Made by a program: the position numbers and the translations under genes. This document shows positions 1 to 64,000 of a stretch of DNA of 64,000 nt, piece after piece (within the stretch, counting starts at the first letter, position 1; each line of letters starts with the position of its first letter). The stretch covers positions 186,001 through 250,000 of the forward strand of contig NZ_SUKC01000003.1 in the NCBI RefSeq assembly GCF_005047635.1, read 5' to 3'. This stretch comes from Arthrobacter sp. CAU 1506 (lineage in GTDB: Bacteria > Actinomycetota > Actinomycetes > Actinomycetales > Micrococcaceae). The notes under the pieces were generated by a model that ran no database searches, had not been told where the DNA came from, and saw only the letters and a list, made by a program, of their open reading frames with translations.

Positions 1-344
1 TGAATCGGATTCCGGATGCCGTCGGGCAGTTCTCGCAGTGGTTGATTTCGAACAAGGCGGGTCGGCTGCTGACCGGACTGGCCGCCCCGCTGGACCTGAA
101 GATGATGAACTGGGTGGCCCGGGCCGACGAACTGCAGGTGCCGACACTGATCGTGCACAGCGAGAACGACGACTTCGTGCCCTACGGGCCGTCCGCGGCG
201 CTGGCCGAGAAGAACCCGCTGGTCACCTTCGAGCGATTCAGCGGAGCCGGGCATACCCGGGAATGGAACGTGGACCCCGAACGCTGGGAGCGCGTGGTCA
301 CGTCCTTCCTGGGCCGCGTGTTGAACCCGGCGGGTCAGCGCTAG
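1..344 (+). CDS. Alpha/beta hydrolase, C-terminal fragment (5' end outside window)
   Basis: The reading frame is open from base 3, so only the last ~113 codons are present. The fragment carries the acid and histidine elements of an alpha/beta hydrolase: a strand followed by 'IVHSENDDFVP', where the aspartates fit the catalytic-acid position, and 'FSGAGHTREWN' with the likely catalytic His, followed by a C-terminal helix ending in 'VVTSFLGRVL'. The nucleophile elbow lies upstream of the window, so substrate class cannot be judged. It ends in TAG and overlaps by 4 bases the 3' end of the convergent ybaK-type gene, with no room for a terminator between them. Confidence 0.8.
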   Translation, partial: NRIPDAVGQFSQWLISNKAGRLLTGLAAPLDLKMMNWVARADELQVPTLIVHSENDDFVPYGPSAALAEKNPLVTFERFSGAGHTREWNVDPERWERVVTSFLGRVLNPAGQR

Positions 345-832
345 CCCGACTTGATCGGGGCAAGCGCAGCCTGCGTCAGGGCGACCAGATCGTCCGGCGC
401 AATTTCAATGTCCAGGCCGCGGCGCCCGCCGGAGACCAGGATGGTGTCGAAGCCCGGGGCGGTGGAATCCAACACCGTGGGGCTGGCCTGCTTTTGTCCG
501 AGCGGCGAGATGCCGCCCAACACATAGCCTGTGCGCCGCTGGGCCACCTGAGGGTCGGCCATGGCAGCTTTCTTACCGCCCAGGGCTGCGGCGAACTTCT
601 TCAGGTCCAGGCTGGAACTGACCGGCACGATGGCGACCGCCAGCGTTCCGTCCAGCGTGGCCATCAGGGTTTTGAACACACGGTCCGGATCCATGCCCAG
701 CGCCTCGGCGGCCTCCAAGCCGAAACTGGGCGCCGAGGGATCGTGAGAATAACTATGCAGCAGATGCGGAACCCCCGCCCGCTGCAGCAGCGTGGTGGCG
801 GGGGTTCCGGCGGAAGGTTTGTGCTTGGCCAT
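341..832 (-). CDS. ybaK: YbaK/EbsC-type Cys-tRNA(Pro) deacylase
   Basis: This 163-residue protein matches the YbaK family, which hydrolyses Cys mischarged on tRNA-Pro in the cytoplasm. The family signatures are visible: a conserved Lys in 'DRVFKTLMA', the strand 'LAVAIVPVSSSLDLKK', and a glycine-rich 'GYVLGGISPLGQK' loop near the middle. Length is normal for a single-domain YbaK (about 155-165). It is the last gene of a minus-strand operon: its ATG lies 2 bases beyond the stop codon of the sufE-like gene, so the two are almost certainly co-translated. A more general aminoacyl-tRNA deacylase role within the YbaK/ProX superfamily is the only realistic alternative. Confidence 0.9.
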   Translation of the reverse strand: MAKHKPSAGTPATTLLQRAGVPHLLHSYSHDPSAPSFGLEAAEALGMDPDRVFKTLMATLDGTLAVAIVPVSSSLDLKKFAAALGGKKAAMADPQVAQRRTGYVLGGISPLGQKQASPTVLDSTAPGFDTILVSGGRRGLDIEIAPDDLVALTQAALAPIKSG

Positions 833-834
833 GC

Positions 835-1302
835 TCAGGCCGAGGCTGCGCGGAGCTGCCGGGCCTCGGAGATCAGGCGCTTGATCCGGAACAGCATGGC
901 GGACATGCCGCGGATTCGCAGCGGCGTGATCGCACGTGTCAGGCCCAGATGCTCGGCGATGTCGTCCGGAACAGCCAGGATCTGCTGTGCCGGAAGCCCG
1001 TTCAGCCCCTCATGCAGCACGGAGGCGAAGCCCCGGGTGGTCGGAGCTTCCGGCGGTGCAGAGAAATAGATCTGCACGTCCTGGTCCGGGTCATCGCCCA
1101 GCTCAAGGGTCAGGAAGAGCGGCGACTGGCACTCCACCACTTGCTCCAGCAGTTCCGGATGCCCGGCGAAGCGTTCCGGCAGCTCCGGCAGTTCGCGGGA
1201 GAATTCCAGCAGTAGCTGCAGCCTCTCGGCCTCGGTGACCGCCTGGAAATCATCAATAATCTCGGCCAGCGGGGCGGGAATGGTCTGGGGCGACGCGCTC
1301 AT
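835..1302 (-). CDS. SufE-family sulfur acceptor protein
   Basis: This is a 155-residue SufE/CsdE-type protein. These cytosolic proteins accept persulfide sulfur from a cysteine desulfurase and pass it to the Fe-S assembly scaffold. The acceptor Cys is Cys58 in 'VVECQSPLFL', and the family C-terminal helix with 'GMSAMLFRIKRLI' is present. Full length. It sits between a thiosulfate sulfurtransferase and a YbaK deacylase on the same strand. The sulfurtransferase-sufE pair is a known actinobacterial arrangement (sseA next to a SufE gene in mycobacteria), suggesting that sulfane sulfur from the rhodanese may be handed to this protein. No SufS or SufBCD genes are in the window. Confidence 0.88.
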   Translation of the reverse strand: MSASPQTIPAPLAEIIDDFQAVTEAERLQLLLEFSRELPELPERFAGHPELLEQVVECQSPLFLTLELGDDPDQDVQIYFSAPPEAPTTRGFASVLHEGLNGLPAQQILAVPDDIAEHLGLTRAITPLRIRGMSAMLFRIKRLISEARQLRAASA

Positions 1303-1378
1303 CTTCAGTCTTCTTGGGCTCTCTCTAGGGCGGGTTTTCGGTTCGCTGGGTTAACGTCCTGCGCCGAAGGGCTATTCC

Positions 1379-2284
<906 letters not shown>

Positions 2285-2649
2285 GGCAGGACCTTTCTGT
2301 AGCGTGCAGGGGCCGTCGATCACGGCGCGGGACTCCTGTTTAGCCTAACCACCGCAGCCGGCAAATGCTTCCGGGTGTTCACGCCGAGCCATATTCGTCA
2401 CCAGCGCCACACGGAATCCGTTCCCGATGTGGTCGGGCCGGGTTGCCGTGGCCGGGCCGGGTTCTCTATGAGGCCGGGTCGAATTGCCGATGCCGGGCCG
2501 GGTCCTCTGTGTGGCGTGGCCGGGTTCTCGAGGTGGCCGGACCGACACCAACTGCCGCTGATTGGCGCGGGTAGCGTATCGTTTTGCTGGCGGCATTCCG
2601 TCCGCTATGTCTTTGAACCCCATGTCAGGAAAGCAGCGGTAAGCTTCAC
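2285..2649. other. Intergenic region between divergent sulfurtransferase and zapE
   Basis: This 365-base gap must contain the divergent promoters of the sulfurtransferase (minus) and zapE (plus). I see no convincing gene. Its centre holds the degenerate GGCCGGGTTCTC repeat annotated separately. A TATCGT hexamer near 2576 could be a -10 element for zapE. Confidence 0.5.
2430..2538. repeat. Degenerate ~20-bp tandem repeat, core GGCCGGGTTCTC
   Basis: About five imperfect copies of a core close to TGGCCGGGCCGGGTTCTC follow each other at roughly 20-22 base spacing, with variants such as GGCCGGGTCGAATT and GGCCGGGTCCTCTG. The copies make an antisense open frame look like repetitive protein, which I do not accept as coding. 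Confidence 0.6.
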
Positions 2650-3687
2650 GTGCCCAAGATTGAACAGCTTTCACGCCGGACCCCCAGAGTGTCCGTGGAC
2701 GAACTGCTGGCGGGCCTGCACCCGTCGCCGCGCTTCGGTGAGGTGTCCTTTGCCAGTTACCGGCCGGACCCGGCCCAGCCGTCCCAGGCCGCCGCGGTCA
2801 AGGCACTGCAGCACTTTGCCGCTGCCGTGGACCGGCCCAAGCCGAAGGGCCTGAAGAAGCTGTTTGGCGGCGGCAAGCCGGAAAGCCGGGCCGGCATCTA
2901 CCTGGACGGCGGGTTCGGCGTCGGCAAGACGCACCTGCTCGCCTCGCTCTGGCACGCAGTGGACGGGCCGAAGGCCTTCGGTACCTTCGTCGAGTACACC
3001 AACCTGGTGGGTGCACTGTCCTTCCGCAAGACGGTGGAAGCCCTGAGCAGCTACCGCCTGGTTTGCATCGACGAGTTCGAACTGGATGATCCAGGCGACA
3101 CGGTGCTGATGTCGCGGCTGATGCGCGAGCTGGCCGACGCCGGGGTCAAGCTTGCCGCCACGTCCAATACCCTGCCCGGTTCGCTGGGGGAGGGCCGCTT
3201 TGCCGCCGTCGACTTCCAGCGCGAGATCCAGGTGCTGTCCGACCAGTTCGACGTCATCCGGGTGGACGGCGAAGACTACCGGCACCGCGGGCTACCCGCC
3301 GCTCCGGAACCGCTCAGCAACCATGACCTCAAGCGCCGCTTGCACGACTTCGACGGCAAGGTGGTGGCCGCCGACGAATTCTCCGACCTGGTCAATCATC
3401 TGGAAGGCGTGCATCCCAGCCGCTACCGGCAGTTCCTCGACGGCGTGGATGCGGTGGCCTGGCACAACGTCCACACCATTTCCGAACAGGCCCTGGCTTT
3501 GCGGTTCGTGGTGCTGGCCGACCGCCTGTACGACAAGGATGTGCCGATCATCGCCAGCGGTGTGCCGTTCGACCAACTGTTCACACCGGAAATGATGTCC
3601 GGCGGCTACATGAAGAAGTACTTCCGGGCCGTCTCCCGTTTGACCGCGCTGGCCCGAGAAGGCCAGACCGGCGAAGCGGCGGTGTAG
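2650..3687 (+). CDS. zapE: ZapE/AFG1-family ATPase
   Basis: This 345-residue P-loop ATPase is of the AFG1/LACE1/ZapE family. Walker A is 'GGFGVGKTHL' (87-96) and Walker B is 'LVCIDEFE' (137-144), followed by the family-typical 'LDDPGD' and the sensor segment 'LAATSNTLPGSLGEGRFAA'. In proteobacteria ZapE acts on the FtsZ ring; in actinobacteria the role is not established. Length and domain order are normal for the family. I use the GTG at 2650 because homology begins immediately. The gene stands alone and is followed by a strong hairpin shared with the convergent small gene. Confidence 0.9.
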   Translation: MPKIEQLSRRTPRVSVDELLAGLHPSPRFGEVSFASYRPDPAQPSQAAAVKALQHFAAAVDRPKPKGLKKLFGGGKPESRAGIYLDGGFGVGKTHLLASLWHAVDGPKAFGTFVEYTNLVGALSFRKTVEALSSYRLVCIDEFELDDPGDTVLMSRLMRELADAGVKLAATSNTLPGSLGEGRFAAVDFQREIQVLSDQFDVIRVDGEDYRHRGLPAAPEPLSNHDLKRRLHDFDGKVVAADEFSDLVNHLEGVHPSRYRQFLDGVDAVAWHNVHTISEQALALRFVVLADRLYDKDVPIIASGVPFDQLFTPEMMSGGYMKKYFRAVSRLTALAREGQTGEAAV

Positions 3688-3728
3688 GTCCCGGCCGTTC
3701 CCAGGCAAGCACCGCACCTGAACGAAAC

Positions 3729-3760
3729 AGCGCCGCTCTTCAACGAAGAGCGGCGCTTCC
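3729..3760 (+). terminator. Bidirectional hairpin terminator after zapE
   Basis: A perfect 13-bp stem (AGCGCCGCTCTTC at 3729-3741 with GAAGAGCGGCGCT at 3745-3757) closes a 3-base loop and is followed by TTCCTT. It lies between convergent genes and could serve both strands. Confidence 0.8.
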
Positions 3761-3794
3761 TTAATGAAGGAAGAGCGGCGCTGGCTTAATGAAG
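3745..3794. repeat. 25-bp tandem duplication of the terminator right arm
   Basis: The segment 3745-3769 (GAAGAGCGGCGCT plus the 12 bases after it) is repeated at 3770-3794 with two substitutions, and a decayed third copy may follow. Each copy contains a complete right arm for the zapE hairpin, so the left arm has two possible partners. Confidence 0.85.
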
Positions 3795-3849
3795 AAGGGC
3801 GCCGGCGCCGCCTCCCGGCGGTCCGGCACCCTCCTTGGCGTGCTAAGGA

Positions 3850-4104
3850 CTAGTTGGACGAGGGCTTCCCGTCGGACGGCGCCTGGCCACCCGTGCCGCC
3901 GAACGAATCGACGAAGCCGGATGCCTTGGCCTGCAGGCCGTCTACCTGCTCGGAATACTTACCGCCGGTCTTGGTGTCGATGTATCCACCGACGTTGCCG
4001 ACGGCACCCTTGATCGTGTCAGAGTTTTCTCCCACGAGACCGGCTGCCTTGTCCTTGAGTGCTCCTGCCCTGCCCTTGAGCTCGTCAAATAACGACACTG
4101 GCAC
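3850..4104 (-). CDS. MT0933 (Rv0909)-type small antitoxin-like protein
   Basis: This 84-residue, Gly/Lys/Asp-rich protein contains the family signature 'YIDTKTGGKYSEQVDGLQAKA' in part (Asp-x-Lys-Thr-Gly-Gly-Lys-Tyr at about 43-50), preceded by helices 'LFDELKGRAGALKDKAAGLV'. Members of the MT0933 family are labelled antitoxins from the mycobacterial Rv0909-Rv0910 pair. No partner toxin is adjacent here; the neighbours are zapE and tRNA genes. The ATG is preceded by an AAAGGAGGTGCC ribosome site, one of the strongest in the window, so the protein is probably well expressed. A general stress or DNA-associated role is as likely as a toxin-antitoxin role. Confidence 0.75.
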   Translation of the reverse strand: MPVSLFDELKGRAGALKDKAAGLVGENSDTIKGAVGNVGGYIDTKTGGKYSEQVDGLQAKASGFVDSFGGTGGQAPSDGKPSSN

Positions 4105-4178
4105 CTCCTTTCCGACGGGGGGCCTTTCGCCCCTGCCATTCCATCGTAGGCACTTCGCAGCGGGTGCTCAATAGTTTA

Positions 4179-4207
4179 AACAACAAAGGCTCCCGCGAAG
4201 GGGAGCC
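4179..4207 (-). terminator. Rho-independent terminator of the minus-strand tRNA cluster
   Basis: GGCTCCC at 4188-4194 pairs with GGGAGCC at 4201-4207 around a 6-base loop. Read on the minus strand the stem is followed by TTTGTTGTTT, a fair U-tract. Confidence 0.75.
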
Positions 4208-4213
4208 ATCCGA

Positions 4214-4288
4214 TGGTGGGCGATACTGGGATCGAACCAGTGACCTCTTCCGTGTCAGGGAAGCGCGCTACCGCTGCGCCAATCGCCC
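4214..4288 (-). tRNA. tRNA-Val(GAC), distal copy, CCA encoded
   Basis: A complete cloverleaf: acceptor GGGCGAT/ATCGCCC, anticodon loop CTGACAC giving anticodon GAC, T-arm GGTTCGATCC. The 3' CCA is encoded. It is identical in its body to the copy at 4442-4513. Confidence 0.95.
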
Positions 4289-4330
4289 CGGTCTGCCCGA
4301 GGCGGGCGATGGAGGAACTGAAGAAAAAAC

Positions 4331-4407
4331 TGGAGCGGACGACGGGATTCGAACCCGCGACATCCACCTTGGCAAGGTGGTGCTCTAGCCAGCTGAGCTA
4401 CGTCCGC
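4331..4407 (-). tRNA. tRNA-Gly(GCC), distal copy, CCA encoded
   Basis: Acceptor GCGGACG/CGTCCGC, anticodon stem CCACC/GGTGG with loop TTGCCAA giving GCC. CCA is encoded. Its body is identical to the copy at 4691-4764. Confidence 0.95.
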
Positions 4408-4441
4408 GCGAAACGTCCCGGATTACTCCGGTCTGTTTCAG

Positions 4442-4513
4442 TGGGCGATACTGGGATCGAACCAGTGACCTCTTCCGTGTCAGGGAAGCGCGCTACCGCT
4501 GCGCCAATCGCCC
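4442..4513 (-). tRNA. tRNA-Val(GAC), proximal copy, CCA not encoded
   Basis: Same sequence as the tRNA-Val(GAC) at 4214-4288, but the three bases after the discriminator are CTG rather than CCA, so the CCA must be added after transcription. Confidence 0.95.
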
Positions 4514-4558
4514 GTGATCTCTCACGAGATGTGTGCCTGCTTGCCGTGCCACCGCACG

Positions 4559-4629
4559 AGGTGGGGACGGGATTCGAACCCGCGTATACGGCTTTGCAGG
4601 CCGCTGCCTCGCCTCTCGGCCACCCCACC
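4559..4629 (-). tRNA. tRNA-Cys(GCA)
   Basis: Acceptor GGTGGGG/CCCCACC, discriminator U as expected for Cys, anticodon loop CTGCAAA giving GCA, T-arm GGGTTCGAATCCC. CCA is not encoded. Confidence 0.95.
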
Positions 4630-4690
4630 GCGCCTATGGGCTAATGCCCTAGGACCGGCCAGCGACGCTGGCACTAAACAGTGACTTGCG

Positions 4691-4764
4691 AGCGGACGAC
4701 GGGATTCGAACCCGCGACATCCACCTTGGCAAGGTGGTGCTCTAGCCAGCTGAGCTACGTCCGC
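4691..4764 (-). tRNA. tRNA-Gly(GCC), proximal copy, CCA not encoded
   Basis: The first gene of the minus-strand tRNA transcript. Its body is identical to the tRNA-Gly at 4331-4407; the following bases are CGC, not CCA. Confidence 0.95.
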
Positions 4765-5090
4765 AGAAGTTATCCATCACTGTAACCGCGAACCGTTAGT
4801 GGAACCGCTCGCGGCGTCGTTGTGATTTCCAACGAGTAAAAACTCTATAGGACGTTTCGCGCTTCGTCCAATCGGGATCTCCAGCGACTGAAACGCCGGT
4901 GAAACCGGCGTGTCCAAGGGCCCGACGTCGGTACTCCCCAGGGCGGCCGTCGTGCCTCTGCTGCGACCTCCAGTACGACCGCATCAGCCGACATGCAGGC
5001 AGCACGTCCCGCCGATTTTTGATTCTCCGGACCTGTGGGCTAGCATTTCTACACGTTGCAGAAAGCGTTCGGCGCATCGGCAACATGTTG
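4765..5090. other. Divergent tRNA intergenic region
   Basis: This 326-base gap separates the minus-strand tRNA cluster from tRNA-Val(CAC). A minus-strand TACAGT (4779-4784) is a possible -10 for the cluster. The plus-strand promoter of tRNA-Val is annotated separately. I see no credible gene. Confidence 0.5.
5019..5046 (+). promoter_or_regulatory. Predicted promoter of tRNA-Val(CAC)
   Basis: TTGATT at 5019-5024 and TAGCAT at 5041-5046 are separated by 16 bases. Initiation about 7 bases later would leave a ~38-base 5' leader before the mature tRNA. Confidence 0.5.
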
Positions 5091-5165
5091 GGGCGATTGG
5101 CGCAGTGGTAGCGCGCTTCGTTCACACCGAAGAGGTCACTGGTTCGAACCCAGTATCGCCCACCA
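5091..5165 (+). tRNA. tRNA-Val(CAC), CCA encoded
   Basis: Acceptor GGGCGAT/ATCGCCC, anticodon stem CTTCG/CGAAG with loop TTCACAC giving CAC. Encoded CCA at 5163-5165. The body is close to the tRNA-Val(GAC) copies on the other strand, differing mainly in the anticodon stem-loop and T-loop. Confidence 0.95.
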
Positions 5166-5175
5166 CTTCACAACA

Positions 5176-5209
5176 TCCCCGCCAGGCAGCAGCCCGGCCG
5201 GGATTTTTG
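5176..5209 (+). terminator. Terminator of tRNA-Val(CAC)
   Basis: TCCCCGCC (5176-5183) pairs with GGCCGGGA (5196-5203) with one internal mismatch, followed directly by TTTTTG. Confidence 0.65.
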
Positions 5210-5311
5210 TTGTGGGATGCCAAGGACACCAAAGGGTGCCGGTGGCAGCAGGTGGCCGGCAACGGTGGACTGCGGACCGGAACCGTCAGTGGAACCTGAG
5301 AAGATCTCTAT

Positions 5312-6181
5312 ATGACTGCACCACTCCTTGCGCATGCCACCGCCAACGGCCGGATGTACGCGCGCTCCACCTCGGAGCCGCCGTCGGTCCCTTCCATCAC
5401 CACCGTGATCGCGCAGGAGCCGACCACGCTGGACGGCTGGTTCGCGCACATGGCCGCCACCTCGTTGGCCTCGGATGCCCGGTTGGCCGAAGCCGCCGGA
5501 AATCCGGGGCGGCTGCGGACGCTGGCCAAAGAAGCCACGCTGGCGGCCGACCGCTACCGGGACGCGGCGGCGCTGCGCGGCGACCGGGTCCACGGATATT
5601 GCGAACAGGTGGCGCTGCGGGCGCTGGGTAAGGACCATGATGTCGCCGGTGCACGGGAGGCCCTCAAGGCAAACGGGGAAGAAGCTTTCGCCGACAGGTT
5701 CGATGAATGGTGGCAGCTCTACTCTGTCGAGCCGATTGCACCGGAGATCACGGTCTGGAACCAGGAAGTAGGCTACGCCGGCACCCTGGACCTGGTGGCC
5801 CGGATCGGCGGTCGTACCTGCCTGATCGACTTCAAGACCAAGGGGACGGACCGCAACGGCCAGGTCAAGGCGCTCAATGACAAAGTGGTCATGCAGTTGG
5901 TTGCGGGCATGAAGGCCCAGGAATCGCTGGTGGACGGCGCCGCGGGAAGCTGGGAGCCGTGGGCGCACGGCGACGACCCGCTGCTGCTGGGCGTGGCGAT
6001 CGGAGAGACGGAAGTCCGCCCCATGCGGGCCAACCCGGAGGTGCTCCGCTGGCACTGGTACCGGTTCTGCTCGTTGCGGCGTGCCTGGGAGACGCATCTT
6101 CAGGTGTCGGAAGCCGGCCGCGCTCTGCTGCCGATCGCACCGCCGTCGCCGGCACTGCAGGCAGCCCAACAGGCCCACTAA
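5312..6181 (+). CDS. PD-(D/E)XK nuclease-superfamily protein
   Basis: This 289-residue protein is not a well-named family, but it contains a RecB/Cas4-like nuclease core: Asp160 in 'GYAGTLDLVAR' and Asp173-x-Lys175 in 'CLIDFKTKG', the classic metal- and DNA-binding pattern of PD-(D/E)XK enzymes. An upstream helix 'ALRGDRVHGYCEQVAL' (about 88-103) carries the Gly-x-x-x-His element often found in exonuclease forms. No helicase or Fe-S Cys cluster is fused. It lies between a tRNA gene and def, in its own small transcription unit. The nuclease fold call is firm; the substrate is unknown. Related genes are sometimes given unrelated names by automatic annotation, which I would ignore. Confidence 0.65.
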   Translation: MTAPLLAHATANGRMYARSTSEPPSVPSITTVIAQEPTTLDGWFAHMAATSLASDARLAEAAGNPGRLRTLAKEATLAADRYRDAAALRGDRVHGYCEQVALRALGKDHDVAGAREALKANGEEAFADRFDEWWQLYSVEPIAPEITVWNQEVGYAGTLDLVARIGGRTCLIDFKTKGTDRNGQVKALNDKVVMQLVAGMKAQESLVDGAAGSWEPWAHGDDPLLLGVAIGETEVRPMRANPEVLRWHWYRFCSLRRAWETHLQVSEAGRALLPIAPPSPALQAAQQAH

Positions 6182-6244
6182 ACTGGACCGGAACCCAACC
6201 ACTTTCAGCGCCGTCAACGCGGCAGCAGTGAGGACAAGAACTAC

Positions 6245-6841
6245 ATGGCGATCCTGAGCATCCGGATTATCGGCGACCCCGTCCTGCGGACCAAGGCGGA
6301 ACCGGTGACCGAGTTCGGGCCGGAACTGGCCAAGCTGGTAGCGGACATGGACGAAACCATGGAGGACGTCGACGGCGCCGGGCTGGCCGCCCCGCAAATC
6401 GGCGTCAGCCTGCGGGTTTTTACGTTCCGGGTAGGCGGACAAAGGGGCCACGTGGTCAATCCCGTGCTTGGGCTCAGCGAAGACTTCCAAGAAGACGTGG
6501 CCGAAGGCTGCCTGTCTATCCCCGGGCTGGGCTATCCGGTCCGCCGGCGCCGCTGGACCCGGGTCACGGGCCAGGATGTGCACGGCAACCCGGTGGAGTA
6601 CGAAGGCGAAGGCATGCTGGCTCGCTGCTTCCAGCATGAGACCGACCACCTGGACGGCATCCTCTACATCGACCACCTGACCGGCGAGGACCGCAAAAAC
6701 GCGCTGCGGTCCATCCGCAACGCCGGTTATAACGAAGTAGCCGGCGAAACCCAGGCCAAGCGTGCAGCCCACGTCGGTTCAGGCTTCAGCCGCGCAGCGG
6801 CACCGGCACAGACCGGTTCCTTCGGGCAGCCGCTGGCATGA
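6245..6841 (+). CDS. def: Peptide deformylase
   Basis: The 198-residue enzyme removes the formyl group from the N-terminal Met of nascent proteins. All three signature motifs are intact: 'GLAAPQIG' (46-53), 'EGCLSIPG' with metal ligand Cys89, and 'HETDHLDG' with His131, Glu132 and His135. The C-terminal ~35 residues form an Ala/Gly-rich extension beyond the catalytic core, common in actinobacterial Def. It overlaps fmt by 4 bases (ATGA), and together they catalyse the two ends of the N-formyl-methionine cycle. This def-fmt pairing is widely conserved. Confidence 0.96.
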   Translation: MAILSIRIIGDPVLRTKAEPVTEFGPELAKLVADMDETMEDVDGAGLAAPQIGVSLRVFTFRVGGQRGHVVNPVLGLSEDFQEDVAEGCLSIPGLGYPVRRRRWTRVTGQDVHGNPVEYEGEGMLARCFQHETDHLDGILYIDHLTGEDRKNALRSIRNAGYNEVAGETQAKRAAHVGSGFSRAAAPAQTGSFGQPLA

Positions 6842-7788
6842 CGGACGGCGGCAGCGGCTTGCGAGTTCTATTCGCCGGCACGCCTGCGGTGGCGGTACCG
6901 TCCCTCGACCGGCTGGTTCAGGACGGTTTCGAGATCGTGGCAGTGCTCACCCGGGAGGATGCGCCGGTCGGCAGGAAACGGATCCTGACTCCCTCTCCGG
7001 TGGCTGCCCGTGCCGGTGAACTGGGCGTCCCGGTGATCCGGGCCAACCGGATCGACCAGAACGCGATGGAGGCCATCCGGGCGGCCGCTCCGGACGTGGC
7101 CGCCATTGTGGCCTACGGCGGTTTGGTCCCGGAAACAGCCTTGGGGATCCCGCAACACGGCTGGATCAACCTGCACTTTTCGCTGTTGCCCGCGTGGCGC
7201 GGTGCCGCGCCGGTGCAGCATGCCGTCATCAACGGCGACGATGTCACCGGTGCTTCCACCTTCCTGCTGGAAAAGGGCCTGGACACCGGCCCGGTCTACG
7301 GCACCCTGACCGAGGCGCTGCGCCCGGAGGACACCAGCGGCGACGTGCTGGAACGGCTGTCCCGCAGCGGCGCCGTGCTGCTGTCCCAAACCCTGGCGGC
7401 CGTCGGCGCAGGCAAAGCCGCTGCGGTGGCACAAACCGGCGATGTCAGCCTGGCGCCGAAGCTGTCCTTGGAGGACGGGCATATCGACTGGCAGCAGCCG
7501 GCACTCGCCATCCGCCGCCGCATCAACGGTGTGACGCCCGAGCCGGGTGCTTGGACCATGCTGGCGGGGCAGCGATTCAAGCTGGGACCGGTACGGCCGC
7601 GGCCGGAGACCCGGGACTTGCCGCCGGGCGCCGTCAGGCTGCCCGGCGGATCGTCCGCGTCCGCACTGGTGGGTACCGGCTCGCATGCAGTCGAGCTGGA
7701 CAAGGTCCAGCCGGCAGGTAAAAAGATGATGGATGCTGCAGACTGGGCCCGCGGGCTTGGGCAGCGTGAGGATGTGCACTTCGAATGA
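6838..7788 (+). CDS. fmt: Methionyl-tRNA formyltransferase
   Basis: The 316-residue enzyme formylates Met-tRNA(fMet) with 10-formyl-THF. The N-terminal catalytic domain shows Asn111, His113 and the 'SLLPAWRGAAP' loop (115-125), plus Asp149 in 'KGLDTGPV'; the C-terminal OB-like tRNA-binding domain occupies roughly 210-310. Full length. It overlaps def upstream and rsmB downstream by 4 bases each, so the three translation-related genes are translationally coupled. Confidence 0.96.
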   Translation: MTDGGSGLRVLFAGTPAVAVPSLDRLVQDGFEIVAVLTREDAPVGRKRILTPSPVAARAGELGVPVIRANRIDQNAMEAIRAAAPDVAAIVAYGGLVPETALGIPQHGWINLHFSLLPAWRGAAPVQHAVINGDDVTGASTFLLEKGLDTGPVYGTLTEALRPEDTSGDVLERLSRSGAVLLSQTLAAVGAGKAAAVAQTGDVSLAPKLSLEDGHIDWQQPALAIRRRINGVTPEPGAWTMLAGQRFKLGPVRPRPETRDLPPGAVRLPGGSSASALVGTGSHAVELDKVQPAGKKMMDAADWARGLGQREDVHFE

Positions 7789-9359
7789 GCGGCCGGAACG
7801 AAGGCGGCCGGAACAGCGGCCGCGGCAACAATGAAGGGCGCGGACGCCAGGGCGGCAGGGGCCAGGGAAGCGGTCGACGCGATGCTGCCGGTCGTGAGCG
7901 CAACCGCGGCGGCACCCGGCACTACTCGCAATCGGCACCGTCGCAGCGGTCCAGGACGGCAGATCCTGCCCGGCTGGCGGCCTTCGAGGTGCTGCGCGCG
8001 GTGGAACGGGACGACGCGTACGCGAACCTGGTGCTGCCGGCGAGCATTCGCAAACACCGTCTGGACAAGCGGGACGCCGGTTTCGCCACGGAGCTGACCT
8101 ACGGCGCGTTGCGCGGCCTGGGCACCTACGATGCCATCCTCGCCCGCTGTGTCGACCGGCCCCTGGATCAGTTGGACCCGGCGATCCTTGACGCCTTGCG
8201 CCTCGGCGCCCACCAGTTGCTGGCCATGCGGGTGCCGGCCCACGCCGCCTTGGACCAGACGGTCAGCCTGGCCCGCGCGGTGATCGGTGCCGGGCCGGGT
8301 TCGCTGATCAATGCCGTGCTGCGCAAGGTGACGGCGCATGACCTCAACGGCTGGACCGCCGAGCTGACCGCGGGGGAGACCGACCCGATCAAGGCAGCAG
8401 CCCTGGAACACAGCCACCCGGAGTGGATCGTGCGGGCCCTGCGGCAGTCGTTGGCCGGACATGGCCGTAGCGTGGACGAAGTGGAAGAGCTATTGGCTGC
8501 CGACAACGCCGCGCCGGTGGTGAACCTGGTGGCATTGCCCGGGCTGGGTTCGTTGGACGAGGCGGTCGAAGCAGGCGCCGAGCCCGGCGAACTGGTGGAG
8601 GGTTCGGCCCTGTATGCCGGCGGCGACGTCGGCCGGCTGGCCAGCGTCCGGGCCGGAACCACCCGCGTGCAGGACGCCGGCTCGCAACTGGTGGCCCGTG
8701 CCCTGGCCGCCGCCGCACCGTCCTCTCCCGGAGAGCGGTGGCTTGATCTGTGCGCCGGCCCCGGCGGCAAGGCGGCGCTGCTGGCCGCGCTGGCCGCCGA
8801 ACAGGGCGCCACGCTGCTGGCCAATGAGGTAGCCGAACACCGGGCAGAGTTGGTCCGCAAGGCGCTGGCGCCGGTCCCGGCGGACGTCTGGGAGGTCCGT
8901 ACCGGAGACGGCCGCGAGGTCGGCGACCAGTACGCCGGCCAGTTCGACCGCATCATGGTGGACGCGCCCTGCACGGGATTGGGAGCGCTCCGGCGCCGAC
9001 CGGAATCCCGTTGGCGCCGGAAGCCCTCCGACGTTGCGCAACTGGGTCCGCTGCAGCGCGACCTGCTCGAAGCCGCCCTCGCGGCCGCGAAGCCGGGCGG
9101 CCTGATCGCCTACGTGACGTGCTCGCCGCACCCGGCAGAGACGACCGCAGTGGTCGCCGACCTGCTCCGCCGGCACCCCGGCCTGGACCTGCTGGACACG
9201 TCCGCGGTCCTCGACGGCGTCAGCCTGCCGGGCCATCTGGACGCAGGACAACCGGGCGGGGACACGCTTGGCCGGGCCGGCGGGACAACCACGCAACTCT
9301 GGCCGCACCGCCACGGCACCGATGCCATGTTCATGGCCCTGCTGCGACGGAGCAGCTGA
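7785..9359 (+). CDS. rsmB: 16S rRNA (cytosine-967-C5)-methyltransferase RsmB
   Basis: This 524-residue protein has an N-terminal NusB-like RNA-binding domain (about 65-195) and a C-terminal SAM-dependent methyltransferase domain (about 290-520). The two catalytic cysteines are visible: Cys396 in '[14 protein letters not shown]' and Cys446 in 'YVTCSPHP'. It has a ~45-residue N-terminal extension rich in Arg, Gly and Asn with RGQGSGRR-type repeats, absent from E. coli RsmB and likely an unstructured RNA-binding tail seen in actinobacterial members. Coupled to fmt by a 4-base overlap. Confidence 0.94.
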
Positions 9360-9427
9360 CCCGCACCGGGGCAACCGGCCCAAGTTCGCCCACTCCTACA
9401 ACACCTAGACAGGCAGGCAAGCACCCG

Positions 9428-10087
9428 ATGGCACACTGCTGCATCAACCCCAGCATCCTCTCGGCTGATTTCGTCAACCTCGAAGCCGAACTGCAGCGCA
9501 TCAGCACCGCGGACGCGGTGCATGTGGACGTGATGGACAACCACTTCGTGCCGAACCTGACGATCGGGCTGCCGGTGGTGCAGCGGATCCAGGAAGTCAG
9601 CAGCCTGCCGCTGGACGCGCACCTGATGATTGCCGACCCCGACCGTTGGGCGCCGGCCTATGCCGAGGCCGGCATCGAGTCGGTGACCTTCCATGTGGAA
9701 GCGGCGAAGGCCCCGGTGCGGCTGGCCAGGGAACTGAGGTCCGTTGGAGCCAAGGCGGGAATGGCGCTCAAGCCGGCCACCGCCGTCGAACCGTATCTCG
9801 ATCTGCTCCCCGAGATGGACCTGCTGCTGATCATGACCGTTGAACCCGGGTTCGGCGGCCAGTCGTTCCTGGACGTGACGCTGCCCAAGATCCGCAAGGC
9901 GGCGAACGCGGTGGCGGGTTCCGGACTGCCAGTGGCCATCCAAGTGGACGGTGGCGTCACCGAAGAGACGATAGTGCGGGCCGCCGAGGCCGGCGCCACG
10001 GTTTTCGTCGCCGGCTCGGCCGTCTACGGCCAGGCGGACCCGGAGCAAGCCATCGCCTCGCTGCGGGCCGCTGCCAAGGTCCTGTGA
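9428..10087 (+). CDS. rpe: Ribulose-phosphate 3-epimerase
   Basis: This 219-residue TIM-barrel enzyme interconverts ribulose-5-phosphate and xylulose-5-phosphate in the pentose phosphate pathway. It begins '[15 protein letters not shown]', the family opening, and carries the metal-binding '[12 protein letters not shown]', '[11 protein letters not shown]'-like '[13 protein letters not shown]', and '[10 protein letters not shown]' phosphate-binding strands. The ATG at 9428 is chosen because the frame upstream overlaps rsmB and has no homology. The rsmB-rpe-rib order matches mycobacteria. Its product ribulose-5-phosphate is the substrate of RibB downstream. Confidence 0.96.
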
Positions 10088-10159
10088 CTGCTGTTACACG
10101 ATGTGACGGGAATGCGGGACCCCCTGCAGCAGTTGTGAGAGCATAGTTACGCAAACACA

Positions 10160-10302
10160 ACGTGCTCCGGGGTCGGTGTAAGTCCGAACCGGCGGTTATA
10201 GTCCGCGACCCGTTGCCGAGAGTTCCACCCGGAACCCGAGGCCACGGTTGAACCGGTGGAATTCCGGTACCGACAGTTAAAGTCTGGATGGGAGAAGCAC
10301 GT
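10160..10302 (+). ncRNA. FMN riboswitch (RFN element)
   Basis: The conserved FMN aptamer is recognisable: closing stem ACGTGCT (10160-10166) with AGCACGT (10296-10302), the 'GGGGTCGGTG' and 'CCGAACCGGCGGT' core segments, and the 3' 'AGTCTGGATGGGAGAAGCACG' core in its usual place (10280-10301). It precedes the PnuC-type transporter and the rib genes, so FMN would repress both import and synthesis. A variable arm of about 60 bases carries the extra GC hairpins. Confidence 0.95.
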
Positions 10303-10318
10303 ACAGGTGGCAGCAATG

Positions 10319-10409
10319 GGCCACCGGGTACGGCCACTGGCCAGTTAACCCGGGTGCCCGGACCTACCGCACTGTCGTTCCCCCGGAGCCGCCGCGGCTC
10401 GAAAGGAAC
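10319..10409 (+). promoter_or_regulatory. Riboswitch expression platform
   Basis: GGGCCACCGGGT (near 10319) can pair imperfectly with ACCCGGGTGCCC (near 10350), and GAGCCG/CGGCTC (10386-10400) forms a small hairpin abutting the GAAAGGAAC ribosome site (10401-10409). There is no U-tract, so control is probably at translation initiation. Confidence 0.5.
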
Positions 10410-10412
10410 GGC

Positions 10413-11141
10413 ATGGATTTTCTGCGGTGGCTCTTTGAAGCTCAGATTCCCGTTGCCGGCAGCTCACTGCTGCTGCGCGAAGTTCTGGGAAACGTTTTTG
10501 GACTCCTCAGCGCCCTCGGCGGCATGCGCCGGAAAGTGTGGGCCTGGCCGGTAGGCATTATCGGCAACCTCCTCCTGCTGACGGTCTTCCTTGGCTCGTT
10601 GTTCGGCTCCGCCAGCACGGCCAACCTGCTGGGACAGGCAGGCCGCCAGATCATGTTCATCGCGGTGGCCGTTTACGGCTGGAACCGCTGGCGCTCCGCC
10701 CGCAACGGCAGCGGCCGCGCCATCACCCCGCAGTGGGCCGGCGGCAAGGCGCGGGTTGGCCTGGTGGCTGCCTTGCTCCTGGGCACTGTAGCCCTGACCC
10801 CGGTCTTCGCTGCGCTGGGTTCTTATGAGCCGGTATGGGCCGACGCCTGGACCTTCGTCGGGTCGCTGTTAGCCACCTATGGCATGGCCCGCGGCTGGGT
10901 TGAATTCTGGCTGATCTGGGTTGCCGTGGACATTGTGGGCGTGCCGCTGCTGTTCAGCGCCGGCTACTACGCCAGCGCCTTTATGTACCTCTTCTACGGA
11001 GGCTTCACACTGGTCGGGTTCTTCGTCTGGTGGCGGGCCAACGCACAGGCCAAGCCCGAGGTCGAGACGCTGCACCCCGATCCGCGGATCGGGCAGCCGG
11101 CCCGGGCTGACAGCGGCGACGAGACGGTGCCGGCGCGATGA
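10413..11141 (+). CDS. ribM: PnuC-family vitamin transporter, probably riboflavin importer RibM
   Basis: This 242-residue membrane protein is of the PnuC family, with about seven hydrophobic segments between residues 20 and 220 and the family motifs 'NVFGLLSAL', 'WPVGIIGNLLLL' and 'GWVEFWLIWVAVDIVGVPL'. PnuC proteins carry nicotinamide riboside, but those under FMN riboswitch control in actinobacteria (RibM) carry riboflavin. Because the aptamer lies immediately upstream and rib genes follow, riboflavin is the preferred substrate; this is inferred from context. It overlaps ribD by 4 bases. Confidence 0.85.
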   Translation: MDFLRWLFEAQIPVAGSSLLLREVLGNVFGLLSALGGMRRKVWAWPVGIIGNLLLLTVFLGSLFGSASTANLLGQAGRQIMFIAVAVYGWNRWRSARNGSGRAITPQWAGGKARVGLVAALLLGTVALTPVFAALGSYEPVWADAWTFVGSLLATYGMARGWVEFWLIWVAVDIVGVPLLFSAGYYASAFMYLFYGGFTLVGFFVWWRANAQAKPEVETLHPDPRIGQPARADSGDETVPAR

Positions 11142-12226
11142 GCCAGCCAGCCCCCGGCTCCGGCCAGGGATTTTCGACGGCGGAGCAGCACGGCATGGAG
11201 TTGGCGCTGGCAGCGGCGGGACAGGGTGTGCGCGGCGCGAACCCCATGGTGGGAGCGGTCATCATCGATCCGCGCGGCGACGTGGTCAGCACCGGATACC
11301 ACCGGGGCGCCGGCACGCCGCACGCCGAAGTGGATGCGCTGGCCAACGTTCCGTCGGGACGTGCGGCGGAGCTTGCGGACTGCACCATGCTGGTGACGCT
11401 GGAGCCGTGCAATCACTCTGGCCGGACAGGCCCCTGCTCGGGAGCCATCCTGGCAGCGGGCATCGGTTCGCTCATCTACGCTACGGCCGACCCCACCGAC
11501 CAGGCGGCCGGCGGAGCGCAGCGGCTGGCGGAGGCCGGAGTAGCTGTGCGCACCGGACTGATGTCGCTGCAGGCCCAGGAACTGAACCACCGCTGGTTCC
11601 AGGCCCGGCGGGAACACCGGCCGTTCACCACGCTGCACATCGCCCAGACAATGGACGGGCTGATCGCTGCGGCAGACGGCACCAGCCAATGGATCACCGG
11701 GGAGGAAGCCCGGGCGGACAGCCACGGCATCCGCTCCCGCGCGGACGCGATCATCGCCGGCACCGGAACCATCGCCACCGACAACCCCCGGCTGACCGCC
11801 CGCGACCGGACCGGAACCGAAACGCCGGACCAGCCGCTGCGCGTTGTGATGGGGCGCCGGAAGGTGCCCGCAGACGCGGCAGTCCGCGGCACCGATGGTC
11901 GCTTCCTGCAACTGGCTACCCATGATCCCGCTGAAGTACTGGCCGAACTGGCCGGCCGCGGCGTAAGCCACGCCATGATCGAAGGCGGAGCCACCATCGC
12001 CTCGGCCTTCTTGCGCGCCGACCTGGTCGATGAACTGATCCTCTACCTGGCGCCGCTGATGCTCGGTGCCGGCACCCGCGCGGTGGCCGACCTTGGCATC
12101 GGGACACTGGCGGAGGCAGGCCGGTGGCGCTGGGACAGCACCGGCGGCCATGCCCGCACCCTGGGCGCGGACCTGCGCCTGCACCTTGAACCCCTGCCGT
12201 TCCACGGCACCCAGAAAGGCAAGTGA
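11138..12226 (+). CDS. ribD: Bifunctional riboflavin deaminase/reductase RibD
   Basis: This 362-residue enzyme performs the second and third steps of riboflavin synthesis. The N-terminal cytidine-deaminase-like domain has zinc ligands His62 and catalytic Glu64 in 'TPHAEVDAL', with Cys91 and Cys100 in 'LEPCNHSGRTGPC'. The C-terminal DHFR-like reductase domain (about 160-355) begins 'RPFTTLHIAQTMDG' and includes 'MIEGGATIASAFL'. Both domains are complete. It starts inside the transporter stop codon and ends one base before ribE. Confidence 0.96.
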   Translation: MSQPAPGSGQGFSTAEQHGMELALAAAGQGVRGANPMVGAVIIDPRGDVVSTGYHRGAGTPHAEVDALANVPSGRAAELADCTMLVTLEPCNHSGRTGPCSGAILAAGIGSLIYATADPTDQAAGGAQRLAEAGVAVRTGLMSLQAQELNHRWFQARREHRPFTTLHIAQTMDGLIAAADGTSQWITGEEARADSHGIRSRADAIIAGTGTIATDNPRLTARDRTGTETPDQPLRVVMGRRKVPADAAVRGTDGRFLQLATHDPAEVLAELAGRGVSHAMIEGGATIASAFLRADLVDELILYLAPLMLGAGTRAVADLGIGTLAEAGRWRWDSTGGHARTLGADLRLHLEPLPFHGTQKGK

Positions 12227-12853
12227 ATGTTTACCGGAATCATCGCCGAACAAGGGCGGGTTGAATCCCTGGACCTGAATCCAGCCACCGACAGCGCCGT
12301 GCTGACCTTCACCGCGCCGCAAACCGCATCCGGCCTTGGACTTGGTGGCTCGATCGCGGTCAACGGGGTGTGCCTCACCGCCGTGGCGCTGGATGGCAGC
12401 CGGGTCAGTGTTGACGTGATGGGGGAGACGCTCACCCGCACCACCACCGGGTCGCTCCAACCGGGGCAGACCGTCAACCTGGAACGCTGCGTGCCGGCCG
12501 GCGGCCGGCTGGACGGGCACGTGGTCCAAGGGCATGTGGACGGCGTGGGCACGCTGACTGAGCGCGAGGATTTGGGCGACTGGGAACGCCTGCGTTTCAC
12601 CGTTCCCCAGGAGCTGGCCCGCTACGTCGCGGAGAAAGGGTCCATTGCCGTGGACGGTGTCTCCTTGACAGTCACCTCCGTCAGCGATGCAGCAGCAGCA
12701 ACGCAGTTTTTCGAAGTCGGCCTGATACCCACCACGCTGGCCGACACCGGCCTGGGTGCAAAACAGCCAGGAGACACGGTGAACCTGGAAGTGGACGTGC
12801 TGGCCAAATATGCCGAGCGGCTGCTCGCCTTCACCCCCGGGGCGCGGTCATGA
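12227..12853 (+). CDS. ribE: Riboflavin synthase, alpha chain
   Basis: The 208-residue protein dismutates two 6,7-dimethyl-8-ribityllumazines to riboflavin. It starts with the diagnostic '[10 protein letters not shown]' and shows two tandem lumazine-binding barrels, seen as repeated patterns '[12 protein letters not shown]' (about 43-54) and '[12 protein letters not shown]' (about 140-151), followed by a C-terminal helix. Normal length. It abuts ribD and overlaps ribB by 4 bases. Confidence 0.96.
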
Positions 12854-13521
12854 GCGCCGCGGTGGAGCACCGGATCGCGCTGGACACCATCGAAGCCGCG
12901 GTGGCCGCGATCGCCGCGGGCCGCGCCGTCGTCGTTGTTGATGACGAGGACCGGGAGAACGAAGGCGACATCATCTTCGCAGCGGACGCCGCGACCCCCG
13001 AGCTGATGGGCTGGACCATCCGCCATACCTCGGGTGTCATTTGCGTGCCGCTCCCGGCGTCCCGCGCGGACGAACTGGGACTGCCGCCGATGGTTGTAGT
13101 CAACCAGGATGCCAAGGGCACGGCCTACACGGTGTCCTGCGACGCCGCCGTCGGCGTGAGCACGGGGATTAGTTCCGCGGACCGGGCGCGCACCGCAGCG
13201 GTGCTCGCCGCGGCGGACAGCACCGCCGCGGACTTGACCCGGCCCGGCCACATCTTCCCGTTGCGTGCGGTCGACGGCGGGGTGCTGGCACGGCGCGGGC
13301 ACACCGAGGCGGCCGTGGACCTGTGCCGGCTGGGCGGGCGTGCGCCGGTCGGTGTCATCGCTGAGTTGGTGCATGACGAGGGGGACATGATGCGGTTGCC
13401 GGCGCTGCGCGCGTTCGCGGACGAGCACAACTGCCCGCTGGTCTCCATCGAGGACCTCGCGAACCATCTGGCCGGGGGAGAACCGGCCTCCCTCCCGGAG
13501 GTGGCGGACCGTGGCCACTGA
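12850..13521 (+). CDS. ribB: 3,4-dihydroxy-2-butanone 4-phosphate synthase
   Basis: The 223-residue enzyme converts ribulose-5-phosphate to the four-carbon riboflavin precursor. The acidic metal-binding loop '[11 protein letters not shown]' (31-41), 'TSGVICVPL' and the '[10 protein letters not shown]' and 'GHTEAAVDL' strands are all present. In many actinobacteria this domain is fused to GTP cyclohydrolase II as RibBA. Here it terminates in TGA at 13519 after 'VADRGH', and the cyclohydrolase is a separate gene in another frame, overlapping by 11 bases. Confidence 0.93.
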
Positions 13522-14173
13522 CGACATCCGCGACGGCATCCGCGAAAAGGCGCCGGCCGCCACGGTCGAGGGCGGGCCGTCGGTGCAGCTGCCCACTGCC
13601 TTCGGCAACTTCATGGCCCAAGCCTGGACCGACGCCGCCACCGGCGTGGAGCACTTGAGCATCACCTCACCGGTCCAGCCGGCGGCCGAGCCACTGGTCC
13701 GGCTGCATTCCGAATGCCTGACCGGGGATGTGTTCGCCTCCTACCGCTGCGACTGCGGCGAACAACTGGAACAGGCACTGGCACTGATCGGTGAGCAAGG
13801 CGGCACCGTCCTCTACCTGCGCGGTCAGGAGGGGCGCGGCATTGGGCTGGCCAACAAGATGCGGGCTTATGCGCTGCAGGAAGCCGGCGCAGACACGGTG
13901 GAAGCCAATGAGCAGCTGGGGCTGCCGGTGGACGCGCGCGACTATTCGGCTGCCGCGGCTATCCTGCGCGCCATGGGTTTCGGCGCCATCCGGCTGCTGA
14001 GCAACAATCCGGCGAAGAGCGGGATGCTGGCGGCACTGGGCATCGAGGTGGTCGACATGGTGACCGCCGAAGTCCCCTACCGCGAGCAGAACCGCCGCTA
14101 TCTGGAGACCAAGCGGGACCGCATGGACCACCGGCTGGCCGTCCTCCAGACCACCCCGGTGCAGCAGAGCTGA
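13511..14173 (+). CDS. ribA: GTP cyclohydrolase II
   Basis: The 220-residue enzyme opens the GTP ring in the first riboflavin step. Zinc ligands Cys69, Cys80 and Cys82 ('[15 protein letters not shown]'), the GTP-binding '[13 protein letters not shown]' and '[10 protein letters not shown]' motifs are intact. It starts at GTG 13511 inside ribB, in a different frame. The first ~25 residues before '[15 protein letters not shown]' are not part of the usual fold and replace the linker found in fused RibBA. Translational coupling to ribB is likely. Confidence 0.93.
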
Positions 14174-14206
14174 CGCCTGCGCCCCGGCCACACCATCCAT
14201 AACTGA

Positions 14207-14716
<510 letters not shown>

Positions 14717-14754
14717 GCCGGGTAGCTGGCAGCGCGGAGGGGTTCGTCACAATG

Positions 14755-14778
14755 GGGACGGCGGTTTGCCGCCGTCCC
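14755..14778 (+). terminator. Stem-loop between ribH and hisE
   Basis: A perfect 10-bp stem, GGGACGGCGG (14755-14764) with CCGCCGTCCC (14769-14778), closes a TTTG loop. It lacks a U-tract, so it may be a weak terminator or an RNA 3'-end stabiliser. Confidence 0.55.
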
Positions 14779-14790
14779 GCGCTCCTGACG

Positions 14791-14796
14791 TAGGCT
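14791..14796 (+). promoter_or_regulatory. Predicted -10 element of hisE (possible leaderless start)
   Basis: TAGGCT ends 7 bases before the GTG start, so transcription would begin at or next to the start codon. A clear -35 is not seen. Confidence 0.4.
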
Positions 14797-14803
14797 AAAG
14801 GGC

Positions 14804-15067
14804 GTGAAATCCTTCGAATCCCTGTTTGCGGAACTGAGCGATAAGGCGCAGCAGCGTCCGGAGGGCTCCCGTACGGTAGCCGAGCTGGATTCCGGCATCC
14901 ACGGGATCGGCAAGAAGGTCGTCGAAGAGGCCGCTGAAGTCTGGATGGCAGCCGAATACGAATCTGACGAAGCCGCCGCTGAGGAGATCTCCCAGCTGCT
15001 GTACCACCTGCAGGTCCTGATGATTGCCAAGGGGCTGCAGCTGGAGGACGTCTACAAGCATCTGTAG
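14804..15067 (+). CDS. hisE: Phosphoribosyl-ATP pyrophosphatase
   Basis: The 87-residue enzyme catalyses the second step of histidine biosynthesis. The MazG-like helical motif '[18 protein letters not shown]' (about 33-50) supplies the acidic metal ligands. It is a stand-alone HisE, as usual in actinobacteria, with HisI encoded separately further on. The start is GTG at 14804; there is no good ribosome site, in keeping with a possible leaderless transcript. hisG follows 96 bases downstream. Confidence 0.94.
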
Positions 15068-15163
15068 CGGGACGCCGCCCTCGTCGGCGCCCCGCCCGGA
15101 CCCAGGCCGAATCCATCCTTGAAGGCCGCGCTGCGGCCGAGCCGATTCCAGAAAGTCTTTCAC

Positions 15164-16009
15164 ATGCTCCGTGTAGCTGTTCCCAACAAGGGATCCCTGT
15201 CCGAGGCCGCCTCCGCCATGCTGGGGGAAGCCGGTTACCGCCAGCGCCGCGACAGCCGCGAACTGGTCATGACCGACCCGGACAACGATATTGAGTTCTT
15301 CTTCCTCCGCCCGCGCGACATAGCCGTCTATGTGGGGTCAGGCACCCTGGACGTCGGCATCACCGGCCGCGACCTGTTCCTGGATGCGCAGGTGGAGGCC
15401 GTGGAGCTGATGAACCTCGGCTTCGGGTCATCCACCTTCCGCTTCGCCGGCCCGGTGGGGGAGTTCTCCCGCGCCGAGCAACTGAACGGCAAGCGGCTGG
15501 CCACCAGCTATGACGGGCTGCTGCGCAGCTACCTGTCCGAGCGCGGCATCGAAGCCTCCGTCGTCCGGCTGGACGGCGCGGTTGAATCCTCCGTGCGGCT
15601 GGGTGTCGCCGATGCCATCGCCGATGTTGTGGAGACCGGCAACACGCTGCGCGCCGCAGGCATGGAGATTTTCGGCGAACCCATCCTGAAGTCCGAGGCC
15701 GTGCTGATTGGCCGCTCGGGGGAGAACCCTCCGCCTGGACTGGACGTGCTGATGCGCCGGCTGCGCGGCGTCATCGTGGCCCGCGAATACGTGATGATGG
15801 ACTACGACATCCGCAAGGATTTGGTCGACGCCGCCGCGACGCTGACGCCCGGCCTGGAATCGCCGACGGTCTCGCCGCTGCGCGACAGCGGCTGGGTAGC
15901 CGTGCGCTCGATGGTCCGCCGGACCCAGACCAACCGGATCATGGACGAGCTCTACGATCTCGGTGCCCGGGCCATCCTGGTCAGCACCATCCACGCCTGC
16001 CGCATCTGA
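15164..16009 (+). CDS. hisG: ATP phosphoribosyltransferase (long form)
   Basis: The 281-residue enzyme commits ATP and PRPP to histidine synthesis. It opens 'MLRVAVPNKGSLSEAA' and includes the PRPP-binding 'DAIADVVETGNTLRAAG' (about 153-169). The C-terminal ~70 residues after 'LTPGLESPTVSPL' form the ACT-like regulatory domain of the long HisG class, which is feedback-inhibited by histidine and needs no HisZ. I choose the ATG at 15164 since the longer frame adds a segment without homology. Confidence 0.95.
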   Translation: MLRVAVPNKGSLSEAASAMLGEAGYRQRRDSRELVMTDPDNDIEFFFLRPRDIAVYVGSGTLDVGITGRDLFLDAQVEAVELMNLGFGSSTFRFAGPVGEFSRAEQLNGKRLATSYDGLLRSYLSERGIEASVVRLDGAVESSVRLGVADAIADVVETGNTLRAAGMEIFGEPILKSEAVLIGRSGENPPPGLDVLMRRLRGVIVAREYVMMDYDIRKDLVDAAATLTPGLESPTVSPLRDSGWVAVRSMVRRTQTNRIMDELYDLGARAILVSTIHACRI

Positions 16010-16024
16010 GCTCCGGAGTAAGCC

Positions 16025-16795
16025 ATGACTGTTGCCATCCGTGTTATCCCCTGCCTCGACGTCGACGCCGGACGTGTGGTCAAGGGAGTAAATTTCGAAG
16101 GCCTGCGCGACGCCGGTGACCCGGTGGAACTGGCCCACCGGTACGATCGTGCCGGCGCCGACGAGCTGACCTTCCTGGATGTCACCGCTTCGTCCGGCAA
16201 CCGCGAAACGACGTTCGACGTCGTGGCCCGCACCGCCGAGGAAGTCTTCATCCCGCTGACCGTGGGCGGCGGCGTGCGGGAAGTAGCCGACGTCGACAAG
16301 CTGCTGCGGTTCGGGGCGGACAAGGCCGCGATCAATACCGCCGCGGTTGCCCGGCCCGACGTGATCGACGAAATCACCCGGCATTTTGGCTCCCAGGTGC
16401 TGGTGCTTTCGCTCGACGCCCGCCGCACTGCCGACCCCTCGGTGGCCTCCGGCTTCGAAGTCACCACGCACGGCGGCCGCAAAGGCACCGGGATCGACGC
16501 GGTGCAGTGGGCGAAGGAAGCTGCGGACCGCGGCGTGGGGGAGTTGCTGCTCAACTCGATCGACGCCGACGGTACGAAGGACGGCTTCGACCTGGAAATG
16601 ATCCGCGCCGTCCGGGCCGCCGTGAAAGTTCCGCTGATCGCGTCGGGCGGTGCCGGCAAGCCGGAACATTTCCCGCCGGCCGTCGCCGCCGGCGCCGACG
16701 CCGTGCTGGCCGCTTCGGTGTTCCACTTTGGTCCCGACGACGCCATCGCCCAGGTTAAGCAGGCCATCCGCGAAGCGGGCTACCCGGTCCGCTGA
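16025..16795 (+). CDS. hisF: Imidazole glycerol phosphate synthase cyclase subunit
   Basis: This 256-residue beta/alpha barrel forms imidazole glycerol phosphate together with glutaminase HisH, which is not in the window. Catalytic Asp12 lies in '[16 protein letters not shown]', and the second catalytic Asp in '[15 protein letters not shown]'. Length is standard. It follows hisG by 15 bases with a GGAG ribosome site. The next his gene, hisI, is separated from it by a minus-strand gene. Confidence 0.96.
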
Positions 16796-16864
16796 TCCGC
16801 TGCCCGGCCGGTCCAGGACACAGCGGGGACCGGCCGGCACGAGCGTCTGGAGCCCAGTTTCATC

Positions 16865-16940
16865 AGCGGTGCGTCAGAGACCGGGTCTCACAAGCGGTGC
16901 CTCAGGGGCCGGGTCTCAGAGGAGGTGCCTCAGAGGCCGA
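16865..16940. repeat. 28-bp tandem repeat overlapping a gene end
   Basis: Three copies start at 16865, 16893 and 16921 with an exact 28-base period and a core AGCGGTGCCTCAGGGGCC. The third copy contains the TGA stop codon (minus strand, 16930-16932) of the downstream TIGR03085 gene. Confidence 0.85.
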
Positions 16941-17574
16941 TGTCGGCGCTTTCCAGCAGGGCCAGGGCATCGGGTTGGCCCTCAAAGGTGACGAGGGCAT
17001 GCTTAGTGCGGCCGAAGGCATGCATCAGCAGTTCGCCGGGTTCTCCGACGATCGCTACCGAAACCGGGGCGCGCTTGGCCACGTGCCGCGGCCCATCCGG
17101 ACGTACCAGCACAATGCCCAGGTCCACGCCGCGGTACAACAGCGCGGCGCGCTTGACCAGATCGTCCCACAGTGCGGTCGAGTAGTCCTCGTCGAGGGCG
17201 CGCGGAGCCCAGCGGTCGGTCGCTCGGCGCACATCCTCGGTGTGGACAAAGAACTCCACCAGATTGGCCACGTTGTCCACGGCCGGAACCTTGAACGGCG
17301 AGATGGCCGGTGGACCGGCGCGGAAGGCCTCCACCAGTTTGGCGTAGCCGGCCGTGGCACGGGCCTTGTCCGCCGTCTTCCGGGTGGCGTCGTCGGAAAC
17401 TTTGGCGAGCGGCTTGAACGCCAGCCCCAACGCGGCCCCCACCCGGTGTTCCCGGATGTACAGGTGAGCGGCGAGCTCCGCCGTCTTCCATCCCTCGCAC
17501 AGGGTAGGCGAATCCGGCCCGGCAGCCAGCAAGGTCTCGGCCAGGACTTCACGGGACGGATTAACGTAATGCAT
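16930..17574 (-). CDS. TIGR03085-family protein (DinB/mycothiol-maleylpyruvate-isomerase-like fold)
   Basis: This 214-residue protein belongs to the actinobacterial TIGR03085 group within the DinB-like four-helix superfamily. Visible features are '[32 protein letters not shown]' split around the conserved Trp and the His of the putative metal site, and '[12 protein letters not shown]' with a second His/Glu pair near residue 110. The biochemical role is unknown. The start at 17574 (ATG with AGGAG) is preferred to a longer frame with no homology. Its 3' end lies inside a tandem repeat. The minus orientation interrupts the his gene order. Confidence 0.8.
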
Positions 17575-17670
17575 CACTCCTGAACCTAGCACGAAGCCGC
17601 CAGTTTCGGGCCGTAGATCACGCCCGTGCGGGGTGGGCCGGCGCGGGCAGGGGCGATGGGGACTTGGCAC

Positions 17671-17676
17671 TAGACT
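17671..17676 (+). promoter_or_regulatory. Predicted -10 element of hisI (possible leaderless start)
   Basis: TAGACT ends 7 bases before the ATG at 17684, placing the probable transcription start on the start codon. Confidence 0.45.
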
Positions 17677-17683
17677 TGTAGGG

Positions 17684-18121
17684 ATGTCGTCCCAGCCTGA
17701 TTCCCCGAACACTCCGCCGCTTGCCGCCGGTCACGCCGCCCTTGATCCGGCGATCGCCGAGCGGCTCAAACGCGACTCCGCCGGCCTGGTGGCCGCTGTG
17801 GTCCAACAGTTCGATTCCGGCGAGGTGCTGATGCTCGGCTGGATGGACGACGAGGCGCTGCACCGCACGCTAACCAGTGGCCGCGTGACCTTCTATTCAC
17901 GCTCCCGGCAGGAATATTGGCGCAAGGGCGATACTTCGGGGCACGTGCAGTTCGTCAAGTCGGTTTCACTGGATTGCGACGGCGATGCCCTCTTGGTCCA
18001 GGTGGACCAAGTGGGCGCAGCCTGCCACACCGGCACCCGCACCTGCTTTGACGGCCGCGACCTTGGCGCTGTCGCCGGCCGGCGGCCGACCCCGGACAAC
18101 GGACAAGCGCTGGACAGCTGA
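17684..18121 (+). CDS. hisI: Phosphoribosyl-AMP cyclohydrolase
   Basis: The 145-residue enzyme performs the third step of histidine synthesis. It has the zinc/magnesium site '[15 protein letters not shown]' with alternating Asp/Cys and the paired cysteines of '[12 protein letters not shown]'. A ~30-residue N-terminal extension precedes the fold. The ATG at 17684 sits just after a -10-like TAGACT. It is followed by trpE 60 bases later, matching the mycobacterial hisI-trpE order. Confidence 0.95.
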
Positions 18122-18181
18122 AACAGCTGCCGGCCCCCCTCCCCAACTTGATCAGCGACTGAAGTGAAAGACGGATAACGC

Positions 18182-19753
18182 ATGCAGGACCTCGGAGTCA
18201 TCAGCCCCAGCTTGGAAGAATTCCGCACCTTGGCGCGGGACCGACGGGTGATCCCGGTGTCCATCAAGGTTCTGGCCGATGACCAGACCCCGATTTCGAT
18301 CTACCGCAAACTCGCAGACGCGCGGCCGGGCACCTTCCTGCTGGAATCCGCTGCGGTGGGAGGCGTCTGGTCGCGCTACTCCTTTATCGGCGCCCATTCC
18401 CGCGCAACGCTGACCACCAAGGACGGACAGGCCCACTGGCTGGGCGAACCGCCGGTGGGCGTGCCGCGCGACGGCAACCCGGTGGAGGCACTGCGCGCCA
18501 CCGTTGAGGCGTTGCGCACCGAGCGCTTTGAATCGCTGCCGCCGCTGACGTCCGGGCTGGTCGGCTTCGTCGGCTGGGAGGCCGTGCGGCACTGGGAAAA
18601 GCTGACCTCCCCGCCCCAGGACGATCTGAACCTGCCCGAACTCGCCATGAACCTGGTCACCGATCTGGCGGTGCACGACAACGCCGAGGGCACGGTCACG
18701 CTGATCGCCAACGCCATCAACTTCGACAACCGGGATGAGCGCGTCGACGAGGCCTGGCTCGACGCTGTGAAGCGGGCCAAGCACATGCTGGCCCAACTGG
18801 CCGAACCACTGGCGCAGCAGGTTTCCGTGCTGGAAGATGCCTCGCTGGCCACCGATGACCTGATGAACAGCGTGACCCACCGCTGGGCCCGGGAGAAGTA
18901 TCTGGCAGCTGTGGACCGCGGCAAGGAAGCAATTGTCGACGGCGAGGTGTTCCAGGTGGTGATCTCGCGCCGGTTCGAGGCAGAGTGTGCGGCCCCGGCG
19001 CTCGACGTCTACCGGGTGCTGCGGAACCTTAACCCCAGCCCCTACATGTACCTGTTCAGCCTGGAAGACGCCGACGGCGTGGGCTACTCGATCGTGGGAT
19101 CTTCGCCGGAAGCGCTCGTCACCGTGACCGGCGATGAAGTCATCACCCATCCGATCGCGGGATCCCGGCCGCGCGGGCACAGCGTGGAACACGACAAGGA
19201 GCTGGCCGAGGAACTGCTAGCGGACAAGAAGGAGAGGGCCGAGCACCTGATGCTGGTGGACCTGGCCCGCAACGATATCTCCAAGGTCTGCGAACCCGGC
19301 AGTGTTGATGTCACGCAGTTCATGGAAGTGGAAAAGTTCAGCCACATCATGCACCTGGTCTCCACCGTGGTGGGCCGGCTGTCCCCGGACAAGACCGCCT
19401 ACGACGTGCTGGCCGCGACCTTCCCGGCCGGGACGCTCTCCGGCGCCCCCAAACCGCGCGCGCTGCGCCTGCTGGACGAACTGGAACCACACCGGCGGGG
19501 CATCTACGGCGGCGTGGTGGGCTATCTGGACTTTGCCGGGGACATGGACATGGCCATCGCCATCCGGTCCGCGCTGTTGCGCGGCGGGACCGCCTACGTC
19601 CAGTCCGGGGGCGGGATCGTGGCCGACTCCCAGCCGGAGGCCGAGGCGCTCGAGACCGTGAATAAGGCGGCAGCTCCGCTGCGGGCGGTGACGTTGGCGG
19701 CCCGGCTGCACCAAGCCAACCCGGCGCACGTGCCGGTCAAGGGACAATCATGA
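18182..19753 (+). CDS. trpE: Anthranilate synthase component I
   Basis: This 523-residue chorismate-utilising enzyme makes anthranilate using ammonia from TrpG, which is absent from the window. The N-terminal feedback domain carries 'LLESAAVGGVWSRYSFIG', including the LLES tryptophan-sensing element, and the catalytic part has 'IAGSRPRGHSVEHD', 'LMLVDLARNDISKV' and 'AGTLSGAPKPRAL'. Complete. I see no leader peptide with Trp codons in the 60-base gap upstream. It overlaps the next gene by 4 bases. Confidence 0.96.
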   Translation: MQDLGVISPSLEEFRTLARDRRVIPVSIKVLADDQTPISIYRKLADARPGTFLLESAAVGGVWSRYSFIGAHSRATLTTKDGQAHWLGEPPVGVPRDGNPVEALRATVEALRTERFESLPPLTSGLVGFVGWEAVRHWEKLTSPPQDDLNLPELAMNLVTDLAVHDNAEGTVTLIANAINFDNRDERVDEAWLDAVKRAKHMLAQLAEPLAQQVSVLEDASLATDDLMNSVTHRWAREKYLAAVDRGKEAIVDGEVFQVVISRRFEAECAAPALDVYRVLRNLNPSPYMYLFSLEDADGVGYSIVGSSPEALVTVTGDEVITHPIAGSRPRGHSVEHDKELAEELLADKKERAEHLMLVDLARNDISKVCEPGSVDVTQFMEVEKFSHIMHLVSTVVGRLSPDKTAYDVLAATFPAGTLSGAPKPRALRLLDELEPHRRGIYGGVVGYLDFAGDMDMAIAIRSALLRGGTAYVQSGGGIVADSQPEAEALETVNKAAAPLRAVTLAARLHQANPAHVPVKGQS

Positions 19754-20394
19754 GCGAGGATAAGGCAACGCCGGCCAAGGGCGAGCAGGCACCGCGCAAG
19801 ACCGGCGCGGCGCGGTGGCAGCGCAAAGGCATAGTGGTCCTCGCCGCGGTGGCGGTCGCCCTGGCCGCCTTTGGCACGACGACGCAGACGTGGCTCACCG
19901 CGCACCTCCCGGGAACCAGGGTCCAGACCCCGGACGTCAGCGTGGCCGGCAGCGACGCCGCCACCGCCGTGACTGCCCTCGCCCTGGTGGCGCTGGCTGC
20001 AGCCCTGGCCGCTTCCATTGCCGGCCGGATTGCGCGCATCGTCATCGCCGTGCTGCTGGCAGCCGCCGGGATCGGCATCACCGCCGCCAGCGTTGCCGTG
20101 ATCGCCAACCCCGTGGCCGCCGCCTCCGCCGCCATCGGCGAGGCAACCGGACAGATCGGGGGAGAGGCCGCCGTCGTCGTCACTGCCTTTCCATACCTCG
20201 CGGCCGCGGCCGGGATCCTGCTGTCGGCGACGGCCATCTGGCTGGTACTGGCCGGCCGGTCGTGGGCCGCGTCGAAGAAGTACGTACCGGCCGCCGAGCG
20301 GCAGGCCGACGGCATGCCCTCCGACCGGGCCGGCAACGTCGACGAAATCGACAGCTGGGACCAGCTCAGCCGCGGCGAGGATCCGACCGACTGA
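19750..20394 (+). CDS. Trp biosynthesis-associated membrane protein (TIGR02234)
   Basis: This 214-residue protein has four hydrophobic segments (about 28-45, 75-93, 97-120, 150-172) and charged, disordered ends. It matches in position and layout the TIGR02234 family, found between trpE and trpC in actinobacteria (Rv1610 in mycobacteria). Its role is unknown; tryptophan or precursor transport has been suggested only from context. ATGA overlap with trpE implies coupled translation. The C-terminus 'DEIDSWDQLSRGEDPTD' is a short acidic tail typical of the family. Confidence 0.85.
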   Translation: MSEDKATPAKGEQAPRKTGAARWQRKGIVVLAAVAVALAAFGTTTQTWLTAHLPGTRVQTPDVSVAGSDAATAVTALALVALAAALAASIAGRIARIVIAVLLAAAGIGITAASVAVIANPVAAASAAIGEATGQIGGEAAVVVTAFPYLAAAAGILLSATAIWLVLAGRSWAASKKYVPAAERQADGMPSDRAGNVDEIDSWDQLSRGEDPTD

Positions 20395-20512
20395 ACCGCC
20401 TGTACCGGCTCAGGACGCGAGGCCGGGCCGCCGGCCAGCGTGTCACACTGGCCTGCCGTAGAGCCAAACAATGGCAGAATGAATAGCAGAACCGTTGAGA
20501 GGGAGAAACATC

Positions 20513-20794
20513 ATGGCCAACCACGCCACCGCCACCGAAACCGCAATGAAGACGGATCCGGCAGGCAGCATCCACGACGAAGTCATCGGCCACGGCAACA
20601 GCCCCGCCGCCTGGACCTGCGTGTTCATCATGATCGCGGGCTCCATCGTGTCCGGCATCGGTTTCGTGATGGCCTCTAACGTGGTGTTCTGGGCCGGCGT
20701 GGTGGTCATCCTTATCGGCCTGATCGTTGGCTGGATCATGAAGAAGGCCGGCTACGGCGTGGACGGCAGCAAGATCCAAGGGAGCGGACACTAA
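20513..20794 (+). CDS. HGxxPAAW-motif small membrane protein
   Basis: This 93-residue protein has the diagnostic 'GHGNSPAAW' motif (about 31-39), followed by two transmembrane helices (about 40-60 and 63-81). The family is restricted to actinobacteria and occurs in trp clusters next to trpC, exactly as here. Function unknown. The start at 20513 follows a GAGGGAG ribosome site. trpC starts 2 bases after its stop. Confidence 0.85.
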
Positions 20795-20796
20795 GC

Positions 20797-21615
20797 GTGA
20801 CCGTTCTCGACGACATCATCGCTGGGGTCCGGGAAGACCTCGAATCCCGGCGCGCCCAGGTACCGCTTGAGGAGATCAAGCGACTGGCCGCTGATGCACC
20901 CGCGGCCCGTGATGCCTACGCTGCCCTGGGCGGCAACGATTCCCCCCGCGCCGCGCTGAAGGTGATCGCCGAGGTCAAGCGCAAGAGCCCCTCCAAGGGA
21001 GAGCTCGCCGCCATCGCCGATCCGGCCGAACTCGGTGCTGCCTACGAACGCGGCGGCGCAGCCGTCATCAGCGTGCTGACGGAGCAGCGCAGGTTCAACG
21101 GCTCGCTGGCCGATTTCGACGCCGTGCGCGCCGCGGTGGACCTGCCGCTGCTGCGCAAGGACTTCACCGTTGAGGAATACCAGATCTTCGAGGCCCGCGC
21201 CCACGGCGCGGACTTGGTCCTGTTGATCGTGGCTGCATTGGACGATAGCGAGCTGAAGGCCCTGTTGGCCCTCACGCACGACCTGGGCATGAACGCCCTG
21301 GTCGAAACGCACACCGCCGAGGAAATCGACCGGGCCGTGGCCATCGGCGCGCGCATCATCGGGGTGAATGTCCGCAACCTCAAGACCCTTGACGTGGACC
21401 GTTCGTTGTTCGCGGAGCTCGCGGGCAGGATCCCGGCCGGCGCCGTAGTGGTGGCCGAATCCGGTGTTCGCACGGTAGCCGATGTCCGCGACTACGCCAG
21501 CCAGGGCGCCAACGCCGTCCTGGTCGGCGAAGCGCTGGTCACGATGGGTGATCCGGAGGCGACCGTTGCCGAATTCGGCGCGGCCGGCTCCGAAGCCGTT
21601 GCCTCCCGCCGCTGA
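20797..21615 (+). CDS. trpC: Indole-3-glycerol phosphate synthase
   Basis: The 272-residue beta/alpha barrel closes the indole ring. Conserved elements include '[15 protein letters not shown]' (about 51-65) with the catalytic Glu and Lys, '[13 protein letters not shown]', '[14 protein letters not shown]' and '[15 protein letters not shown]'. GTG start. No TrpF fusion, in keeping with actinobacteria where PriA supplies the isomerase activity. Length is normal. Confidence 0.96.
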
Positions 21616-21647
21616 GGCAACGGCCCGTACCAGGTAAGAATCTTCCA

Positions 21648-21687
21648 GGGGCAGGCAGCGGACCTCCTTGGCTCCGCCGCCTGCCCC
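21648..21687 (+). promoter_or_regulatory. Hairpin between trpC and trpB
   Basis: GGGGCAGGC (21648-21656) and GCCTGCCCC (21679-21687) form a 9-bp stem with a 22-base loop, ending about 20 bases before the trpB start. It may be a processing or attenuation element; there is no U-tract. Confidence 0.45.
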
Positions 21688-21707
21688 CAGCACTAGACAG
21701 GACCGCC

Positions 21708-23036
21708 ATGACGCAGAGCCCCGACACCCCGGCAGAGTCCGGAAAACCGCAGGAAGCAGCCGACGCTTTCCTGGCCGGAAGCAGCCTTCGCCATGCCCCC
21801 GGTCCGTACTTCGGCGCCTTCGGCGGGCGCTGGATGCCTGAATCGCTGATTGCGGCCTTGGACGAACTGGAAGACACCTTCGAAAAGGCCAAAGCCGACC
21901 CCGAGTTCATTGCCCAGGTCGCCGAACTGAACAAGAACTACTCCGGCCGGCCCTCGCTGCTGACCGAAGCCAAGCGCTTCTCCCAGCATGCCGGCGGCGC
22001 CCGGATCTTCCTCAAGCGCGAGGACCTGAACCACACCGGCTCCCACAAGATCAACAACGTGCTGGGCCAGGCCCTGCTGGCCCAGCGGATGGGCAAGACC
22101 CGGATCATCGCGGAGACCGGAGCCGGCCAGCACGGCGTAGCCAGCGCCACCGCTGCCGCCCTGCTCGGCATGGAATGCGTGGTCTACATGGGGGCCGAAG
22201 ACACCCGCCGGCAGGCCCTGAACGTGGCCCGGATGGAACTGCTCGGAGCCACCGTGGTGCCGGTCACCGCCGGATCGCAGACACTCAAGGACGCGATCAA
22301 CGAAGCCCTCCGCGACTGGGTGGCGAACGTTCACAACACGCACTACCTGCTGGGCACTGCAGCCGGGGCCCACCCCTTCCCTGCGCTCGTCCGCTACTTC
22401 CATGAGGTCATTGGCGAAGAAGCCCGCGCGCAGATCCTGGACCAGACCGGCCGCCTGCCGGATGCCGTCTGTGCCTGCATCGGCGGCGGCTCGAACGCTA
22501 TCGGCATCTTCCACGGCTTCCTGGATGACCGCAACGTGGCGCTGTACGGCTTCGAAGCCGGCGGCGACGGCGTGGACACCGGCCGGCATGCCGCAACCAT
22601 CACGCTGGGTCGGCCCGGTGTGCTGCACGGTGCACGCTCCTACCTGATGCAGGACGAGGACGGCCAGACCATCGAGTCGCATTCGATCTCGGCGGGACTG
22701 GACTACCCCGGCGTGGGACCCGAGCACTCCTACCTGGCGGACATCGGTCGGGCCACGTACGAACCGGTCACCGACACCGAAGCCATGGACGCCTTCCGGC
22801 TACTCTGCCGCACCGAGGGGATCATCCCCGCGATCGAATCGTCCCACGCACTGGCCGGTGCCTTGCGGGTGGGGAAGCGCCTGACCGAGGGCAAAGACAA
22901 TCCGCAGGACGTCATCATTGTGGTGAACCTCTCCGGCCGGGGCGACAAGGACGTCGCCACCGCCGCCGAGTGGTTCGGCCTGCTCCCGCAGGAATCACCC
23001 GAGGCTGGAATCGGCTCCGAAGGAGAGCAGCTGTGA
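21708..23036 (+). CDS. trpB: Tryptophan synthase beta subunit
   Basis: The 442-residue PLP enzyme joins indole and serine. The PLP lysine is Lys114 in '[14 protein letters not shown]', followed by '[10 protein letters not shown]' and the phosphate-binding '[10 protein letters not shown]'. This is the TrpB1 type that works with TrpA; the N-terminal ~35 residues extend beyond the core. It overlaps trpA by 4 bases (GTGA). Confidence 0.97.
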
Positions 23037-23836
23037 ACAATACCGCTACCGCCAGCAAGTCGGCGGCCGCCATCGACCGCGCCCTGGCCGAGGGCCGCAC
23101 CGCGCTGGTCGGCTACCTGCCCGCGGGCTACCCGGACGTCCAGACCACCATTGATGCCGCCGTCGCGCTGGCGGAGAACGGCACCGACGTCATTGAGATC
23201 GGCATTCCCTACTCCGACCCCGTGATGGACGGTTCGGTCATCCAGGCCGCCACGGTGCAGGCGTTGAAGGACGGTTTCCGGGTCAGCCAGGTGTTCGACA
23301 TCGTCGCCGGGATCACCGCCCGTTGCGATGCGGCCGTGCTGGTGATGACGTACTGGAATCCGGTGATGCGGATGGGAGTGGACGAATTCTCCCGCCGGCT
23401 GGCAGAAGCCGGCGGCGCCGGACTCATCACACCGGACCTGATTCCGGACGAGGCCGCCGAATGGTTCGAGGCATCGGACAAATACGGATTGGACCGGGTA
23501 TTCCTGGTCGCTCCCTCGTCCTCGCCGGCACGGATGGCCATGACGGTCAAGGCCAGCCGAGGGTTTGTCTACGCGGTCTCGATCATGGGCGTCACCGGCG
23601 CGCGCGAGAATGTTTCCAGTGCCGCCGAGCGAGTGGTCCAGGCCGCCCACGAGGCCGGCGCTGAACGGGTATGCGTCGGCCTGGGCGTCTCCAACGCGGA
23701 GCACGTTCGGGAGATCGGCGCCTATGCCGAAGGCGCCATCGTGGGCACGGCACTGGTTGCCGAACTCGGCCACTCCGGTGTGGAAGCACTGGGCAAACTG
23801 GCGGCGCGGCTGAGCGAAGGCACAGCCCGGGCCTGA
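23033..23836 (+). CDS. trpA: Tryptophan synthase alpha subunit
   Basis: The 267-residue barrel cleaves indole glycerol phosphate and channels indole to TrpB. The catalytic Glu is in '[16 protein letters not shown]' (about 51-66), and Asp in the same segment; '[14 protein letters not shown]' forms the phosphate-binding loop. The GTG at 23033, preceded by AGGAGAG and overlapping the trpB stop, is the best start. Confidence 0.96.
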
Positions 23837-23912
23837 CAGAATGACCGGTGGGTCAGCGGTTCGCCCGCGGCCGCGCCTTAACCTGCAAACTTCGGCCTAG
23901 AGGACGAATCTG

Positions 23913-25091
23913 GTGTACAGCACGACTATGGCAATGGCCGTCCCGGCTTCCATCCCCAGCCCCGGCTGGTCCGGGTTCAGCATCGGCCCGCTCACGATCC
24001 ACGCCTACGCGCTGTGCATCCTGCTGGGCATCGTGGCGGCGCTCTGGCTCACCAGCCGGCGCTGGAAGGCCCGCGGCGGACCCGACGAGTTCATTTGGGA
24101 TGCGGCCATCTGGGCCATCCCGTTCGGCATCATCGGCGGACGCCTGTACCACGTCTTCTCCTCGCCCGATGCCTACTTCGGGCCGAACGGCGACCTGGCC
24201 CTTATCCCGCAGATCTGGCGTGGCGGGCTGGGCATTTGGGGTGCGGTGGCCTTCGGCCTGCTCGGCGCCTGGATCGCGTGCCGCCGGGCCGGCATCAAAC
24301 TGCCAGCCTTCATGGACGCGGCCGCCCCCGGTTTGTTGCTGGCCCAAGCCATCGGACGGTGGGGCAACTGGTTCAACCAGGAGCTGTTCGGCGCGCCCAC
24401 CACGCTGCCCTGGGGCCTGCAGATTGACGCGGACAGCCCCAACTTCCCGGCCGACGCTGCCCCGGGAACGTTGTTCCACCCCACCTTCCTCTACGAGTCG
24501 CTGTGGAACCTGGCCGGCGTGGCCCTGTTGCTGCTGCTGGACAAGCGTTTCAAGTTCCGCCGCGGCATGCTGTTCTGGCTGTACGTCGCGTTCTACACGC
24601 TCGGCCGGGTCTGGATCGAGATGCTGCGCATCGACGATGCCGAGATGATCACCATCCTCGGCATCACCCAGCGCCTGAACGTGTGGACATCAGTGCTGCT
24701 GCTGGTTGTTGCGGTGGCGATCTTCATCGTGCTCGCCCGGCAACCGCGCACCGCGGAGACCGACTCGGTGTACCTGCCGGGCCGGGCGCCCGTGCAGGAG
24801 CCGGCGGAGGAAGCCAAGGGAGCGGAGGACGCGGAACCGGCAGCCGAAACGGCCGAGCCGGGCCAAGAGGGTCCCGCTGCCGACGACGGCGCCGCCTCCC
24901 GAGGCGAGGCAGGGTCGTCTCCGGCCGCGGCATCCCCGCGCGACGCGGGATCTTCCCCGGCAGCGGGGGAGAAGGGCAGTGAAGCGTCCACGGCAGGGCC
25001 CGGCTTGGACACCGAGGAGCCCTCCGCCAGCGAGGCCCCCGGCGACCCGTTGAGGGCCGAAGGGGCAGAAAAGAACCGCACCCAGGACTAG
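23913..25091 (+). CDS. lgt: Prolipoprotein diacylglyceryl transferase
   Basis: The 392-residue membrane enzyme attaches diacylglycerol to lipobox cysteines. About seven membrane segments lie between residues 25 and 275, and the signature 'AIGRWGNWFNQELFGAPT' (about 147-164) is intact, along with 'HPTFLYES'. The C-terminal ~105 residues are an acidic, Ala/Glu/Gly/Ser-rich tail with short internal repeats such as 'GSSPAA', typical of actinobacterial Lgt and likely disordered and cytoplasmic. The trpA-lgt order is conserved in mycobacteria. A probable substrate, the M28 lipoprotein, is encoded at 58.3 kb. Confidence 0.95.
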   Translation: MYSTTMAMAVPASIPSPGWSGFSIGPLTIHAYALCILLGIVAALWLTSRRWKARGGPDEFIWDAAIWAIPFGIIGGRLYHVFSSPDAYFGPNGDLALIPQIWRGGLGIWGAVAFGLLGAWIACRRAGIKLPAFMDAAAPGLLLAQAIGRWGNWFNQELFGAPTTLPWGLQIDADSPNFPADAAPGTLFHPTFLYESLWNLAGVALLLLLDKRFKFRRGMLFWLYVAFYTLGRVWIEMLRIDDAEMITILGITQRLNVWTSVLLLVVAVAIFIVLARQPRTAETDSVYLPGRAPVQEPAEEAKGAEDAEPAAETAEPGQEGPAADDGAASRGEAGSSPAAASPRDAGSSPAAGEKGSEASTAGPGLDTEEPSASEAPGDPLRAEGAEKNRTQD

Positions 25092-25100
25092 CAGCCTTGT

Positions 25101-25144
25101 AAAGCCGCCGGAACGAACGTACCCACGTTTGTTCCGGCGGCTTT
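25101..25144 (+). terminator. Terminator after lgt
   Basis: A 20-bp stem with a single G-U wobble (25101-25120 with 25125-25144) closes an ACCC loop; the right arm ends in CTTTG. Flanking AAAG/CTTT makes it usable on both strands. Confidence 0.85.
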
Positions 25145-25175
25145 GTTGTGACCACTCGCTGCTCAAAATCCGGTG

Positions 25176-25224
25176 TTAACAATCTGGAAAACGCGCGTTA
25201 AAAATCCTGAAAATTCTGGGTTAC
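25176..25224. promoter_or_regulatory. GlnR-type operator array upstream of gltB
   Basis: Five half-sites are phased every 11 bases: TTAAC (25176), GAAAA (25187), TTAAA (25198), GAAAA (25209), GTTAC (25220), each separated by exactly 6 bases. This is the layout of actinobacterial GlnR boxes (gTnAc-N6-GaAAc). It lies upstream of glutamate synthase. No glnR gene is in the window. Confidence 0.6.
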
Positions 25225-25605
25225 ACGGCGCCCGCCGTGCTATCGTCTCTCTACCGTAGAACGGACAAGTTCTGCGCATCGGTCGGCCCTCATCGGCAGA
25301 CCGGAACGAACCGGTACGCACCATCCCGGACTACCGACTGGGGGCAGAATATGCAGCGTGCCGACCACACTGACGTGGATAATCCGCCGGCCAGGCGCAC
25401 CACTAGTGCGGTTCCGGCGGTCGTGGCTGATCGACCGCAACTCTAATCCCTGCGGCACCATCCGAACCCTGTGCATCGAATGCGCTGCCCCGGGGGAGCA
25501 TGCCACGGTATTCCCAGTGCATCACGGGCCGGCTTGTCCGCAAGCTGAACCGGACGGGGCCAGTGCCGTCCCCTTCTCACGTACATCTAGGAGAAGGAAG
25601 TTCAG

Positions 25606-28600
25606 ATGACTCCTCCATTCAAGGGGTCGAGTACCCCGCGCAGCATCGGCGGCGGACACGGGCACCCGCACACTACAGTGCAGTCGCCGTTCAGTCGTTT
25701 CGCCGCCTACCCGGAACAGACCGGGCTGTACGATCCTGCCAACGAAAAGGATGCCTGCGGCCTCGCCGTGATCGCCACCCTCAGGGGCGAACCTGGGCAC
25801 GACATCGTTGATGCAGCGCTGACGGCGCTGCGCAATCTGGAACACCGCGGCGCGGTCGGCGCCGATGAAGGAACCGGTGACGGCGCCGGGCTGCTCACCC
25901 AAATCCCCGATGAATTCTTCCGGGCAGTGGTGGACTTCGAACTGCCCGCGCCCGGCCACTACGCGGCCGGAACCGCCTTCCTGCCCAGCGACGGAGCCGA
26001 AGCCACGGTCGCACGGGACGGCGTGGAATCCCTGGCTGCCTCCGAAGGCCTCACCGTACTCGGCTGGCGCGAAGTACCGGTGGCCGCCGAATTGGTCGGC
26101 GCCATGGCCCGGTCCTGCATGCCCCACTTTGTCCAGGTGTTCCTTGCCCTCGACGCCGGCCACTCCGGCGGAAACGATTTGGACGCCCGCGTTTTCCGCG
26201 TCCGCAAGCGGGCACAAAACAAATACGGCGTGTACTTCCCGTCGCTGTCCTCGCAGACCATCGTCTACAAGGGGATGCTGACCACCGCGCAGCTGGAACC
26301 TTTCTACCCGGACCTCTCCGACCCCCGGTTCAAGACCAAGCTCGGCATTGTCCACTCCCGCTTCTCCACCAACACTTTCCCCTCCTGGCCGCTGGCACAG
26401 CCGTTCCGGACCATCGCGCACAACGGCGAGATCAACACGGTCAAAGGCAACCGCAACTGGATGCGGGCCCGGCAGTCGCAGCTGAAGAGCCCGCTGCTGG
26501 GCGAGACACCGGAAGAGCTTTTCCCGATCTGCACCCCCGGTGCCTCCGACTCCGCGTCTTTCGATGAAGTCGCGGAACTGCTGATGCTCTCCGGCCGGCC
26601 GATCACGCACGCCATCATGATGATGATCCCCGAGGCATGGGAAAACCACGCCTCGATGGATCCCGAGCGGCGCGCGTTCTACCAGTACCACTCCATGCTG
26701 ATGGAGCCATGGGACGGCCCCGCTGCCGTGTCCTTCACTGACGGCAAGCTCGTCGGAGCGGTGCTGGACCGCAACGGCCTCCGCCCGGCCCGCTACTGGG
26801 TCACCGAGGACGGGCTGGTTGTCCTGGCCTCCGAGGTTGGCGTGGTCAACATCGAGCCCGCCAAGGTGGTCAAGAAGGGCCGGGTCTCGCCGGGCAAGAT
26901 GTTCCTGGTGGACACCGAGGCAGGACGCCTAATCGAAGACGAGGAAGTCAAGGCCGAGGTCGCGCAGGCCAACCCGTGGGGTGAATGGCTCAAGCAGAAC
27001 ATGATCCGGCTGGAGGACCTGCCGGAGCGCGAGCACGTGGTGCACACCACGGCCTCGGTCAACCGGCGCCAGCAGACGTTCGGCTACACACAAGAAGAGC
27101 TGCGGATCCTGTTGGGCCCGATGGCCCGCACCGGCGCCGAGCCGCTCGGCGCCATGGGCACCGACACGCCGATCGCAGTGCTGTCCAAGCGGCCCCGGCT
27201 GCTGTTCGACTACTTCGTGCAGTCATTCGCCCAGGTGACCAACCCGCCGCTGGACGCCATCCGCGAGGAACTGGTGACGTCGCTGCGTTCGTCGATCGGC
27301 CCGGACGGCAACCTCCTGGCGACCGGGCAGGTCCGCACCAGCCAGGTGGCCTTGAAGTTCCCGGTGGTCAATAACGATGAACTGGCCAAGATCGCCGCGA
27401 TGGAAGACGAAGAGGGCAACCGCGTCACCCTGAAGGTGCGTGGCCTCTACCGGCCCGACGGCGGCGCTTCGGAACTGGCGGCAAGGCTGCAGGAGATCTG
27501 TGAAAAGGTTTCCGGCGCGGTTAACCGCGGTGTGAAATTCATTGTGCTCTCCGACCGGGACTCAAATGCCCAGTGGGCACCGATCCCGACCCTGCTGCTG
27601 ACCAGTGCGGTGCACCACCATCTGCTCAAGAGCGCCAACCGGACCAAGATCTCGCTGCTGGTGGAAGCCGGCGACGTGCGCGAAGTCCACCACGTTGCCG
27701 CGCTGATCGGGTTCGGCGCCTCGGCGGTAAACCCGTACCTGGCTATGGAAAGCTGCGAGGAACTGGTCCGCAACGGCCACCTGCAGGGCGTCACCGAAGC
27801 ACAGGCCGTGCAGAACCTGATCAAGGGCCTGGGCAAGGGCGTGCTGAAGATCATGTCCAAGATGGGCATCTCCACCGTCTCCTCCTACTGCGGCGCCCAG
27901 ACGTTCGAAGCGATCGGGCTGTCCCAGGCGCTGGTGGACCAGTACTTCGCCGGAACGCAGTCCCAGCTCGGCGGCGTCGGCCTGGACGTCATCGCCGCAG
28001 AAGCCGCGGCCCGGCATGCCCAGGCCTACCCCTCTGACGGCATCGAGGACCCGCACCGGACCCTGGAGACCGGCGGCGAGTACCAGTGGCGCCGCGAAGG
28101 ACCGCCGCACCTGTTCAACCCGGAGACGGTGTTCCGGCTCCAGCATTCCACCCGGGAACGCCGCTACGACGTCTTCAAGGCCTACACCCGCGGCGTGGAC
28201 GACCAGTCCAAGGAACTGATGACGCTGCGCGGACTGCTGAACTTCAAATCCGGCAGCCGCCCGCCAGTTCCGCTGGAGGAGGTCGAGCCGGTTTCCAGCA
28301 TCGTCAAACGCTTCTCCACCGGGGCGATGAGCTACGGCTCCATCTCGCAGGAAGCACACGAGACGCTGGCCATCGCGATGAACCGGCTCGGCGCCAAGTC
28401 GAACACCGGCGAGGGCGGCGAAGACGTGGAACGGCTGCTGGACCCGGAGCGCCGGTCGGCGATCAAGCAGGTGGCCTCCGGCCGGTTCGGCGTCACCAGC
28501 CTGTACCTCACGAACGCCACGGACATCCAGATCAAGATGGCCCAGGGCGCCAAGCCCGGCGAGGGCGGCCAGCTGATGAGCCAGAAGGTCTACCCCTGGG

Positions 28601-30237
28601 TGGCCCGGACCCGGCACTCGACGCCCGGGGTGGGCCTCATCTCCCCACCGCCGCACCACGACATTTACTCGATCGAGGACTTGGCGCAGCTGATCTACGA
28701 CCTGAAGCGGTCGAACCCTTCGGCACGCGTGCACGTGAAGCTGGTCTCGGAAGTCGGGATCGGCACCGTGGCTGCCGGCGTGACCAAGGCGAAGGCCGAC
28801 GTCGTGCTTGTTTCAGGGCACGACGGCGGAACCGGTGCCAGCCCGCTGAACTCGCTCAAGCATGCCGGCGCCCCATGGGAGCTGGGCCTGGCCGAGACGC
28901 AGCAGACCCTGATGCTCAACGGGCTCCGGGACCGCGTGGTGGTCCAGGTGGACGGCCAGCTGAAGACCGGCCGGGACGTCATGATCGCGGCCCTGCTGGG
29001 CGGCGAAGAGTTCGGTTTCGCCACCGCACCGCTGGTGGTGTCCGGCTGCATCATGATGCGTGTCTGCCACCTGGATACCTGCCCGGTGGGTGTTGCCACG
29101 CAGAATCCCGAGCTGCGCCGGCGTTTCACCGGCAAGCCCGAGTTCGTGGTGAACTTCTTCGAGTTCATCGCGGAGGAAGTGCGCGAACTGCTGGCCGAAC
29201 TGGGTTTCCGCAGCCTGGAAGAAGCCATCGGCCACGCAGAGCTGCTGGATACCCGCGAAGCGGTCGACCACTGGAAGGCCGACGGGCTGGACCTGGCGCC
29301 GATCCTGCGCGGCTACGGAGCCGATGCCGATGTGCCGCTGCGCAACCTGACGTCGCAGAACCATGAGCTGGACAAGCACTTCGACAACCAGCTGATTGCG
29401 ATGAGCGCCGACGCGCTGACCAAGCGCGAGCCGGTCCGGATCAGCCTGGATGTGATCAACACGGACCGGTCCGTGGGCACCATGCTGGGCCACGAGGTGA
29501 CCAAGCGCTTCGGCGTCCATGCCCTGGCCGACGACACCATTGACGTGACGCTGGCCGGCCAGGCCGGTCAGTCGCTGGGCGCCTTCTTGCCGGCCGGTGT
29601 TACCTTGCGGTTGCTCGGTGACTCGAACGACTACGTGGGCAAGGGGCTTTCCGGCGGCCGGATCATTGTGCGACCGGACCGGGACAACCAGTTCGCGTCG
29701 GAGCGCAACGTGATTGCCGGCAACGTCATCGGTTACGGTGCCACCAGCGGGGAAATGTTCCTGCGCGGCCAGGTGGGCGAACGGTTCCTCGTGCGGAACT
29801 CGGGCGCCACCGCCGTCGTCGAGGGAATCGGCGACCACGGTTGCGAGTACATGACCGGCGGCTTGGCCCTGATACTGGGCCCGACCGGCCGCAACTTCGG
29901 TGCGGGCATGTCCGGCGGCGTGGCCTACGTGCTGGATTTGGATCCCGCACGGTTGAACACCCAGGGCGTGGACAGCGGAGAACTGCAACTGCTGCGGCCG
30001 GACGCCGTGGACGAACAGTCCATCGCTGCGCTGCTCAAGAAGCATGCAGAGGAGACCGGGTCCGAGCTGGCTGCCCAGCTGTTGGAGAACCTCCAAGACA
30101 CCCTGACCCGCATCACCAAGGTGCTGCCGCGCGATTACGCGGCGGTGCTGCAAGCCCGGGCGAACGCCGAGGCCGAGGGGCTTGACCCCGACGGCGACGT
30201 TGTCTGGACCCGAATTCTGGAGGTAACCGGTGGCTGA
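25606..30237 (+). CDS. gltB: Glutamate synthase (NADPH) large subunit
   Basis: The 1543-residue protein makes glutamate from glutamine and 2-oxoglutarate. The glutaminase domain begins at the predicted mature N-terminal Cys51 ('[15 protein letters not shown]'), so a 50-residue propeptide would be removed. The FMN barrel contains the 3Fe-4S ligands Cys1148, Cys1154 and Cys1159 (C-x5-C-x4-C), after '[12 protein letters not shown]'. The C-terminal GXGXG domain starts near 1290. The ATG follows a strong AGGAGAAGG site. It overlaps gltD by 8 bases. Confidence 0.97.
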
Positions 30238-31690
30238 TCCACGCGGATTTTTGAATGAACGTGAGCGGAAGACGCAGCCGCGCCGCCCGGTCCCCGTGCG
30301 CATCATGGACTGGAAGGAAGTTTATGAGGCGCAGGAGAAGGGCGTGCTCCGCAGCCAGGCAGGCCGCTGCATGGACTGTGGCATTCCGTTCTGCCACCAG
30401 GGCTGCCCGCTGGGCAACCTGATCCCGGAATGGAACGACCTGACCTGGCGCGGCATGGGCCAGGAAGCGATCGAACGGCTGCACGCCACCAACAACTTCC
30501 CGGAATTCACCGGCCGGCTGTGCCCGGCACCCTGCGAGGCGTCCTGCGTGCTGGGCATCAACCAGCCGGCAGTGACGATCAAGCAGGTGGAAGTCTCCGT
30601 GATTGAGGAAGCCTTCGAGCAGGGCTGGGTGACACCGCACGCTCCGGAGCGCTTGACCGGCCACACGATCGCCGTGATCGGATCCGGACCCGCAGGGCTG
30701 GCTGCCGCGCAGCAATTGACCCGGGCCGGGCACACCGTGGCCGTCTACGAGCGGGACGACAATGTCGGCGGCTTGCTGCGTTACGGCATTCCGGACTTCA
30801 AGATGGAGAAACAGTTTCTGGACCGCCGGCTGGACCAGATGCGCGCCGAAGGCACGCGCTTCCGTACCGGAATCGAAGCGGGCAAGGACATCAGCTGGGA
30901 TCAGCTGCGCCGCCGTTACGACGCCGTGGTGATCGCCACCGGCGCCACCGTGCCGCGCGACCTGCCGCTGCCCGGGCGTGAGCTGTCCGGCGTGCATTTC
31001 GCCATGGATTACCTGGTGCAGGCCAACCGGGTGGTCGCCGGCGAGTCTGTTCCGGATCAAATCGACGCCCGCGGCAAGCACGTGGTGATCCTCGGCGGCG
31101 GAGACACCGGCGCGGACTGCCTGGGCACAGCGCACCGGCAGCAGGCCGCCTCGGTGACAACGCTGGCCATCGGCAAGCAGCCGCCGGCCGAGCGTGCCGC
31201 GCATCAGCCGTGGCCGACGTTCCCCACGCTCTTTGAAGTCGAGAGCGCGCACGAAGAGGGCGGCGAACGGACCTACCTTGCTTCCACCGTTGAATACGTG
31301 GGCGAGAACGGCGCAGTCACGGCCCTGAAGGTGGCCGAAACGGAGTACGTGGACGGCGGGCGTGTGCCCAAACCCGGCACGGAGCACGAAATCCCGGCAG
31401 ACCTGGTGCTCCTGGCGCTGGGCTTCACCGGGCCGGAGCCGGCCGGGCTGGGCGAGCAGGTCGACACGGCCTTCGACCAGCGCGGAAATGTCGGCCGGGA
31501 CGGCAGCTACATGACCAGTGCCGAGGGCATCTTTGTAGCCGGCGACGCAGGCCGCGGACAGTCGCTGATCGTCTGGGCCATTGCCGAAGGACGAGCCTGC
31601 GCCGCAGCCGTGGACGAGTGGTTGACCGGCACCACCCGGCTGCCCGCCCCGGTGGCTCCGGAAGACCGTCCCATTGCGGTGCTGCCTTAG
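30230..31690 (+). CDS. gltD: Glutamate synthase small subunit
   Basis: The 486-residue flavoprotein passes electrons from NADPH to GltB. N-terminal Fe-S cysteines are in '[17 protein letters not shown]' and '[11 protein letters not shown]'; FAD-binding '[17 protein letters not shown]' (about 144-160) and NADPH-binding '[13 protein letters not shown]' (about 285-297) follow. The start is GTG inside the end of gltB. No terminator is visible before pyk, but pyk has its own -10-like sequence. Confidence 0.96.
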
Positions 31691-31724
31691 TGCGGGGCTG
31701 TCTGCGCGCCCGCCGTATCTTGAT

Positions 31725-31730
31725 TAGGGT
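31725..31730 (+). promoter_or_regulatory. Possible -10 element of pyk
   Basis: TAGGGT ends 6 bases before the pyk ATG, compatible with leaderless transcription. Confidence 0.35.
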
Positions 31731-31736
31731 AGGGAT

Positions 31737-33221
31737 ATGAGACGCGCAAAAATCGTTGCAACCTTCGGCCCTGCCATCGCCAGCTATGAGAGCACCCTGG
31801 CCGTCCTGAAGGCCGGGGTGGACGTGGCCCGGATGAACATGAGCCACGGCGACTACGGCGTGCATCAGCAGACCTACGACAACGTCCGCAAGGCATCCGC
31901 CGAGCTGGGCAGGCCGGTGGGGATCTTCGCGGACCTGCAGGGCCCCAAAATCCGGCTCGGCAGGTTCGTTGACGGCCCCCACCACCTGGCGGTGGGGGAC
32001 CGGTTCACCATCACCATCGAGGACGTGGAAGGCACCGCTGAGATCTGCTCGACGACGCACAAGGGCCTGCCCGGCGACGTCAACGTGGGGGACTCCCTGC
32101 TGATTGACGACGGCAAGGTGGCGCTCAAGGCGCTGGAAGTGGACGACGTCAAAGTGGTCACCGAGGTGACGGTGGCGGGAGCGGTGTCCAACAACAAGGG
32201 CATCAACCTGCCCGGCGTGGCCGTCAACGTCCCCGCCCTGAGCGAGAAGGACGAGGAGGATCTGCGCTGGTCGCTCAAGACCGGCGTCGACATGGTGGCG
32301 CTGTCTTTTGTGCGCAACGCTGCCGACGTCCAGCGGGTCCACGAGATCATGGACGAAGAGGGCCGGCGGGTTCCGGTGATCGCCAAGATCGAGAAGCCGC
32401 AGGCGGTGGATGCGATCGAGGAGATCATCGACGCGTTCGATGCCATCATGGTGGCCCGCGGTGACTTGGGCGTGGAACTGCCGCTGGAAGACGTGCCGCT
32501 GGTGCAGAAGCGCGCGATTGAACTCGCCCGCCGCTGGGCCAAGCCGGTGATTGTAGCCACCCAGGTGCTCGAATCGATGATCGACAACCCCCGGCCCACC
32601 CGGGCGGAAGCGTCGGACTGCGCCAACGCCGTACTCGACGGGGCCGACGCCGTCATGCTTTCCGGCGAGACCAGCGTGGGCAAGTACCCGCTGGAAACGG
32701 TCCAGACCATGGCGCGGATCATCGAGTCTACCGAGCAGCACGGCCTGGACCGCGTTCCGCCGCTGGGCAGCCAGCCGAAGACCCGCGGCGGCGCCATCAC
32801 CAGGGCAGCGGTGCAGATCGCCGACCAGCTTGATGCCAAGTACATCTGCACCTTTACCCAGTCCGGCGACTCGGCCAGGCGGCTCAGCCGGCTGCGTCCT
32901 GGCCGTCCGGTCTACGCCTTCACGCCGCTGCAGTCCACGCTGAACGTGCTCTCCCTGACGTGGGGGATCCAGCCGCTCGTGGTCGAATTCGTCGAGCACA
33001 CCGATCAAATGACCGCGCAGGTGGACAGGATCCTTTACGAACGAGGCCTGGTGGACATTGACGACCTGGTGGTTATCGCCGCCGGTTCGCCTCCCGGCAA
33101 GGCCGGTTCCACCAATTCGCTCAAGGTCCATCGCGTGGGGGACCTGGCCGACGCCGGTGAAGTGCTCAACGGGCATTCCCACCCGCGGCCCGAAAAGGTC
33201 GGCCCCTGGCCGGTCTCCTAG
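31737..33221 (+). CDS. pyk: Pyruvate kinase
   Basis: The 494-residue glycolytic enzyme converts phosphoenolpyruvate and ADP to pyruvate and ATP. Motifs: 'MRRAKIVATFGPA', 'ARMNMSHGDYG', the active-site 'VIAKIEKPQAV' (about 218-228), 'IMVARGDLGVELP' and 'DAVMLSGETSVGKYP'. The C-terminal allosteric domain is complete. It starts very close to a -10-like TAGGGT. It lies next to pdtaR, as in the general mycobacterial arrangement. Confidence 0.96.
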   Translation: MRRAKIVATFGPAIASYESTLAVLKAGVDVARMNMSHGDYGVHQQTYDNVRKASAELGRPVGIFADLQGPKIRLGRFVDGPHHLAVGDRFTITIEDVEGTAEICSTTHKGLPGDVNVGDSLLIDDGKVALKALEVDDVKVVTEVTVAGAVSNNKGINLPGVAVNVPALSEKDEEDLRWSLKTGVDMVALSFVRNAADVQRVHEIMDEEGRRVPVIAKIEKPQAVDAIEEIIDAFDAIMVARGDLGVELPLEDVPLVQKRAIELARRWAKPVIVATQVLESMIDNPRPTRAEASDCANAVLDGADAVMLSGETSVGKYPLETVQTMARIIESTEQHGLDRVPPLGSQPKTRGGAITRAAVQIADQLDAKYICTFTQSGDSARRLSRLRPGRPVYAFTPLQSTLNVLSLTWGIQPLVVEFVEHTDQMTAQVDRILYERGLVDIDDLVVIAAGSPPGKAGSTNSLKVHRVGDLADAGEVLNGHSHPRPEKVGPWPVS

Positions 33222-33235
33222 CCGCAAAATCAAGA

Positions 33236-33270
33236 AACGGGCTCCGGAAGAATTTCCGGAGCCCGTTCTT
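33236..33270 (+). terminator. Terminator after pyk
   Basis: A perfect 14-bp stem, AACGGGCTCCGGAA (33236-33249) with TTCCGGAGCCCGTT (33254-33267), followed by CTTTTCCCC. Confidence 0.88.
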
Positions 33271-33277
33271 TTCCCCT

Positions 33278-33441
33278 CGGCGGTCGACCAAGCCCCCCCG
33301 GTGGTCGACCAAGCCCCCCGGTGGTCGACCAAGCGAGCGCCAGCGAGCGCGTGGAGACCCGCCGCGCGCAGACCCCCCGCGTGGAGACCAAGCCTGTGCG
33401 CAGACCCGCCCGCGCGCTGACCCGCCCGCGCGCAGACCCGC
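33278..33441. repeat. GGTGGTCGACCAAGC-type intergenic repeat, copy near pyk
   Basis: Three copies of a GGTGGTCGACCAAGC core (variants at 33279, 33299 and 33319) are followed by AGCGAGCGC, GCGTGGAGACC and then C-rich GCGCAGACCCGCC units up to the pdtaR stop. The same core recurs at 46959-47075. Confidence 0.8.
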
Positions 33442-34035
33442 CTAGTTCACCTGATTGATAATCGTCTCGGCGACTTCACGCATGCTCAGCCGGCGGTCCA
33501 TCGACGTCTTCTGAATCCACCGGAATGCCTCCGGCTCGGTCAGGCCCATCTTGGTGATCAGCAGGCTCTTGGCACGCTCCACCAGCTTCCGCGTCTCGAA
33601 CTGCTCCTGCAGATCGGAGACCTCGGATTCCAGCGCCGTGATTTCGTCGTGGCGGGACAGCGCGATTTCAATGGCGGGAATGAGGTCCGCCGGGGTGAAG
33701 GGCTTCACCACATAGGCCATCGCGCCGGCGTCACGGGCACGCTCCACGAGTTCCTTCTGGCTGAACGCGGTCAGCAGCACCACCGGGGCAATTCGCGCCT
33801 TGACGATCTGCTCTGCGGCCGTAATCCCGTCCATTACGGGCATCTTCACGTCCATCAGGACCAAGTCCGGCTTCAGTTCCTGGGCCAGTTCGACTGCCCG
33901 TTCGCCGTTGTCGGCTTCGGCTACGACGTCGTAGCCCTCACCGCGGAGGATCTCGACGATGTCCAAGCGGATCAGCGTCTCATCCTCCGCTACGACGACG
34001 CGGCGAGCAGGGGCAGACTCGGTTTGTTCAGGCAC
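33442..34035 (-). CDS. pdtaR: ANTAR-domain response regulator PdtaR
   Basis: This 197-residue regulator has an N-terminal receiver domain with acidic pocket Glu/Asp in 'VVVAEDETLIR', phospho-acceptor Asp62 in 'LVLMDVKMPVMDG', and Lys in 'AYVVKPF'. A short coiled coil (about 128-150) links to a C-terminal ANTAR domain with 'ERAKSLLITKMGLTEPEAF'. ANTAR proteins bind dual hairpins in nascent RNA and prevent termination. Homologue of mycobacterial Rv1626. The cognate histidine kinase (PdtaS) is not in the window. Confidence 0.93.
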   Translation of the reverse strand: MPEQTESAPARRVVVAEDETLIRLDIVEILRGEGYDVVAEADNGERAVELAQELKPDLVLMDVKMPVMDGITAAEQIVKARIAPVVLLTAFSQKELVERARDAGAMAYVVKPFTPADLIPAIEIALSRHDEITALESEVSDLQEQFETRKLVERAKSLLITKMGLTEPEAFRWIQKTSMDRRLSMREVAETIINQVN

Positions 34036-34174
34036 TGGTGCTCCTAGACTGTTTCGTTGCCATTCTCCATGGCGTCGGTTCCGTGAAATAGCCTATCGGC
34101 ATGTAGAGTAGATTCGCGCACCAAGCAGCATGACGGTTTTCACAGTGTGGATGACCAGCCTGTAACCGGTGCCG

Positions 34175-34255
34175 GCCCGAGTGGCGGAACGGCAGACGCA
34201 CCGCACTCAAAATGCGGCGGGGAGACCCGTGTGGGTTCGAATCCCACCTCGGGCA
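34175..34255 (+). tRNA. tRNA-Leu(CAA)
   Basis: Type II tRNA with acceptor GCCCGAG/CTCGGGC, anticodon stem CCGCA/TGCGG, loop CTCAAAA giving CAA, and a long variable arm. CCA is not encoded. It marks the left edge of the accessory block. Confidence 0.95.
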
Positions 34256-34262
34256 CTTGGTT

Positions 34263-34300
34263 TGCCTTCGGTAGAGGCTTGTAAGCCTCTACCGAAGGCA
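34263..34300 (+). terminator. Perfect 18-bp inverted repeat after tRNA-Leu
   Basis: TGCCTTCGGTAGAGGCTT (34263-34280) is exactly complementary to AAGCCTCTACCGAAGGCA (34283-34300). It lacks a U-tract and may be a processing hairpin or a bidirectional terminator. Confidence 0.6.
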
Positions 34301-34312
34301 CGAATGGTGTTT

Positions 34313-34338
34313 AGGGGTCCTCTGCGGGCCCCTTTTTT
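34313..34338 (+). terminator. Rho-independent terminator of tRNA-Leu
   Basis: AGGGGTCC (34313-34320) pairs with GGGCCCCT (34326-34333) around TCTGC, followed by TTTTT. Confidence 0.85.
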
Positions 34339-34568
34339 CGTGCCGCCGGCCGTCGTAGCCGCCTATCTCCTTGCCGGGCTGGTCCTCACCTCGTTCCACG
34401 TCCGTGGATGTTTCCGTGCTTTCCCTCCGATTTCACCCGCATCGGGTGAAGGCAGCCCCCGCTTGAAGCGCTAGCTTGGCGACCATGCAACTGACCAGCT
34501 TCTATCGCGCGTGAATGCTGCCTGACGGCTCCTTGTCGTCTAGTGGACTGCCAGCAGAAGGAGAAGCG

Positions 34569-34679
34569 ATGCTCAACCGTTTCCCGGAGCACACCGAAGA
34601 CGCATCCTCCCTCCTCGGCGCCAGCGTCGCACTGCGACCTGACCGGGAGGAAGGGCGTTTAGGGGGATCAGCATCATGA
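34569..34679 (+). CDS. Possible small protein (36 aa), hypothetical
   Basis: An ATG with a good GAAGGAGAAG ribosome site opens a 36-residue frame, 'MLNRFPEHTEDASSLLGA' and onward, ending in TGA 13 bases before the ClC start. It could be a leader peptide coupled to the ClC gene or chance. No family recognised. Confidence 0.3.
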   Translation: MLNRFPEHTEDASSLLGASVALRPDREEGRLGGSAS

Positions 34680-34692
34680 CAGGCGCGTCAGG

Positions 34693-36774
34693 ATGTCAGG
34701 AGTAAGCCAGCCTGCCGCGTCGCCACCCGGTCTGGACCCGATGGCTGTGATCCGTTCCAGGTCGTACATTGCTGCGCTCGTGCTGGCAGCGGTGCTGGGC
34801 GTTCCCATCTCCGCCATTGCGTACGGTTTCCTCGCTTTGGTCGCAGCGATCCAGCAGTACGTTTTCGTCGGGCTCCCGAATCAAGTCTTCGGGGGGCCCA
34901 CCCCAGCCTGGTGGCCGGTTCCGTGGCTGGTGCTGTGTGGGCTGTTGACGGCGCTGACCATCCGGTATCTGCCGGGAACCGGCGGCCACTCACCGGCTTT
35001 CGGATTCACGACGGGCGGCCGTCCGCCCAGCGGGCGGGAACTCGTCGGCATCCTGCTCGCGGCATTGACCACCCTCAGCCTGGGTGCGGTGCTTGGGCCC
35101 GAAGCCCCGCTGATCGCGCTCGGTGGCGGTCTCGGGGCGCTGGCGGTGCACCTGGCGAAGAAGGACGCTCCACCGATGGCATCGACAATCATGGCATCGG
35201 CCGGCAGCTTCGCCGCCATCAGTACCCTGCTTGGGTCTCCGGTGCTCGGTGCCTTCCTGATCATGGAGGCCGCCGGAATCGGGGGAATGACGCTGAGCCT
35301 GATGGCCCTGCCCGGGCTGCTGGCCTCTGGCATCGGGGCGCTGGTTTTCGTCGGCCTGGACGGATGGACCGGCCTGGGCAGCTTCTCGCTGGCGCTTCCC
35401 GTCGTGCCGCCTGCGGTGCCGCCGACGTTGGCGTCGTTGGGATGGGCGGTCGTTATGGGCGCGGTCGGCGCGCTCCTGGGCTGGACGATCCGATGGCTGG
35501 CGCTAGCACTTCGTCCGGTCGTGCATCTGAACAGGGTGTTGGTCACGTCTGTGCTGGGCTTGCTCATCGGTCTGACCGCGATGGCGTACCAGTTGATTTC
35601 CGGGCGCAGCTTCACGCAGGTGTTGTTCTCCGGGCAAGACGCCCTCCCGGAACTGGTCGAAAACGCCGCGGGTTACCCACTTGCTGTGCTGGTCTTGCTG
35701 ATTGTTTGTAAAGCCTTGGCTTACGGGTTCTCACTGAGCGCCTTTCGCGGGGGGCCGGTTTTCCCCGCGATGTTCATCGGTGCCGCGCTCGGGCTCGCCG
35801 CAAGTGGGTTGCCTGGGATGGACCCCGCGGCAGCGATCGCCATGGGCATTGGAGCCATGAGTTCAGCCATGCTGCGGCTGCCATTGACGTCCACGCTGCT
35901 GGCCACCCTGCTGCTGGGAGTCGACGGCGTAGCCGTCACACCCCAAGTGGTGGTGGCGGTGGCGATGGCCTTCTTGATGACCAACATCCTGCCGGTTCCG
36001 GGCCCGAGGATGCCCGCGGCGCCCGGCGATCCCAACAGCACCCAACACGCAGCGGCTTCAAGGGCCGCACCGACAACAGGGATTCCGGGCGCGGGCCGTT
36101 TGCCCGCGCGGGGCCGGTGGACCGCGTGGTTGTTCATCATCGGCTCCGGCCTGTTCGCCTTGGGCGCCCTGCCGCTATACGCCCAAGCCGTAGGATTGCG
36201 CGCCTGCGCCGTCACCTTCTTCGTGGGTTCGCTGTTCTTCACCTCGGCGGCGTTCCTGCAGTACCGCGAAGCCGTTGACGGGCTTCCGGGGCCGGGAGCT
36301 GCGCAACGCCGTTCCTTGTGGGTGTGGGCGCCGCAGAATCTCGGCTGGCTCGCTGCCGCTGTCCAGCTTGCCGGCACGCTGTGGTTCAACTGGAGCACAG
36401 GAAACGCTCTGCAGGACAACCTCACGGCGGCGCTGACCGATCAGCGGGTGTGGCGACCCGATGCCCTGGGTTCAGCAGCCTTCCTCATTGCCAGCGCCGT
36501 GGCCTTGCGGGACGCCAACCGCGCCGCCACAGCCAACCGGCCCAAGAGCCGAACGTGGACGATCGCCGTTCTGAACCTGGCCGGGTCCGTTGCGTTTGGC
36601 GTCTCGGCCGTCGCCGCCTTCGTCATACCGTCAAGCGGCGATCTCTGGAACGCCCAACTGTCCAATCTCGGCACGTTCGTGGGGGCACTGTGCTTCCTCG
36701 CCGGCGCGATCCTGATGCTGAATCCGGAGCCCGCCGGCGCCTCGATCCCTGCGGCCGGGAGAACCCCACCGTAA
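34693..36774 (+). CDS. ClC-family Cl-/H+ antiporter with extra C-terminal membrane domain
   Basis: This 693-residue protein has a ClC core (about 20-435). The gating glutamate is Glu137 in 'LGPEAPLIALGGG' (GxExP motif), 'PGTGGHSP' (94-101) fits the GSGIP-type selectivity segment, and 'GGPVFPAMFIGAALG' is the third anion-binding motif. A retained gating Glu is compatible with antiport rather than channel function. Residues ~475-690 add about six hydrophobic segments beginning 'GRWTAWLFIIGSGLFALGAL', vaguely like YrhK-type membrane domains, in place of the CBS domains of many long ClC proteins. glutamate decarboxylase follows 30 bases later. Confidence 0.85.
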   Translation: MSGVSQPAASPPGLDPMAVIRSRSYIAALVLAAVLGVPISAIAYGFLALVAAIQQYVFVGLPNQVFGGPTPAWWPVPWLVLCGLLTALTIRYLPGTGGHSPAFGFTTGGRPPSGRELVGILLAALTTLSLGAVLGPEAPLIALGGGLGALAVHLAKKDAPPMASTIMASAGSFAAISTLLGSPVLGAFLIMEAAGIGGMTLSLMALPGLLASGIGALVFVGLDGWTGLGSFSLALPVVPPAVPPTLASLGWAVVMGAVGALLGWTIRWLALALRPVVHLNRVLVTSVLGLLIGLTAMAYQLISGRSFTQVLFSGQDALPELVENAAGYPLAVLVLLIVCKALAYGFSLSAFRGGPVFPAMFIGAALGLAASGLPGMDPAAAIAMGIGAMSSAMLRLPLTSTLLATLLLGVDGVAVTPQVVVAVAMAFLMTNILPVPGPRMPAAPGDPNSTQHAAASRAAPTTGIPGAGRLPARGRWTAWLFIIGSGLFALGALPLYAQAVGLRACAVTFFVGSLFFTSAAFLQYREAVDGLPGPGAAQRRSLWVWAPQNLGWLAAAVQLAGTLWFNWSTGNALQDNLTAALTDQRVWRPDALGSAAFLIASAVALRDANRAATANRPKSRTWTIAVLNLAGSVAFGVSAVAAFVIPSSGDLWNAQLSNLGTFVGALCFLAGAILMLNPEPAGASIPAAGRTPP

Positions 36775-36804
36775 TCGCGTTTCAACACCCCTGAAGGAGT
36801 AGCG

Positions 36805-38181
36805 ATGTCAGTAAATTTCCAGTCGGATGCCGCCGCGGCGCTGTTCGGCAACAGGTTCGTCACCCAAGAAGTTCCGAGCCGGGAATTCCCGGAGGCCGGC
36901 ATGCCTGCCCAGGATGCCCTGCGCCTGGTGTCGGAGGACCTGGCGTTGGAAGGTGATCCAGCCCGGAACCTGGCGACCTTCGTCACGACGTGGATGGAGC
37001 CGCAGGCCCAGCAGATCATCGCCGCGAACCTGCATCGCAATTTCATTGACCACGCCGAATATCCCCGCACGGCCGAGATCGAGCAGCGCTGCATTCGGAT
37101 GCTCGCCGATCTCTTCCACGCACCTGGCGAGACGACGGGAGCCCGGACCCAGGGATCATCCGAGGCGATCATGCTCGGCGGCCTTTCCTTGAAGTGGAAC
37201 TGGCGCAAGCGACGCGAGGCGGCCGGCGCCTCGACGTCGAGCCCAAATCTGGTGTTTGGCGGCGACGTGCACGTGGTGTGGGAGAAATTCTGCCGGTACT
37301 TCGACGTCGAGCCGCGGATCGTCCCCCTGCAACCGGGGAAGTACATCATCGGCCCGGACGACGTGCAGGACCACATCGATGAGAACACCATCGGCGTCGC
37401 AGCCGTGTTGGGTACGACGTTCACCGGGCACAAGGACGACATCGTCGGCATCAACGACCTGCTGCTCCGGATCAAGAGCGAGCGAGACCTCGATATTCCG
37501 CTACACGTGGACGGGGCCAGCGGCGGGTTCGTCTGGCCTTTCCTCTATCCGGACTCGGAATGGGACTTCCGGCTTGAGCAGGTCCGATCGATCAATGTCT
37601 CCGGGCACAAGTTCGGCCTGGTCTATCCCGGCATCGGATGGCTGATCTTCCGGGAGAAGGCCGACCTGGCCAAGGACCTCGTCTTCGAGGAGAACTACCT
37701 CGGCAAGACGGACTCGACCTTCACGCTGAACTTCTCCACCGGCTCGTCCATGGTCCTCGCCCAGTACTACAACTTCGTGCGGTATGGCCGCGCCGGTTAC
37801 AGCTACATCATGCAGAACATGCAGACCAACGCCCGGGTGCTCGCCGAGAAGCTGGAAGCCATGGGCCGGTTCGAGATCATTGGCCCCAACCAGGAGCAAC
37901 TTCCCCTGGTCGCCTTCCGGCTCGCCGCCGACACCGGGTACGACGAGTTCGACATTGCCTGGCAGCTCGCGGCCGAGCGCAGCTGGATGGTGCCGGCCTA
38001 CACCATGCCGCCGAACGCGCAGGACGTGACGATCATGCGGGCCCTGGTCAAGGAGACACTGAGCCGTGAGCACGTCGACACGCTCGCCCGCGACATCGAA
38101 GAGGCCTGCTCCACGCTGGCGAAAAAGGGAGGCGCGCACGAATCCGAACGGAACAAGATCGTCACCGGACCCGGCCACTGA
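36805..38181 (+). CDS. gadB: Glutamate decarboxylase
   Basis: The 458-residue PLP enzyme converts glutamate to GABA, consuming a proton. The PLP lysine is Lys269 in 'NVSGHKFGLVYPGIGW', preceded by 'HVDGASGGFVWPF' with the PLP-stacking Asp. Length matches bacterial GadA/B. The ATG has a GAAGGAGT ribosome site and lies 30 bases after a ClC antiporter. In E. coli both ClC and Gad systems support acid resistance, so the pair is probably an acid-stress operon. No glutamate/GABA antiporter (GadC) is in the window. Confidence 0.94.
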   Translation: MSVNFQSDAAAALFGNRFVTQEVPSREFPEAGMPAQDALRLVSEDLALEGDPARNLATFVTTWMEPQAQQIIAANLHRNFIDHAEYPRTAEIEQRCIRMLADLFHAPGETTGARTQGSSEAIMLGGLSLKWNWRKRREAAGASTSSPNLVFGGDVHVVWEKFCRYFDVEPRIVPLQPGKYIIGPDDVQDHIDENTIGVAAVLGTTFTGHKDDIVGINDLLLRIKSERDLDIPLHVDGASGGFVWPFLYPDSEWDFRLEQVRSINVSGHKFGLVYPGIGWLIFREKADLAKDLVFEENYLGKTDSTFTLNFSTGSSMVLAQYYNFVRYGRAGYSYIMQNMQTNARVLAEKLEAMGRFEIIGPNQEQLPLVAFRLAADTGYDEFDIAWQLAAERSWMVPAYTMPPNAQDVTIMRALVKETLSREHVDTLARDIEEACSTLAKKGGAHESERNKIVTGPGH

Positions 38182-38306
38182 CTCAGCGCCCGGGGTAAAG
38201 CGCCGGTCCGACAGCGTTTCCTGGGGCGGTCTACGCGCTGCGGGGTTGTACCGTGGTTCAATCGCAGGACGTTTGTTGGTCCAAACAGATCTCACCAGGG
38301 GGAGCC

Positions 38307-38771
38307 ATGCCGTACGTTGTCGACTTCAAGGACGTTTCTACCGTCGGCCTGGAATCCTCTCCGGTCGCCGAGGCGCTTGCAGGATTGCGCGCCAACGAAG
38401 CGCGCTACTTCCGCAATAAGTACGACCACGTCTTCACGGTCAGCCCGGCAAACGATGCCCCGGAGGTGATCGACCGGGTTAGCCGCATCCTCAAGGAGGA
38501 ACGCGACATCGTCATCGGCTCCCGCCCCCTCGAGGCCACAGCCTTCGAAGTCGACGGTCTGCGGATGGATTACGTCTTCTACGAGTCCGGGCTCTCGATC
38601 AACGTCATGTACAGCATCGAGGACGGCGGAAAGCGCGCCGTCGGATTCAAACTGGCCGACGGCATGGAGGTTCCGGAGGAGCTGGCCTCACGATTCAAGT
38701 TCGCCCGGCAGAAATCCAAGCTCGCCGGCGTCATCCGCGGCTCCTTCTTCGTGATCAAGGGCGAATACTGA
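38307..38771 (+). CDS. Conserved hypothetical protein, 154 aa
   Basis: A soluble-looking 154-residue protein that I do not recognise. It has a mixed alpha/beta composition, 'GLRMDYVFYESGLSINVMYS' in mid-sequence, and a basic C-terminal segment 'FKFARQKSKLAG' before 'GSFFVIKGEY'. No signal peptide or membrane helix. The ATG at 38307 follows a GGGGGAG ribosome site, 125 bases after gadB on the same strand, so it may belong to the acid-stress unit. It is followed by the regulatory region of the acetate genes. Confidence 0.6.
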   Translation: MPYVVDFKDVSTVGLESSPVAEALAGLRANEARYFRNKYDHVFTVSPANDAPEVIDRVSRILKEERDIVIGSRPLEATAFEVDGLRMDYVFYESGLSINVMYSIEDGGKRAVGFKLADGMEVPEELASRFKFARQKSKLAGVIRGSFFVIKGEY

Positions 38772-38840
38772 CCGGCGGGCAGGGAGTACGACGGCGGCGC
38801 CCGGTGCGGGGAATCCCGCTCCTTGCGCTTCAACGCACTA

Positions 38841-38856
38841 TGTGACGCGCCTCACT
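38841..38856. promoter_or_regulatory. CRP/GlxR-like site 1 upstream of satP-acs
   Basis: TGTGACGCGCCTCACT: TGTGA-N6-TCACT, one base away from the CRP consensus TGTGA-N6-TCACA. Its centre is about 84 bases upstream of the predicted start of transcription. Confidence 0.65.
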
Positions 38857-38862
38857 CTTTGG

Positions 38863-38878
38863 TGTGAGGCAGGCCACA
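38863..38878. promoter_or_regulatory. CRP/GlxR-like site 2 upstream of satP-acs
   Basis: TGTGAGGCAGGCCACA: TGTGA-N6-CCACA, exactly 22 bases (two helical turns) after site 1, centred about 62 bases upstream of the predicted transcription start, the class I activator position. Confidence 0.65.
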
Positions 38879-38897
38879 AGATGGTTCGAGATTGGGC

Positions 38898-38926
38898 TTG
38901 CACGTTTAGGTGTAGCCTGATATAAG
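38898..38926 (+). promoter_or_regulatory. Sigma-70-type promoter of satP-acs
   Basis: TTGCAC (38898-38903) and TATAAG (38921-38926) with an exact 17-base spacer; predicted start near 38933, giving a ~27-base leader with an AAGGAG ribosome site. Confidence 0.75.
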
Positions 38927-38959
38927 CACCAAGGCTGGTGCTGACCAAGGAGTCGAACC

Positions 38960-39634
38960 ATGAGTATCGAATCAAGCTCCGCGGCGGGAACCGTCCCGAC
39001 TGGAAATGGTCGCAGGGCTGAAAATCCCCTACCAGCGCAAGGCAACGTTGGAGCACCCCAGGCGCACACCGGCCCCCTCTTTGCCGATCCGGCGGCCTTA
39101 GGGCTGGGCGCCTTCGCGATGACCACGTTTGTGCTGAGTGTCATCAACGCCGGCATGATTCCCAAGGCGGACGAACCGGTAGTACTGGGACTTGCCCTGT
39201 TCTATGGCGGTATGGCCCAGTTCGCCGCGGGAATCTGGGAATTTGCCAACCGCAACGTCTTCGGCGCGACAGCCTTTTGCTCATACGGAGCCTTCTGGCT
39301 GTCCTTCTGGTACCTGAGCCAGTTCAGCGCAGGCAGCCTTCCGCCGGCGGAGGCCGGCAAAGCCGTCGGCCTGTATCTTTTGGCCTGGGCCATCTTTACC
39401 GCCTACATGACGATATCCGCCTGGCGGGTCAGCATGGGCGTCTTTGCCGTTTTCGTGTTCCTGACGTTGACCTTCATCGCGCTGTTTCTCGGTGCGTTCT
39501 CCGGGGCTGCCGGACTAACCGCGCTGGGCGGCTGGCTGGGCATCCTGACGGCGCTCATCGCCTGGTACTGCTCCTGCGCGGTGGTCGCGAACTCCACCTT
39601 CAAACGGGCTGTGCTCCCGGTGGGGCGACGGTGA
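38960..39634 (+). CDS. satP: Acetate uptake transporter (GPR1/FUN34/YaaH, SatP family)
   Basis: The 224-residue protein has six transmembrane segments after a ~45-residue soluble N-terminus. The family entry motif (N-P-A-P-L-G-like) appears as 'FADPAALGLGAFAMTTF' (about 46-62), and 'FYGGMAQFAAGIWEF' is the conserved second-helix motif. The family imports acetate or succinate with protons. acs begins 6 bases after its stop, so import and activation of acetate are co-transcribed. It is preceded by a strong promoter with two CRP-like sites. Confidence 0.9.
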   Translation: MSIESSSAAGTVPTGNGRRAENPLPAQGNVGAPQAHTGPLFADPAALGLGAFAMTTFVLSVINAGMIPKADEPVVLGLALFYGGMAQFAAGIWEFANRNVFGATAFCSYGAFWLSFWYLSQFSAGSLPPAEAGKAVGLYLLAWAIFTAYMTISAWRVSMGVFAVFVFLTLTFIALFLGAFSGAAGLTALGGWLGILTALIAWYCSCAVVANSTFKRAVLPVGRR

Positions 39635-39640
39635 GAGACC

Positions 39641-41629
39641 ATGGCAGCAGACTCAACAGCATCGGACGAGACCCTCGCAAACCTATTGCACGAACAGCGG
39701 CGCTTTCCCCCTGAGGCCGGCTTTTCCGCCCAAGCCAACGCCACGTCGTCGGGCTATGACGAAGCCGACCACGACAGGCTGGCGTTCTGGGCGCGGCAGG
39801 CCGGACGCCTCGACTGGTCCCAACCATGGAGCGAAGTCCTGGACTGGACCAACGCGCCTTTCGCCTCATGGTTCGTCGGGGGCAAACTCAACGCCGCCTA
39901 CAACTGCTTGGACCGGCATGTAGCCGCGGGCCGCGGCGACAAAGTCGCCTACTACTTTGAAGGCGAAGCAGGTGACACGCGCACGATCACCTATGCCCAG
40001 CTCACCCGCATGGTCTGCCAGGCAGCGAACACCCTGACCGCTCTAGGCGTGAAGCCGGGAGACCGGGTCGCCATCTACCTGCCGATGATCCCGGAAACCG
40101 TGGTGGCGATGCTCGCCTGCGCGAGGATCGGAGCACCGCACACGGTCGTGTTCGGCGGATTCTCCGCGGACGCGCTCCGGACCAGGATCCACGATTGCGA
40201 TGCACGGATTGTCATCACCTCCGACGGCGCCTACCGCCGCGGCAAGGCCAACGGATTGAAGTCCGCCGTCGACGAAGCCCTCTTGGACTGCCCGGACGTC
40301 CGCAACGTCCTGGTGGTCCGGCGCACCGGCCAGGAGATCGACTGGACGCCAGGCCGCGACATCTGGTGGCATGAGTCGGTGGAGCTGGCTGCGGCCGACC
40401 ACCACGCCGAAGCCTTCGACGCGGAACATCCCCTCTACGTGATGTACACCTCGGGCACCACCGGCAAGCCGAAGGGGATCCTGCACACCACCGGCGGCTA
40501 CCTCACCGCGTGCGCCTACACCCACTGGGCAGTGTTCGACCTCAAAGCCGAGTCCGACATCTACTGGACCGCCGCGGACATCGGCTGGGTCACCGGACAC
40601 AGCTACATCGTGTACGGGCCCTTGGCCAACGGCGCTACCTCCGTGTTGTACGAGGGCACGCCGGACACCCCGCACCAAGGCCGCTGGTGGGAAATCATCG
40701 ACAAATACAAGGTCTCCATTCTGTACTGCGCTCCAACCGCCATCCGGACATTCATGAAGTGGGGTGCCGAGATACCGGCCCAGTACGGCCTGGACAGCCT
40801 GCGGTTGATCGGTACGGTGGGCGAACCGATCAACCCGGCTGCCTACATTTGGTACCGGGAGCACATCGGGCACAACCGGACACCAGTAGTGGACACCTGG
40901 TGGCAGACCGAGACCGGGGCCATCATGATCAGCCCGCTCCCCGGGGTGACGGCAGGTAAACCCGGCGCCGCCATGAAGGCCTTGCCGGGGGTCGTGGCCG
41001 ACGTGGTCGATGACGCCGGCACGCCGGTTGAGAACGGCTCCGGCGGCTACTTGGTCCTGAAGGAACCCTGGCCCTCCATGCTGCGCACTATCTGGGGCGA
41101 CAACGACCGATACGTGGAGACCTACTGGTCCCGCTTCCCGGGGCTCTATTTTGCCGGCGACGGCGCGAAGAAAGACGAGGACGGGGATATCTGGCTGCTC
41201 GGCCGCGTGGACGACGTGATGAACGTGTCCGGGCACCGGCTGTCGACGACCGAAATCGAATCGGCGCTGGTCGCCCACCCCAAAGTCGCCGAAGCCGCCG
41301 TCGTCGGCGCCACGGACGAGACCACCGGACAGGCCATCGTCGCCTTCGTCATCTTGCGCAGCGAAGCGGGCGACGGCGGACCTGAGGTGGTGCAGGAGCT
41401 GCGGGATCACGTGGCCAAGGAAATCGGCAAAATCGCCCGGCCGCGGCAGATCATGGTGGTCGCGGAGCTGCCGAAGACCCGTTCCGGCAAGATCATGCGG
41501 CGGCTGCTCAAGGATGTAGCGCAGGACCGCCCGATCGGGGATGTCACCACCTTGGCGGACTCGTCCGTCATGGAGCTGATCAAGGCCGGCATGCCGGGCG
41601 GTGCCGGCGGGCCCGTCGGTCCGACCTAG
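39641..41629 (+). CDS. acs: Acetyl-CoA synthetase
   Basis: The 662-residue AMP-forming ligase converts acetate to acetyl-CoA. Motifs: 'YTSGTTGKPKGILHT' (A3 region), 'DTWWQTETGAIM' (A5), 'YFAGDGAKKDEDGDIWLLGR' and the C-terminal 'KTRSGKIMRR' with Lys617, the residue acetylated in other Acs enzymes. Length fits true Acs rather than propionyl- or acetoacetyl-CoA ligases. It is the second gene of the acetate operon. Confidence 0.95.
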   Translation: MAADSTASDETLANLLHEQRRFPPEAGFSAQANATSSGYDEADHDRLAFWARQAGRLDWSQPWSEVLDWTNAPFASWFVGGKLNAAYNCLDRHVAAGRGDKVAYYFEGEAGDTRTITYAQLTRMVCQAANTLTALGVKPGDRVAIYLPMIPETVVAMLACARIGAPHTVVFGGFSADALRTRIHDCDARIVITSDGAYRRGKANGLKSAVDEALLDCPDVRNVLVVRRTGQEIDWTPGRDIWWHESVELAAADHHAEAFDAEHPLYVMYTSGTTGKPKGILHTTGGYLTACAYTHWAVFDLKAESDIYWTAADIGWVTGHSYIVYGPLANGATSVLYEGTPDTPHQGRWWEIIDKYKVSILYCAPTAIRTFMKWGAEIPAQYGLDSLRLIGTVGEPINPAAYIWYREHIGHNRTPVVDTWWQTETGAIMISPLPGVTAGKPGAAMKALPGVVADVVDDAGTPVENGSGGYLVLKEPWPSMLRTIWGDNDRYVETYWSRFPGLYFAGDGAKKDEDGDIWLLGRVDDVMNVSGHRLSTTEIESALVAHPKVAEAAVVGATDETTGQAIVAFVILRSEAGDGGPEVVQELRDHVAKEIGKIARPRQIMVVAELPKTRSGKIMRRLLKDVAQDRPIGDVTTLADSSVMELIKAGMPGGAGGPVGPT

Positions 41630-41631
41630 CC

Positions 41632-41684
41632 GGCAGGAGCCTCGCACCGGCGGTCCGGCCTGGGCGGCAGGAGCCTCGCACCGG
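41632..41684. repeat. 19-bp direct repeat after acs
   Basis: GGCAGGAGCCTCGCACCGG occurs exactly twice, at 41632-41650 and 41666-41684, 34 bases apart, directly after the acs stop codon. Confidence 0.85.
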
Positions 41685-41840
41685 GGCCTCCGCGGCCAGC
41701 GTGCAGCGGGCCTCCGAGACCACCTGTTTCCACAATGAAGCGGTTCAACCCTTGCCGCTTCACCCCTTCTTGGTGTCGAATCTGTTAACAGCACCAGCGT
41801 GTGCAGGGGACGAGGATGCCTACGACGCCAGGAGGCGCTC

Positions 41841-44018
41841 ATGTCGGGGAAATCCGCCAACGGCTTGGCGAAGGGGTCGGGACGGGGCACCGATCCGCGG
41901 CGGGCGGAGGCTTCTGCTGCGGCCGGCGGCTCCCGCCCCGAGCAATTCCGCAATGTGGTTTTGGTAGGGCACTCGGGGGCCGGCAAGACGATGCTCGCCG
42001 AGGCCATGCTCCTGGCGACGGGCACCACCAACCGCATGGGTTCCATCCTGGAGGGAACCACCGTCAGCGATTCGGATCCCTCGGAGATTCACCAGCAGCG
42101 TTCGGTGGTGCTGTCCGTTCTCCCTTTTATGTACGACGACGTCAAAATCAACCTCTTCGACACCCCGGGCTATTCGGACTTCACCGGCGAACTGCGGGCC
42201 GGTCTCCGCGCCGCTGACGCGGCCCTGTTCGTGGTGTCCGCCGTCGACGGCATCGATGCGGCAACCATCGCGCTCTGGGAGGAATGCTCCAGCATCGGGA
42301 TGCCCAGGGCGGTGACCATCAGCCGGCTGGACCACCCGCGGGCCAACTTCGACGCAGCGCTGGCGAACTGCCGCGCTGCGTTTGGCGAGTCGGTGCAACC
42401 GCTGTACCTGCCAGTGCGGAGCGGGACCGAGCTGACCGGATTGCACGGACTGCTCTCCGGCACCGTGTCGGTGTACCAGGCCGGAGAACGTCACCCCGTG
42501 GTCCGCCCCGCGGATGCGGCGGAATCGGCCGGCGTCGAGGACGCCCGCAGTGCGCTGATTGAAGGCATCATCGCGGAGAGCGAAGACGAGTCCCTGATGG
42601 ACCGCTATCTCGGCGGCGAGGATATTGGGCTAGACGTTCTCCTGTCCGATCTGGAGACCGCCGTAGCCCGGGGCTCGTTCTACCCGGTGCTGGCCACCTC
42701 CGCGGAAACCGGGCTCGGTGTTACTGAACTGCTGGAGATGCTCCGGCGGGCATTCCCGTCCCCGCTGGAGCGTCCGCTGCCGGAGGTGACGGGCCTTTAC
42801 GGTTCGCCGACCGTCCCCCTGCGCTGTGATCCCGACGGGCCGCTCGCCGGAGAGATCGTCCGGACGAGCACGGATCCATTTCTGGGCCGGGTATCGCTGG
42901 TGCGGGTTTTCTCCGGAACTTTGCGCGATGATGCGGCCATCCACGTCTCCGGGCATGGGCTCGCCGACCGAGGCCACGCCGACCACGACAGTGATGAACG
43001 GGTCACGCATCTGCACGCCCCGGTCGGCTCGACCCTGCGCTCGGTATCCTTCTGCGTCGCCGGCGACATCTGTGCGCTGACCAAGATCGGCACCGCCGAG
43101 ACGGGGGACACGGTCTCGGGCAAAGAGCATCCGTTGCTGATCCAACCCTGGGAGATGCCGGAACCGCTGCTGCCGGTGGCAGTGGAGGCTGCCACTCGCA
43201 ACGATGAAGCGGCCTTGGCCAAGAGCCTGGCCAAGGTGGCCGCGGGTGATCCGACGCTACGGGTGGAACGGAATGCGGAGACGCACCAGCTCATCCTGTG
43301 GTGCATGGGCGAATCCCACGCCGAGGTGGTGCTCGATCGGCTGCGCGGGCAGGGCGTCAAGGTCCAGACGGTTGACGTGGTGACGCCGCTGCGGGAAACC
43401 TTCGCGGCAGCTGCACCCGGGCACGGACGCTACGTCAAGCAATCAGGCGGGCACGGCCAGTTCGCCATCTGCGACATCGAGGTGGAACCGCTCCGGCAGG
43501 GGGCCGGGTTCGAGTTCGTGAACAAGATCGTCGGGGGAGTGATCCCCGGCCCGTACATCGCCGCCGTCGAAAAAGGTGTGCGGTCGCAGATGGAAAAGGG
43601 CGTCTCCGCCGGGTTCCCCGTCGTCGACATCCGCGTGACCCTGGTGGGCGGCAAGACGCACAGCGTTGACTCTTCCGATGCGGCCTTCCAATCTGCCGGC
43701 GCGCTGGCTTTGCGGGAAGCGGCTGCGGCCGCGCGCATCCAGCTGCTCGAGCCGGTCTCCGCCGTGACCATCACGGTTCCGGACGACTATGTGGGAACAG
43801 TGATGAGCGACCTGTCCGCGCGGCGCGGCCGGCTGACCGGATCCGACTCGGCGGACGGGGAGGGCACCGAAATCAGCGCCGAAGTTCCCGAACAGGAACT
43901 GCTGCGCTACGCCATCGAGCTTCGGGCGCTGACCGGCGGCACCGGACGTTTCAAGCGCGACTACCTGCGCCACGACCCGGTGCCCTCGGGCAGCGCGGGG
44001 GAGAAGGCGCAACGATAG
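41841..44018 (+). CDS. Elongation factor G-like GTPase (EF-G2 type)
   Basis: This 725-residue protein has the five-domain EF-G plan. The P-loop is 'GHSGAGKT' (43-50) and G3 is 'DTPG' (107-110), but the G4 position normally NKxD reads 'SRLD' (161-164). It resembles mycobacterial FusA2-type proteins rather than the canonical EF-G next to rpsG/tuf. The ATG at 41841 has a GCCAGGAGG ribosome site; the N-terminal ~35 residues are a disordered Gly/Ser/Arg tail. Such paralogues may act in ribosome rescue or stress translation; the function here is unknown. Confidence 0.85.
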   Translation: MSGKSANGLAKGSGRGTDPRRAEASAAAGGSRPEQFRNVVLVGHSGAGKTMLAEAMLLATGTTNRMGSILEGTTVSDSDPSEIHQQRSVVLSVLPFMYDDVKINLFDTPGYSDFTGELRAGLRAADAALFVVSAVDGIDAATIALWEECSSIGMPRAVTISRLDHPRANFDAALANCRAAFGESVQPLYLPVRSGTELTGLHGLLSGTVSVYQAGERHPVVRPADAAESAGVEDARSALIEGIIAESEDESLMDRYLGGEDIGLDVLLSDLETAVARGSFYPVLATSAETGLGVTELLEMLRRAFPSPLERPLPEVTGLYGSPTVPLRCDPDGPLAGEIVRTSTDPFLGRVSLVRVFSGTLRDDAAIHVSGHGLADRGHADHDSDERVTHLHAPVGSTLRSVSFCVAGDICALTKIGTAETGDTVSGKEHPLLIQPWEMPEPLLPVAVEAATRNDEAALAKSLAKVAAGDPTLRVERNAETHQLILWCMGESHAEVVLDRLRGQGVKVQTVDVVTPLRETFAAAAPGHGRYVKQSGGHGQFAICDIEVEPLRQGAGFEFVNKIVGGVIPGPYIAAVEKGVRSQMEKGVSAGFPVVDIRVTLVGGKTHSVDSSDAAFQSAGALALREAAAAARIQLLEPVSAVTITVPDDYVGTVMSDLSARRGRLTGSDSADGEGTEISAEVPEQELLRYAIELRALTGGTGRFKRDYLRHDPVPSGSAGEKAQR

Positions 44019-44045
44019 CCAGCGGTACGGCGGTCCCGGCAGGGG

Positions 44046-44498
44046 TTAAGCGCCGGAGCCGACTACCTGCGCGAGCTTCCCGAGGGAATCGGACCAGCCG
44101 GCCCGGTGCAGCCCCAGACGTTCCTCGGTGGCAAACTCGCCGTGGGACAGCGCGATCCACGTCCGGCCCTCCCGCGGGTCGAGTGAAAGCGTAACGGTGG
44201 TCTCCCTGTCGTCGGGAGTGGGCTCCTCCCACCGGAAGGTGTAGACCAGGCGGCGCGGTGGGTCGATCACAAGGAACTCACCGGCCAGATGGAATGCCTC
44301 GCCGTCGGGCGGCTTCATGGTCAGCCGGTAGCTCCCGCCTGGTTGCAGGTCGAGCAGGGCCTCCGGCATGGTGAAACCTTCGGGTCCCCACCATTTCGCC
44401 AGCTCGGCCGGTTCCGTCAGCATGCGGAAGACCTGCTCGCAGGGTGCGTCCAGCATGGCTTCCAACTCCAGCGTGTGTCCGCTCCTTTGCTCGGTCAT
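44046..44498 (-). CDS. SRPBCC/AHSA1-family protein
   Basis: The 150-residue protein has the START-like AHSA1 fold, with the opening 'LEAMLDAPCEQVFRMLTEP', the hallmark 'WWGPEGFTMPE' (about 36-46), and the C-terminal helix 'GWSDSLGKLAQVVGSG'. These proteins bind hydrophobic ligands or serve as Hsp90-activator-like factors; the specific role is unknown. The start at 44498 follows a GGAGGAAGG ribosome site. No ArsR-type regulator, the usual partner, is adjacent. Convergent with the EF-G-like gene. Confidence 0.8.
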   Translation of the reverse strand: MTEQRSGHTLELEAMLDAPCEQVFRMLTEPAELAKWWGPEGFTMPEALLDLQPGGSYRLTMKPPDGEAFHLAGEFLVIDPPRRLVYTFRWEEPTPDDRETTVTLSLDPREGRTWIALSHGEFATEERLGLHRAGWSDSLGKLAQVVGSGA

Positions 44499-44732
44499 CG
44501 CAGCCTTCCTCCGGAAACGCGGCGCACGGGACCCGCCTTCGCCCAAGCCCCCTGCCTGACCAGCGTAGTCCCGTGACAGGGACCCGGCTAGGTGACCTGC
44601 CTGGCGGTGCGCTCGCAGAGGGTGGGGGCGAAAACCACTACGTGATGGACAGGCTCCGCCCGCCGGTGGGACCCTGACCGGTATGGCCGCTCGCCAGCGT
44701 TGGCGTGTCGGCGGCGGCAGCGGGAGGAAATC

Positions 44733-45167
44733 ATGCCGGGAACCGAACTTGATGTCATGATCGAGCGCTACCACCACGCGTTGGACGCGTTTGTCCGCGG
44801 GGACCCCGCTCTCCAGAAGGAGCTGTTCTCGCGGCGGGACGACGTCACCCTCGCGAACCCTCTCGGCCCGCCGGTCAGGGGCTGGCACAACATCGAAAAG
44901 GTGATGGACCGGGCGGCTTCCTATCTCCGCGAAGGCAAGCCCAACACGTTCGAGCGGCTTTCCAGCTATACCGGCCCGGACCTGGCCTACATGGTGGAGA
45001 TCGAGCGGACCCATGCCAAGGTCGACGGATCCCCTGAAGCCTTGCCGGTATCCCTGAGGGTGACCACAATCTTCCGGCTGGAGGACGACCAGTGGAAGGT
45101 CCTGCACCGCCATGCAGACCCGATCACCACTCCACGGCCCGCGGCAACCATCGTCCAGCGTTCATAA
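44733..45167 (+). CDS. SnoaL/NTF2-like protein
   Basis: The 144-residue protein has the cone-shaped NTF2-like pattern: N-terminal helices 'IERYHHALDAFVRGDPAL', 'LANPLGPPVRGWHNIEKVMDRA', and C-terminal strands 'VTTIFRLEDDQWKVLHRHAD', with the terminal His/Asp typical of ketosteroid-isomerase-like members. Enzymatic role unknown. A GGGAGGAAA ribosome site precedes the ATG. It is convergent with the hydrolase at 45197. Confidence 0.75.
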   Translation: MPGTELDVMIERYHHALDAFVRGDPALQKELFSRRDDVTLANPLGPPVRGWHNIEKVMDRAASYLREGKPNTFERLSSYTGPDLAYMVEIERTHAKVDGSPEALPVSLRVTTIFRLEDDQWKVLHRHADPITTPRPAATIVQRS

Positions 45168-45196
45168 GTCCAGGCTGCCGCGCTCGGAGTGTCCTG

Positions 45197-45871
45197 CTAG
45201 GCGGCAATCCGGCTGGAGCGGAGGAACCGCGACACGGGAATCGCGAGCGAGGCGCCGATCTCCGACGCGCTGCGTTTCTGGCCCTTGACGTCGAACGAGT
45301 GGTCGCCGCCTTCCTGCCAGTCCAGAACTGCGTTTGGCCCGATCCGCTCGACGACGGATTCGAGCAGCTCGGGGGTGGCAAAGGTGTCACGGGTGCCCTG
45401 CAGGAAGAGCATTGGCAGCGTCAGGCCATAGAGGTGTTCGTCGCGCAGCTTTTCCGGCTTTCCCGGCGGGTGCAGCGGATAGCCCAGGTACACCAGGCCG
45501 GCGGCCGGCATGCCCTCGGCCACGGCCATTGACGCCATCCGGCCGCCAAACGACTTTCCGGCAGCCCACAACGGCTCGCCGTCGGAGCGCGCATCAGCTT
45601 CCTGCATGGCCGCCCGCCAGGCCTCAATTGCGGCCGGCGGTCGGTCGGGGAACCGCTTGCCGGCCTCCCGGTAGGGGAAGTTGAAGCGCAAGGTGGCCAC
45701 GCCGTCGTCGTTCAACGCGCGGGTGAAGCCCGAGAGGAACGGGTGGTCCATGCCGGCACCGGCCCCGTGGGCCACCACCACGGTTGCCACCGGGGCCGGT
45801 GGCCGCGCGTAGACACCGGAGACGGTGGCCTGGCCAACCTCGATGGACACATCTATCTCGCTGACTTGCAT
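45197..45871 (-). CDS. Alpha/beta hydrolase (dienelactone-hydrolase/TEX30-like)
   Basis: This 224-residue protein has the oxyanion segment 'VVVAHGAGAGMDHPF' (about 31-45), nucleophile elbow 'AAGKSFGGRMAS' with the catalytic Ser, acid 'LQGTRDTFAT' and His in 'GGDHSFDVKG'. The short length and 'HGAGAGMDHPF' pattern fit the KANL3/TEX30-like group of alpha/beta hydrolases. Substrate unknown. It is divergent from the LigD-type polymerase gene. Confidence 0.8.
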   Translation of the reverse strand: MQVSEIDVSIEVGQATVSGVYARPPAPVATVVVAHGAGAGMDHPFLSGFTRALNDDGVATLRFNFPYREAGKRFPDRPPAAIEAWRAAMQEADARSDGEPLWAAGKSFGGRMASMAVAEGMPAAGLVYLGYPLHPPGKPEKLRDEHLYGLTLPMLFLQGTRDTFATPELLESVVERIGPNAVLDWQEGGDHSFDVKGQKRSASEIGASLAIPVSRFLRSSRIAA

Positions 45872-45922
45872 GCTCCCATCATGCCCTCGCCAGAAGCGAC
45901 ATGTGTATGTTTAGGTGTTCCC

Positions 45923-46945
45923 ATGGCCAGCGAACAAACAACGCTGACGGTCGATGGACCGCACGGTGAACGTGACATCCGCATCTCCAGCCCGAGCCGG
46001 GTGATGTGGCCCGAGCTGGGCATCACCAAACTGGACCTGGCGCGCTATATCGCGGAAGTGGGGGAGGTGTTCATCCGCGCCAACGGCGACCGCCCGGTGT
46101 CCCTGCAACGGTTCTCCGACGGGATCGACGGCGAGCAGTTCTTCTCCAAGAATCCGCCCAAGGGCGCCCCTGACTTTGTGCGCTCGGTAATGGTGGTCTA
46201 CCCGAGCGCCCGCTCGCACCCGCAGCTGGTGCTCGATGAGCCTGCCGCGGCGGTCTGGGCGGTCCAGATGAACACCGTGGTGTTCCACCCGTGGCCTTCC
46301 CGGGCGGAGGACTCCGACAACCCCGACCAACTGCGCATCGATCTCGATCCGCAGCCGGGAACGTCCTTCGACGATGCCATCCCGGTGGCCATCGAGCTGA
46401 GGTCGGTACTGGCCGAGGCGGGGCTTGAGGCATTTATCAAAACGTCCGGAAATCGTGGGCTGCATATGTTCGCTCCGATTGAACCCACGCACGAATTCCT
46501 GGACGTGCGCCACGCCGTCATAGCGGCCGCGCGGGAAATTGAGCGGCGGTTGCCGAAACAGGTGACGACCTCCTGGTGGAAGGAGGAGCGCGGGGAGCGG
46601 ATTTTCGTGGACTTCAACCAGGCCAACCGCGACCGCACCATGGCCGGGGCCTACAGCCCCCGCGCCTTGCCGCATGCCTCGGTCTCCTGCCCGATCGAAT
46701 GGGACGAACTGGAGACTGCCGATCCGAAGAACTTCACCATTGCCACCGTGCCGGACCGGCTGAAGTCAACCGGCGACCCCTGGGCGAAGATGCACGAAAA
46801 CCCGGGCAAAATCGACGTCCTGCTGCAATGGTGGGAGCGCGACCTCGCGGCAGGCCTGGGTGAGATGCCGTTCCCGCCGGACTACCCGAAGATGCCGGGC
46901 GAGCCGCCGCGGGTCCAACCCAGCAGGGCGCGCAAGAAGGACTGA
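45923..46945 (+). CDS. Stand-alone LigD-type primase-polymerase
   Basis: The 340-residue protein is the archaeo-eukaryotic-primase-like polymerase domain of LigD. It has 'ITKLDLARYIAEV', phosphate-binding 'FFSKNPPKGAPDFVR', catalytic Asp140 and Asp142 in 'RIDLDPQPGTSF', 'KTSGNRGLHMFAPI', and a third acidic residue in 'RIFVDFNQANRDRTMAGAY'. Ligase and nuclease domains are absent and there is no Ku gene nearby, so it resembles the separate mycobacterial PolD-type enzymes. Probable roles are gap filling or ribonucleotide insertion in DNA repair. Confidence 0.88.
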   Translation: MASEQTTLTVDGPHGERDIRISSPSRVMWPELGITKLDLARYIAEVGEVFIRANGDRPVSLQRFSDGIDGEQFFSKNPPKGAPDFVRSVMVVYPSARSHPQLVLDEPAAAVWAVQMNTVVFHPWPSRAEDSDNPDQLRIDLDPQPGTSFDDAIPVAIELRSVLAEAGLEAFIKTSGNRGLHMFAPIEPTHEFLDVRHAVIAAAREIERRLPKQVTTSWWKEERGERIFVDFNQANRDRTMAGAYSPRALPHASVSCPIEWDELETADPKNFTIATVPDRLKSTGDPWAKMHENPGKIDVLLQWWERDLAAGLGEMPFPPDYPKMPGEPPRVQPSRARKKD

Positions 46946-46958
46946 CCGCGACAACGCT

Positions 46959-47075
46959 CCGGTGGTCGACCAAGCGAGCGCCCCGGTGGTCGACCAAGCG
47001 AGCGCCCCGGTGGTCGACCAAGCGAGCGCCCCGGTGGTCGACCAAGCGAGCGCAAGCGAGCGCGTGGAGACCCGC
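46959..47075. repeat. 24-bp tandem repeat array (GGTGGTCGACCAAGCGAGCG core)
   Basis: Four tandem copies begin at 46959, 46983, 47007 and 47031. The first three are identical over 24 bases; the last runs into CAAGCGAGCGCGTGGAGACC. The same core occurs after pyk at 33278-33441. Both copies lie just after gene 3' ends. Confidence 0.92.
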
Positions 47076-47107
47076 GGCCGTGGGCACAGCCCTTTACCCG
47101 AACCGCA

Positions 47108-47728
47108 TCACTCGAACCGGGACGGGTCGCCGGCGCCGTGGCGGACTACCTCGGCGGTGCCGCTGGAGAAGTCCACGACGGTGGACGGTTCGGAACCGCA
47201 GTCGCCGGCGTCCACCACGGCATCCACCACGTGGTCCAGCCGCTCCTTGATCTCCCACCCCTGGGTCATCGGTTCGTCCTCGTCCGGCAGCAGCAGCGTG
47301 CTGGAGAGCAGCGGTTCGCCCAGTTCGGTCAGGATCGCCTGGACGACGTTGTTGGCGGGAATGCGGACACCGACCGTCTTCTTCTTCGGATGCAGCAACC
47401 GGCGGGGAACTTCCTTGGTGGCCGGCAGGATGAAGGTGTAGCTGCCGGGCGTTGCTGCCTTGATGCTGCGGAACACCTTGTTGTCGATGTGCACGAACTG
47501 CCCCAGCTGGGCAAAGTCCTTGCAGACGAGGGTGAAGTGGTGTTTGGCGTCGAGTTGGCGGATGGTCCGGATCCGGTCCAGGGCGTCCCTGTTGCCCAGC
47601 TGCGCGCCGAACGCATAACAGGAGTCAGTCGGGTACACGATCAACGCGTCGGACCGGACAAGGTCGACGATCTGGCCGATCGACCGCGGCTGGGGATTCT
47701 GCGGGTGGACGTCGAAGTATCTCGCCAT
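47108..47728 (-). CDS. YciO/YrdC/Sua5-family protein
   Basis: The 206-residue protein has the YrdC fold that binds double-stranded or tRNA substrates: 'MARYFDVHPQNPQPRSIGQ' (YciO-like opening), 'ALIVYPTDSCYAFG', 'KHHFTLVCKDFAQL' and 'PGSYTFILPATKEVP'. The opening and length point to the YciO subgroup rather than to true TsaC/Sua5, so activity in threonylcarbamoyl-AMP synthesis may be weak. It contains no Sua5 C-terminal domain. Confidence 0.87.
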   Translation of the reverse strand: MARYFDVHPQNPQPRSIGQIVDLVRSDALIVYPTDSCYAFGAQLGNRDALDRIRTIRQLDAKHHFTLVCKDFAQLGQFVHIDNKVFRSIKAATPGSYTFILPATKEVPRRLLHPKKKTVGVRIPANNVVQAILTELGEPLLSSTLLLPDEDEPMTQGWEIKERLDHVVDAVVDAGDCGSEPSTVVDFSSGTAEVVRHGAGDPSRFE

Positions 47729-47870
47729 GCCCTGAGCTTACGGCCCCGGCCGCCGGTTGAGCCATGAGCGGGCCCGTCCGCTGGGCGATTCCGCGGCCGC
47801 AGACCAAACCGTCGCGAAACTGTCGCAGACCGTGCCGCTCCCAAGCTGGCGCAGATTGAGCCGCCCGAGG

Positions 47871-48230
47871 TCAGGAAGGGGCCGACTGGTCCATCCACCA
47901 CTCCGTGAAACTGGTTGCCCGGCCTTCGTCGTCCAGGCGGATCACCCACAGATTGCTATATGTTGGCCCATCCCGATACACCGTCGTTCCCTCCACCACC
48001 GAAACGCCGTCCGCCACCGCGACCTGATGCCACTCGAACGTGGCTGCGCCGGGTTCATCCTTGCGCGCCAACCATTCCCGGACAATGTTGTCCCGGCCAC
48101 GCCACGGTGCCGTCCACGGATCGGGCCGGTACTCGGCGTCCTCGGTGAACAAGGCCCCGATCCGGACCGGGTCATTGGTCTCCCACGCCTGCCGGTAGGC
48201 CGTGATCCACGCCGCAGTTTTCGCGTCCAT
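47871..48230 (-). CDS. SnoaL/NTF2-like protein
   Basis: The 119-residue protein has a typical small NTF2-like pattern: 'WITAYRQAWETNDPVRIGALFTED', 'YRPDPWTAPWRGRDNIVREW', and terminal strands 'NLWVIRLDDEGRATSFTEWW'. The ATG at 48230 is chosen because the longer frame adds a basic segment without homology. Function unknown. It is upstream of and co-directional with the YciO-type gene, and divergent from pit. Confidence 0.75.
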   Translation of the reverse strand: MDAKTAAWITAYRQAWETNDPVRIGALFTEDAEYRPDPWTAPWRGRDNIVREWLARKDEPGAATFEWHQVAVADGVSVVEGTTVYRDGPTYSNLWVIRLDDEGRATSFTEWWMDQSAPS

Positions 48231-48467
48231 CCCACCGTTGTACTGCGGCACTCCGGGGCGGGCAAGCCCGTAGTTCCGGGGAGCGAGGGCCAGCGCACAC
48301 CGACGAACCCGCCCGCCTTTCCCTCCGGGGTGCTTGCGGCGGGTCCGGCGTGGTTTGCGTGGGCCCGGCAGGGCTCTACAATCGGAAGGCGGTTTGCCGA
48401 ACGTTGCTTTCACAACCCAAGCCCGGTGAACTTAGGATGAATTCTTCCAACAAGATTGGGTAACTAG

Positions 48468-49763
48468 GTGGATCTCACCTTCATAGTCGCGCTCGTCGTC
48501 GTGCTGGCGCTGTTCTTCGATTTCACTAACGGCTTCCACGACACGGCGAATGCAATGGCGACGCCGATTGCAACCGGGGCGATCAAACCCAAGACCGCCG
48601 TTGCATTGGCCGCCGTGTTGAACCTCGTGGGAGCCTTCCTTTCCACGGAAGTGGCCAAGACCGTTTCGGGCGGACTCATCCGCGAGGGCGAGGGTGGCAT
48701 CCAGATCACGCCGCTGATGATCTTTGCCGGGCTGATCGGGGCGATCGTGTGGAACATGATCACGTGGCTGCTGGGCCTGCCGTCCAGCTCCTCGCATGCC
48801 TTGTTCGGCGGGCTGATTGGCGCTGCCATTGTCGGCGCCGGCTTCCAAGCGGTGGACTACGGCGTGGTGGTGTCCAAGGTGCTGCTGCCGGCCATCCTGG
48901 CGCCGGTGATTGCCGGAACTGTGGCGTATCTGGCCACCAAGCTGGCCTACTGGATCACCAAACGGGACGAGAGTGCGTCCAGCCCCAAACGCGGCGGTTT
49001 CCGCTACGGCCAGATCTTCTCCTCCTCGCTCGTGGCCCTGGCGCACGGAACCAACGACGCGCAGAAAACCATGGGCGTCATCACCCTGGTGCTGATCGCG
49101 GGCGGTTTCCAGGCGGCAGGCACCGGTCCGGAGTTCTGGGTCATCCTGTCCTGTGCCCTGGCCATCGCCATCGGCACCTACTCCGGCGGTTGGCGGATCA
49201 TCCGCACCATGGGGTCGGGCCTGACCGAGGTCAAACCCGCCCAGGGTTTCTCCGCGGAGTCCTCCACGGCGTCGGCCATCCTGGCCTCGTCCCATCTGGG
49301 CTTCGCGCTGTCGACCACCCAGGTAGCCTCAGGTTCGGTGATTGGCTCCGGGTTGGGTCGCAAGGGAGCGAAGGTCCGCTGGGACACCGCCGGGCGCATC
49401 GGCATCGGTTGGCTGCTGACCCTGCCGGCGGCCGGCGCCATCGGCGCCCTCGCTGCGCTCATTGCGCACTTGGGAATGGTGGGCGTAGTCATCGACGCCG
49501 TTGCCGGGGCAGCGGTCATCGGCCTGATGTACATCGTCTCCAAGCGCAACCAGGTCGGTCATGACAACGCCATCAGCGACGTGGACCAGGCCGGCGAGAT
49601 CGTCAAGATCAAGCGCAAGAAGAAGCGGAAAGCCACCGCCAAGAAACGCTCCAAGCAACAGGCCGAGCTGTCGGCGGACGGCCCCGAGCCGGCCGCTGCA
49701 GAAACCGCCCGGGTAGGGGCAACGAAGAACCACGAGGGCACCGACGAAGGGGCGGCACGATGA
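48468..49763 (+). CDS. pit: Inorganic phosphate transporter, Pit family
   Basis: The 431-residue permease has two Pit halves, each with the signature: 'GFHDTANAMATPIATG' (about 22-37) and 'ALAHGTNDAQKTMGVI' (about 187-202). About ten membrane segments are followed by a ~75-residue basic then acidic tail ('KIKRKKKRKATAKKR'). It imports metal-phosphate complexes with protons. The start is GTG. A 74-residue membrane protein overlaps its end by 4 bases and is probably an accessory subunit. No PhoU-like partner is seen. Confidence 0.92.
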   Translation: MDLTFIVALVVVLALFFDFTNGFHDTANAMATPIATGAIKPKTAVALAAVLNLVGAFLSTEVAKTVSGGLIREGEGGIQITPLMIFAGLIGAIVWNMITWLLGLPSSSSHALFGGLIGAAIVGAGFQAVDYGVVVSKVLLPAILAPVIAGTVAYLATKLAYWITKRDESASSPKRGGFRYGQIFSSSLVALAHGTNDAQKTMGVITLVLIAGGFQAAGTGPEFWVILSCALAIAIGTYSGGWRIIRTMGSGLTEVKPAQGFSAESSTASAILASSHLGFALSTTQVASGSVIGSGLGRKGAKVRWDTAGRIGIGWLLTLPAAGAIGALAALIAHLGMVGVVIDAVAGAAVIGLMYIVSKRNQVGHDNAISDVDQAGEIVKIKRKKKRKATAKKRSKQQAELSADGPEPAAAETARVGATKNHEGTDEGAAR

Positions 49764-49984
49764 ACATCGACTGGCTGGCATTCCTGATTGTCGCCGTGGC
49801 GACCCTCGTCTCGGCGCTGTTCGTCGTCGGTTCCTACGGCCTCGGCGTGCGCCTGCTGGCGGTGGCTGCGGATGCGCCTGAAACCCGTCGCCCGGCGTAC
49901 CGCGGTCTGGCCTACCTGAGCTTCGCGGTGGCAGCGGTCGCCGTGGGCTACGGCATCTACCTGATCGTGCCCGCCTTTCACTAG
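49760..49984 (+). CDS. Small two-helix membrane protein linked to pit
   Basis: The 74-residue protein has two hydrophobic helices (about 5-32 and 48-70) separated by 'AADAPETRRPAYRG'. It starts within the pit stop codon (ATGA). Similar small membrane proteins accompany pit in related genomes as far as I recall; no function is known. Confidence 0.65.
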   Translation: MNIDWLAFLIVAVATLVSALFVVGSYGLGVRLLAVAADAPETRRPAYRGLAYLSFAVAAVAVGYGIYLIVPAFH

Positions 49985-50010
49985 TCGGTCCCGCTGGCTA
50001 GCATGGGCCC

Positions 50011-50553
50011 ATGGCCCGGACTATCTACTATGTCGGCAGCTCGATGGACGGGTATATTGCCGACCGCAGGAACAAGCTTGACTGGCTGATGCAGTTCAAC
50101 GACGGCGTCCAGGACAGCATCGAGACGTTCCTGCAGCGGGTCGGCGCGATCGTGATGGGCTCCGAGACGTATAAGTTCCTGCTGGCGGAGGGGCCGGAGG
50201 CCTGGGTCTACGGCTCAACACCCACGTGGGTTTTCACGCACCATGAACTGCCCGGCATCCCGGGTGCAGACATCACCTTTGTGCGCGGCGACGTCGACAT
50301 CTTCCACCAGAGCATCTGCGCGGACGCCGGGGACAGGGATGTGTGGCTGATGGGCGGCGGCCAGCTCGCGGCGCAGTACGTGTCCGCCGGGCTCTTGGAT
50401 GAACTGATCCTCACCTTGGTTCCGGTCGCGCTGGGCGGCGGACAGCCGCTATTGCCCGTTTTAAGCACGACGGCGCCGGCCCGGCTTCGTGCCAGCCGCG
50501 CCATGGGCGACCTGGTCGAGATGCACTACGACCTCACGCCGGCCGGCAGTTGA
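50011..50553 (+). CDS. Dihydrofolate-reductase-like (RibD C-terminal domain) protein
   Basis: The 180-residue protein has the DHFR/RibD reductase fold: 'YYVGSSMDGYIADRRNKLDWL' at the start in two parts, 'IVMGSETYKFLL' and 'DVWLMGGGQLAAQYVSAGLLDELIL' with the NADPH-binding glycine run. The family is common in actinobacteria, and the substrate is unknown. A TAGCAT -10-like element ends 6 bases before the ATG. Confidence 0.8.
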   Translation: MARTIYYVGSSMDGYIADRRNKLDWLMQFNDGVQDSIETFLQRVGAIVMGSETYKFLLAEGPEAWVYGSTPTWVFTHHELPGIPGADITFVRGDVDIFHQSICADAGDRDVWLMGGGQLAAQYVSAGLLDELILTLVPVALGGGQPLLPVLSTTAPARLRASRAMGDLVEMHYDLTPAGS

Positions 50554-50598
50554 GCCCCGGGGGAGTGACTTCCCCGGCGCACTCCCGGGGGTGCTTCG

Positions 50599-51096
50599 TC
50601 AGCGGTTGTCGCGGATCAAATTGGTGATCCGGGCCGTGGAGAGGCGCCGTCCGTCGTCGTCGGTCATCACCACTTCATGCACGGTGAGGGATCGGCCCAG
50701 TTGGACCGCCGTCGCCGTCCCGGTCACCAGCCCGGAGGAAACAGACCGGTGATGGCTGGCGCCTACCTCGATCCCGACCGCGTGGCGCCCGGGTCCCGCG
50801 TGCAGCGCCGCGGCAAAGGATCCCAGCGTTTCGGCCAGCACAACGTGCGCGCCGCCGTGCAGGATGCCCGCCACCTGGGTATTCCCCTCCACCGGCATGC
50901 TGGCGACGATGCGCTGCGGGGCCATTTCGCTGAAAACAATGCCCATCTTGACCACCAGCGGGCCGACACCGGTATGGATGAGCCACCGGTGCAGGTGTTC
51001 GGGAACGCCGGCATCGACGAGTTCAGCGATCGTCGCCGCGGCGGACGCCTGCACGTGTTCGGGCACACCGCCGTCGGGTGTGAATTTGTCGCTCAT
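50599..51096 (-). CDS. PaaI-type hotdog-fold thioesterase
   Basis: The 165-residue acyl-CoA thioesterase has the hotdog signature 'AGILHGGAHVVLAETLGSFAA' in two adjoining parts (about 78-98), with the His-Gly-Gly entry to the central helix. The C-terminal strands 'LGRSLTVHEVVMTDDDGRRLS' complete the fold. A thioesterase in this position next to polA is conserved in mycobacteria. The start at 51096 is divergent from polA with only 19 bases between start codons. Confidence 0.85.
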   Translation of the reverse strand: MSDKFTPDGGVPEHVQASAAATIAELVDAGVPEHLHRWLIHTGVGPLVVKMGIVFSEMAPQRIVASMPVEGNTQVAGILHGGAHVVLAETLGSFAAALHAGPGRHAVGIEVGASHHRSVSSGLVTGTATAVQLGRSLTVHEVVMTDDDGRRLSTARITNLIRDNR

Positions 51097-51102
51097 GGGA
51101 AC

Positions 51103-51108
51103 TAGGCT
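51103..51108 (+). promoter_or_regulatory. Predicted -10 element of polA (possible leaderless start)
   Basis: TAGGCT ends 7 bases before the GTG start at 51116, the same spacing as in front of hisE and hisI. Confidence 0.4.
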
Positions 51109-51115
51109 GGCAGGT

Positions 51116-53869
51116 GTGAGTGAAACTAACAAACCGGATGCAGCGACAGCCACTTTGGACGCCGACGGGGCTCCGCTGGCCGACGCGAAGGCCGATTCTT
51201 CCGGCCCCCACCGCCTGTTGCTGATCGATGGCCATTCCATGGCGTTCCGCGCCTTCTATGCCCTGCCGGTGGAGAACTTCTCCACCGATACCGGCCAGCA
51301 CACGAATGCGGTTTACGGTTTCACTTCCATGCTGATCAAGATGATCGAGCAGCGCGAGCCCACCCATGTTGCGGTGGCCTTCGACCTGGACACCCCCACG
51401 TTCCGCACCCAGGAGTACGCCGAGTACAAGGGCGGGCGGAACAAGACGCCGGAGGAATTCCACGGCCAGGTGGACCTGATCGTCAAGGTGATGGAGGCGA
51501 TGCAGATCCCGACCGTCACGCTCGACGGTTACGAAGCCGATGACATCATCGCCACGCTGAGCACCCAGGCCGAAGAAGCCGGCTGGGAGGTCATGGTGGT
51601 GTCCGGCGACCGCGACGCTTTCCAGCTGATCACGGACAAGGTCACCGTGCTCTACCCGAAGAAGGGCATCAGCGACATCCCGCCGATGGACAGCGCAGCG
51701 GTGGAGGCTAAGTACTTCGTCCGGCCGGAGCGGTATTCCGACCTGGCGGCGCTGGTCGGCGAAACGGCCGACAACTTGCCGGGCGTGCCGGGCGTGGGCC
51801 CGAAAACCGCTGCCAAGTGGATCAATCTGTACGGCGGGGTGGACGGCATCCTGGAGAACCTGGATTCCATCGGCGGCAAGGTCGGTGAGTCCCTGCGCGC
51901 CAACGTTGACTCGGTCAAGCGCAACCGGCGGCTGAACCACTTGCTGCGGGATCTGGAACTGCCGGTGGAGCTGGAGAACATGGTCCTCCAGCACCCGGAC
52001 CGCGCCGCCATCGAGGAACTCTTCGATGCGCTGCAGTTCAACACCCTGCGCAAGCGGCTCTTCGACCTCTTCGGCGAGGAAGACGCCGTGCGCGAGACGG
52101 AGGTCAACGCTCCGGCGCACCACGTGGTTTCCGACGCGGCTGCGCTGAAAGAGTGGCTGGCGGAGAGCAACCAGCTGAACGTCGCGCTGCGGCTGGTGAC
52201 GGAAACCGCGGAAGGCGGGGACGACGCCGTCGGGCTGGCTCTGGTGCGGCACTTGCACGCGGCCTACGTGCCGCTGGCCTCGCTGGACGCAGAGGCCGAG
52301 CAGCTGTTGGCGCATTGGCTGTCCGACCTGGACGCACCCAAGATCGTCCACGACTTCAAATACGCCTACAAGGTTCTTTCGCGGCGAGGATTCGAGTTGC
52401 TGGGCGTGGTGGATGACACCGCCATTTCGGCCTACCTGATCCAGCCCGACCGCCGCAGCTACGAGCTGGCTGATCTGGCCCAGTACCACTTGAAGATGTC
52501 GGTGACGGCGCCCGAGACGGCCGCGAGCGGCCAGCTGGAGCTTGGCCTGACCGAGGATGACAAGGCCGGCCCGGCCGTAGTCCAGGCCTTCGCCGCGCTG
52601 CAATTGAGCGAGCATTTCGCCGGGCAACTGGTGGAGCGCGGCGCCAACCAGCTGATGGGCGGCCTTGACCTGCCGCTGTCGCTGGTGCTGGCGCGGATGG
52701 AACTGGCGGGCATTGCGATGGATGCCGGCGCGCTGGACCGGCTGATGGATGACTTCACGGTCACTATCGACGCCGCCAGCTCGGCAGCCTTCGGCATCAT
52801 CGGCAAGGAAATCAACCTGGGCTCGCCCAAGCAGCTGCAAGCCGTGCTGTTCGAGGACCTGGGCCTGCCGAAAACCAAGAAGATCAAGACCGGCTATTCG
52901 ACCGACGCCGACGCCCTCAACGATCTCTTCGCCAAGACCGGCAATGAGTTCCTGGTGCAACTGCTGGCCTACCGCGATGCCACCAAGCTGCGGCAGACGG
53001 TGGAAGGCCTGCGCAAGACGGTGGCGGACGATGGGCGGATCCACACCACCTATGCCCAGACCGTTGCCGCCACCGGCCGGCTCTCCTCGATCAATCCGAA
53101 CCTGCAGAACATTCCGGTCCGTTCGGAAGCCGGCCGGCGCATCCGCGAAGCGTTCATCGTCGGCGAGGGCTACGAGACGCTGCTGACCGCGGATTACTCA
53201 CAGATCGAAATGCGCATCATGGCGCACTTGTCCGGGGACGAAGGCCTGATCCAGGCCTTCCGGGCCGGCGAGGACCTGCATCGGTTTGTCGGCGCGCACA
53301 TTTTCGGGGTGGCGCCGGAGGACGTGACCAGCGAGATGCGGGCCAAGGTCAAGGCCATGTCCTACGGCCTGGTCTACGGTCTGAGTTCGTTCGGTTTGTC
53401 CAAGCAGCTGAACATCTCCGTGGATGAGGCGCGGACGCTGATGAAGGACTACTTTGCCCGGTTCGGCGCCGTCCGCGACTACCTGCGCGGCGTGGTGGAC
53501 CAGGCCAGGGTCGACGGGTTCACCTCCACGATCGAAGGCCGGCGCCGGTACCTGCCGGATCTGGCCAGCGACAACCGCCAGCTGCGCGAGATGGCCGAGC
53601 GGGCGGCCCTCAACGCACCGATCCAAGGCTCCGCCGCGGACATCATCAAGAAGGCGATGCTCGGCGTCGCCCAAGAACTCGAAAGCCAGGGGCTGAAGTC
53701 CCGGATGCTGCTGCAGGTCCACGATGAACTGGTGCTGGAAGTGGCACCGGGGGAGCGGGAGCAGGTGGAGCAGTTGGTCCGGGTCCAGATGGGCGGCGCC
53801 GCCGACTTGTCCGTGCCGCTGGATGTCTCGGTGGGCGTGGGCGCCAACTGGCAGGAAGCCGGCCACTAA
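51116..53869 (+). CDS. polA: DNA polymerase I
   Basis: The 917-residue polymerase has an N-terminal 5'-nuclease domain (about 35-320, 'LLLIDGHSMAFRAFYALP', 'GDRDAFQLI', 'VPGVGPKTAAKW'), a middle 3'-5' exonuclease-like domain (about 340-510) with the usual acidic catalytic set not evident, and a polymerase domain with motif A 'ADYSQIEMRIMAHLSGDEG' and motif C 'LLQVHDELVLEV'. It would replace primers and fill gaps without strong proofreading, as in mycobacteria. The GTG at 51116 adds ~35 disordered residues before the fold. Confidence 0.95.
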   Translation: MSETNKPDAATATLDADGAPLADAKADSSGPHRLLLIDGHSMAFRAFYALPVENFSTDTGQHTNAVYGFTSMLIKMIEQREPTHVAVAFDLDTPTFRTQEYAEYKGGRNKTPEEFHGQVDLIVKVMEAMQIPTVTLDGYEADDIIATLSTQAEEAGWEVMVVSGDRDAFQLITDKVTVLYPKKGISDIPPMDSAAVEAKYFVRPERYSDLAALVGETADNLPGVPGVGPKTAAKWINLYGGVDGILENLDSIGGKVGESLRANVDSVKRNRRLNHLLRDLELPVELENMVLQHPDRAAIEELFDALQFNTLRKRLFDLFGEEDAVRETEVNAPAHHVVSDAAALKEWLAESNQLNVALRLVTETAEGGDDAVGLALVRHLHAAYVPLASLDAEAEQLLAHWLSDLDAPKIVHDFKYAYKVLSRRGFELLGVVDDTAISAYLIQPDRRSYELADLAQYHLKMSVTAPETAASGQLELGLTEDDKAGPAVVQAFAALQLSEHFAGQLVERGANQLMGGLDLPLSLVLARMELAGIAMDAGALDRLMDDFTVTIDAASSAAFGIIGKEINLGSPKQLQAVLFEDLGLPKTKKIKTGYSTDADALNDLFAKTGNEFLVQLLAYRDATKLRQTVEGLRKTVADDGRIHTTYAQTVAATGRLSSINPNLQNIPVRSEAGRRIREAFIVGEGYETLLTADYSQIEMRIMAHLSGDEGLIQAFRAGEDLHRFVGAHIFGVAPEDVTSEMRAKVKAMSYGLVYGLSSFGLSKQLNISVDEARTLMKDYFARFGAVRDYLRGVVDQARVDGFTSTIEGRRRYLPDLASDNRQLREMAERAALNAPIQGSAADIIKKAMLGVAQELESQGLKSRMLLQVHDELVLEVAPGEREQVEQLVRVQMGGAADLSVPLDVSVGVGANWQEAGH

Positions 53870-53950
53870 CCGGTCGGTTGGCGCCGGTCTAAACCGGTAG
53901 CCCGACAACGCCCGGCGCAGGCTCCGTTGTTGACAATCGGGTGGCGGAAA

Positions 53951-53981
53951 GTTGCAGCGACACGCTGACGCTCGCTGCAAC
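53951..53981. other. Inverted repeat in polA-fetB intergenic region
   Basis: GTTGCAGCGA (53951-53960) and TCGCTGCAAC (53972-53981) form a perfect 10-bp inverted repeat with an 11-base centre. No U-tract. It could be a terminator between convergent genes or a protein-binding site; a TTGACA lies just upstream (53930). Confidence 0.5.
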
Positions 53982-54135
53982 TATCCTCCACTCGATGGCC
54001 GGCGGATCGCATCCGCTTCCGCTATCGCATCCGGAGCAGCCTCAGACATCCGCGCGGCTTAGCCAACGGCCTCGTTCCGGCTGCCGGTGTCCGGTACCTC
54101 ATTCACCCCCCACCGGTTTCGGCGAAGCAGGTGAG

Positions 54136-54894
54136 TCATCCGGAGGTGGCGGGTCGGCCAAGCAGGCCGCCCTCTTCCAGATACGCCGTGACGGACACCG
54201 CAATGGCTTCGGCCGCGAGCAGTGACACCAGAACCACCAGTTGGATGAGGCCGGCGTCGAGGGGCGATGCGCCCCCGAGCACCAGGCCGACGAAGGCTCC
54301 GGGCAACGTGACCGTGCCAACCGTGCGCGTTTGGTCCAGGGCCGGCAGCAGAGCTTCGGCTGCTACCGGCCGGGCCACCAGCGAGCGGGCGGCGCGGTCC
54401 GGCAGCCCGAGGGCAAGGCCGGCTTCCACTTCGCCCGACCGTAGCTGAAGTTCTTGGCGGAGCCGCCGACCGGCCAGATTCGTGGCAGTCATCGAGCCGC
54501 CGATCAGCTGGCCCACTACCGCGGCCAAGGCCAGCGGCTGCAGCGGCAGGACGCCGGTCAGCAACATCAACCCGACGACCGGCACGGTCCCGGCGGCAAT
54601 CGGGACCGCTGCTCGCCAGACGGCGGTGTCACCGATGCGGCGCGCAGCTGTCCACGAGGCCACGGCCAACATCAGGATCAGGAAGGCGGCGGACAGCCAC
54701 GCGGACCTGCCTAGCTGGGAGATGACGACGGCGACGACGGCCAGCTGGGCGAGTGCCCGCGTTCCGGCCAGCAGCACCTGCCTCACCGGTATCCCGAGCA
54801 CAGACCGTCCGACCAAGGCGGCAACGCCCAGCAGTGCCACCAGCAGAATCCAGACAACTGGACCGGTGTTCAGTAGCGTCGATTGATCCGGCAC
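54136..54894 (-). CDS. fetB: FetB/UPF0014-family ABC-type permease
   Basis: The 252-residue membrane protein has about seven hydrophobic segments and the family features 'GRRLRQELQLRSGEVEAGLALG' split across a cytoplasmic loop (about 150-171) and 'PGAFVGLVLGGASP'. In E. coli, FetAB exports iron. Here the ATPase partner FetA is not adjacent: upstream is the divergent acetyltransferase and downstream is polA. I take the GTG at 54894 as the start because the longer frame is basic and lacks homology. Confidence 0.8.
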   Translation of the reverse strand: MPDQSTLLNTGPVVWILLVALLGVAALVGRSVLGIPVRQVLLAGTRALAQLAVVAVVISQLGRSAWLSAAFLILMLAVASWTAARRIGDTAVWRAAVPIAAGTVPVVGLMLLTGVLPLQPLALAAVVGQLIGGSMTATNLAGRRLRQELQLRSGEVEAGLALGLPDRAARSLVARPVAAEALLPALDQTRTVGTVTLPGAFVGLVLGGASPLDAGLIQLVVLVSLLAAEAIAVSVTAYLEEGGLLGRPATSG

Positions 54895-54978
54895 CAGCCC
54901 AGTCTCGCACCTGCGGCTTGTGCAACGTGTCGCCGTCCAGGGCGCGCTGTGCTCTGGCGGACCGGGGGGAGGTGCAGC

Positions 54979-54984
54979 TAGGCT
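54979..54984 (+). promoter_or_regulatory. Predicted -10 element of the Eis-type gene
   Basis: TAGGCT ends 8 bases before the GTG start at 54993, compatible with a leaderless transcript. Confidence 0.4.
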
Positions 54985-54992
54985 CAAACACC

Positions 54993-56303
54993 GTGACCAC
55001 TCACACACAGGACACCCGCCAGGACCTGCGCATCGACCGGTTTTCTGCCGGGCTGGACGGCGAAGCTCCGGATGCCCGGACCCTCGGCTGGTTTGAAGCT
55101 GTCGGCTTCGGCTTTTACGACAAGAAGCCGGATCCGTCCGACGTTGCCGCCTACGCCAAGGCCTATGGCGCAGACCGGCGGATCCTCTGGGGCGCCTACG
55201 ACGATGCGCCGCGCCCCGGCGTCTGGGACCGGCAGATACCGGTCGCCACCTATGCCAGCATGGTCAACACGCTCAACGTGGGCGGCGGGCGGCAGATGGA
55301 CACGCACCTCATTACTGCAGTGACGGTCAGGGCAACGCACCGGCGCCGCGGCCTGCTGCGCCGGATGATCACTGAGGACCTGAAGCAGGCGGCCGGCCAC
55401 GGGCTGGCGATGGCGGCCCTGACGGCTTCCGAGGCCACCATCTACGGCCGGTTCGGTTTCGGTGCCGCAACGTTCACCCGCGAAGTGGAGATCGACGTCA
55501 GGGAGCGGTTCGGACTGCGTGCCCCGGCCACCGGAACGATGGAGCTGGCTGACCCTGCCTCGCTGCAGGAGCTGGCGCCTCAGCTGTTCAACCGGTTCCA
55601 TGCCCGGGTCCCGGGCTCCATTGGGCGCCAAGCCAGCTACGCCCTGCGCGTCTCGGGGCGCTGGAGCCCGGACGGAGCGTCGGAGGACAAGGCGCTTCGC
55701 ACGGCTGTCCATTACGACGGCGATGGCCGCCCGGATGGCTATGTCAGTTATCGCTTCGCTGGCTGGGACACCAAGCCCTACACCGTGAAAGTGATGGATC
55801 TGGTCGCCGCCGAACCGGATGCCTACCTGGAGTTGTGGCGATACCTCGGATCACTTGATCTGGTGGAGCGAATCCAGTTCCCACTGTGCCCGGAGCAGGA
55901 TCCGTTGGCCTGGGGCCTGACGGACAGCCGCGGCTACGAGGTGAAGTCGGTGGAAGACGTGTTGTGGCTGCGCGTCCTGGACCCGGTGACGGTGCTGCAA
56001 ACCCGGCCGTACATTCATGACGGCACCTGCACTCTGCGGATCAGCGACCCGTTGGACATCTGCGGCGGCGTTTATCGGCTCACCGTGGAAGCCGGCCGCG
56101 GAACAGTGGAGAAGCTGGCCGCGGACGCCGATGCCGACGCCGTCGTGCCGGTGGATTCGCTCGGCTCCCTCTTCCTCGGCGGGGTCCGCGCCCGGACTCT
56201 GGCCGCGGCCGGGCATTTCTCCGGCGCCTCCGCTGAGGCGGTTTCCCGGCTGGACCGCCTGTTCGCCACGGATACCGCGCCCTATTGCATCACGCATTTC
56301 TGA
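54993..56303 (+). CDS. Eis-type GNAT acetyltransferase
   Basis: The 436-residue protein has the three-part Eis plan: an N-terminal GNAT domain with the acetyl-CoA loop 'VTVRATHRRRGLLRRM' (about 105-120), a second GNAT-like region, and a C-terminal SCP2-like domain. It ends 'DTAPYCITHF': in Eis the terminal Phe carboxylate is catalytic and is preserved here. The conserved Tyr is visible in 'ATIYGRFGFG'. Eis acetylates aminoglycosides and other amines at many positions. The start at GTG 54993 follows a TAGGCT. Confidence 0.87.
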   Translation: MTTHTQDTRQDLRIDRFSAGLDGEAPDARTLGWFEAVGFGFYDKKPDPSDVAAYAKAYGADRRILWGAYDDAPRPGVWDRQIPVATYASMVNTLNVGGGRQMDTHLITAVTVRATHRRRGLLRRMITEDLKQAAGHGLAMAALTASEATIYGRFGFGAATFTREVEIDVRERFGLRAPATGTMELADPASLQELAPQLFNRFHARVPGSIGRQASYALRVSGRWSPDGASEDKALRTAVHYDGDGRPDGYVSYRFAGWDTKPYTVKVMDLVAAEPDAYLELWRYLGSLDLVERIQFPLCPEQDPLAWGLTDSRGYEVKSVEDVLWLRVLDPVTVLQTRPYIHDGTCTLRISDPLDICGGVYRLTVEAGRGTVEKLAADADADAVVPVDSLGSLFLGGVRARTLAAAGHFSGASAEAVSRLDRLFATDTAPYCITHF

Positions 56304-56611
56304 CGGGCGGCACGGCGGCGGGGTGCCCGGCTGCGGGCGGCCAGGGCAGGTTCGGCGCCGGGCGCGCGCGCCGCGGGGCCGGCACGCTTTGCCGGAATTG
56401 GGGTAACCGGCTAGACTTATTGGGCGCGTAATGCGTATGGAGAGCCCCTTCCCATGGAGGGCAGGCTCCATGAGCTTCACCAAAATACATCAGTCCGTTT
56501 CCGTAAACGGCAATGCATCCCCCGGGCAGCAGCGTATGAGTGCTGGTGCGTGCCGGGAAGCAGGGCAGTCACGGAACTTTCGAAAACTATCCACATCGGA
56601 GCCCCTACTAC
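56304..56611. other. rpsA upstream region with long leader
   Basis: The 308-base gap holds the rpsA promoter (annotated) and a predicted ~188-base 5' untranslated leader. No gene is evident; the leader may carry structure for autoregulation by S1. Confidence 0.5.
56389..56417 (+). promoter_or_regulatory. Predicted rpsA promoter
   Basis: TTGCCG (56389-56394) and TAGACT (56412-56417) with a 17-base spacer. Initiation near 56424 would leave a ~188-base leader. Confidence 0.65.
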
Positions 56612-58084
56612 ATGACCATCACCTCCACCGAGAAGCCCGGTACCCCGCAGGTCGCGATCAACGACATCGGTACCGCTGAAGACTTCCTCGCAGCCGTCGA
56701 CGCGACCATCAAGTACTTCAACGATGGCGATCTGGTCGAAGGCACTGTCGTCAAGGTTGACCGCGACGAAGTTCTGCTCGACATCGGTTACAAGACCGAA
56801 GGTGTCATCCCCTCCCGCGAGCTTTCCATCAAGCACGACGTCGACCCGGGCGAAGTTGTCGCCGTCGGTGACGAGGTCGAAGCCCTGGTGCTGACCAAGG
56901 AAGACAAGGAAGGCCGCCTCATCCTGTCCAAGAAGCGTGCTCAGTACGAGCGCGCCTGGGGCGACATCGAGAAGGTCAAGGAAGAGGACGGCGTTGTTAC
57001 CGGCACCGTCATCGAGGTTGTCAAGGGCGGCCTGATCCTCGACATCGGCCTGCGCGGCTTCCTGCCCGCCTCCCTGGTTGAAATGCGCCGCGTGCGCGAC
57101 CTGGCTCCGTACATCGGCCAGCAGATCGAAGCGAAGATCATCGAGCTGGACAAGAACCGCAACAACGTGGTGCTGTCCCGCCGTGCATGGCTCGAGCAGA
57201 CCCAGTCCGAGGTCCGCTCCACCTTCCTCAACAAGCTGGAGAAGGGCCAGGTTCGCCCGGGCGTCGTCTCCTCGATCGTCAACTTCGGTGCCTTCGTGGA
57301 CCTGGGCGGCGTCGACGGCCTGGTGCACGTCTCCGAGCTGTCCTGGAAGCACATCGACCACCCCTCCGAGGTTGTCGAGGTTGGCCAGGAAGTCACCGTC
57401 GAGGTGCTCGAGGTGGATCTGGACCGCGAGCGTGTCTCCCTGTCCCTGAAGGCTACCCAGGAAGATCCGTGGCAGACCTTCGCCCGCACCCATGCTCTGG
57501 GCCAGATTGTCCCGGGCAAGGTCACCAAGCTGGTACCGTTCGGTGCGTTCGTCCGCGTCGAAGACGGCATCGAGGGCCTGGTCCACATCTCCGAGCTGGC
57601 CGTGCGCCACGTGGAGCTTGCCGAGCAGGTTGTCTCCGTCAACGACGAGGTGTTCGTCAAGGTCATCGACATCGACCTGGAGCGCCGCCGCATCTCGCTG
57701 TCGCTGAAGCAGGCCAACGAGGGCGTGGACCCCGAGGGCACCGAGTTCGACCCGGCACTGTACGGCATGGCTGCCGAGTACGACGAGCAGGGCAACTACA
57801 AGTACCCGGAGGGCTTCGACCCGGAGACCAACGAATGGCTCGAAGGCTACGAAGCGCAGCGCGCCGCATGGGAGCAGCAGTACGCTGACGCCCAGGCTCG
57901 CTGGGAAGCCCACAAGAAGCAGGTTGCTGCTTCGCTGGCCGAGGAAGCCCAGGCTCCGGGCGAGTCCGAGGCCGCACCGACCAGCTACTCCTCCGACGCC
58001 CCGGCGGCTCCGGCCTCCAGCGGCGGCACCCTGGCTTCCGACGAAGCCCTGGCTGCACTGCGTGAGAAGCTGACCGGTCAGTAA
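56612..58084 (+). CDS. rpsA: 30S ribosomal protein S1
   Basis: The 490-residue protein has four S1 RNA-binding domains (about 35-105, 122-190, 207-277, 294-363), each with the pattern 'GxVxxxxxxGxxVxxG', for example 'GVVSSIVNFGAFVDLGGVDG'. A Glu/Ala/Gln-rich tail of ~120 residues follows. The four-domain form is typical of actinobacteria. S1 helps leadered mRNAs bind the ribosome. The ATG at 56612 opens 'MTITSTEKPGTPQVAIND'. The polA-rpsA neighbourhood is conserved. Confidence 0.96.
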   Translation: MTITSTEKPGTPQVAINDIGTAEDFLAAVDATIKYFNDGDLVEGTVVKVDRDEVLLDIGYKTEGVIPSRELSIKHDVDPGEVVAVGDEVEALVLTKEDKEGRLILSKKRAQYERAWGDIEKVKEEDGVVTGTVIEVVKGGLILDIGLRGFLPASLVEMRRVRDLAPYIGQQIEAKIIELDKNRNNVVLSRRAWLEQTQSEVRSTFLNKLEKGQVRPGVVSSIVNFGAFVDLGGVDGLVHVSELSWKHIDHPSEVVEVGQEVTVEVLEVDLDRERVSLSLKATQEDPWQTFARTHALGQIVPGKVTKLVPFGAFVRVEDGIEGLVHISELAVRHVELAEQVVSVNDEVFVKVIDIDLERRRISLSLKQANEGVDPEGTEFDPALYGMAAEYDEQGNYKYPEGFDPETNEWLEGYEAQRAAWEQQYADAQARWEAHKKQVAASLAEEAQAPGESEAAPTSYSSDAPAAPASSGGTLASDEALAALREKLTGQ

Positions 58085-58129
58085 CAACTGCGTCAACGGC
58101 GCGGCATCCTCCGCCGCCGCTTGACTCAC

Positions 58130-58164
58130 GGAAACCCCCGTACCTTTCAGGTGCGGGGGTTTCC
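58130..58164 (+). terminator. Terminator after rpsA
   Basis: A 16-bp stem with one T-G wobble (GGAAACCCCCGTACCT, 58130-58145, with 58149-58164) and a TTC loop. No U-tract on the plus strand. Confidence 0.7.
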
Positions 58165-58331
58165 GCGATGTTGGACCCGGAGTGGCCGCGCCGACACCCC
58201 ACAGACAAAGCGATGAGGGCCACCCTTGTCCGGTCGGCCGTTGCCGCCGGCAACTAGTCCTTCCCACACGGGTCCACGGGGCATAGGATGTGCCCAGCAG
58301 CGCCCAGAACGCATCCTTGGGGAAATCCGAC

Positions 58332-59426
58332 ATGCCACGTGCAGTATTCGTTCCGCAGCGTCTCCGGTACCATCCCAGTAGCCGTGCCCGGCTGTGCACC
58401 ATTGCGCTGTGCGCGGCCCTGGGTTGCGGGCTTGCCGCCTGTACGGAGGAGCCGCGGTCGCCGGTGGTGGTGGATTCGCCACCGGATCCGTCGGTAGTAC
58501 GCGAGGTGGTGCAACCCAGTGCGCTGCGGCGGCATCTGGAGGCGTTGCAGGCCGCGGCGGACGCGAACGGCGGGAACCGGGCCGACGCCACCGGGGGTTA
58601 CGAGGCGTCCGCGGAATACGTTGAGGAGCAGTTACGTGCGGCGGGATACGAGCCGCGGCGGCAGGAGTTCAGCTATGGCCGGAGCGACCCGGTGGACGCG
58701 TTCAACATCCTGGCCGACACCGACGCCGGCGGAAGTTCCGGGAACGTGCTGCTGCTGGGCGCGCATCTGGATTCGGTCGAGGACGGGCCCGGGCTCAACG
58801 ACAACGGCAGCGGCGTCGCAGCGGTGCTCGAGGTCGCGTTGCGGCTCGCGGAGCAGGGCGCGGTACCGCGGGACCGGATCCGGTTCGCGTTCTGGGGCGG
58901 CGAGGAGGACGGACTGCACGGCTCGGAACACTACGTCGAGGAACTCTCCGGCGCGGAGGCCGCCGCGCACGTGGCGTACCTGAACGTGGACGTGGTGGGC
59001 TCCCCGAACGGCGTGGTGTTCGTCTACGACGGCGACGGCTCCGACGGCGAGGGAGAGGCCGGGCCCGAGGGGTCGGGCGCCGTCGAACAGGTCTTCGTGG
59101 ACATCCTGCGCGGCGAAGGGATCGAGGCGCTGCCGTTCGGGTTCATTGAGGACTCGGACTACGACGCGTTCGTGCGCGGCGGGATCCCGGCCGGAGGGCT
59201 GTTCACCGGCGACGCGGGGACCAAGAGCGAGGCCGAGGCGCTCACCTTTGGCGGGCAGGCCGGGGAGCAGTACGACGAGTGCTACCACGAAGCCTGCGAC
59301 ACCATCGAGAACGTCGACATGACAGTGCTGGAGCAGATGACCGAAACGCTGATCAGCGCGACCGTCTCGCTCGGCGGCATCGAAGACGGCCTTGCGACGG
59401 GCACCGCCACCGAGGGCGCCGGCTGA
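58332..59426 (+). CDS. M28-family aminopeptidase lipoprotein
   Basis: The 364-residue exported protein has a lipoprotein signal peptide ending in lipobox 'LAAC' (Cys37). The M28 zinc peptidase core follows: 'LGAHLDSVEDGPGLNDNGSG' in two parts with His and Asp ligands, 'GGEEDGLHGSEHY' with the catalytic Glu pair, 'LNVDVVGSPN' and 'CYHEACDTIEN' with the last His. It resembles Streptomyces aminopeptidase-type enzymes, without a PA domain insertion. Lgt in this window would lipidate it. It is convergent with the biosynthetic cluster, 13 bases apart. Confidence 0.9.
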   Translation: MPRAVFVPQRLRYHPSSRARLCTIALCAALGCGLAACTEEPRSPVVVDSPPDPSVVREVVQPSALRRHLEALQAAADANGGNRADATGGYEASAEYVEEQLRAAGYEPRRQEFSYGRSDPVDAFNILADTDAGGSSGNVLLLGAHLDSVEDGPGLNDNGSGVAAVLEVALRLAEQGAVPRDRIRFAFWGGEEDGLHGSEHYVEELSGAEAAAHVAYLNVDVVGSPNGVVFVYDGDGSDGEGEAGPEGSGAVEQVFVDILRGEGIEALPFGFIEDSDYDAFVRGGIPAGGLFTGDAGTKSEAEALTFGGQAGEQYDECYHEACDTIENVDMTVLEQMTETLISATVSLGGIEDGLATGTATEGAG

Positions 59427-59439
59427 GTCGCTTACGGAG

Positions 59440-60582
59440 TTAGACCTTCACCAGAGCCGGCGCCTCATCGGCGGCGCTGTTGCGCGAGTCGAGGTAGCGC
59501 TCGATGCTGACCGGGCAGTTGCCAAGGCCGCTGCCCTGCCCTCGACGGCGGAAGTTGATGACCTGGCCGGTTCTCCCGCAGCCGCAGGTGCCGGATTCCA
59601 CGTTGCCCACGTCGTCGGTGAGGAGGAAACCGGGGTAGCTGGTGTTGAGCGCGTCCAGTATGGCAATGGTGCCAGTGTCCCCCGAAGGGAGCTCCTTGCC
59701 GACCTGTCCAGGGTCGCGGATGGAAATGTAGCACCAGGGCGGGACGTGTTTGCGATGCAGGTGGCATTCGACGGCGAGCATGTTCGACTCGATCATGCCG
59801 TACATGTCGCGCACGTTCGCCGGACGCACACCGAGCAGGTCGTGGCACCGGTCCCGGAAGCCCTCCTCCGGGATGGCCTCGGCCGTATGCCGCTTCCAGC
59901 CCCCGAGCGTGATGATCATGCTGTAAGGGTCCAAGCGCACATTGACTTTCTCCTGCTCGAGGAAGCGGAGGAGCCGGTTGATCAGGAACGGCGGACCGAC
60001 GATGTGCCGGGTCATGTGACCCTTCCACCGGCGCAGGTGCTCCATGGCCTCCCTGGCGTCGAACGCCTGATCGTCAACGAGGTAGGCGTGGTGGTCGAAG
60101 ACGCTGTTCAGGATGTTGAAGTCCTTGAGCAGGCCCATTTCCGAGGCTTCGGAGTCCGTAGGGTTCAAGAACAGGCCCGCGCCGCCGGACAAGTTGAAGA
60201 ATTCCCGATAGGTCCCGATGAGGCCAACCAGCGCGCGGGTCATCGTCTCGCTGTTGCGGCGGGCGACGGACTGGATACCGTGGGTTCCGCTGGAGCGGGT
60301 CTCGGTCTCGACGTCGGCCAGAGAGCAGGTGAGCAGCACTTGGGCGTCGGGGCGTTTGAACATGCTGACTGGCAACAGGGGCAGTTCCTGCAGGTCGCCG
60401 ATGTCGTTGATCGCGGCGGGATCGACTCCCAGCGCGTCGCACTGGGCACGATAGAAGCCGTTTTTGGCCTGATGGTAGATCGCGGCGTCCCGCAGGACGT
60501 CCGTAACCGATTGTGCCCAGTCATCAGGGGACTGGACGTGTGCTTGGGACACATTCCCCAGCATCTGCGCTAACGAGAGCAT
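59440..60582 (-). CDS. LuxE-like acyl-protein synthetase / PaaK-like adenylate-forming enzyme
   Basis: The 380-residue protein resembles the LuxE/PaaK branch of adenylate-forming enzymes: 'VSMFKRP' near the N-terminus, 'TETRSSGTHGIQS' (the T-S-G-T-x-G AMP-binding loop, about 93-105), 'DMYGMIESNML' (A5-like), and the C-terminal Cys cluster 'VESGTCGCGRTGQVINFRRRGQG'. In bioluminescence LuxE activates fatty acids and holds the acyl group on a Cys; no LuxC-type reductase is visible here. As the last gene of the NRPS cluster it probably activates or transfers an acyl unit. 51 bases after sbnB. Confidence 0.82.
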   Translation of the reverse strand: MLSLAQMLGNVSQAHVQSPDDWAQSVTDVLRDAAIYHQAKNGFYRAQCDALGVDPAAINDIGDLQELPLLPVSMFKRPDAQVLLTCSLADVETETRSSGTHGIQSVARRNSETMTRALVGLIGTYREFFNLSGGAGLFLNPTDSEASEMGLLKDFNILNSVFDHHAYLVDDQAFDAREAMEHLRRWKGHMTRHIVGPPFLINRLLRFLEQEKVNVRLDPYSMIITLGGWKRHTAEAIPEEGFRDRCHDLLGVRPANVRDMYGMIESNMLAVECHLHRKHVPPWCYISIRDPGQVGKELPSGDTGTIAILDALNTSYPGFLLTDDVGNVESGTCGCGRTGQVINFRRRGQGSGLGNCPVSIERYLDSRNSAADEAPALVKV

Positions 60583-60633
60583 TGTGTCACTTCCTCGGTG
60601 GGTGCGATTCGATAAACGTGGTGGGCCGCCGGG

Positions 60634-61701
60634 TCAGCCGTACCTACGCAGTTCGGAAAAGAAGTCGTCGACCACTCGGAGCTGCCCGCTGCCGGCAAGT
60701 TCGTCGTAGACGTACTTGCCCACCGCCAGGTCCAGCACGCCCAACCCGAACGGAGAGAACACCACGGGACGGTCGTCCGGCAGCGAGACCCTTCCCTCCA
60801 TGACATCGGCCAACGTTCCGTCCACGAAATCCCGGTTGCCGACCGCCTGCTCCGCGAGGTGGGCCGACGTCCCGGCCTTGAGGCAATGATCCACGTCGTC
60901 GAGGATGTTGGTCGACGCCAGCAGGATCTCCGGGGCCAGATCACGCAGGGATACGTGAAGCACCAGCGGATTGTGCGCGAACCACGTGGTGTCGTGCACG
61001 TGCGGCTCCCCGGCCACAGTGGCGAACACGATCAGGTCGCTGTTGCTGATCAGCTGTTCGGGGCCCTCATGCACGGTCACCCGGGCCTGGGTGCCGCTGC
61101 GCTCCAGATACCCTTTGAAACCCTCCGCGCTTTCGCCCAAGAGGTCGAACACCCCGATCTCGTCGAAGGACCAGTCGGTCGCGTTCAGGAAGGTGTGGAT
61201 GTAGCGGGCGATGAGGCCGACGCCGAAGAAGCCGATGCGGCGGGGGCGCCCGCGTCCCCGGCTGAGCCAGTCCGCAGCGGCGGCAGCCGAAGCAGCCGTC
61301 CTGGAGGCGCTAATGATGGAGCTTTCCATGCATGCGAACGGGTATCCCGTTGCCCGATCGTTCAGGATGAGTACCGCCGAAGCACGTGGAATCCCCGATG
61401 CCACGTTGTCCGGGAAGCTGGAGACCCACTTGATGCCGTCAACCTCCACCTGACCGCCAACCGAGGCGGGCAAGGCGATGATGCGAGAGGTGGGCCGGTC
61501 GGCGAAGCGCAGGAAGTAGGAGGGTGGGTTTACTGAGTCGCCGGCAGCATGCACCCGATAGGTTTGCTCGACCAGTTCGACGACCTGTTTCTCCCGGCCC
61601 TGCAGCACCTGCTGCACCTGGGCGCCTGCAATGACCGCGAAAGACGGCACCGTCTTCGGCTCTGTGGCCGATGCGGCTGGGGGAGTAGCGATATCTGTCA
61701 T
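60634..61701 (-). CDS. sbnB: SbnB-type 2,3-diaminopropionate biosynthesis dehydrogenase
   Basis: The 355-residue protein belongs to the ornithine cyclodeaminase/mu-crystallin family. 'GIKWVSSFPDN' (89-99) and the Rossmann loop 'FFGVGLIARYIHTFL' (158-172) are characteristic. SbnB oxidatively cleaves N-(1-amino-1-carboxyethyl)-glutamate to L-2,3-diaminopropionate and 2-oxoglutarate. The partner SbnA (cysteine-synthase-like) is not in the window and would be expected beyond its right edge. The SbnB assignment over plain OCD rests on the NRPS context and overall similarity. 11 bases after the dioxygenase. Confidence 0.83.
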   Translation of the reverse strand: MTDIATPPAASATEPKTVPSFAVIAGAQVQQVLQGREKQVVELVEQTYRVHAAGDSVNPPSYFLRFADRPTSRIIALPASVGGQVEVDGIKWVSSFPDNVASGIPRASAVLILNDRATGYPFACMESSIISASRTAASAAAAADWLSRGRGRPRRIGFFGVGLIARYIHTFLNATDWSFDEIGVFDLLGESAEGFKGYLERSGTQARVTVHEGPEQLISNSDLIVFATVAGEPHVHDTTWFAHNPLVLHVSLRDLAPEILLASTNILDDVDHCLKAGTSAHLAEQAVGNRDFVDGTLADVMEGRVSLPDDRPVVFSPFGLGVLDLAVGKYVYDELAGSGQLRVVDDFFSELRRYG

Positions 61702-61712
61702 CGTGCACCGTC

Positions 61713-62705
61713 CTAGGTGTGGGTATCAAGATCGAATACGTTGCGCGGCTCGGCCATGCCGACCAGGATCTCCCGCGGTCCCTCGTACGCCTCGCGGCTG
61801 TGGGCCATGCGGATGTTGTCGACCAGCATCAGGTCCCCGGGTTCCCAGGGAGTGCGAAGCGTGTGGGCCTCGTAGATCTCGTTCAGGAGGGCGACGATGT
61901 CCTCGCCAATCGGGTCGCCGTTGCCAAACCGGGTGTTGAACGGCAGACCGTCGGGACCGTAGACGTCCACCAGGTATTCCCGCACCTCGGGAGCGATCGT
62001 CCATTCGTTCAGGAACGCGACCTGATTGAACCAACAGCGTTGGCCGGTCGCCGGATGCCGGACCACGGCAGGGCGCCGTTGCCGGGTGCGCAGCTCCCCG
62101 TCTGGCTGCCACTCGAACTCGATCTCGTGCGCGCGGCAGTAGCTCTCGACGTCGGCGCGGTCGGAGACCCCGAATGCCTCCTCGTAGGTGGCTCCGATGT
62201 CCTCGTTGTAGCTGCGGGCGAGCAGCCACCCCTCGTCTTCGAAGCGCCGAACGATGTCCGGAGGGATGGCGTCGAGCACGGCGCTGGCGTCTGCCACACC
62301 GGTCACCCCACCGACGCTGGGTGCCCGGAGGCAGGCGAAGAGCATCAGTCCGGGGAACTCGAGCGCATAGCTGAGCTCCTGGTGCATGCACATCGGCTGG
62401 TTCGAGGGCCAGGTGAGGGATGAGTACACGCCGTCCAGGTAGGGCTGCCGGGTGGCGAATGCCTCCCGGTCCGGCATGAGGCCGCCTGAGACCAGCCGCT
62501 GGAAGCCCTCGGCCACTTCAGCTGGATCACGCAGGCCCAAGCCGCGGACCAGTACTGCGCCGTGATCATCCACCGCCGCGCGCAGCGCCTCACGGTTCTG
62601 TTCGGCCCACAGCACGGGGTCGTGGCCGTAATCGACGGTGAGCATCGGCGTCCGTCCGGCTTGGCGTTCCACGTCGAACTGGATCCTGGGTGATTGAGAC
62701 GACAT
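61713..62705 (-). CDS. TauD/TfdA-family Fe(II)/2-oxoglutarate dioxygenase
   Basis: The 330-residue oxygenase has a clavaminate-synthase/TauD-like fold. The iron ligands are His108 and Glu110 ('MCMHQELSYA', H-x-E rather than H-x-D) with His302, and Arg311 ('NIRMAHSREAYEGPR') for 2-oxoglutarate. The H-x-E form is common in clavaminate-synthase-like and NRPS-associated members that act on carrier-bound amino acids. Its ATG overlaps the NRPS stop by one base (TGATG). 2-oxoglutarate released by SbnB could serve as co-substrate. Confidence 0.9.
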   Translation of the reverse strand: MSSQSPRIQFDVERQAGRTPMLTVDYGHDPVLWAEQNREALRAAVDDHGAVLVRGLGLRDPAEVAEGFQRLVSGGLMPDREAFATRQPYLDGVYSSLTWPSNQPMCMHQELSYALEFPGLMLFACLRAPSVGGVTGVADASAVLDAIPPDIVRRFEDEGWLLARSYNEDIGATYEEAFGVSDRADVESYCRAHEIEFEWQPDGELRTRQRRPAVVRHPATGQRCWFNQVAFLNEWTIAPEVREYLVDVYGPDGLPFNTRFGNGDPIGEDIVALLNEIYEAHTLRTPWEPGDLMLVDNIRMAHSREAYEGPREILVGMAEPRNVFDLDTHT

Positions 62706-64000
62706 CAGAGGTCCTTTCCTTTCACGGGTAGCGGGTGGGAATGGCCAACCGGTCCTCCCACCGGGGCCGTTGGGTCTGGCTTCGCGGCGGCTCCTGCCGG
62801 CCGCGGGTCGGGCGAGACGGCAGCGTCCGTGAGGGACGAGGCCTCGAGCAAGGTCGCCAGGTCGGACAGGACAGGCGACTGCATGATGTCCTTGATCGAC
62901 ACCGCGCGCTTGAGCAGGACGGCGAGCTTCACCGCGGACAGCGAGGTCCCGCCCAGGGCAAAGAACGAGTCCTGCGCGCTGATCCGACCCGCCGGTAGGC
63001 CGAGCACCGACGCCCATGCCTCGGCGAGCCGCTGCTCGGTGGCCGAGAGGGCCTCCGCCGCGGTACCGGCTTCGGGCACGACCTCCCGAGCCATCCGGGT
63101 CAAGACCTTCCGGTCGATCTTGCCGTTGCCGGTCAGGGGCAGGCTCTTCTGCCACCGATACGCCGACGGAACCATGTAGCCCGGAACCCGCGCGGCCAGC
63201 TCGCTCCGGATTTCATCGACTTCGAGCTGCCCATTGCCTGAGTAGAACGCCACCAGGAACTTCGACTGTCCGGCGCCCTCACCGACGACGACGGCGCCGT
63301 CGCGGACGCCGGGAACCCGCAGCAGCGCGTTCTCGATGTCGCCGATCTCGATCCGGAAACCGGAAATCTTGACTTGGTTGTCCCGCCGGCCCAGATACTC
63401 CAGCTTTCCCTCCGGCGACCAGCGGCCGTAGTCGCCCGCCCGGTAGAGTCGCGCACCGTCCACGTAGGGGTCGGTGGAGTAGGCCAAGGCCGTCCGTTCC
63501 GGATCGTTGATGTAGCCGCGGCCCACGCACACTCCGGAGAAGGCGATCTCGCCCGGTGCTCCGAGCGGCACAAGGCGCTGCCGCTCGTCGAGGATGTGGA
63601 TCCTGACGTTGGAAATCGGCGGACCCAGTGGCACAGAACTGCCCGCTGGCGCTGCGCTCATGACCTCGTGGTTCGTGTCGTCCGAGGTCTCCGTGAGTCC
63701 GTAAGCGTTGACCAGCTTGACGTCCGGCATCACGTCGAACCAGCGGCGGACCAGTTCACGTTTCAGGGCCTCCCCGGTCGCCGAGACGCAGCGGAGGTTC
63801 GGCAGGGCGCGGGGGTTGCCGGCCAAGTAGGCCACCACGGCGTCCAAATACGAGGGAACGACCTGGAAGACCGCGACCGCGCCCCGTTCCACCGTGTCGA
63901 TGAACCGCTCGACGTCGAGGATGCGGTCCTGCGCGACAATGTGCGTGCGACCGCCGACGAGCAGTGCCGAGACCAGTTGCCACAGCGAGATGTCGAAACA
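62705..64000 (-). CDS. NRPS adenylation-carrier module, C-terminal part (5' end outside window)
   Basis: 431 residues are visible. The adenylation domain starts in the A4 region ('FDISLWQ') and shows A5 'NAYGLTETSDD', A6 'VGRGYINDPERT', A7 'LYRAGDYGRW', A8 'GRRDNQVKISGFRIEIGDIE' and A10 'GNGKIDRKVL' with the catalytic Lys. A carrier domain follows with 'FFALGGTSLSAVKL', its Ser carrying phosphopantetheine. After it comes a ~50-residue Pro/Ala-rich tail; no thioesterase or condensation domain follows. It is translationally coupled to the dioxygenase. Confidence 0.92.
   Translation of the reverse strand, partial: CFDISLWQLVSALLVGGRTHIVAQDRILDVERFIDTVERGAVAVFQVVPSYLDAVVAYLAGNPRALPNLRCVSATGEALKRELVRRWFDVMPDVKLVNAYGLTETSDDTNHEVMSAAPAGSSVPLGPPISNVRIHILDERQRLVPLGAPGEIAFSGVCVGRGYINDPERTALAYSTDPYVDGARLYRAGDYGRWSPEGKLEYLGRRDNQVKISGFRIEIGDIENALLRVPGVRDGAVVVGEGAGQSKFLVAFYSGNGQLEVDEIRSELAARVPGYMVPSAYRWQKSLPLTGNGKIDRKVLTRMAREVVPEAGTAAEALSATEQRLAEAWASVLGLPAGRISAQDSFFALGGTSLSAVKLAVLLKRAVSIKDIMQSPVLSDLATLLEASSLTDAAVSPDPRPAGAAAKPDPTAPVGGPVGHSHPLPVKGKDL

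What the first reader, a model, noticed from the sequence alone, without database searches (positions are those of the whole stretch)
59440..64000. Edge of a diaminopropionate NRPS cluster with dapdiamide-like enzyme logic
Four coupled minus-strand genes encode an adenylation-carrier NRPS, an Fe(II)/2-oxoglutarate dioxygenase, an SbnB-type enzyme that would form L-2,3-diaminopropionate, and a LuxE-like acyl-activating enzyme. In dapdiamide biosynthesis (Pantoea) an SbnA/SbnB-like pair makes diaminopropionate, an NRPS module (DdaD) holds an acylated diaminopropionate, and the dioxygenase DdaC epoxidises it on the carrier. The gene set here reproduces that logic, but the visible NRPS lacks a thioesterase and a LuxE-like enzyme replaces the amide ligases. 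Such a pathway would be new to Micrococcaceae as far as I know. What is seen: the domains and coupling. What is inferred: substrate and product.
Basis: partly seen in the sequence, partly recalled or inferred. Interest (0 to 1): 0.85.

Follow-up and report, generated by a model that had tools for sequence, protein, structure and literature searches.

The report
Split poly-diaminopropionate synthase with oxidase
This soil bacterium carries a compact, widely conserved gene set that most likely makes a positively charged polymer from the rare amino acid diaminopropionate, with a polymer-making enzyme split in two and an oxygenase that probably edits the building block, a combination I found no description of.

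Summary
The four genes are real and correctly named. Beyond the window edge the operon continues with a true SbnA and a 1041-aa membrane protein with three carrier domains and the Pls/PosA terminal domain, the polymerase of polylysine and poly-diaminopropionate synthetases. So this is not a dapdiamide-type pathway but a split homopoly(amino acid) synthase: the adenylation domain sits on a separate A-carrier protein that must load the polymerase in trans. Its pocket code DIWQSTADDK is unchanged in 49 of 51 loci (A domains 50-100% identical), and 48 of 51 carry diaminopropionate-making genes, four of them by a different route, so the substrate is very probably L-diaminopropionate. A TauD dioxygenase accompanies it in 45 of 51, including 6 of 8 loci without the polymerase, so it probably acts on carrier-bound diaminopropionate; yet two similar TauDs stand beside other A domains. 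Decayed fused adenylation domains in Pseudonocardia relatives suggest how the split arose. LuxE was found only in Micrococcaceae-type loci. Product, dioxygenase reaction and trans loading are inferred. New variant of a known kind.

The parts
62705..64000 (-). Trans A-carrier protein, 3' part (the gene runs off the window; whole gene 62705-65320 extrapolated = L002:4706-7321, 871 aa): part of a condensation domain, adenylation domain with code DIWQSTADDK, one carrier domain. Upstream of it, outside the window, lie the polymerase (L002:7318-10443, three carriers + Pls/PosA terminal domain) and sbnA (L002:10440-11513).
61713..62705 (-). TauD/TfdA-type Fe(II)/2-oxoglutarate dioxygenase, 330 aa, HxE...H triad (H109, E111, H303 in the numbering of alignment A1)
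   Evidence: (H109, E111 and H303 invariant in 22 of 22 aligned sequences)
60634..61701 (-). SbnB, second enzyme of L-2,3-diaminopropionate synthesis
   Evidence: TIGR03944 416.3 bits, cut-off 326.9
59440..60582 (-). LuxE-like acyl-activating enzyme; accessory, found only in Micrococcaceae-type loci

Best explanation
A six-gene operon for a homopoly(amino acid) of L-2,3-diaminopropionate (Dap), built by a split Pls/PosA-type synthase. Steps: (1) SbnA and SbnB make L-Dap. (2) The separate A-carrier protein adenylates L-Dap and loads its own carrier. (3) The TauD dioxygenase oxidises Dap while it is carrier-bound (the carbon attacked and the product are unknown). (4) The aminoacyl group passes to the tandem carriers of the membrane polymerase, perhaps helped by the partial condensation domain, much as SyrB1 or ramoplanin-type free A-T modules feed another protein. 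(5) The three beta-helix domains of the polymerase join monomers through the side-chain amine, as proposed for polylysine synthetase, and the product leaves at the membrane. LuxE adds an optional, Micrococcaceae-only acyl step. Shown by sequence: gene content, domain make-up, the invariant pocket, co-occurrence across genera, an A-less polymerase. Inferred: Dap as substrate (strong), trans loading (strong), polymer as product (moderate to strong), oxidation on the carrier before polymerisation (moderate), export and LuxE role (weak).
For: Polymerase: TIGR02353 645 bits, cut-off 423; AlphaFold model of the L004 homologue (89% identical), pLDDT 87.4, shows three beta-helix domains with membrane helices between them; nearest solved folds are hexapeptide acyltransferases. 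No adenylation domain in that protein; the operon's only NRPS-type A domain is on the free A-carrier protein. In this genus 10 of 10 genomes have the A-carrier protein, one match each at E <= 1e-150, while 4 of 10 (G000, G005, G006, G009) have two or three polymerases 73-100% identical to that of L004: one loader may serve several. Pocket DIWQSTADDK in 49 of 51 loci (one more is cut short, one reads DIWQATCDDK); Dap-making genes in 48 of 51, against 1 of the 21 tabulated loci with a polymerase 40% or more identical but no such A domain. In the 21 loci outside the family that were found with the A-carrier protein as query, so not selected for the polymerase: code 20, Dap genes 19, TauD 19, polymerase 14 of 21. 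In four of the 48 (L097, L101, L146, L147) the Dap genes are a PLP enzyme + argininosuccinate-lyase-like + kinase set instead of SbnA/SbnB, an independent link to Dap if that set makes Dap. TauD is within about 2.5 kb of the A domain in 6 of 8 loci without the polymerase (L097, L141, L143, L144, L145, L147). HxE...H kept in 22 of 22. Decayed cis adenylation domains in L022 and L025 beside an intact trans one. Gene order and overlaps.
Against: No member has been tested: DIWQSTADDK is in no held paper and its link to Dap is by association. Free Dap hydroxylated at either carbon would be an unstable hemiaminal (general chemistry), so simple on-carrier hydroxylation is awkward; desaturation, or action after acylation, is possible. 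Two Streptomyces plasmids (L102, L106) have TauDs 56% and 51% identical to this one beside A domains that read DVWHVSYVDK, with no Dap genes in the 19 kb read, so this TauD group is not tied to Dap alone. TauD also sits beside polymerases with no trans A-carrier protein in the stretch read (fused L100, L103; L104 with a separate degenerate A-domain gene). TauD is missing from L031, although that stretch is long enough, and from L146; L101 has only a 35% relative. The quick tree does not make the split polymerases one clade. No exporter or resistance gene recurs around the cluster. Loci L004-L048 were found with the polymerase as query, so its presence there is by construction.
Confidence: 0.74

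Rival explanations
1. Ordinary beta-poly-L-Dap, as in Streptomyces albulus PD-1, made by a merely split synthetase; the dioxygenase acts on the finished chain (for example cutting or capping it, so setting length) or on something else.
For: Same precursor and same polymerase domain as the S. albulus enzyme (PMC4668381, passages and section 7 read). TauD next to polymerases without a trans A-carrier protein in the stretch read (L100, L103, L104). Two similar TauDs beside non-Dap-type A domains (L102, L106). Oxidation beside an acylated nitrogen is chemically easier than on free Dap (general chemistry).
Against: TauD follows the A-carrier protein into 6 of 8 loci without the polymerase. The S. 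albulus paper's main text has no occurrence of 'dioxygenase'. The A domain differs wholly from the fused ones.
Confidence: 0.31
2. [quoted passage not shown] extra carriers and the trans loader would place side residues.
For: Such a polymer exists (named in PMC9606270, passages). The multi-carrier polymerase could hold more than one donor.
Against: A comb polymer needs no dioxygenase; the cited paper is not held, so no gene link could be checked.
Confidence: 0.12
3. Dapdiamide-like small antibiotic: acylated Dap epoxidised on the carrier by a DdaC-type enzyme.
For: SbnA, SbnB, dioxygenase and A-carrier NRPS are also the first four genes of the dapdiamide locus of Pantoea vagans.
Against: No fumarate ligase or ATP-grasp enzyme among the genes scanned; NRPS pocket DSEDIGVINK and 31% identity, dioxygenase 31%; the polymerase would be unexplained.
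Confidence: 0.04
4. A heteropolymer or capped oligomer: the A-carrier protein supplies (oxidised) Dap while another activating enzyme (LuxE here) supplies an acyl group for one end or for alternate units.
For: A LuxE-type activating enzyme lies downstream in 11 of 15 Micrococcaceae-type loci (about 3.1 kb away in L014); its C-terminal region is well conserved.
Against: LuxE was not found in 36 of 36 other loci nor in Kocuria L009, so the core chemistry does not need it.
Confidence: 0.15

Closest known systems
Poly(L-diaminopropionic acid) synthetase and NjxA/NjxB of Streptomyces albulus PD-1 (PMC4668381)
   Same: L-Dap from a cysteine-synthase-like and an ornithine-cyclodeaminase-like enzyme; Pls-type terminal domain with membrane helices around three soluble domains; no condensation or thioesterase domain.
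   Different: There A, carrier and polymerase are one protein and the Dap genes are not near it. Here A is a separate protein with another pocket and part of a condensation domain, carriers are multiplied, Dap genes are in the operon, and a dioxygenase is added.
Pls and PosA (epsilon-polylysine, delta-polyornithine synthetases; PMC10522769)
   Same: Polymerase part belongs to the same curated family (TIGR02353).
   Different: PosA paper: Asp217 and Glu221 of the pocket are well conserved, Glu binding the side-chain amine; here the corresponding position is Trp.
Streptothricin ORF19 with carrier ORF18 (passage in PMC9606270)
   Same: A free adenylation domain works with a separate carrier to make an isopeptide-linked chain.
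   Different: ORF19 itself lengthens a beta-lysine chain; here a Pls-type membrane polymerase is present.
Dapdiamide cluster of Pantoea (dda; P. vagans pPag2, L098)
   Same: SbnA, SbnB, TauD-type dioxygenase, free A-carrier NRPS.
   Different: Ligases, other A-domain pocket, no polymerase found in the locus.
SyrB1/SyrB2 and ramoplanin/enduracidin free A-T modules (review PMC8949500, section 14 read)
   Same: Free A-carrier protein acting in trans; SyrB2 edits the residue on SyrB1 (that SyrB2 is an iron/2-oxoglutarate enzyme is recalled); the ramoplanin/enduracidin modules have a ~300-aa N-terminal extension, needed for trans action in ramoplanin.
   Different: Here the triad keeps the carboxylate (HxE), so it is not a SyrB2-type halogenase, and the receiver is a polymerase. 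The extension here weakly matches a condensation domain.
Albicidin-type repair of a dead A domain in trans (same review)
   Same: A non-functional cis A domain complemented by a free A-T protein, as L022 and L025 suggest.
   Different: Different substrate, extension and receiver.

Membership tests
Pls/PosA family homopoly(amino acid) synthetase | Terminal domain TIGR02353 above cut-off | tested here: met
   645.1 bits against 423.1
Pls/PosA family homopoly(amino acid) synthetase | Membrane helices around three tandem soluble domains | tested here: met
   model and hydropathy of the L004 homologue, 89% identical
Pls/PosA family homopoly(amino acid) synthetase | Adenylation, carrier and terminal domain in one protein | tested here: not met
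   no A domain in the polymerase; A is a separate gene
Pls/PosA family homopoly(amino acid) synthetase | Glu at the third code position of the A domain | tested here: not met
   Trp in 51 of 51 trans-type A domains; Glu in most fused ones
Pls/PosA family homopoly(amino acid) synthetase | Makes an isopeptide-linked polymer | not testable with these tools
   needs product analysis
SbnA/SbnB diaminopropionate pathway | Both equivalog models above cut-off, in one operon | tested here: met
   393.3 / 349.95 and 416.3 / 326.9 bits
SbnA/SbnB diaminopropionate pathway | Makes L-Dap (from phosphoserine and glutamate, or serine and ornithine) | not testable with these tools
   enzyme assay needed; the S. 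albulus paper reports other substrates than S. aureus
Dapdiamide (dda) pathway | Fumarate-Dap ligase DdaG and an ATP-grasp ligase | tested here: not met
   none among the genes scanned, window 58290 to L002:14488
Dapdiamide (dda) pathway | DdaD-type A domain and DdaC-type dioxygenase | tested here: not met
   31% identity each to the P. vagans genes in those places; code DSEDIGVINK against DIWQSTADDK
SyrB1/SyrB2-type trans tailoring | Free A-carrier protein next to an Fe/2OG-type enzyme | tested here: met
SyrB1/SyrB2-type trans tailoring | Halogenase triad (carboxylate replaced by Ala/Gly; recalled) | tested here: not met
   E111 in 22 of 22
LuxE fatty acid-protein ligase | NCBIfam LuxE equivalog score | tested here: not met
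   146.5 bits against cut-off 550; only the Pfam family PF04443 is met

The most novel reading that the evidence does not exclude
A Dap-oxidation cassette (Dap synthase + trans A-carrier protein + TauD) edits L-Dap on a carrier and feeds a membrane polymerase whose own A domain has decayed or gone, giving a homopoly(amino acid) built from an oxidised monomer, which to my knowledge would be the first; the same cassette is plugged into other NRPS or hybrid lines elsewhere, and one loader serves several polymerases per cell.
Probability: 0.42. Interest if true: 0.78.

Novelty: new variant of a known kind. Interest (0 to 1): 0.64.

Why it matters
The Pls-type homopoly(amino acid) synthetases described in the passages read carry their own adenylation domain. 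A split one, with a free loader, a row of carriers and an oxygenase, would show how iterative polymer synthesis can be fed by an external, pre-edited monomer. That makes it directly testable which part sets substrate and chain length, and gives a handle for making new polycations. The nearly invariant code DIWQSTADDK offers a genome-mining marker for Dap and points to other clusters that may hold an oxidised Dap unit. It also sharpens the generic 'polylysine-like' label that genome papers put on clusters of Micrococcaceae.

Tried and rejected
Dapdiamide pathway: rejected on gene content, pocket and identity. Halogenase: rejected, triad carboxylate kept. Catabolic ornithine cyclodeaminase for the SbnB gene: rejected. 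LuxE as essential replacement ligase: rejected. Fold and sequence search of the dioxygenase for a functional relative: nearest solved structure is the Arabidopsis protein At3g21360, whose listing names no function beyond 'clavaminate synthase-like'. Promoter/terminator scan: no promoter-like site; 7 terminator-like sites against 4.7 (sd 2.2) in shuffles. Literature search for the code: no hit. Searches for the split architecture: no listed title and no passage read describes it; most listed papers were seen as listings only. The Takehara 2021 comb-polymer paper is not held, so I cannot say what it reports. PMC5472815 (isosulfazecin): passages only, no occurrence of 'diaminopropion'. The reading of the PLP/lyase/kinase set as a second Dap route rests on family membership, record annotation ('kinase') and recall of alanosine and sulfazecin work, not on a paper seen here. 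Search for further conserved genes around 32 split loci with naive ORF calling: apart from frames that overlap core genes (checked in L002), the widest family is the M28 peptidase (6 loci); one family in 5 loci weakly resembles an acetyltransferase. In the tree I labelled L043 'fused'; one search shows its polymerase has no A domain, so that label is wrong and adds to the count of changes. A by-eye code that I wrote in a note (DIWQVAADDK) was corrected by alignment to DIWQSTADDK. On rechecking I had left out L102 and L106 (TauD beside non-Dap-type A domains); adding them I lowered the novel case from 0.45 to 0.42 and raised the plain poly-Dap rival from 0.30 to 0.31.
Full report
WHAT IS THERE. 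The window is G000:C23:186001-250000, and the contig goes on for 38.9 kb (length 288,901). Reading on shows an operon of six minus-strand genes, in transcription order sbnA, polymerase, A-carrier protein, tauD, sbnB, luxE. In extrapolated window coordinates sbnA is 68439-69512, the polymerase 65317-68442 and the A-carrier gene 62705-65320. The junctions are GTGA and ATGA 4-nt overlaps, a TGATG 1-nt overlap, then gaps of 11 and 51 nt. Upstream of sbnA lie a methyltransferase and a UPF0029 protein and genes that I name coaE and uvrB by recognising their sequence; downstream is an M28 peptidase. The reported observation is confirmed at its coordinates.

THE POLYMERASE. The 1041-aa protein has three carrier domains (PF00550, three stretches), 45 to 61 of 75 residues identical between pairs, followed by the complete NCBIfam domain TIGR02353, 'Pls/PosA family non-ribosomal peptide synthetase', at 645 bits against a cut-off of 423. 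An AlphaFold model of its homologue in A. hankyongi (L004, 89% identical), made on an alignment of 29 sequences (A2), has mean pLDDT 87.4 and a secondary structure of three beta-helix stretches separated by long helices. Hydropathy puts about six membrane helices at those places, which fits published descriptions of Pls and PDAP synthetase (six and seven membrane segments around three soluble domains; passages of PMC4668381). The nearest solved folds are hexapeptide acyltransferases, at weak E-values (best 1.7e-4). The protein has no adenylation domain.

THE LOADER. The A-carrier protein starts at an ATG that overlaps the polymerase stop codon and has 871 aa. Its N-terminal ~240 residues match only a later part of the condensation-domain profile, below cut-off (positions 218-275 of 456 here, 195-280 in L023); the catalytic motif lies earlier in such domains (recalled), so it is probably a non-catalytic remnant. 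Aligned to GrsA, its code is DIWQSTADDK. Fused homopolymer synthetases among my loci mostly read D(F/A)E...K, and the PosA paper stresses the conserved Glu. The pocket is therefore a different solution, with two acidic residues at positions 330 and 331, plausible for a short diamino acid (inference).

TAKING THE SET ACROSS GENOMES. One scan of named genomes with the polymerase gave 45 loci. A search with the A-carrier protein over 394 genomes of the class gave 21 genomes (24 places) at E <= 1e-120. I tabulated 82 loci: L002, L004-L048, L089-L098, L100-L107 and L131-L148. L001, L003, L099 and the short pieces L049-L088 and L108-L130 were left out (duplicates, flanks, off topic, or too short to show neighbours). 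Fifty-one loci hold a trans-type A domain (44% identity or more, aligned over at least 250 residues; Pseudonocardia L034, with a 200-residue fragment, falls below this limit). Of the 51: code identical in 49 (L013 lacks only the last residue), at A-domain identities from 50 to 100%; exceptions are Kitasatospora L097, DIWQATCDDK, and L044, cut after DIWQ. Dap-making genes in 48; exceptions L012 and L013, on contigs of 5.9 and 4.7 kb, and L143. TauD (44% or more) in 45; exceptions L013, L018 and L044 (stretch ends soon after or within the A domain), L031, L101, L146. Polymerase in 43. LuxE in 11, all within the 15 Micrococcaceae-type loci (not found in Kocuria L009 and the short L012, L013, L094; about 3.1 kb from sbnB in L014) and in none of the 36 others. 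Among 21 tabulated loci with a polymerase domain 40% or more identical but no trans-type A domain, Dap genes (same thresholds) occur in 1 (L015, a rearranged Arthrobacter ipis locus) and TauD in 3 (L100, L103, L104); L104 also has an SbnA-like gene at 35%, below my threshold, and some of the 21 lie on short contigs (L042, L045, L047). Fisher's exact test for Dap genes, 48/51 against 1/21, gives p about 1e-13; the loci are related by descent and unequal in length, so this overstates the evidence.

THE LESS BIASED SAMPLE. Loci L004-L048 were found by the polymerase, so its presence there is by construction. The odd one, L148, reads DIWELTADDK and lacks all partners. In L097, L101, L146 and L147 the Dap genes are not SbnA/SbnB but a cysteine-synthase-like PLP enzyme (below the SbnA cut-off in the two tested), an argininosuccinate-lyase-like protein and an annotated or similar kinase, with an ATP-grasp protein or fusion. 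I read this as a second route to Dap by recall of alanosine and sulfazecin work; no paper seen here proves it. That the same pocket goes with two routes to one amino acid would be the best available argument that the substrate is L-Dap.

THE DIOXYGENASE. It keeps H109, E111 and H303 in 22 of 22 aligned sequences, so it looks like an oxygenase and not a SyrB2-type halogenase. It lies within about 2.5 kb of the A domain in 6 of the 8 loci that lack the polymerase (L097, L141, L143, L144, L145, L147). Scanned neighbours there include a two-module NRPS (L141), an A-KR-carrier protein (L144), ketosynthases and an MMPL transporter (L145), but in L143 a phosphoglycerate dehydrogenase and an ABC1 kinase. 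This points to the carrier-bound amino acid as substrate. Against it: TauDs 56% and 51% identical to this one (L102, L106) stand beside A domains reading DVWHVSYVDK with no Dap genes in the 19 kb read, and TauD sits beside polymerases on Pseudonocardia plasmids with no trans A-carrier protein in the stretches read (L100, L103, L104, and L149, which has the same proteins as L104). In L100, L103 and L104 the A domain looks decayed (motifs broken), so a loader may be elsewhere. Which atom is oxidised is open: a free amine on a hydroxylated carbon would be unstable, so desaturation, or oxidation after acylation, must be considered. The nearest solved structure gives no functional lead.

HOW THE SPLIT MAY HAVE ARISEN. 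In L025 the polymerase still carries a stump of a fused A domain that stops after the YGPTE motif, upstream of an intact trans A-carrier protein. In L022 a second, fused synthetase with a shortened A domain lies beside the split set. In a quick tree of 41 polymerase domains the label 'split' needs 6 changes, at least 2 forced by well-supported branches (4 changes if the A-less orphans count as split; L043 was mislabelled 'fused'), so one origin is not shown. Carrier number before the terminal domain, by motif, is 2-4 in 12 Micrococcaceae loci with a complete gene, mostly 2 in Geodermatophilaceae (1 in L028, up to 4 motif hits in L018), 1 in Pseudonocardia and in L090-L092, and 0-1 in fused forms; the plasmid forms L100 and L103, not in that count, match the three-carrier stretch.

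IN THIS LINEAGE. All 10 genomes held for the genus have the A-carrier protein, one match each, and the polymerase. In the family it is in 18 of 295 genomes (10 of the genus, 8 of the 285 others). The M28 gene flanks the cluster at 76-78% identity in L004, L008 and L011, and coaE/uvrB lie near it in L015 and L017, so the site is shared in part of Arthrobacter, which fits vertical inheritance there. The own genome has a second, A-less polymerase with two carriers on another contig (L089:8083-10992) and no second A-carrier protein. Extra copies also exist in G005, G006 and G009. This is indirect support for loading in trans. Around 32 split loci no other gene family recurs in more than 6 loci, apart from frames overlapping core genes (naive ORF calling), so no dedicated exporter or resistance gene is evident.

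MECHANISM. Best reading: SbnA/SbnB make L-Dap; the free A-carrier protein activates and holds it; TauD oxidises it there; the residue moves to the tandem carriers, and the three beta-helix domains polymerise it through the side-chain amine at the membrane. Precedent for each idea: trans A-T modules with an editing enzyme (SyrB1/SyrB2), an N-terminal extension needed for trans loading (ramoplanin), and repair of a dead A domain in trans (albicidin), all from section 14 of the review PMC8949500. My odds: Dap about 0.85, trans loading 0.8, polymer 0.75, oxidation before polymerisation 0.5.

KNOWN OR NEW. The terminal domain is a member of a known family. The synthase as a whole fails two features of that family that I tested (one protein; Glu in the pocket), so I file it as a new variant. 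My searches of the held library listed no title, and the passages read held no description, of a split form. Papers seen: PMC4668381 (outline, passages, section 7), PMC10522769 (passages, sections 10 and 11), PMC9606270 (passages), PMC8949500 (passages, section 14), PMC5472815, PMC12025171, PMC11078813 and PMC8117764 (passages); the other listed papers as listings only. Subscription papers are mostly not held, so novelty is provisional. Genome papers already flag 'NAPAA' clusters in Micrococcaceae, so part of this set has probably been seen by software as polylysine-like.

Noticed in passing
L089:8083-10992 (own genome, G000:C40): Orphan second polymerase, two carriers + Pls/PosA terminal domain, 969 aa, with no A domain, SbnA, SbnB or TauD match in the 19 kb read.
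   Followed up: partly
L094 (G017:C14, same family): Pieces of two tandem copies of polymerase and A-carrier protein with one TauD on a 7.7-kb contig, and an SbnB fragment between: tandem duplication or rearrangement.
   Followed up: no
L015 (Arthrobacter ipis): Rearranged locus: two polymerase starts, two SbnA pieces and a partial LuxE; no A-carrier protein, TauD or SbnB match.
   Followed up: no
L100, L103, L104, L149 (Pseudonocardia plasmids): Pls/PosA synthetase with a decayed-looking A domain (checked in L100, L103, L104), directly followed by a TauD 50-54% identical to the window's; L104 and L149 (same proteins) also have a cysteine-synthase-like gene.
   Followed up: partly
L102, L106 (Streptomyces plasmids): TauD 56% and 51% identical to the window's beside two A domains reading DVWHVSYVDK and DVRHFALMAK, no Dap genes found nearby.
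   Followed up: partly
L097, L101, L141, L143, L144, L145, L146, L147: Trans-type A-carrier proteins without the polymerase; neighbours of L141, L144, L145 are NRPS or polyketide genes, L143 has a phosphoglycerate dehydrogenase. May be clusters holding a Dap or oxidised-Dap unit.
   Followed up: partly
L099 (Streptomyces sp. NBC_01592 plasmid): SbnB 70% identical to the window's near anthranilate synthase, a tryptophan halogenase and an SbnA; one of about 18 Streptomyces plasmid records with SbnB near 70%, only this one's neighbours were read.
   Followed up: no
   Followed up: no
L038, L042 (Nitrosocosmicus / Nitrososphaerales records): Pls/PosA terminal domains about 41% identical in archaeal records.
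   Followed up: no
L013: Contig binned as a Streptomyces MAG but with an A domain 86% identical to the window's, perhaps a mis-binned Micrococcaceae contig.
   Followed up: no
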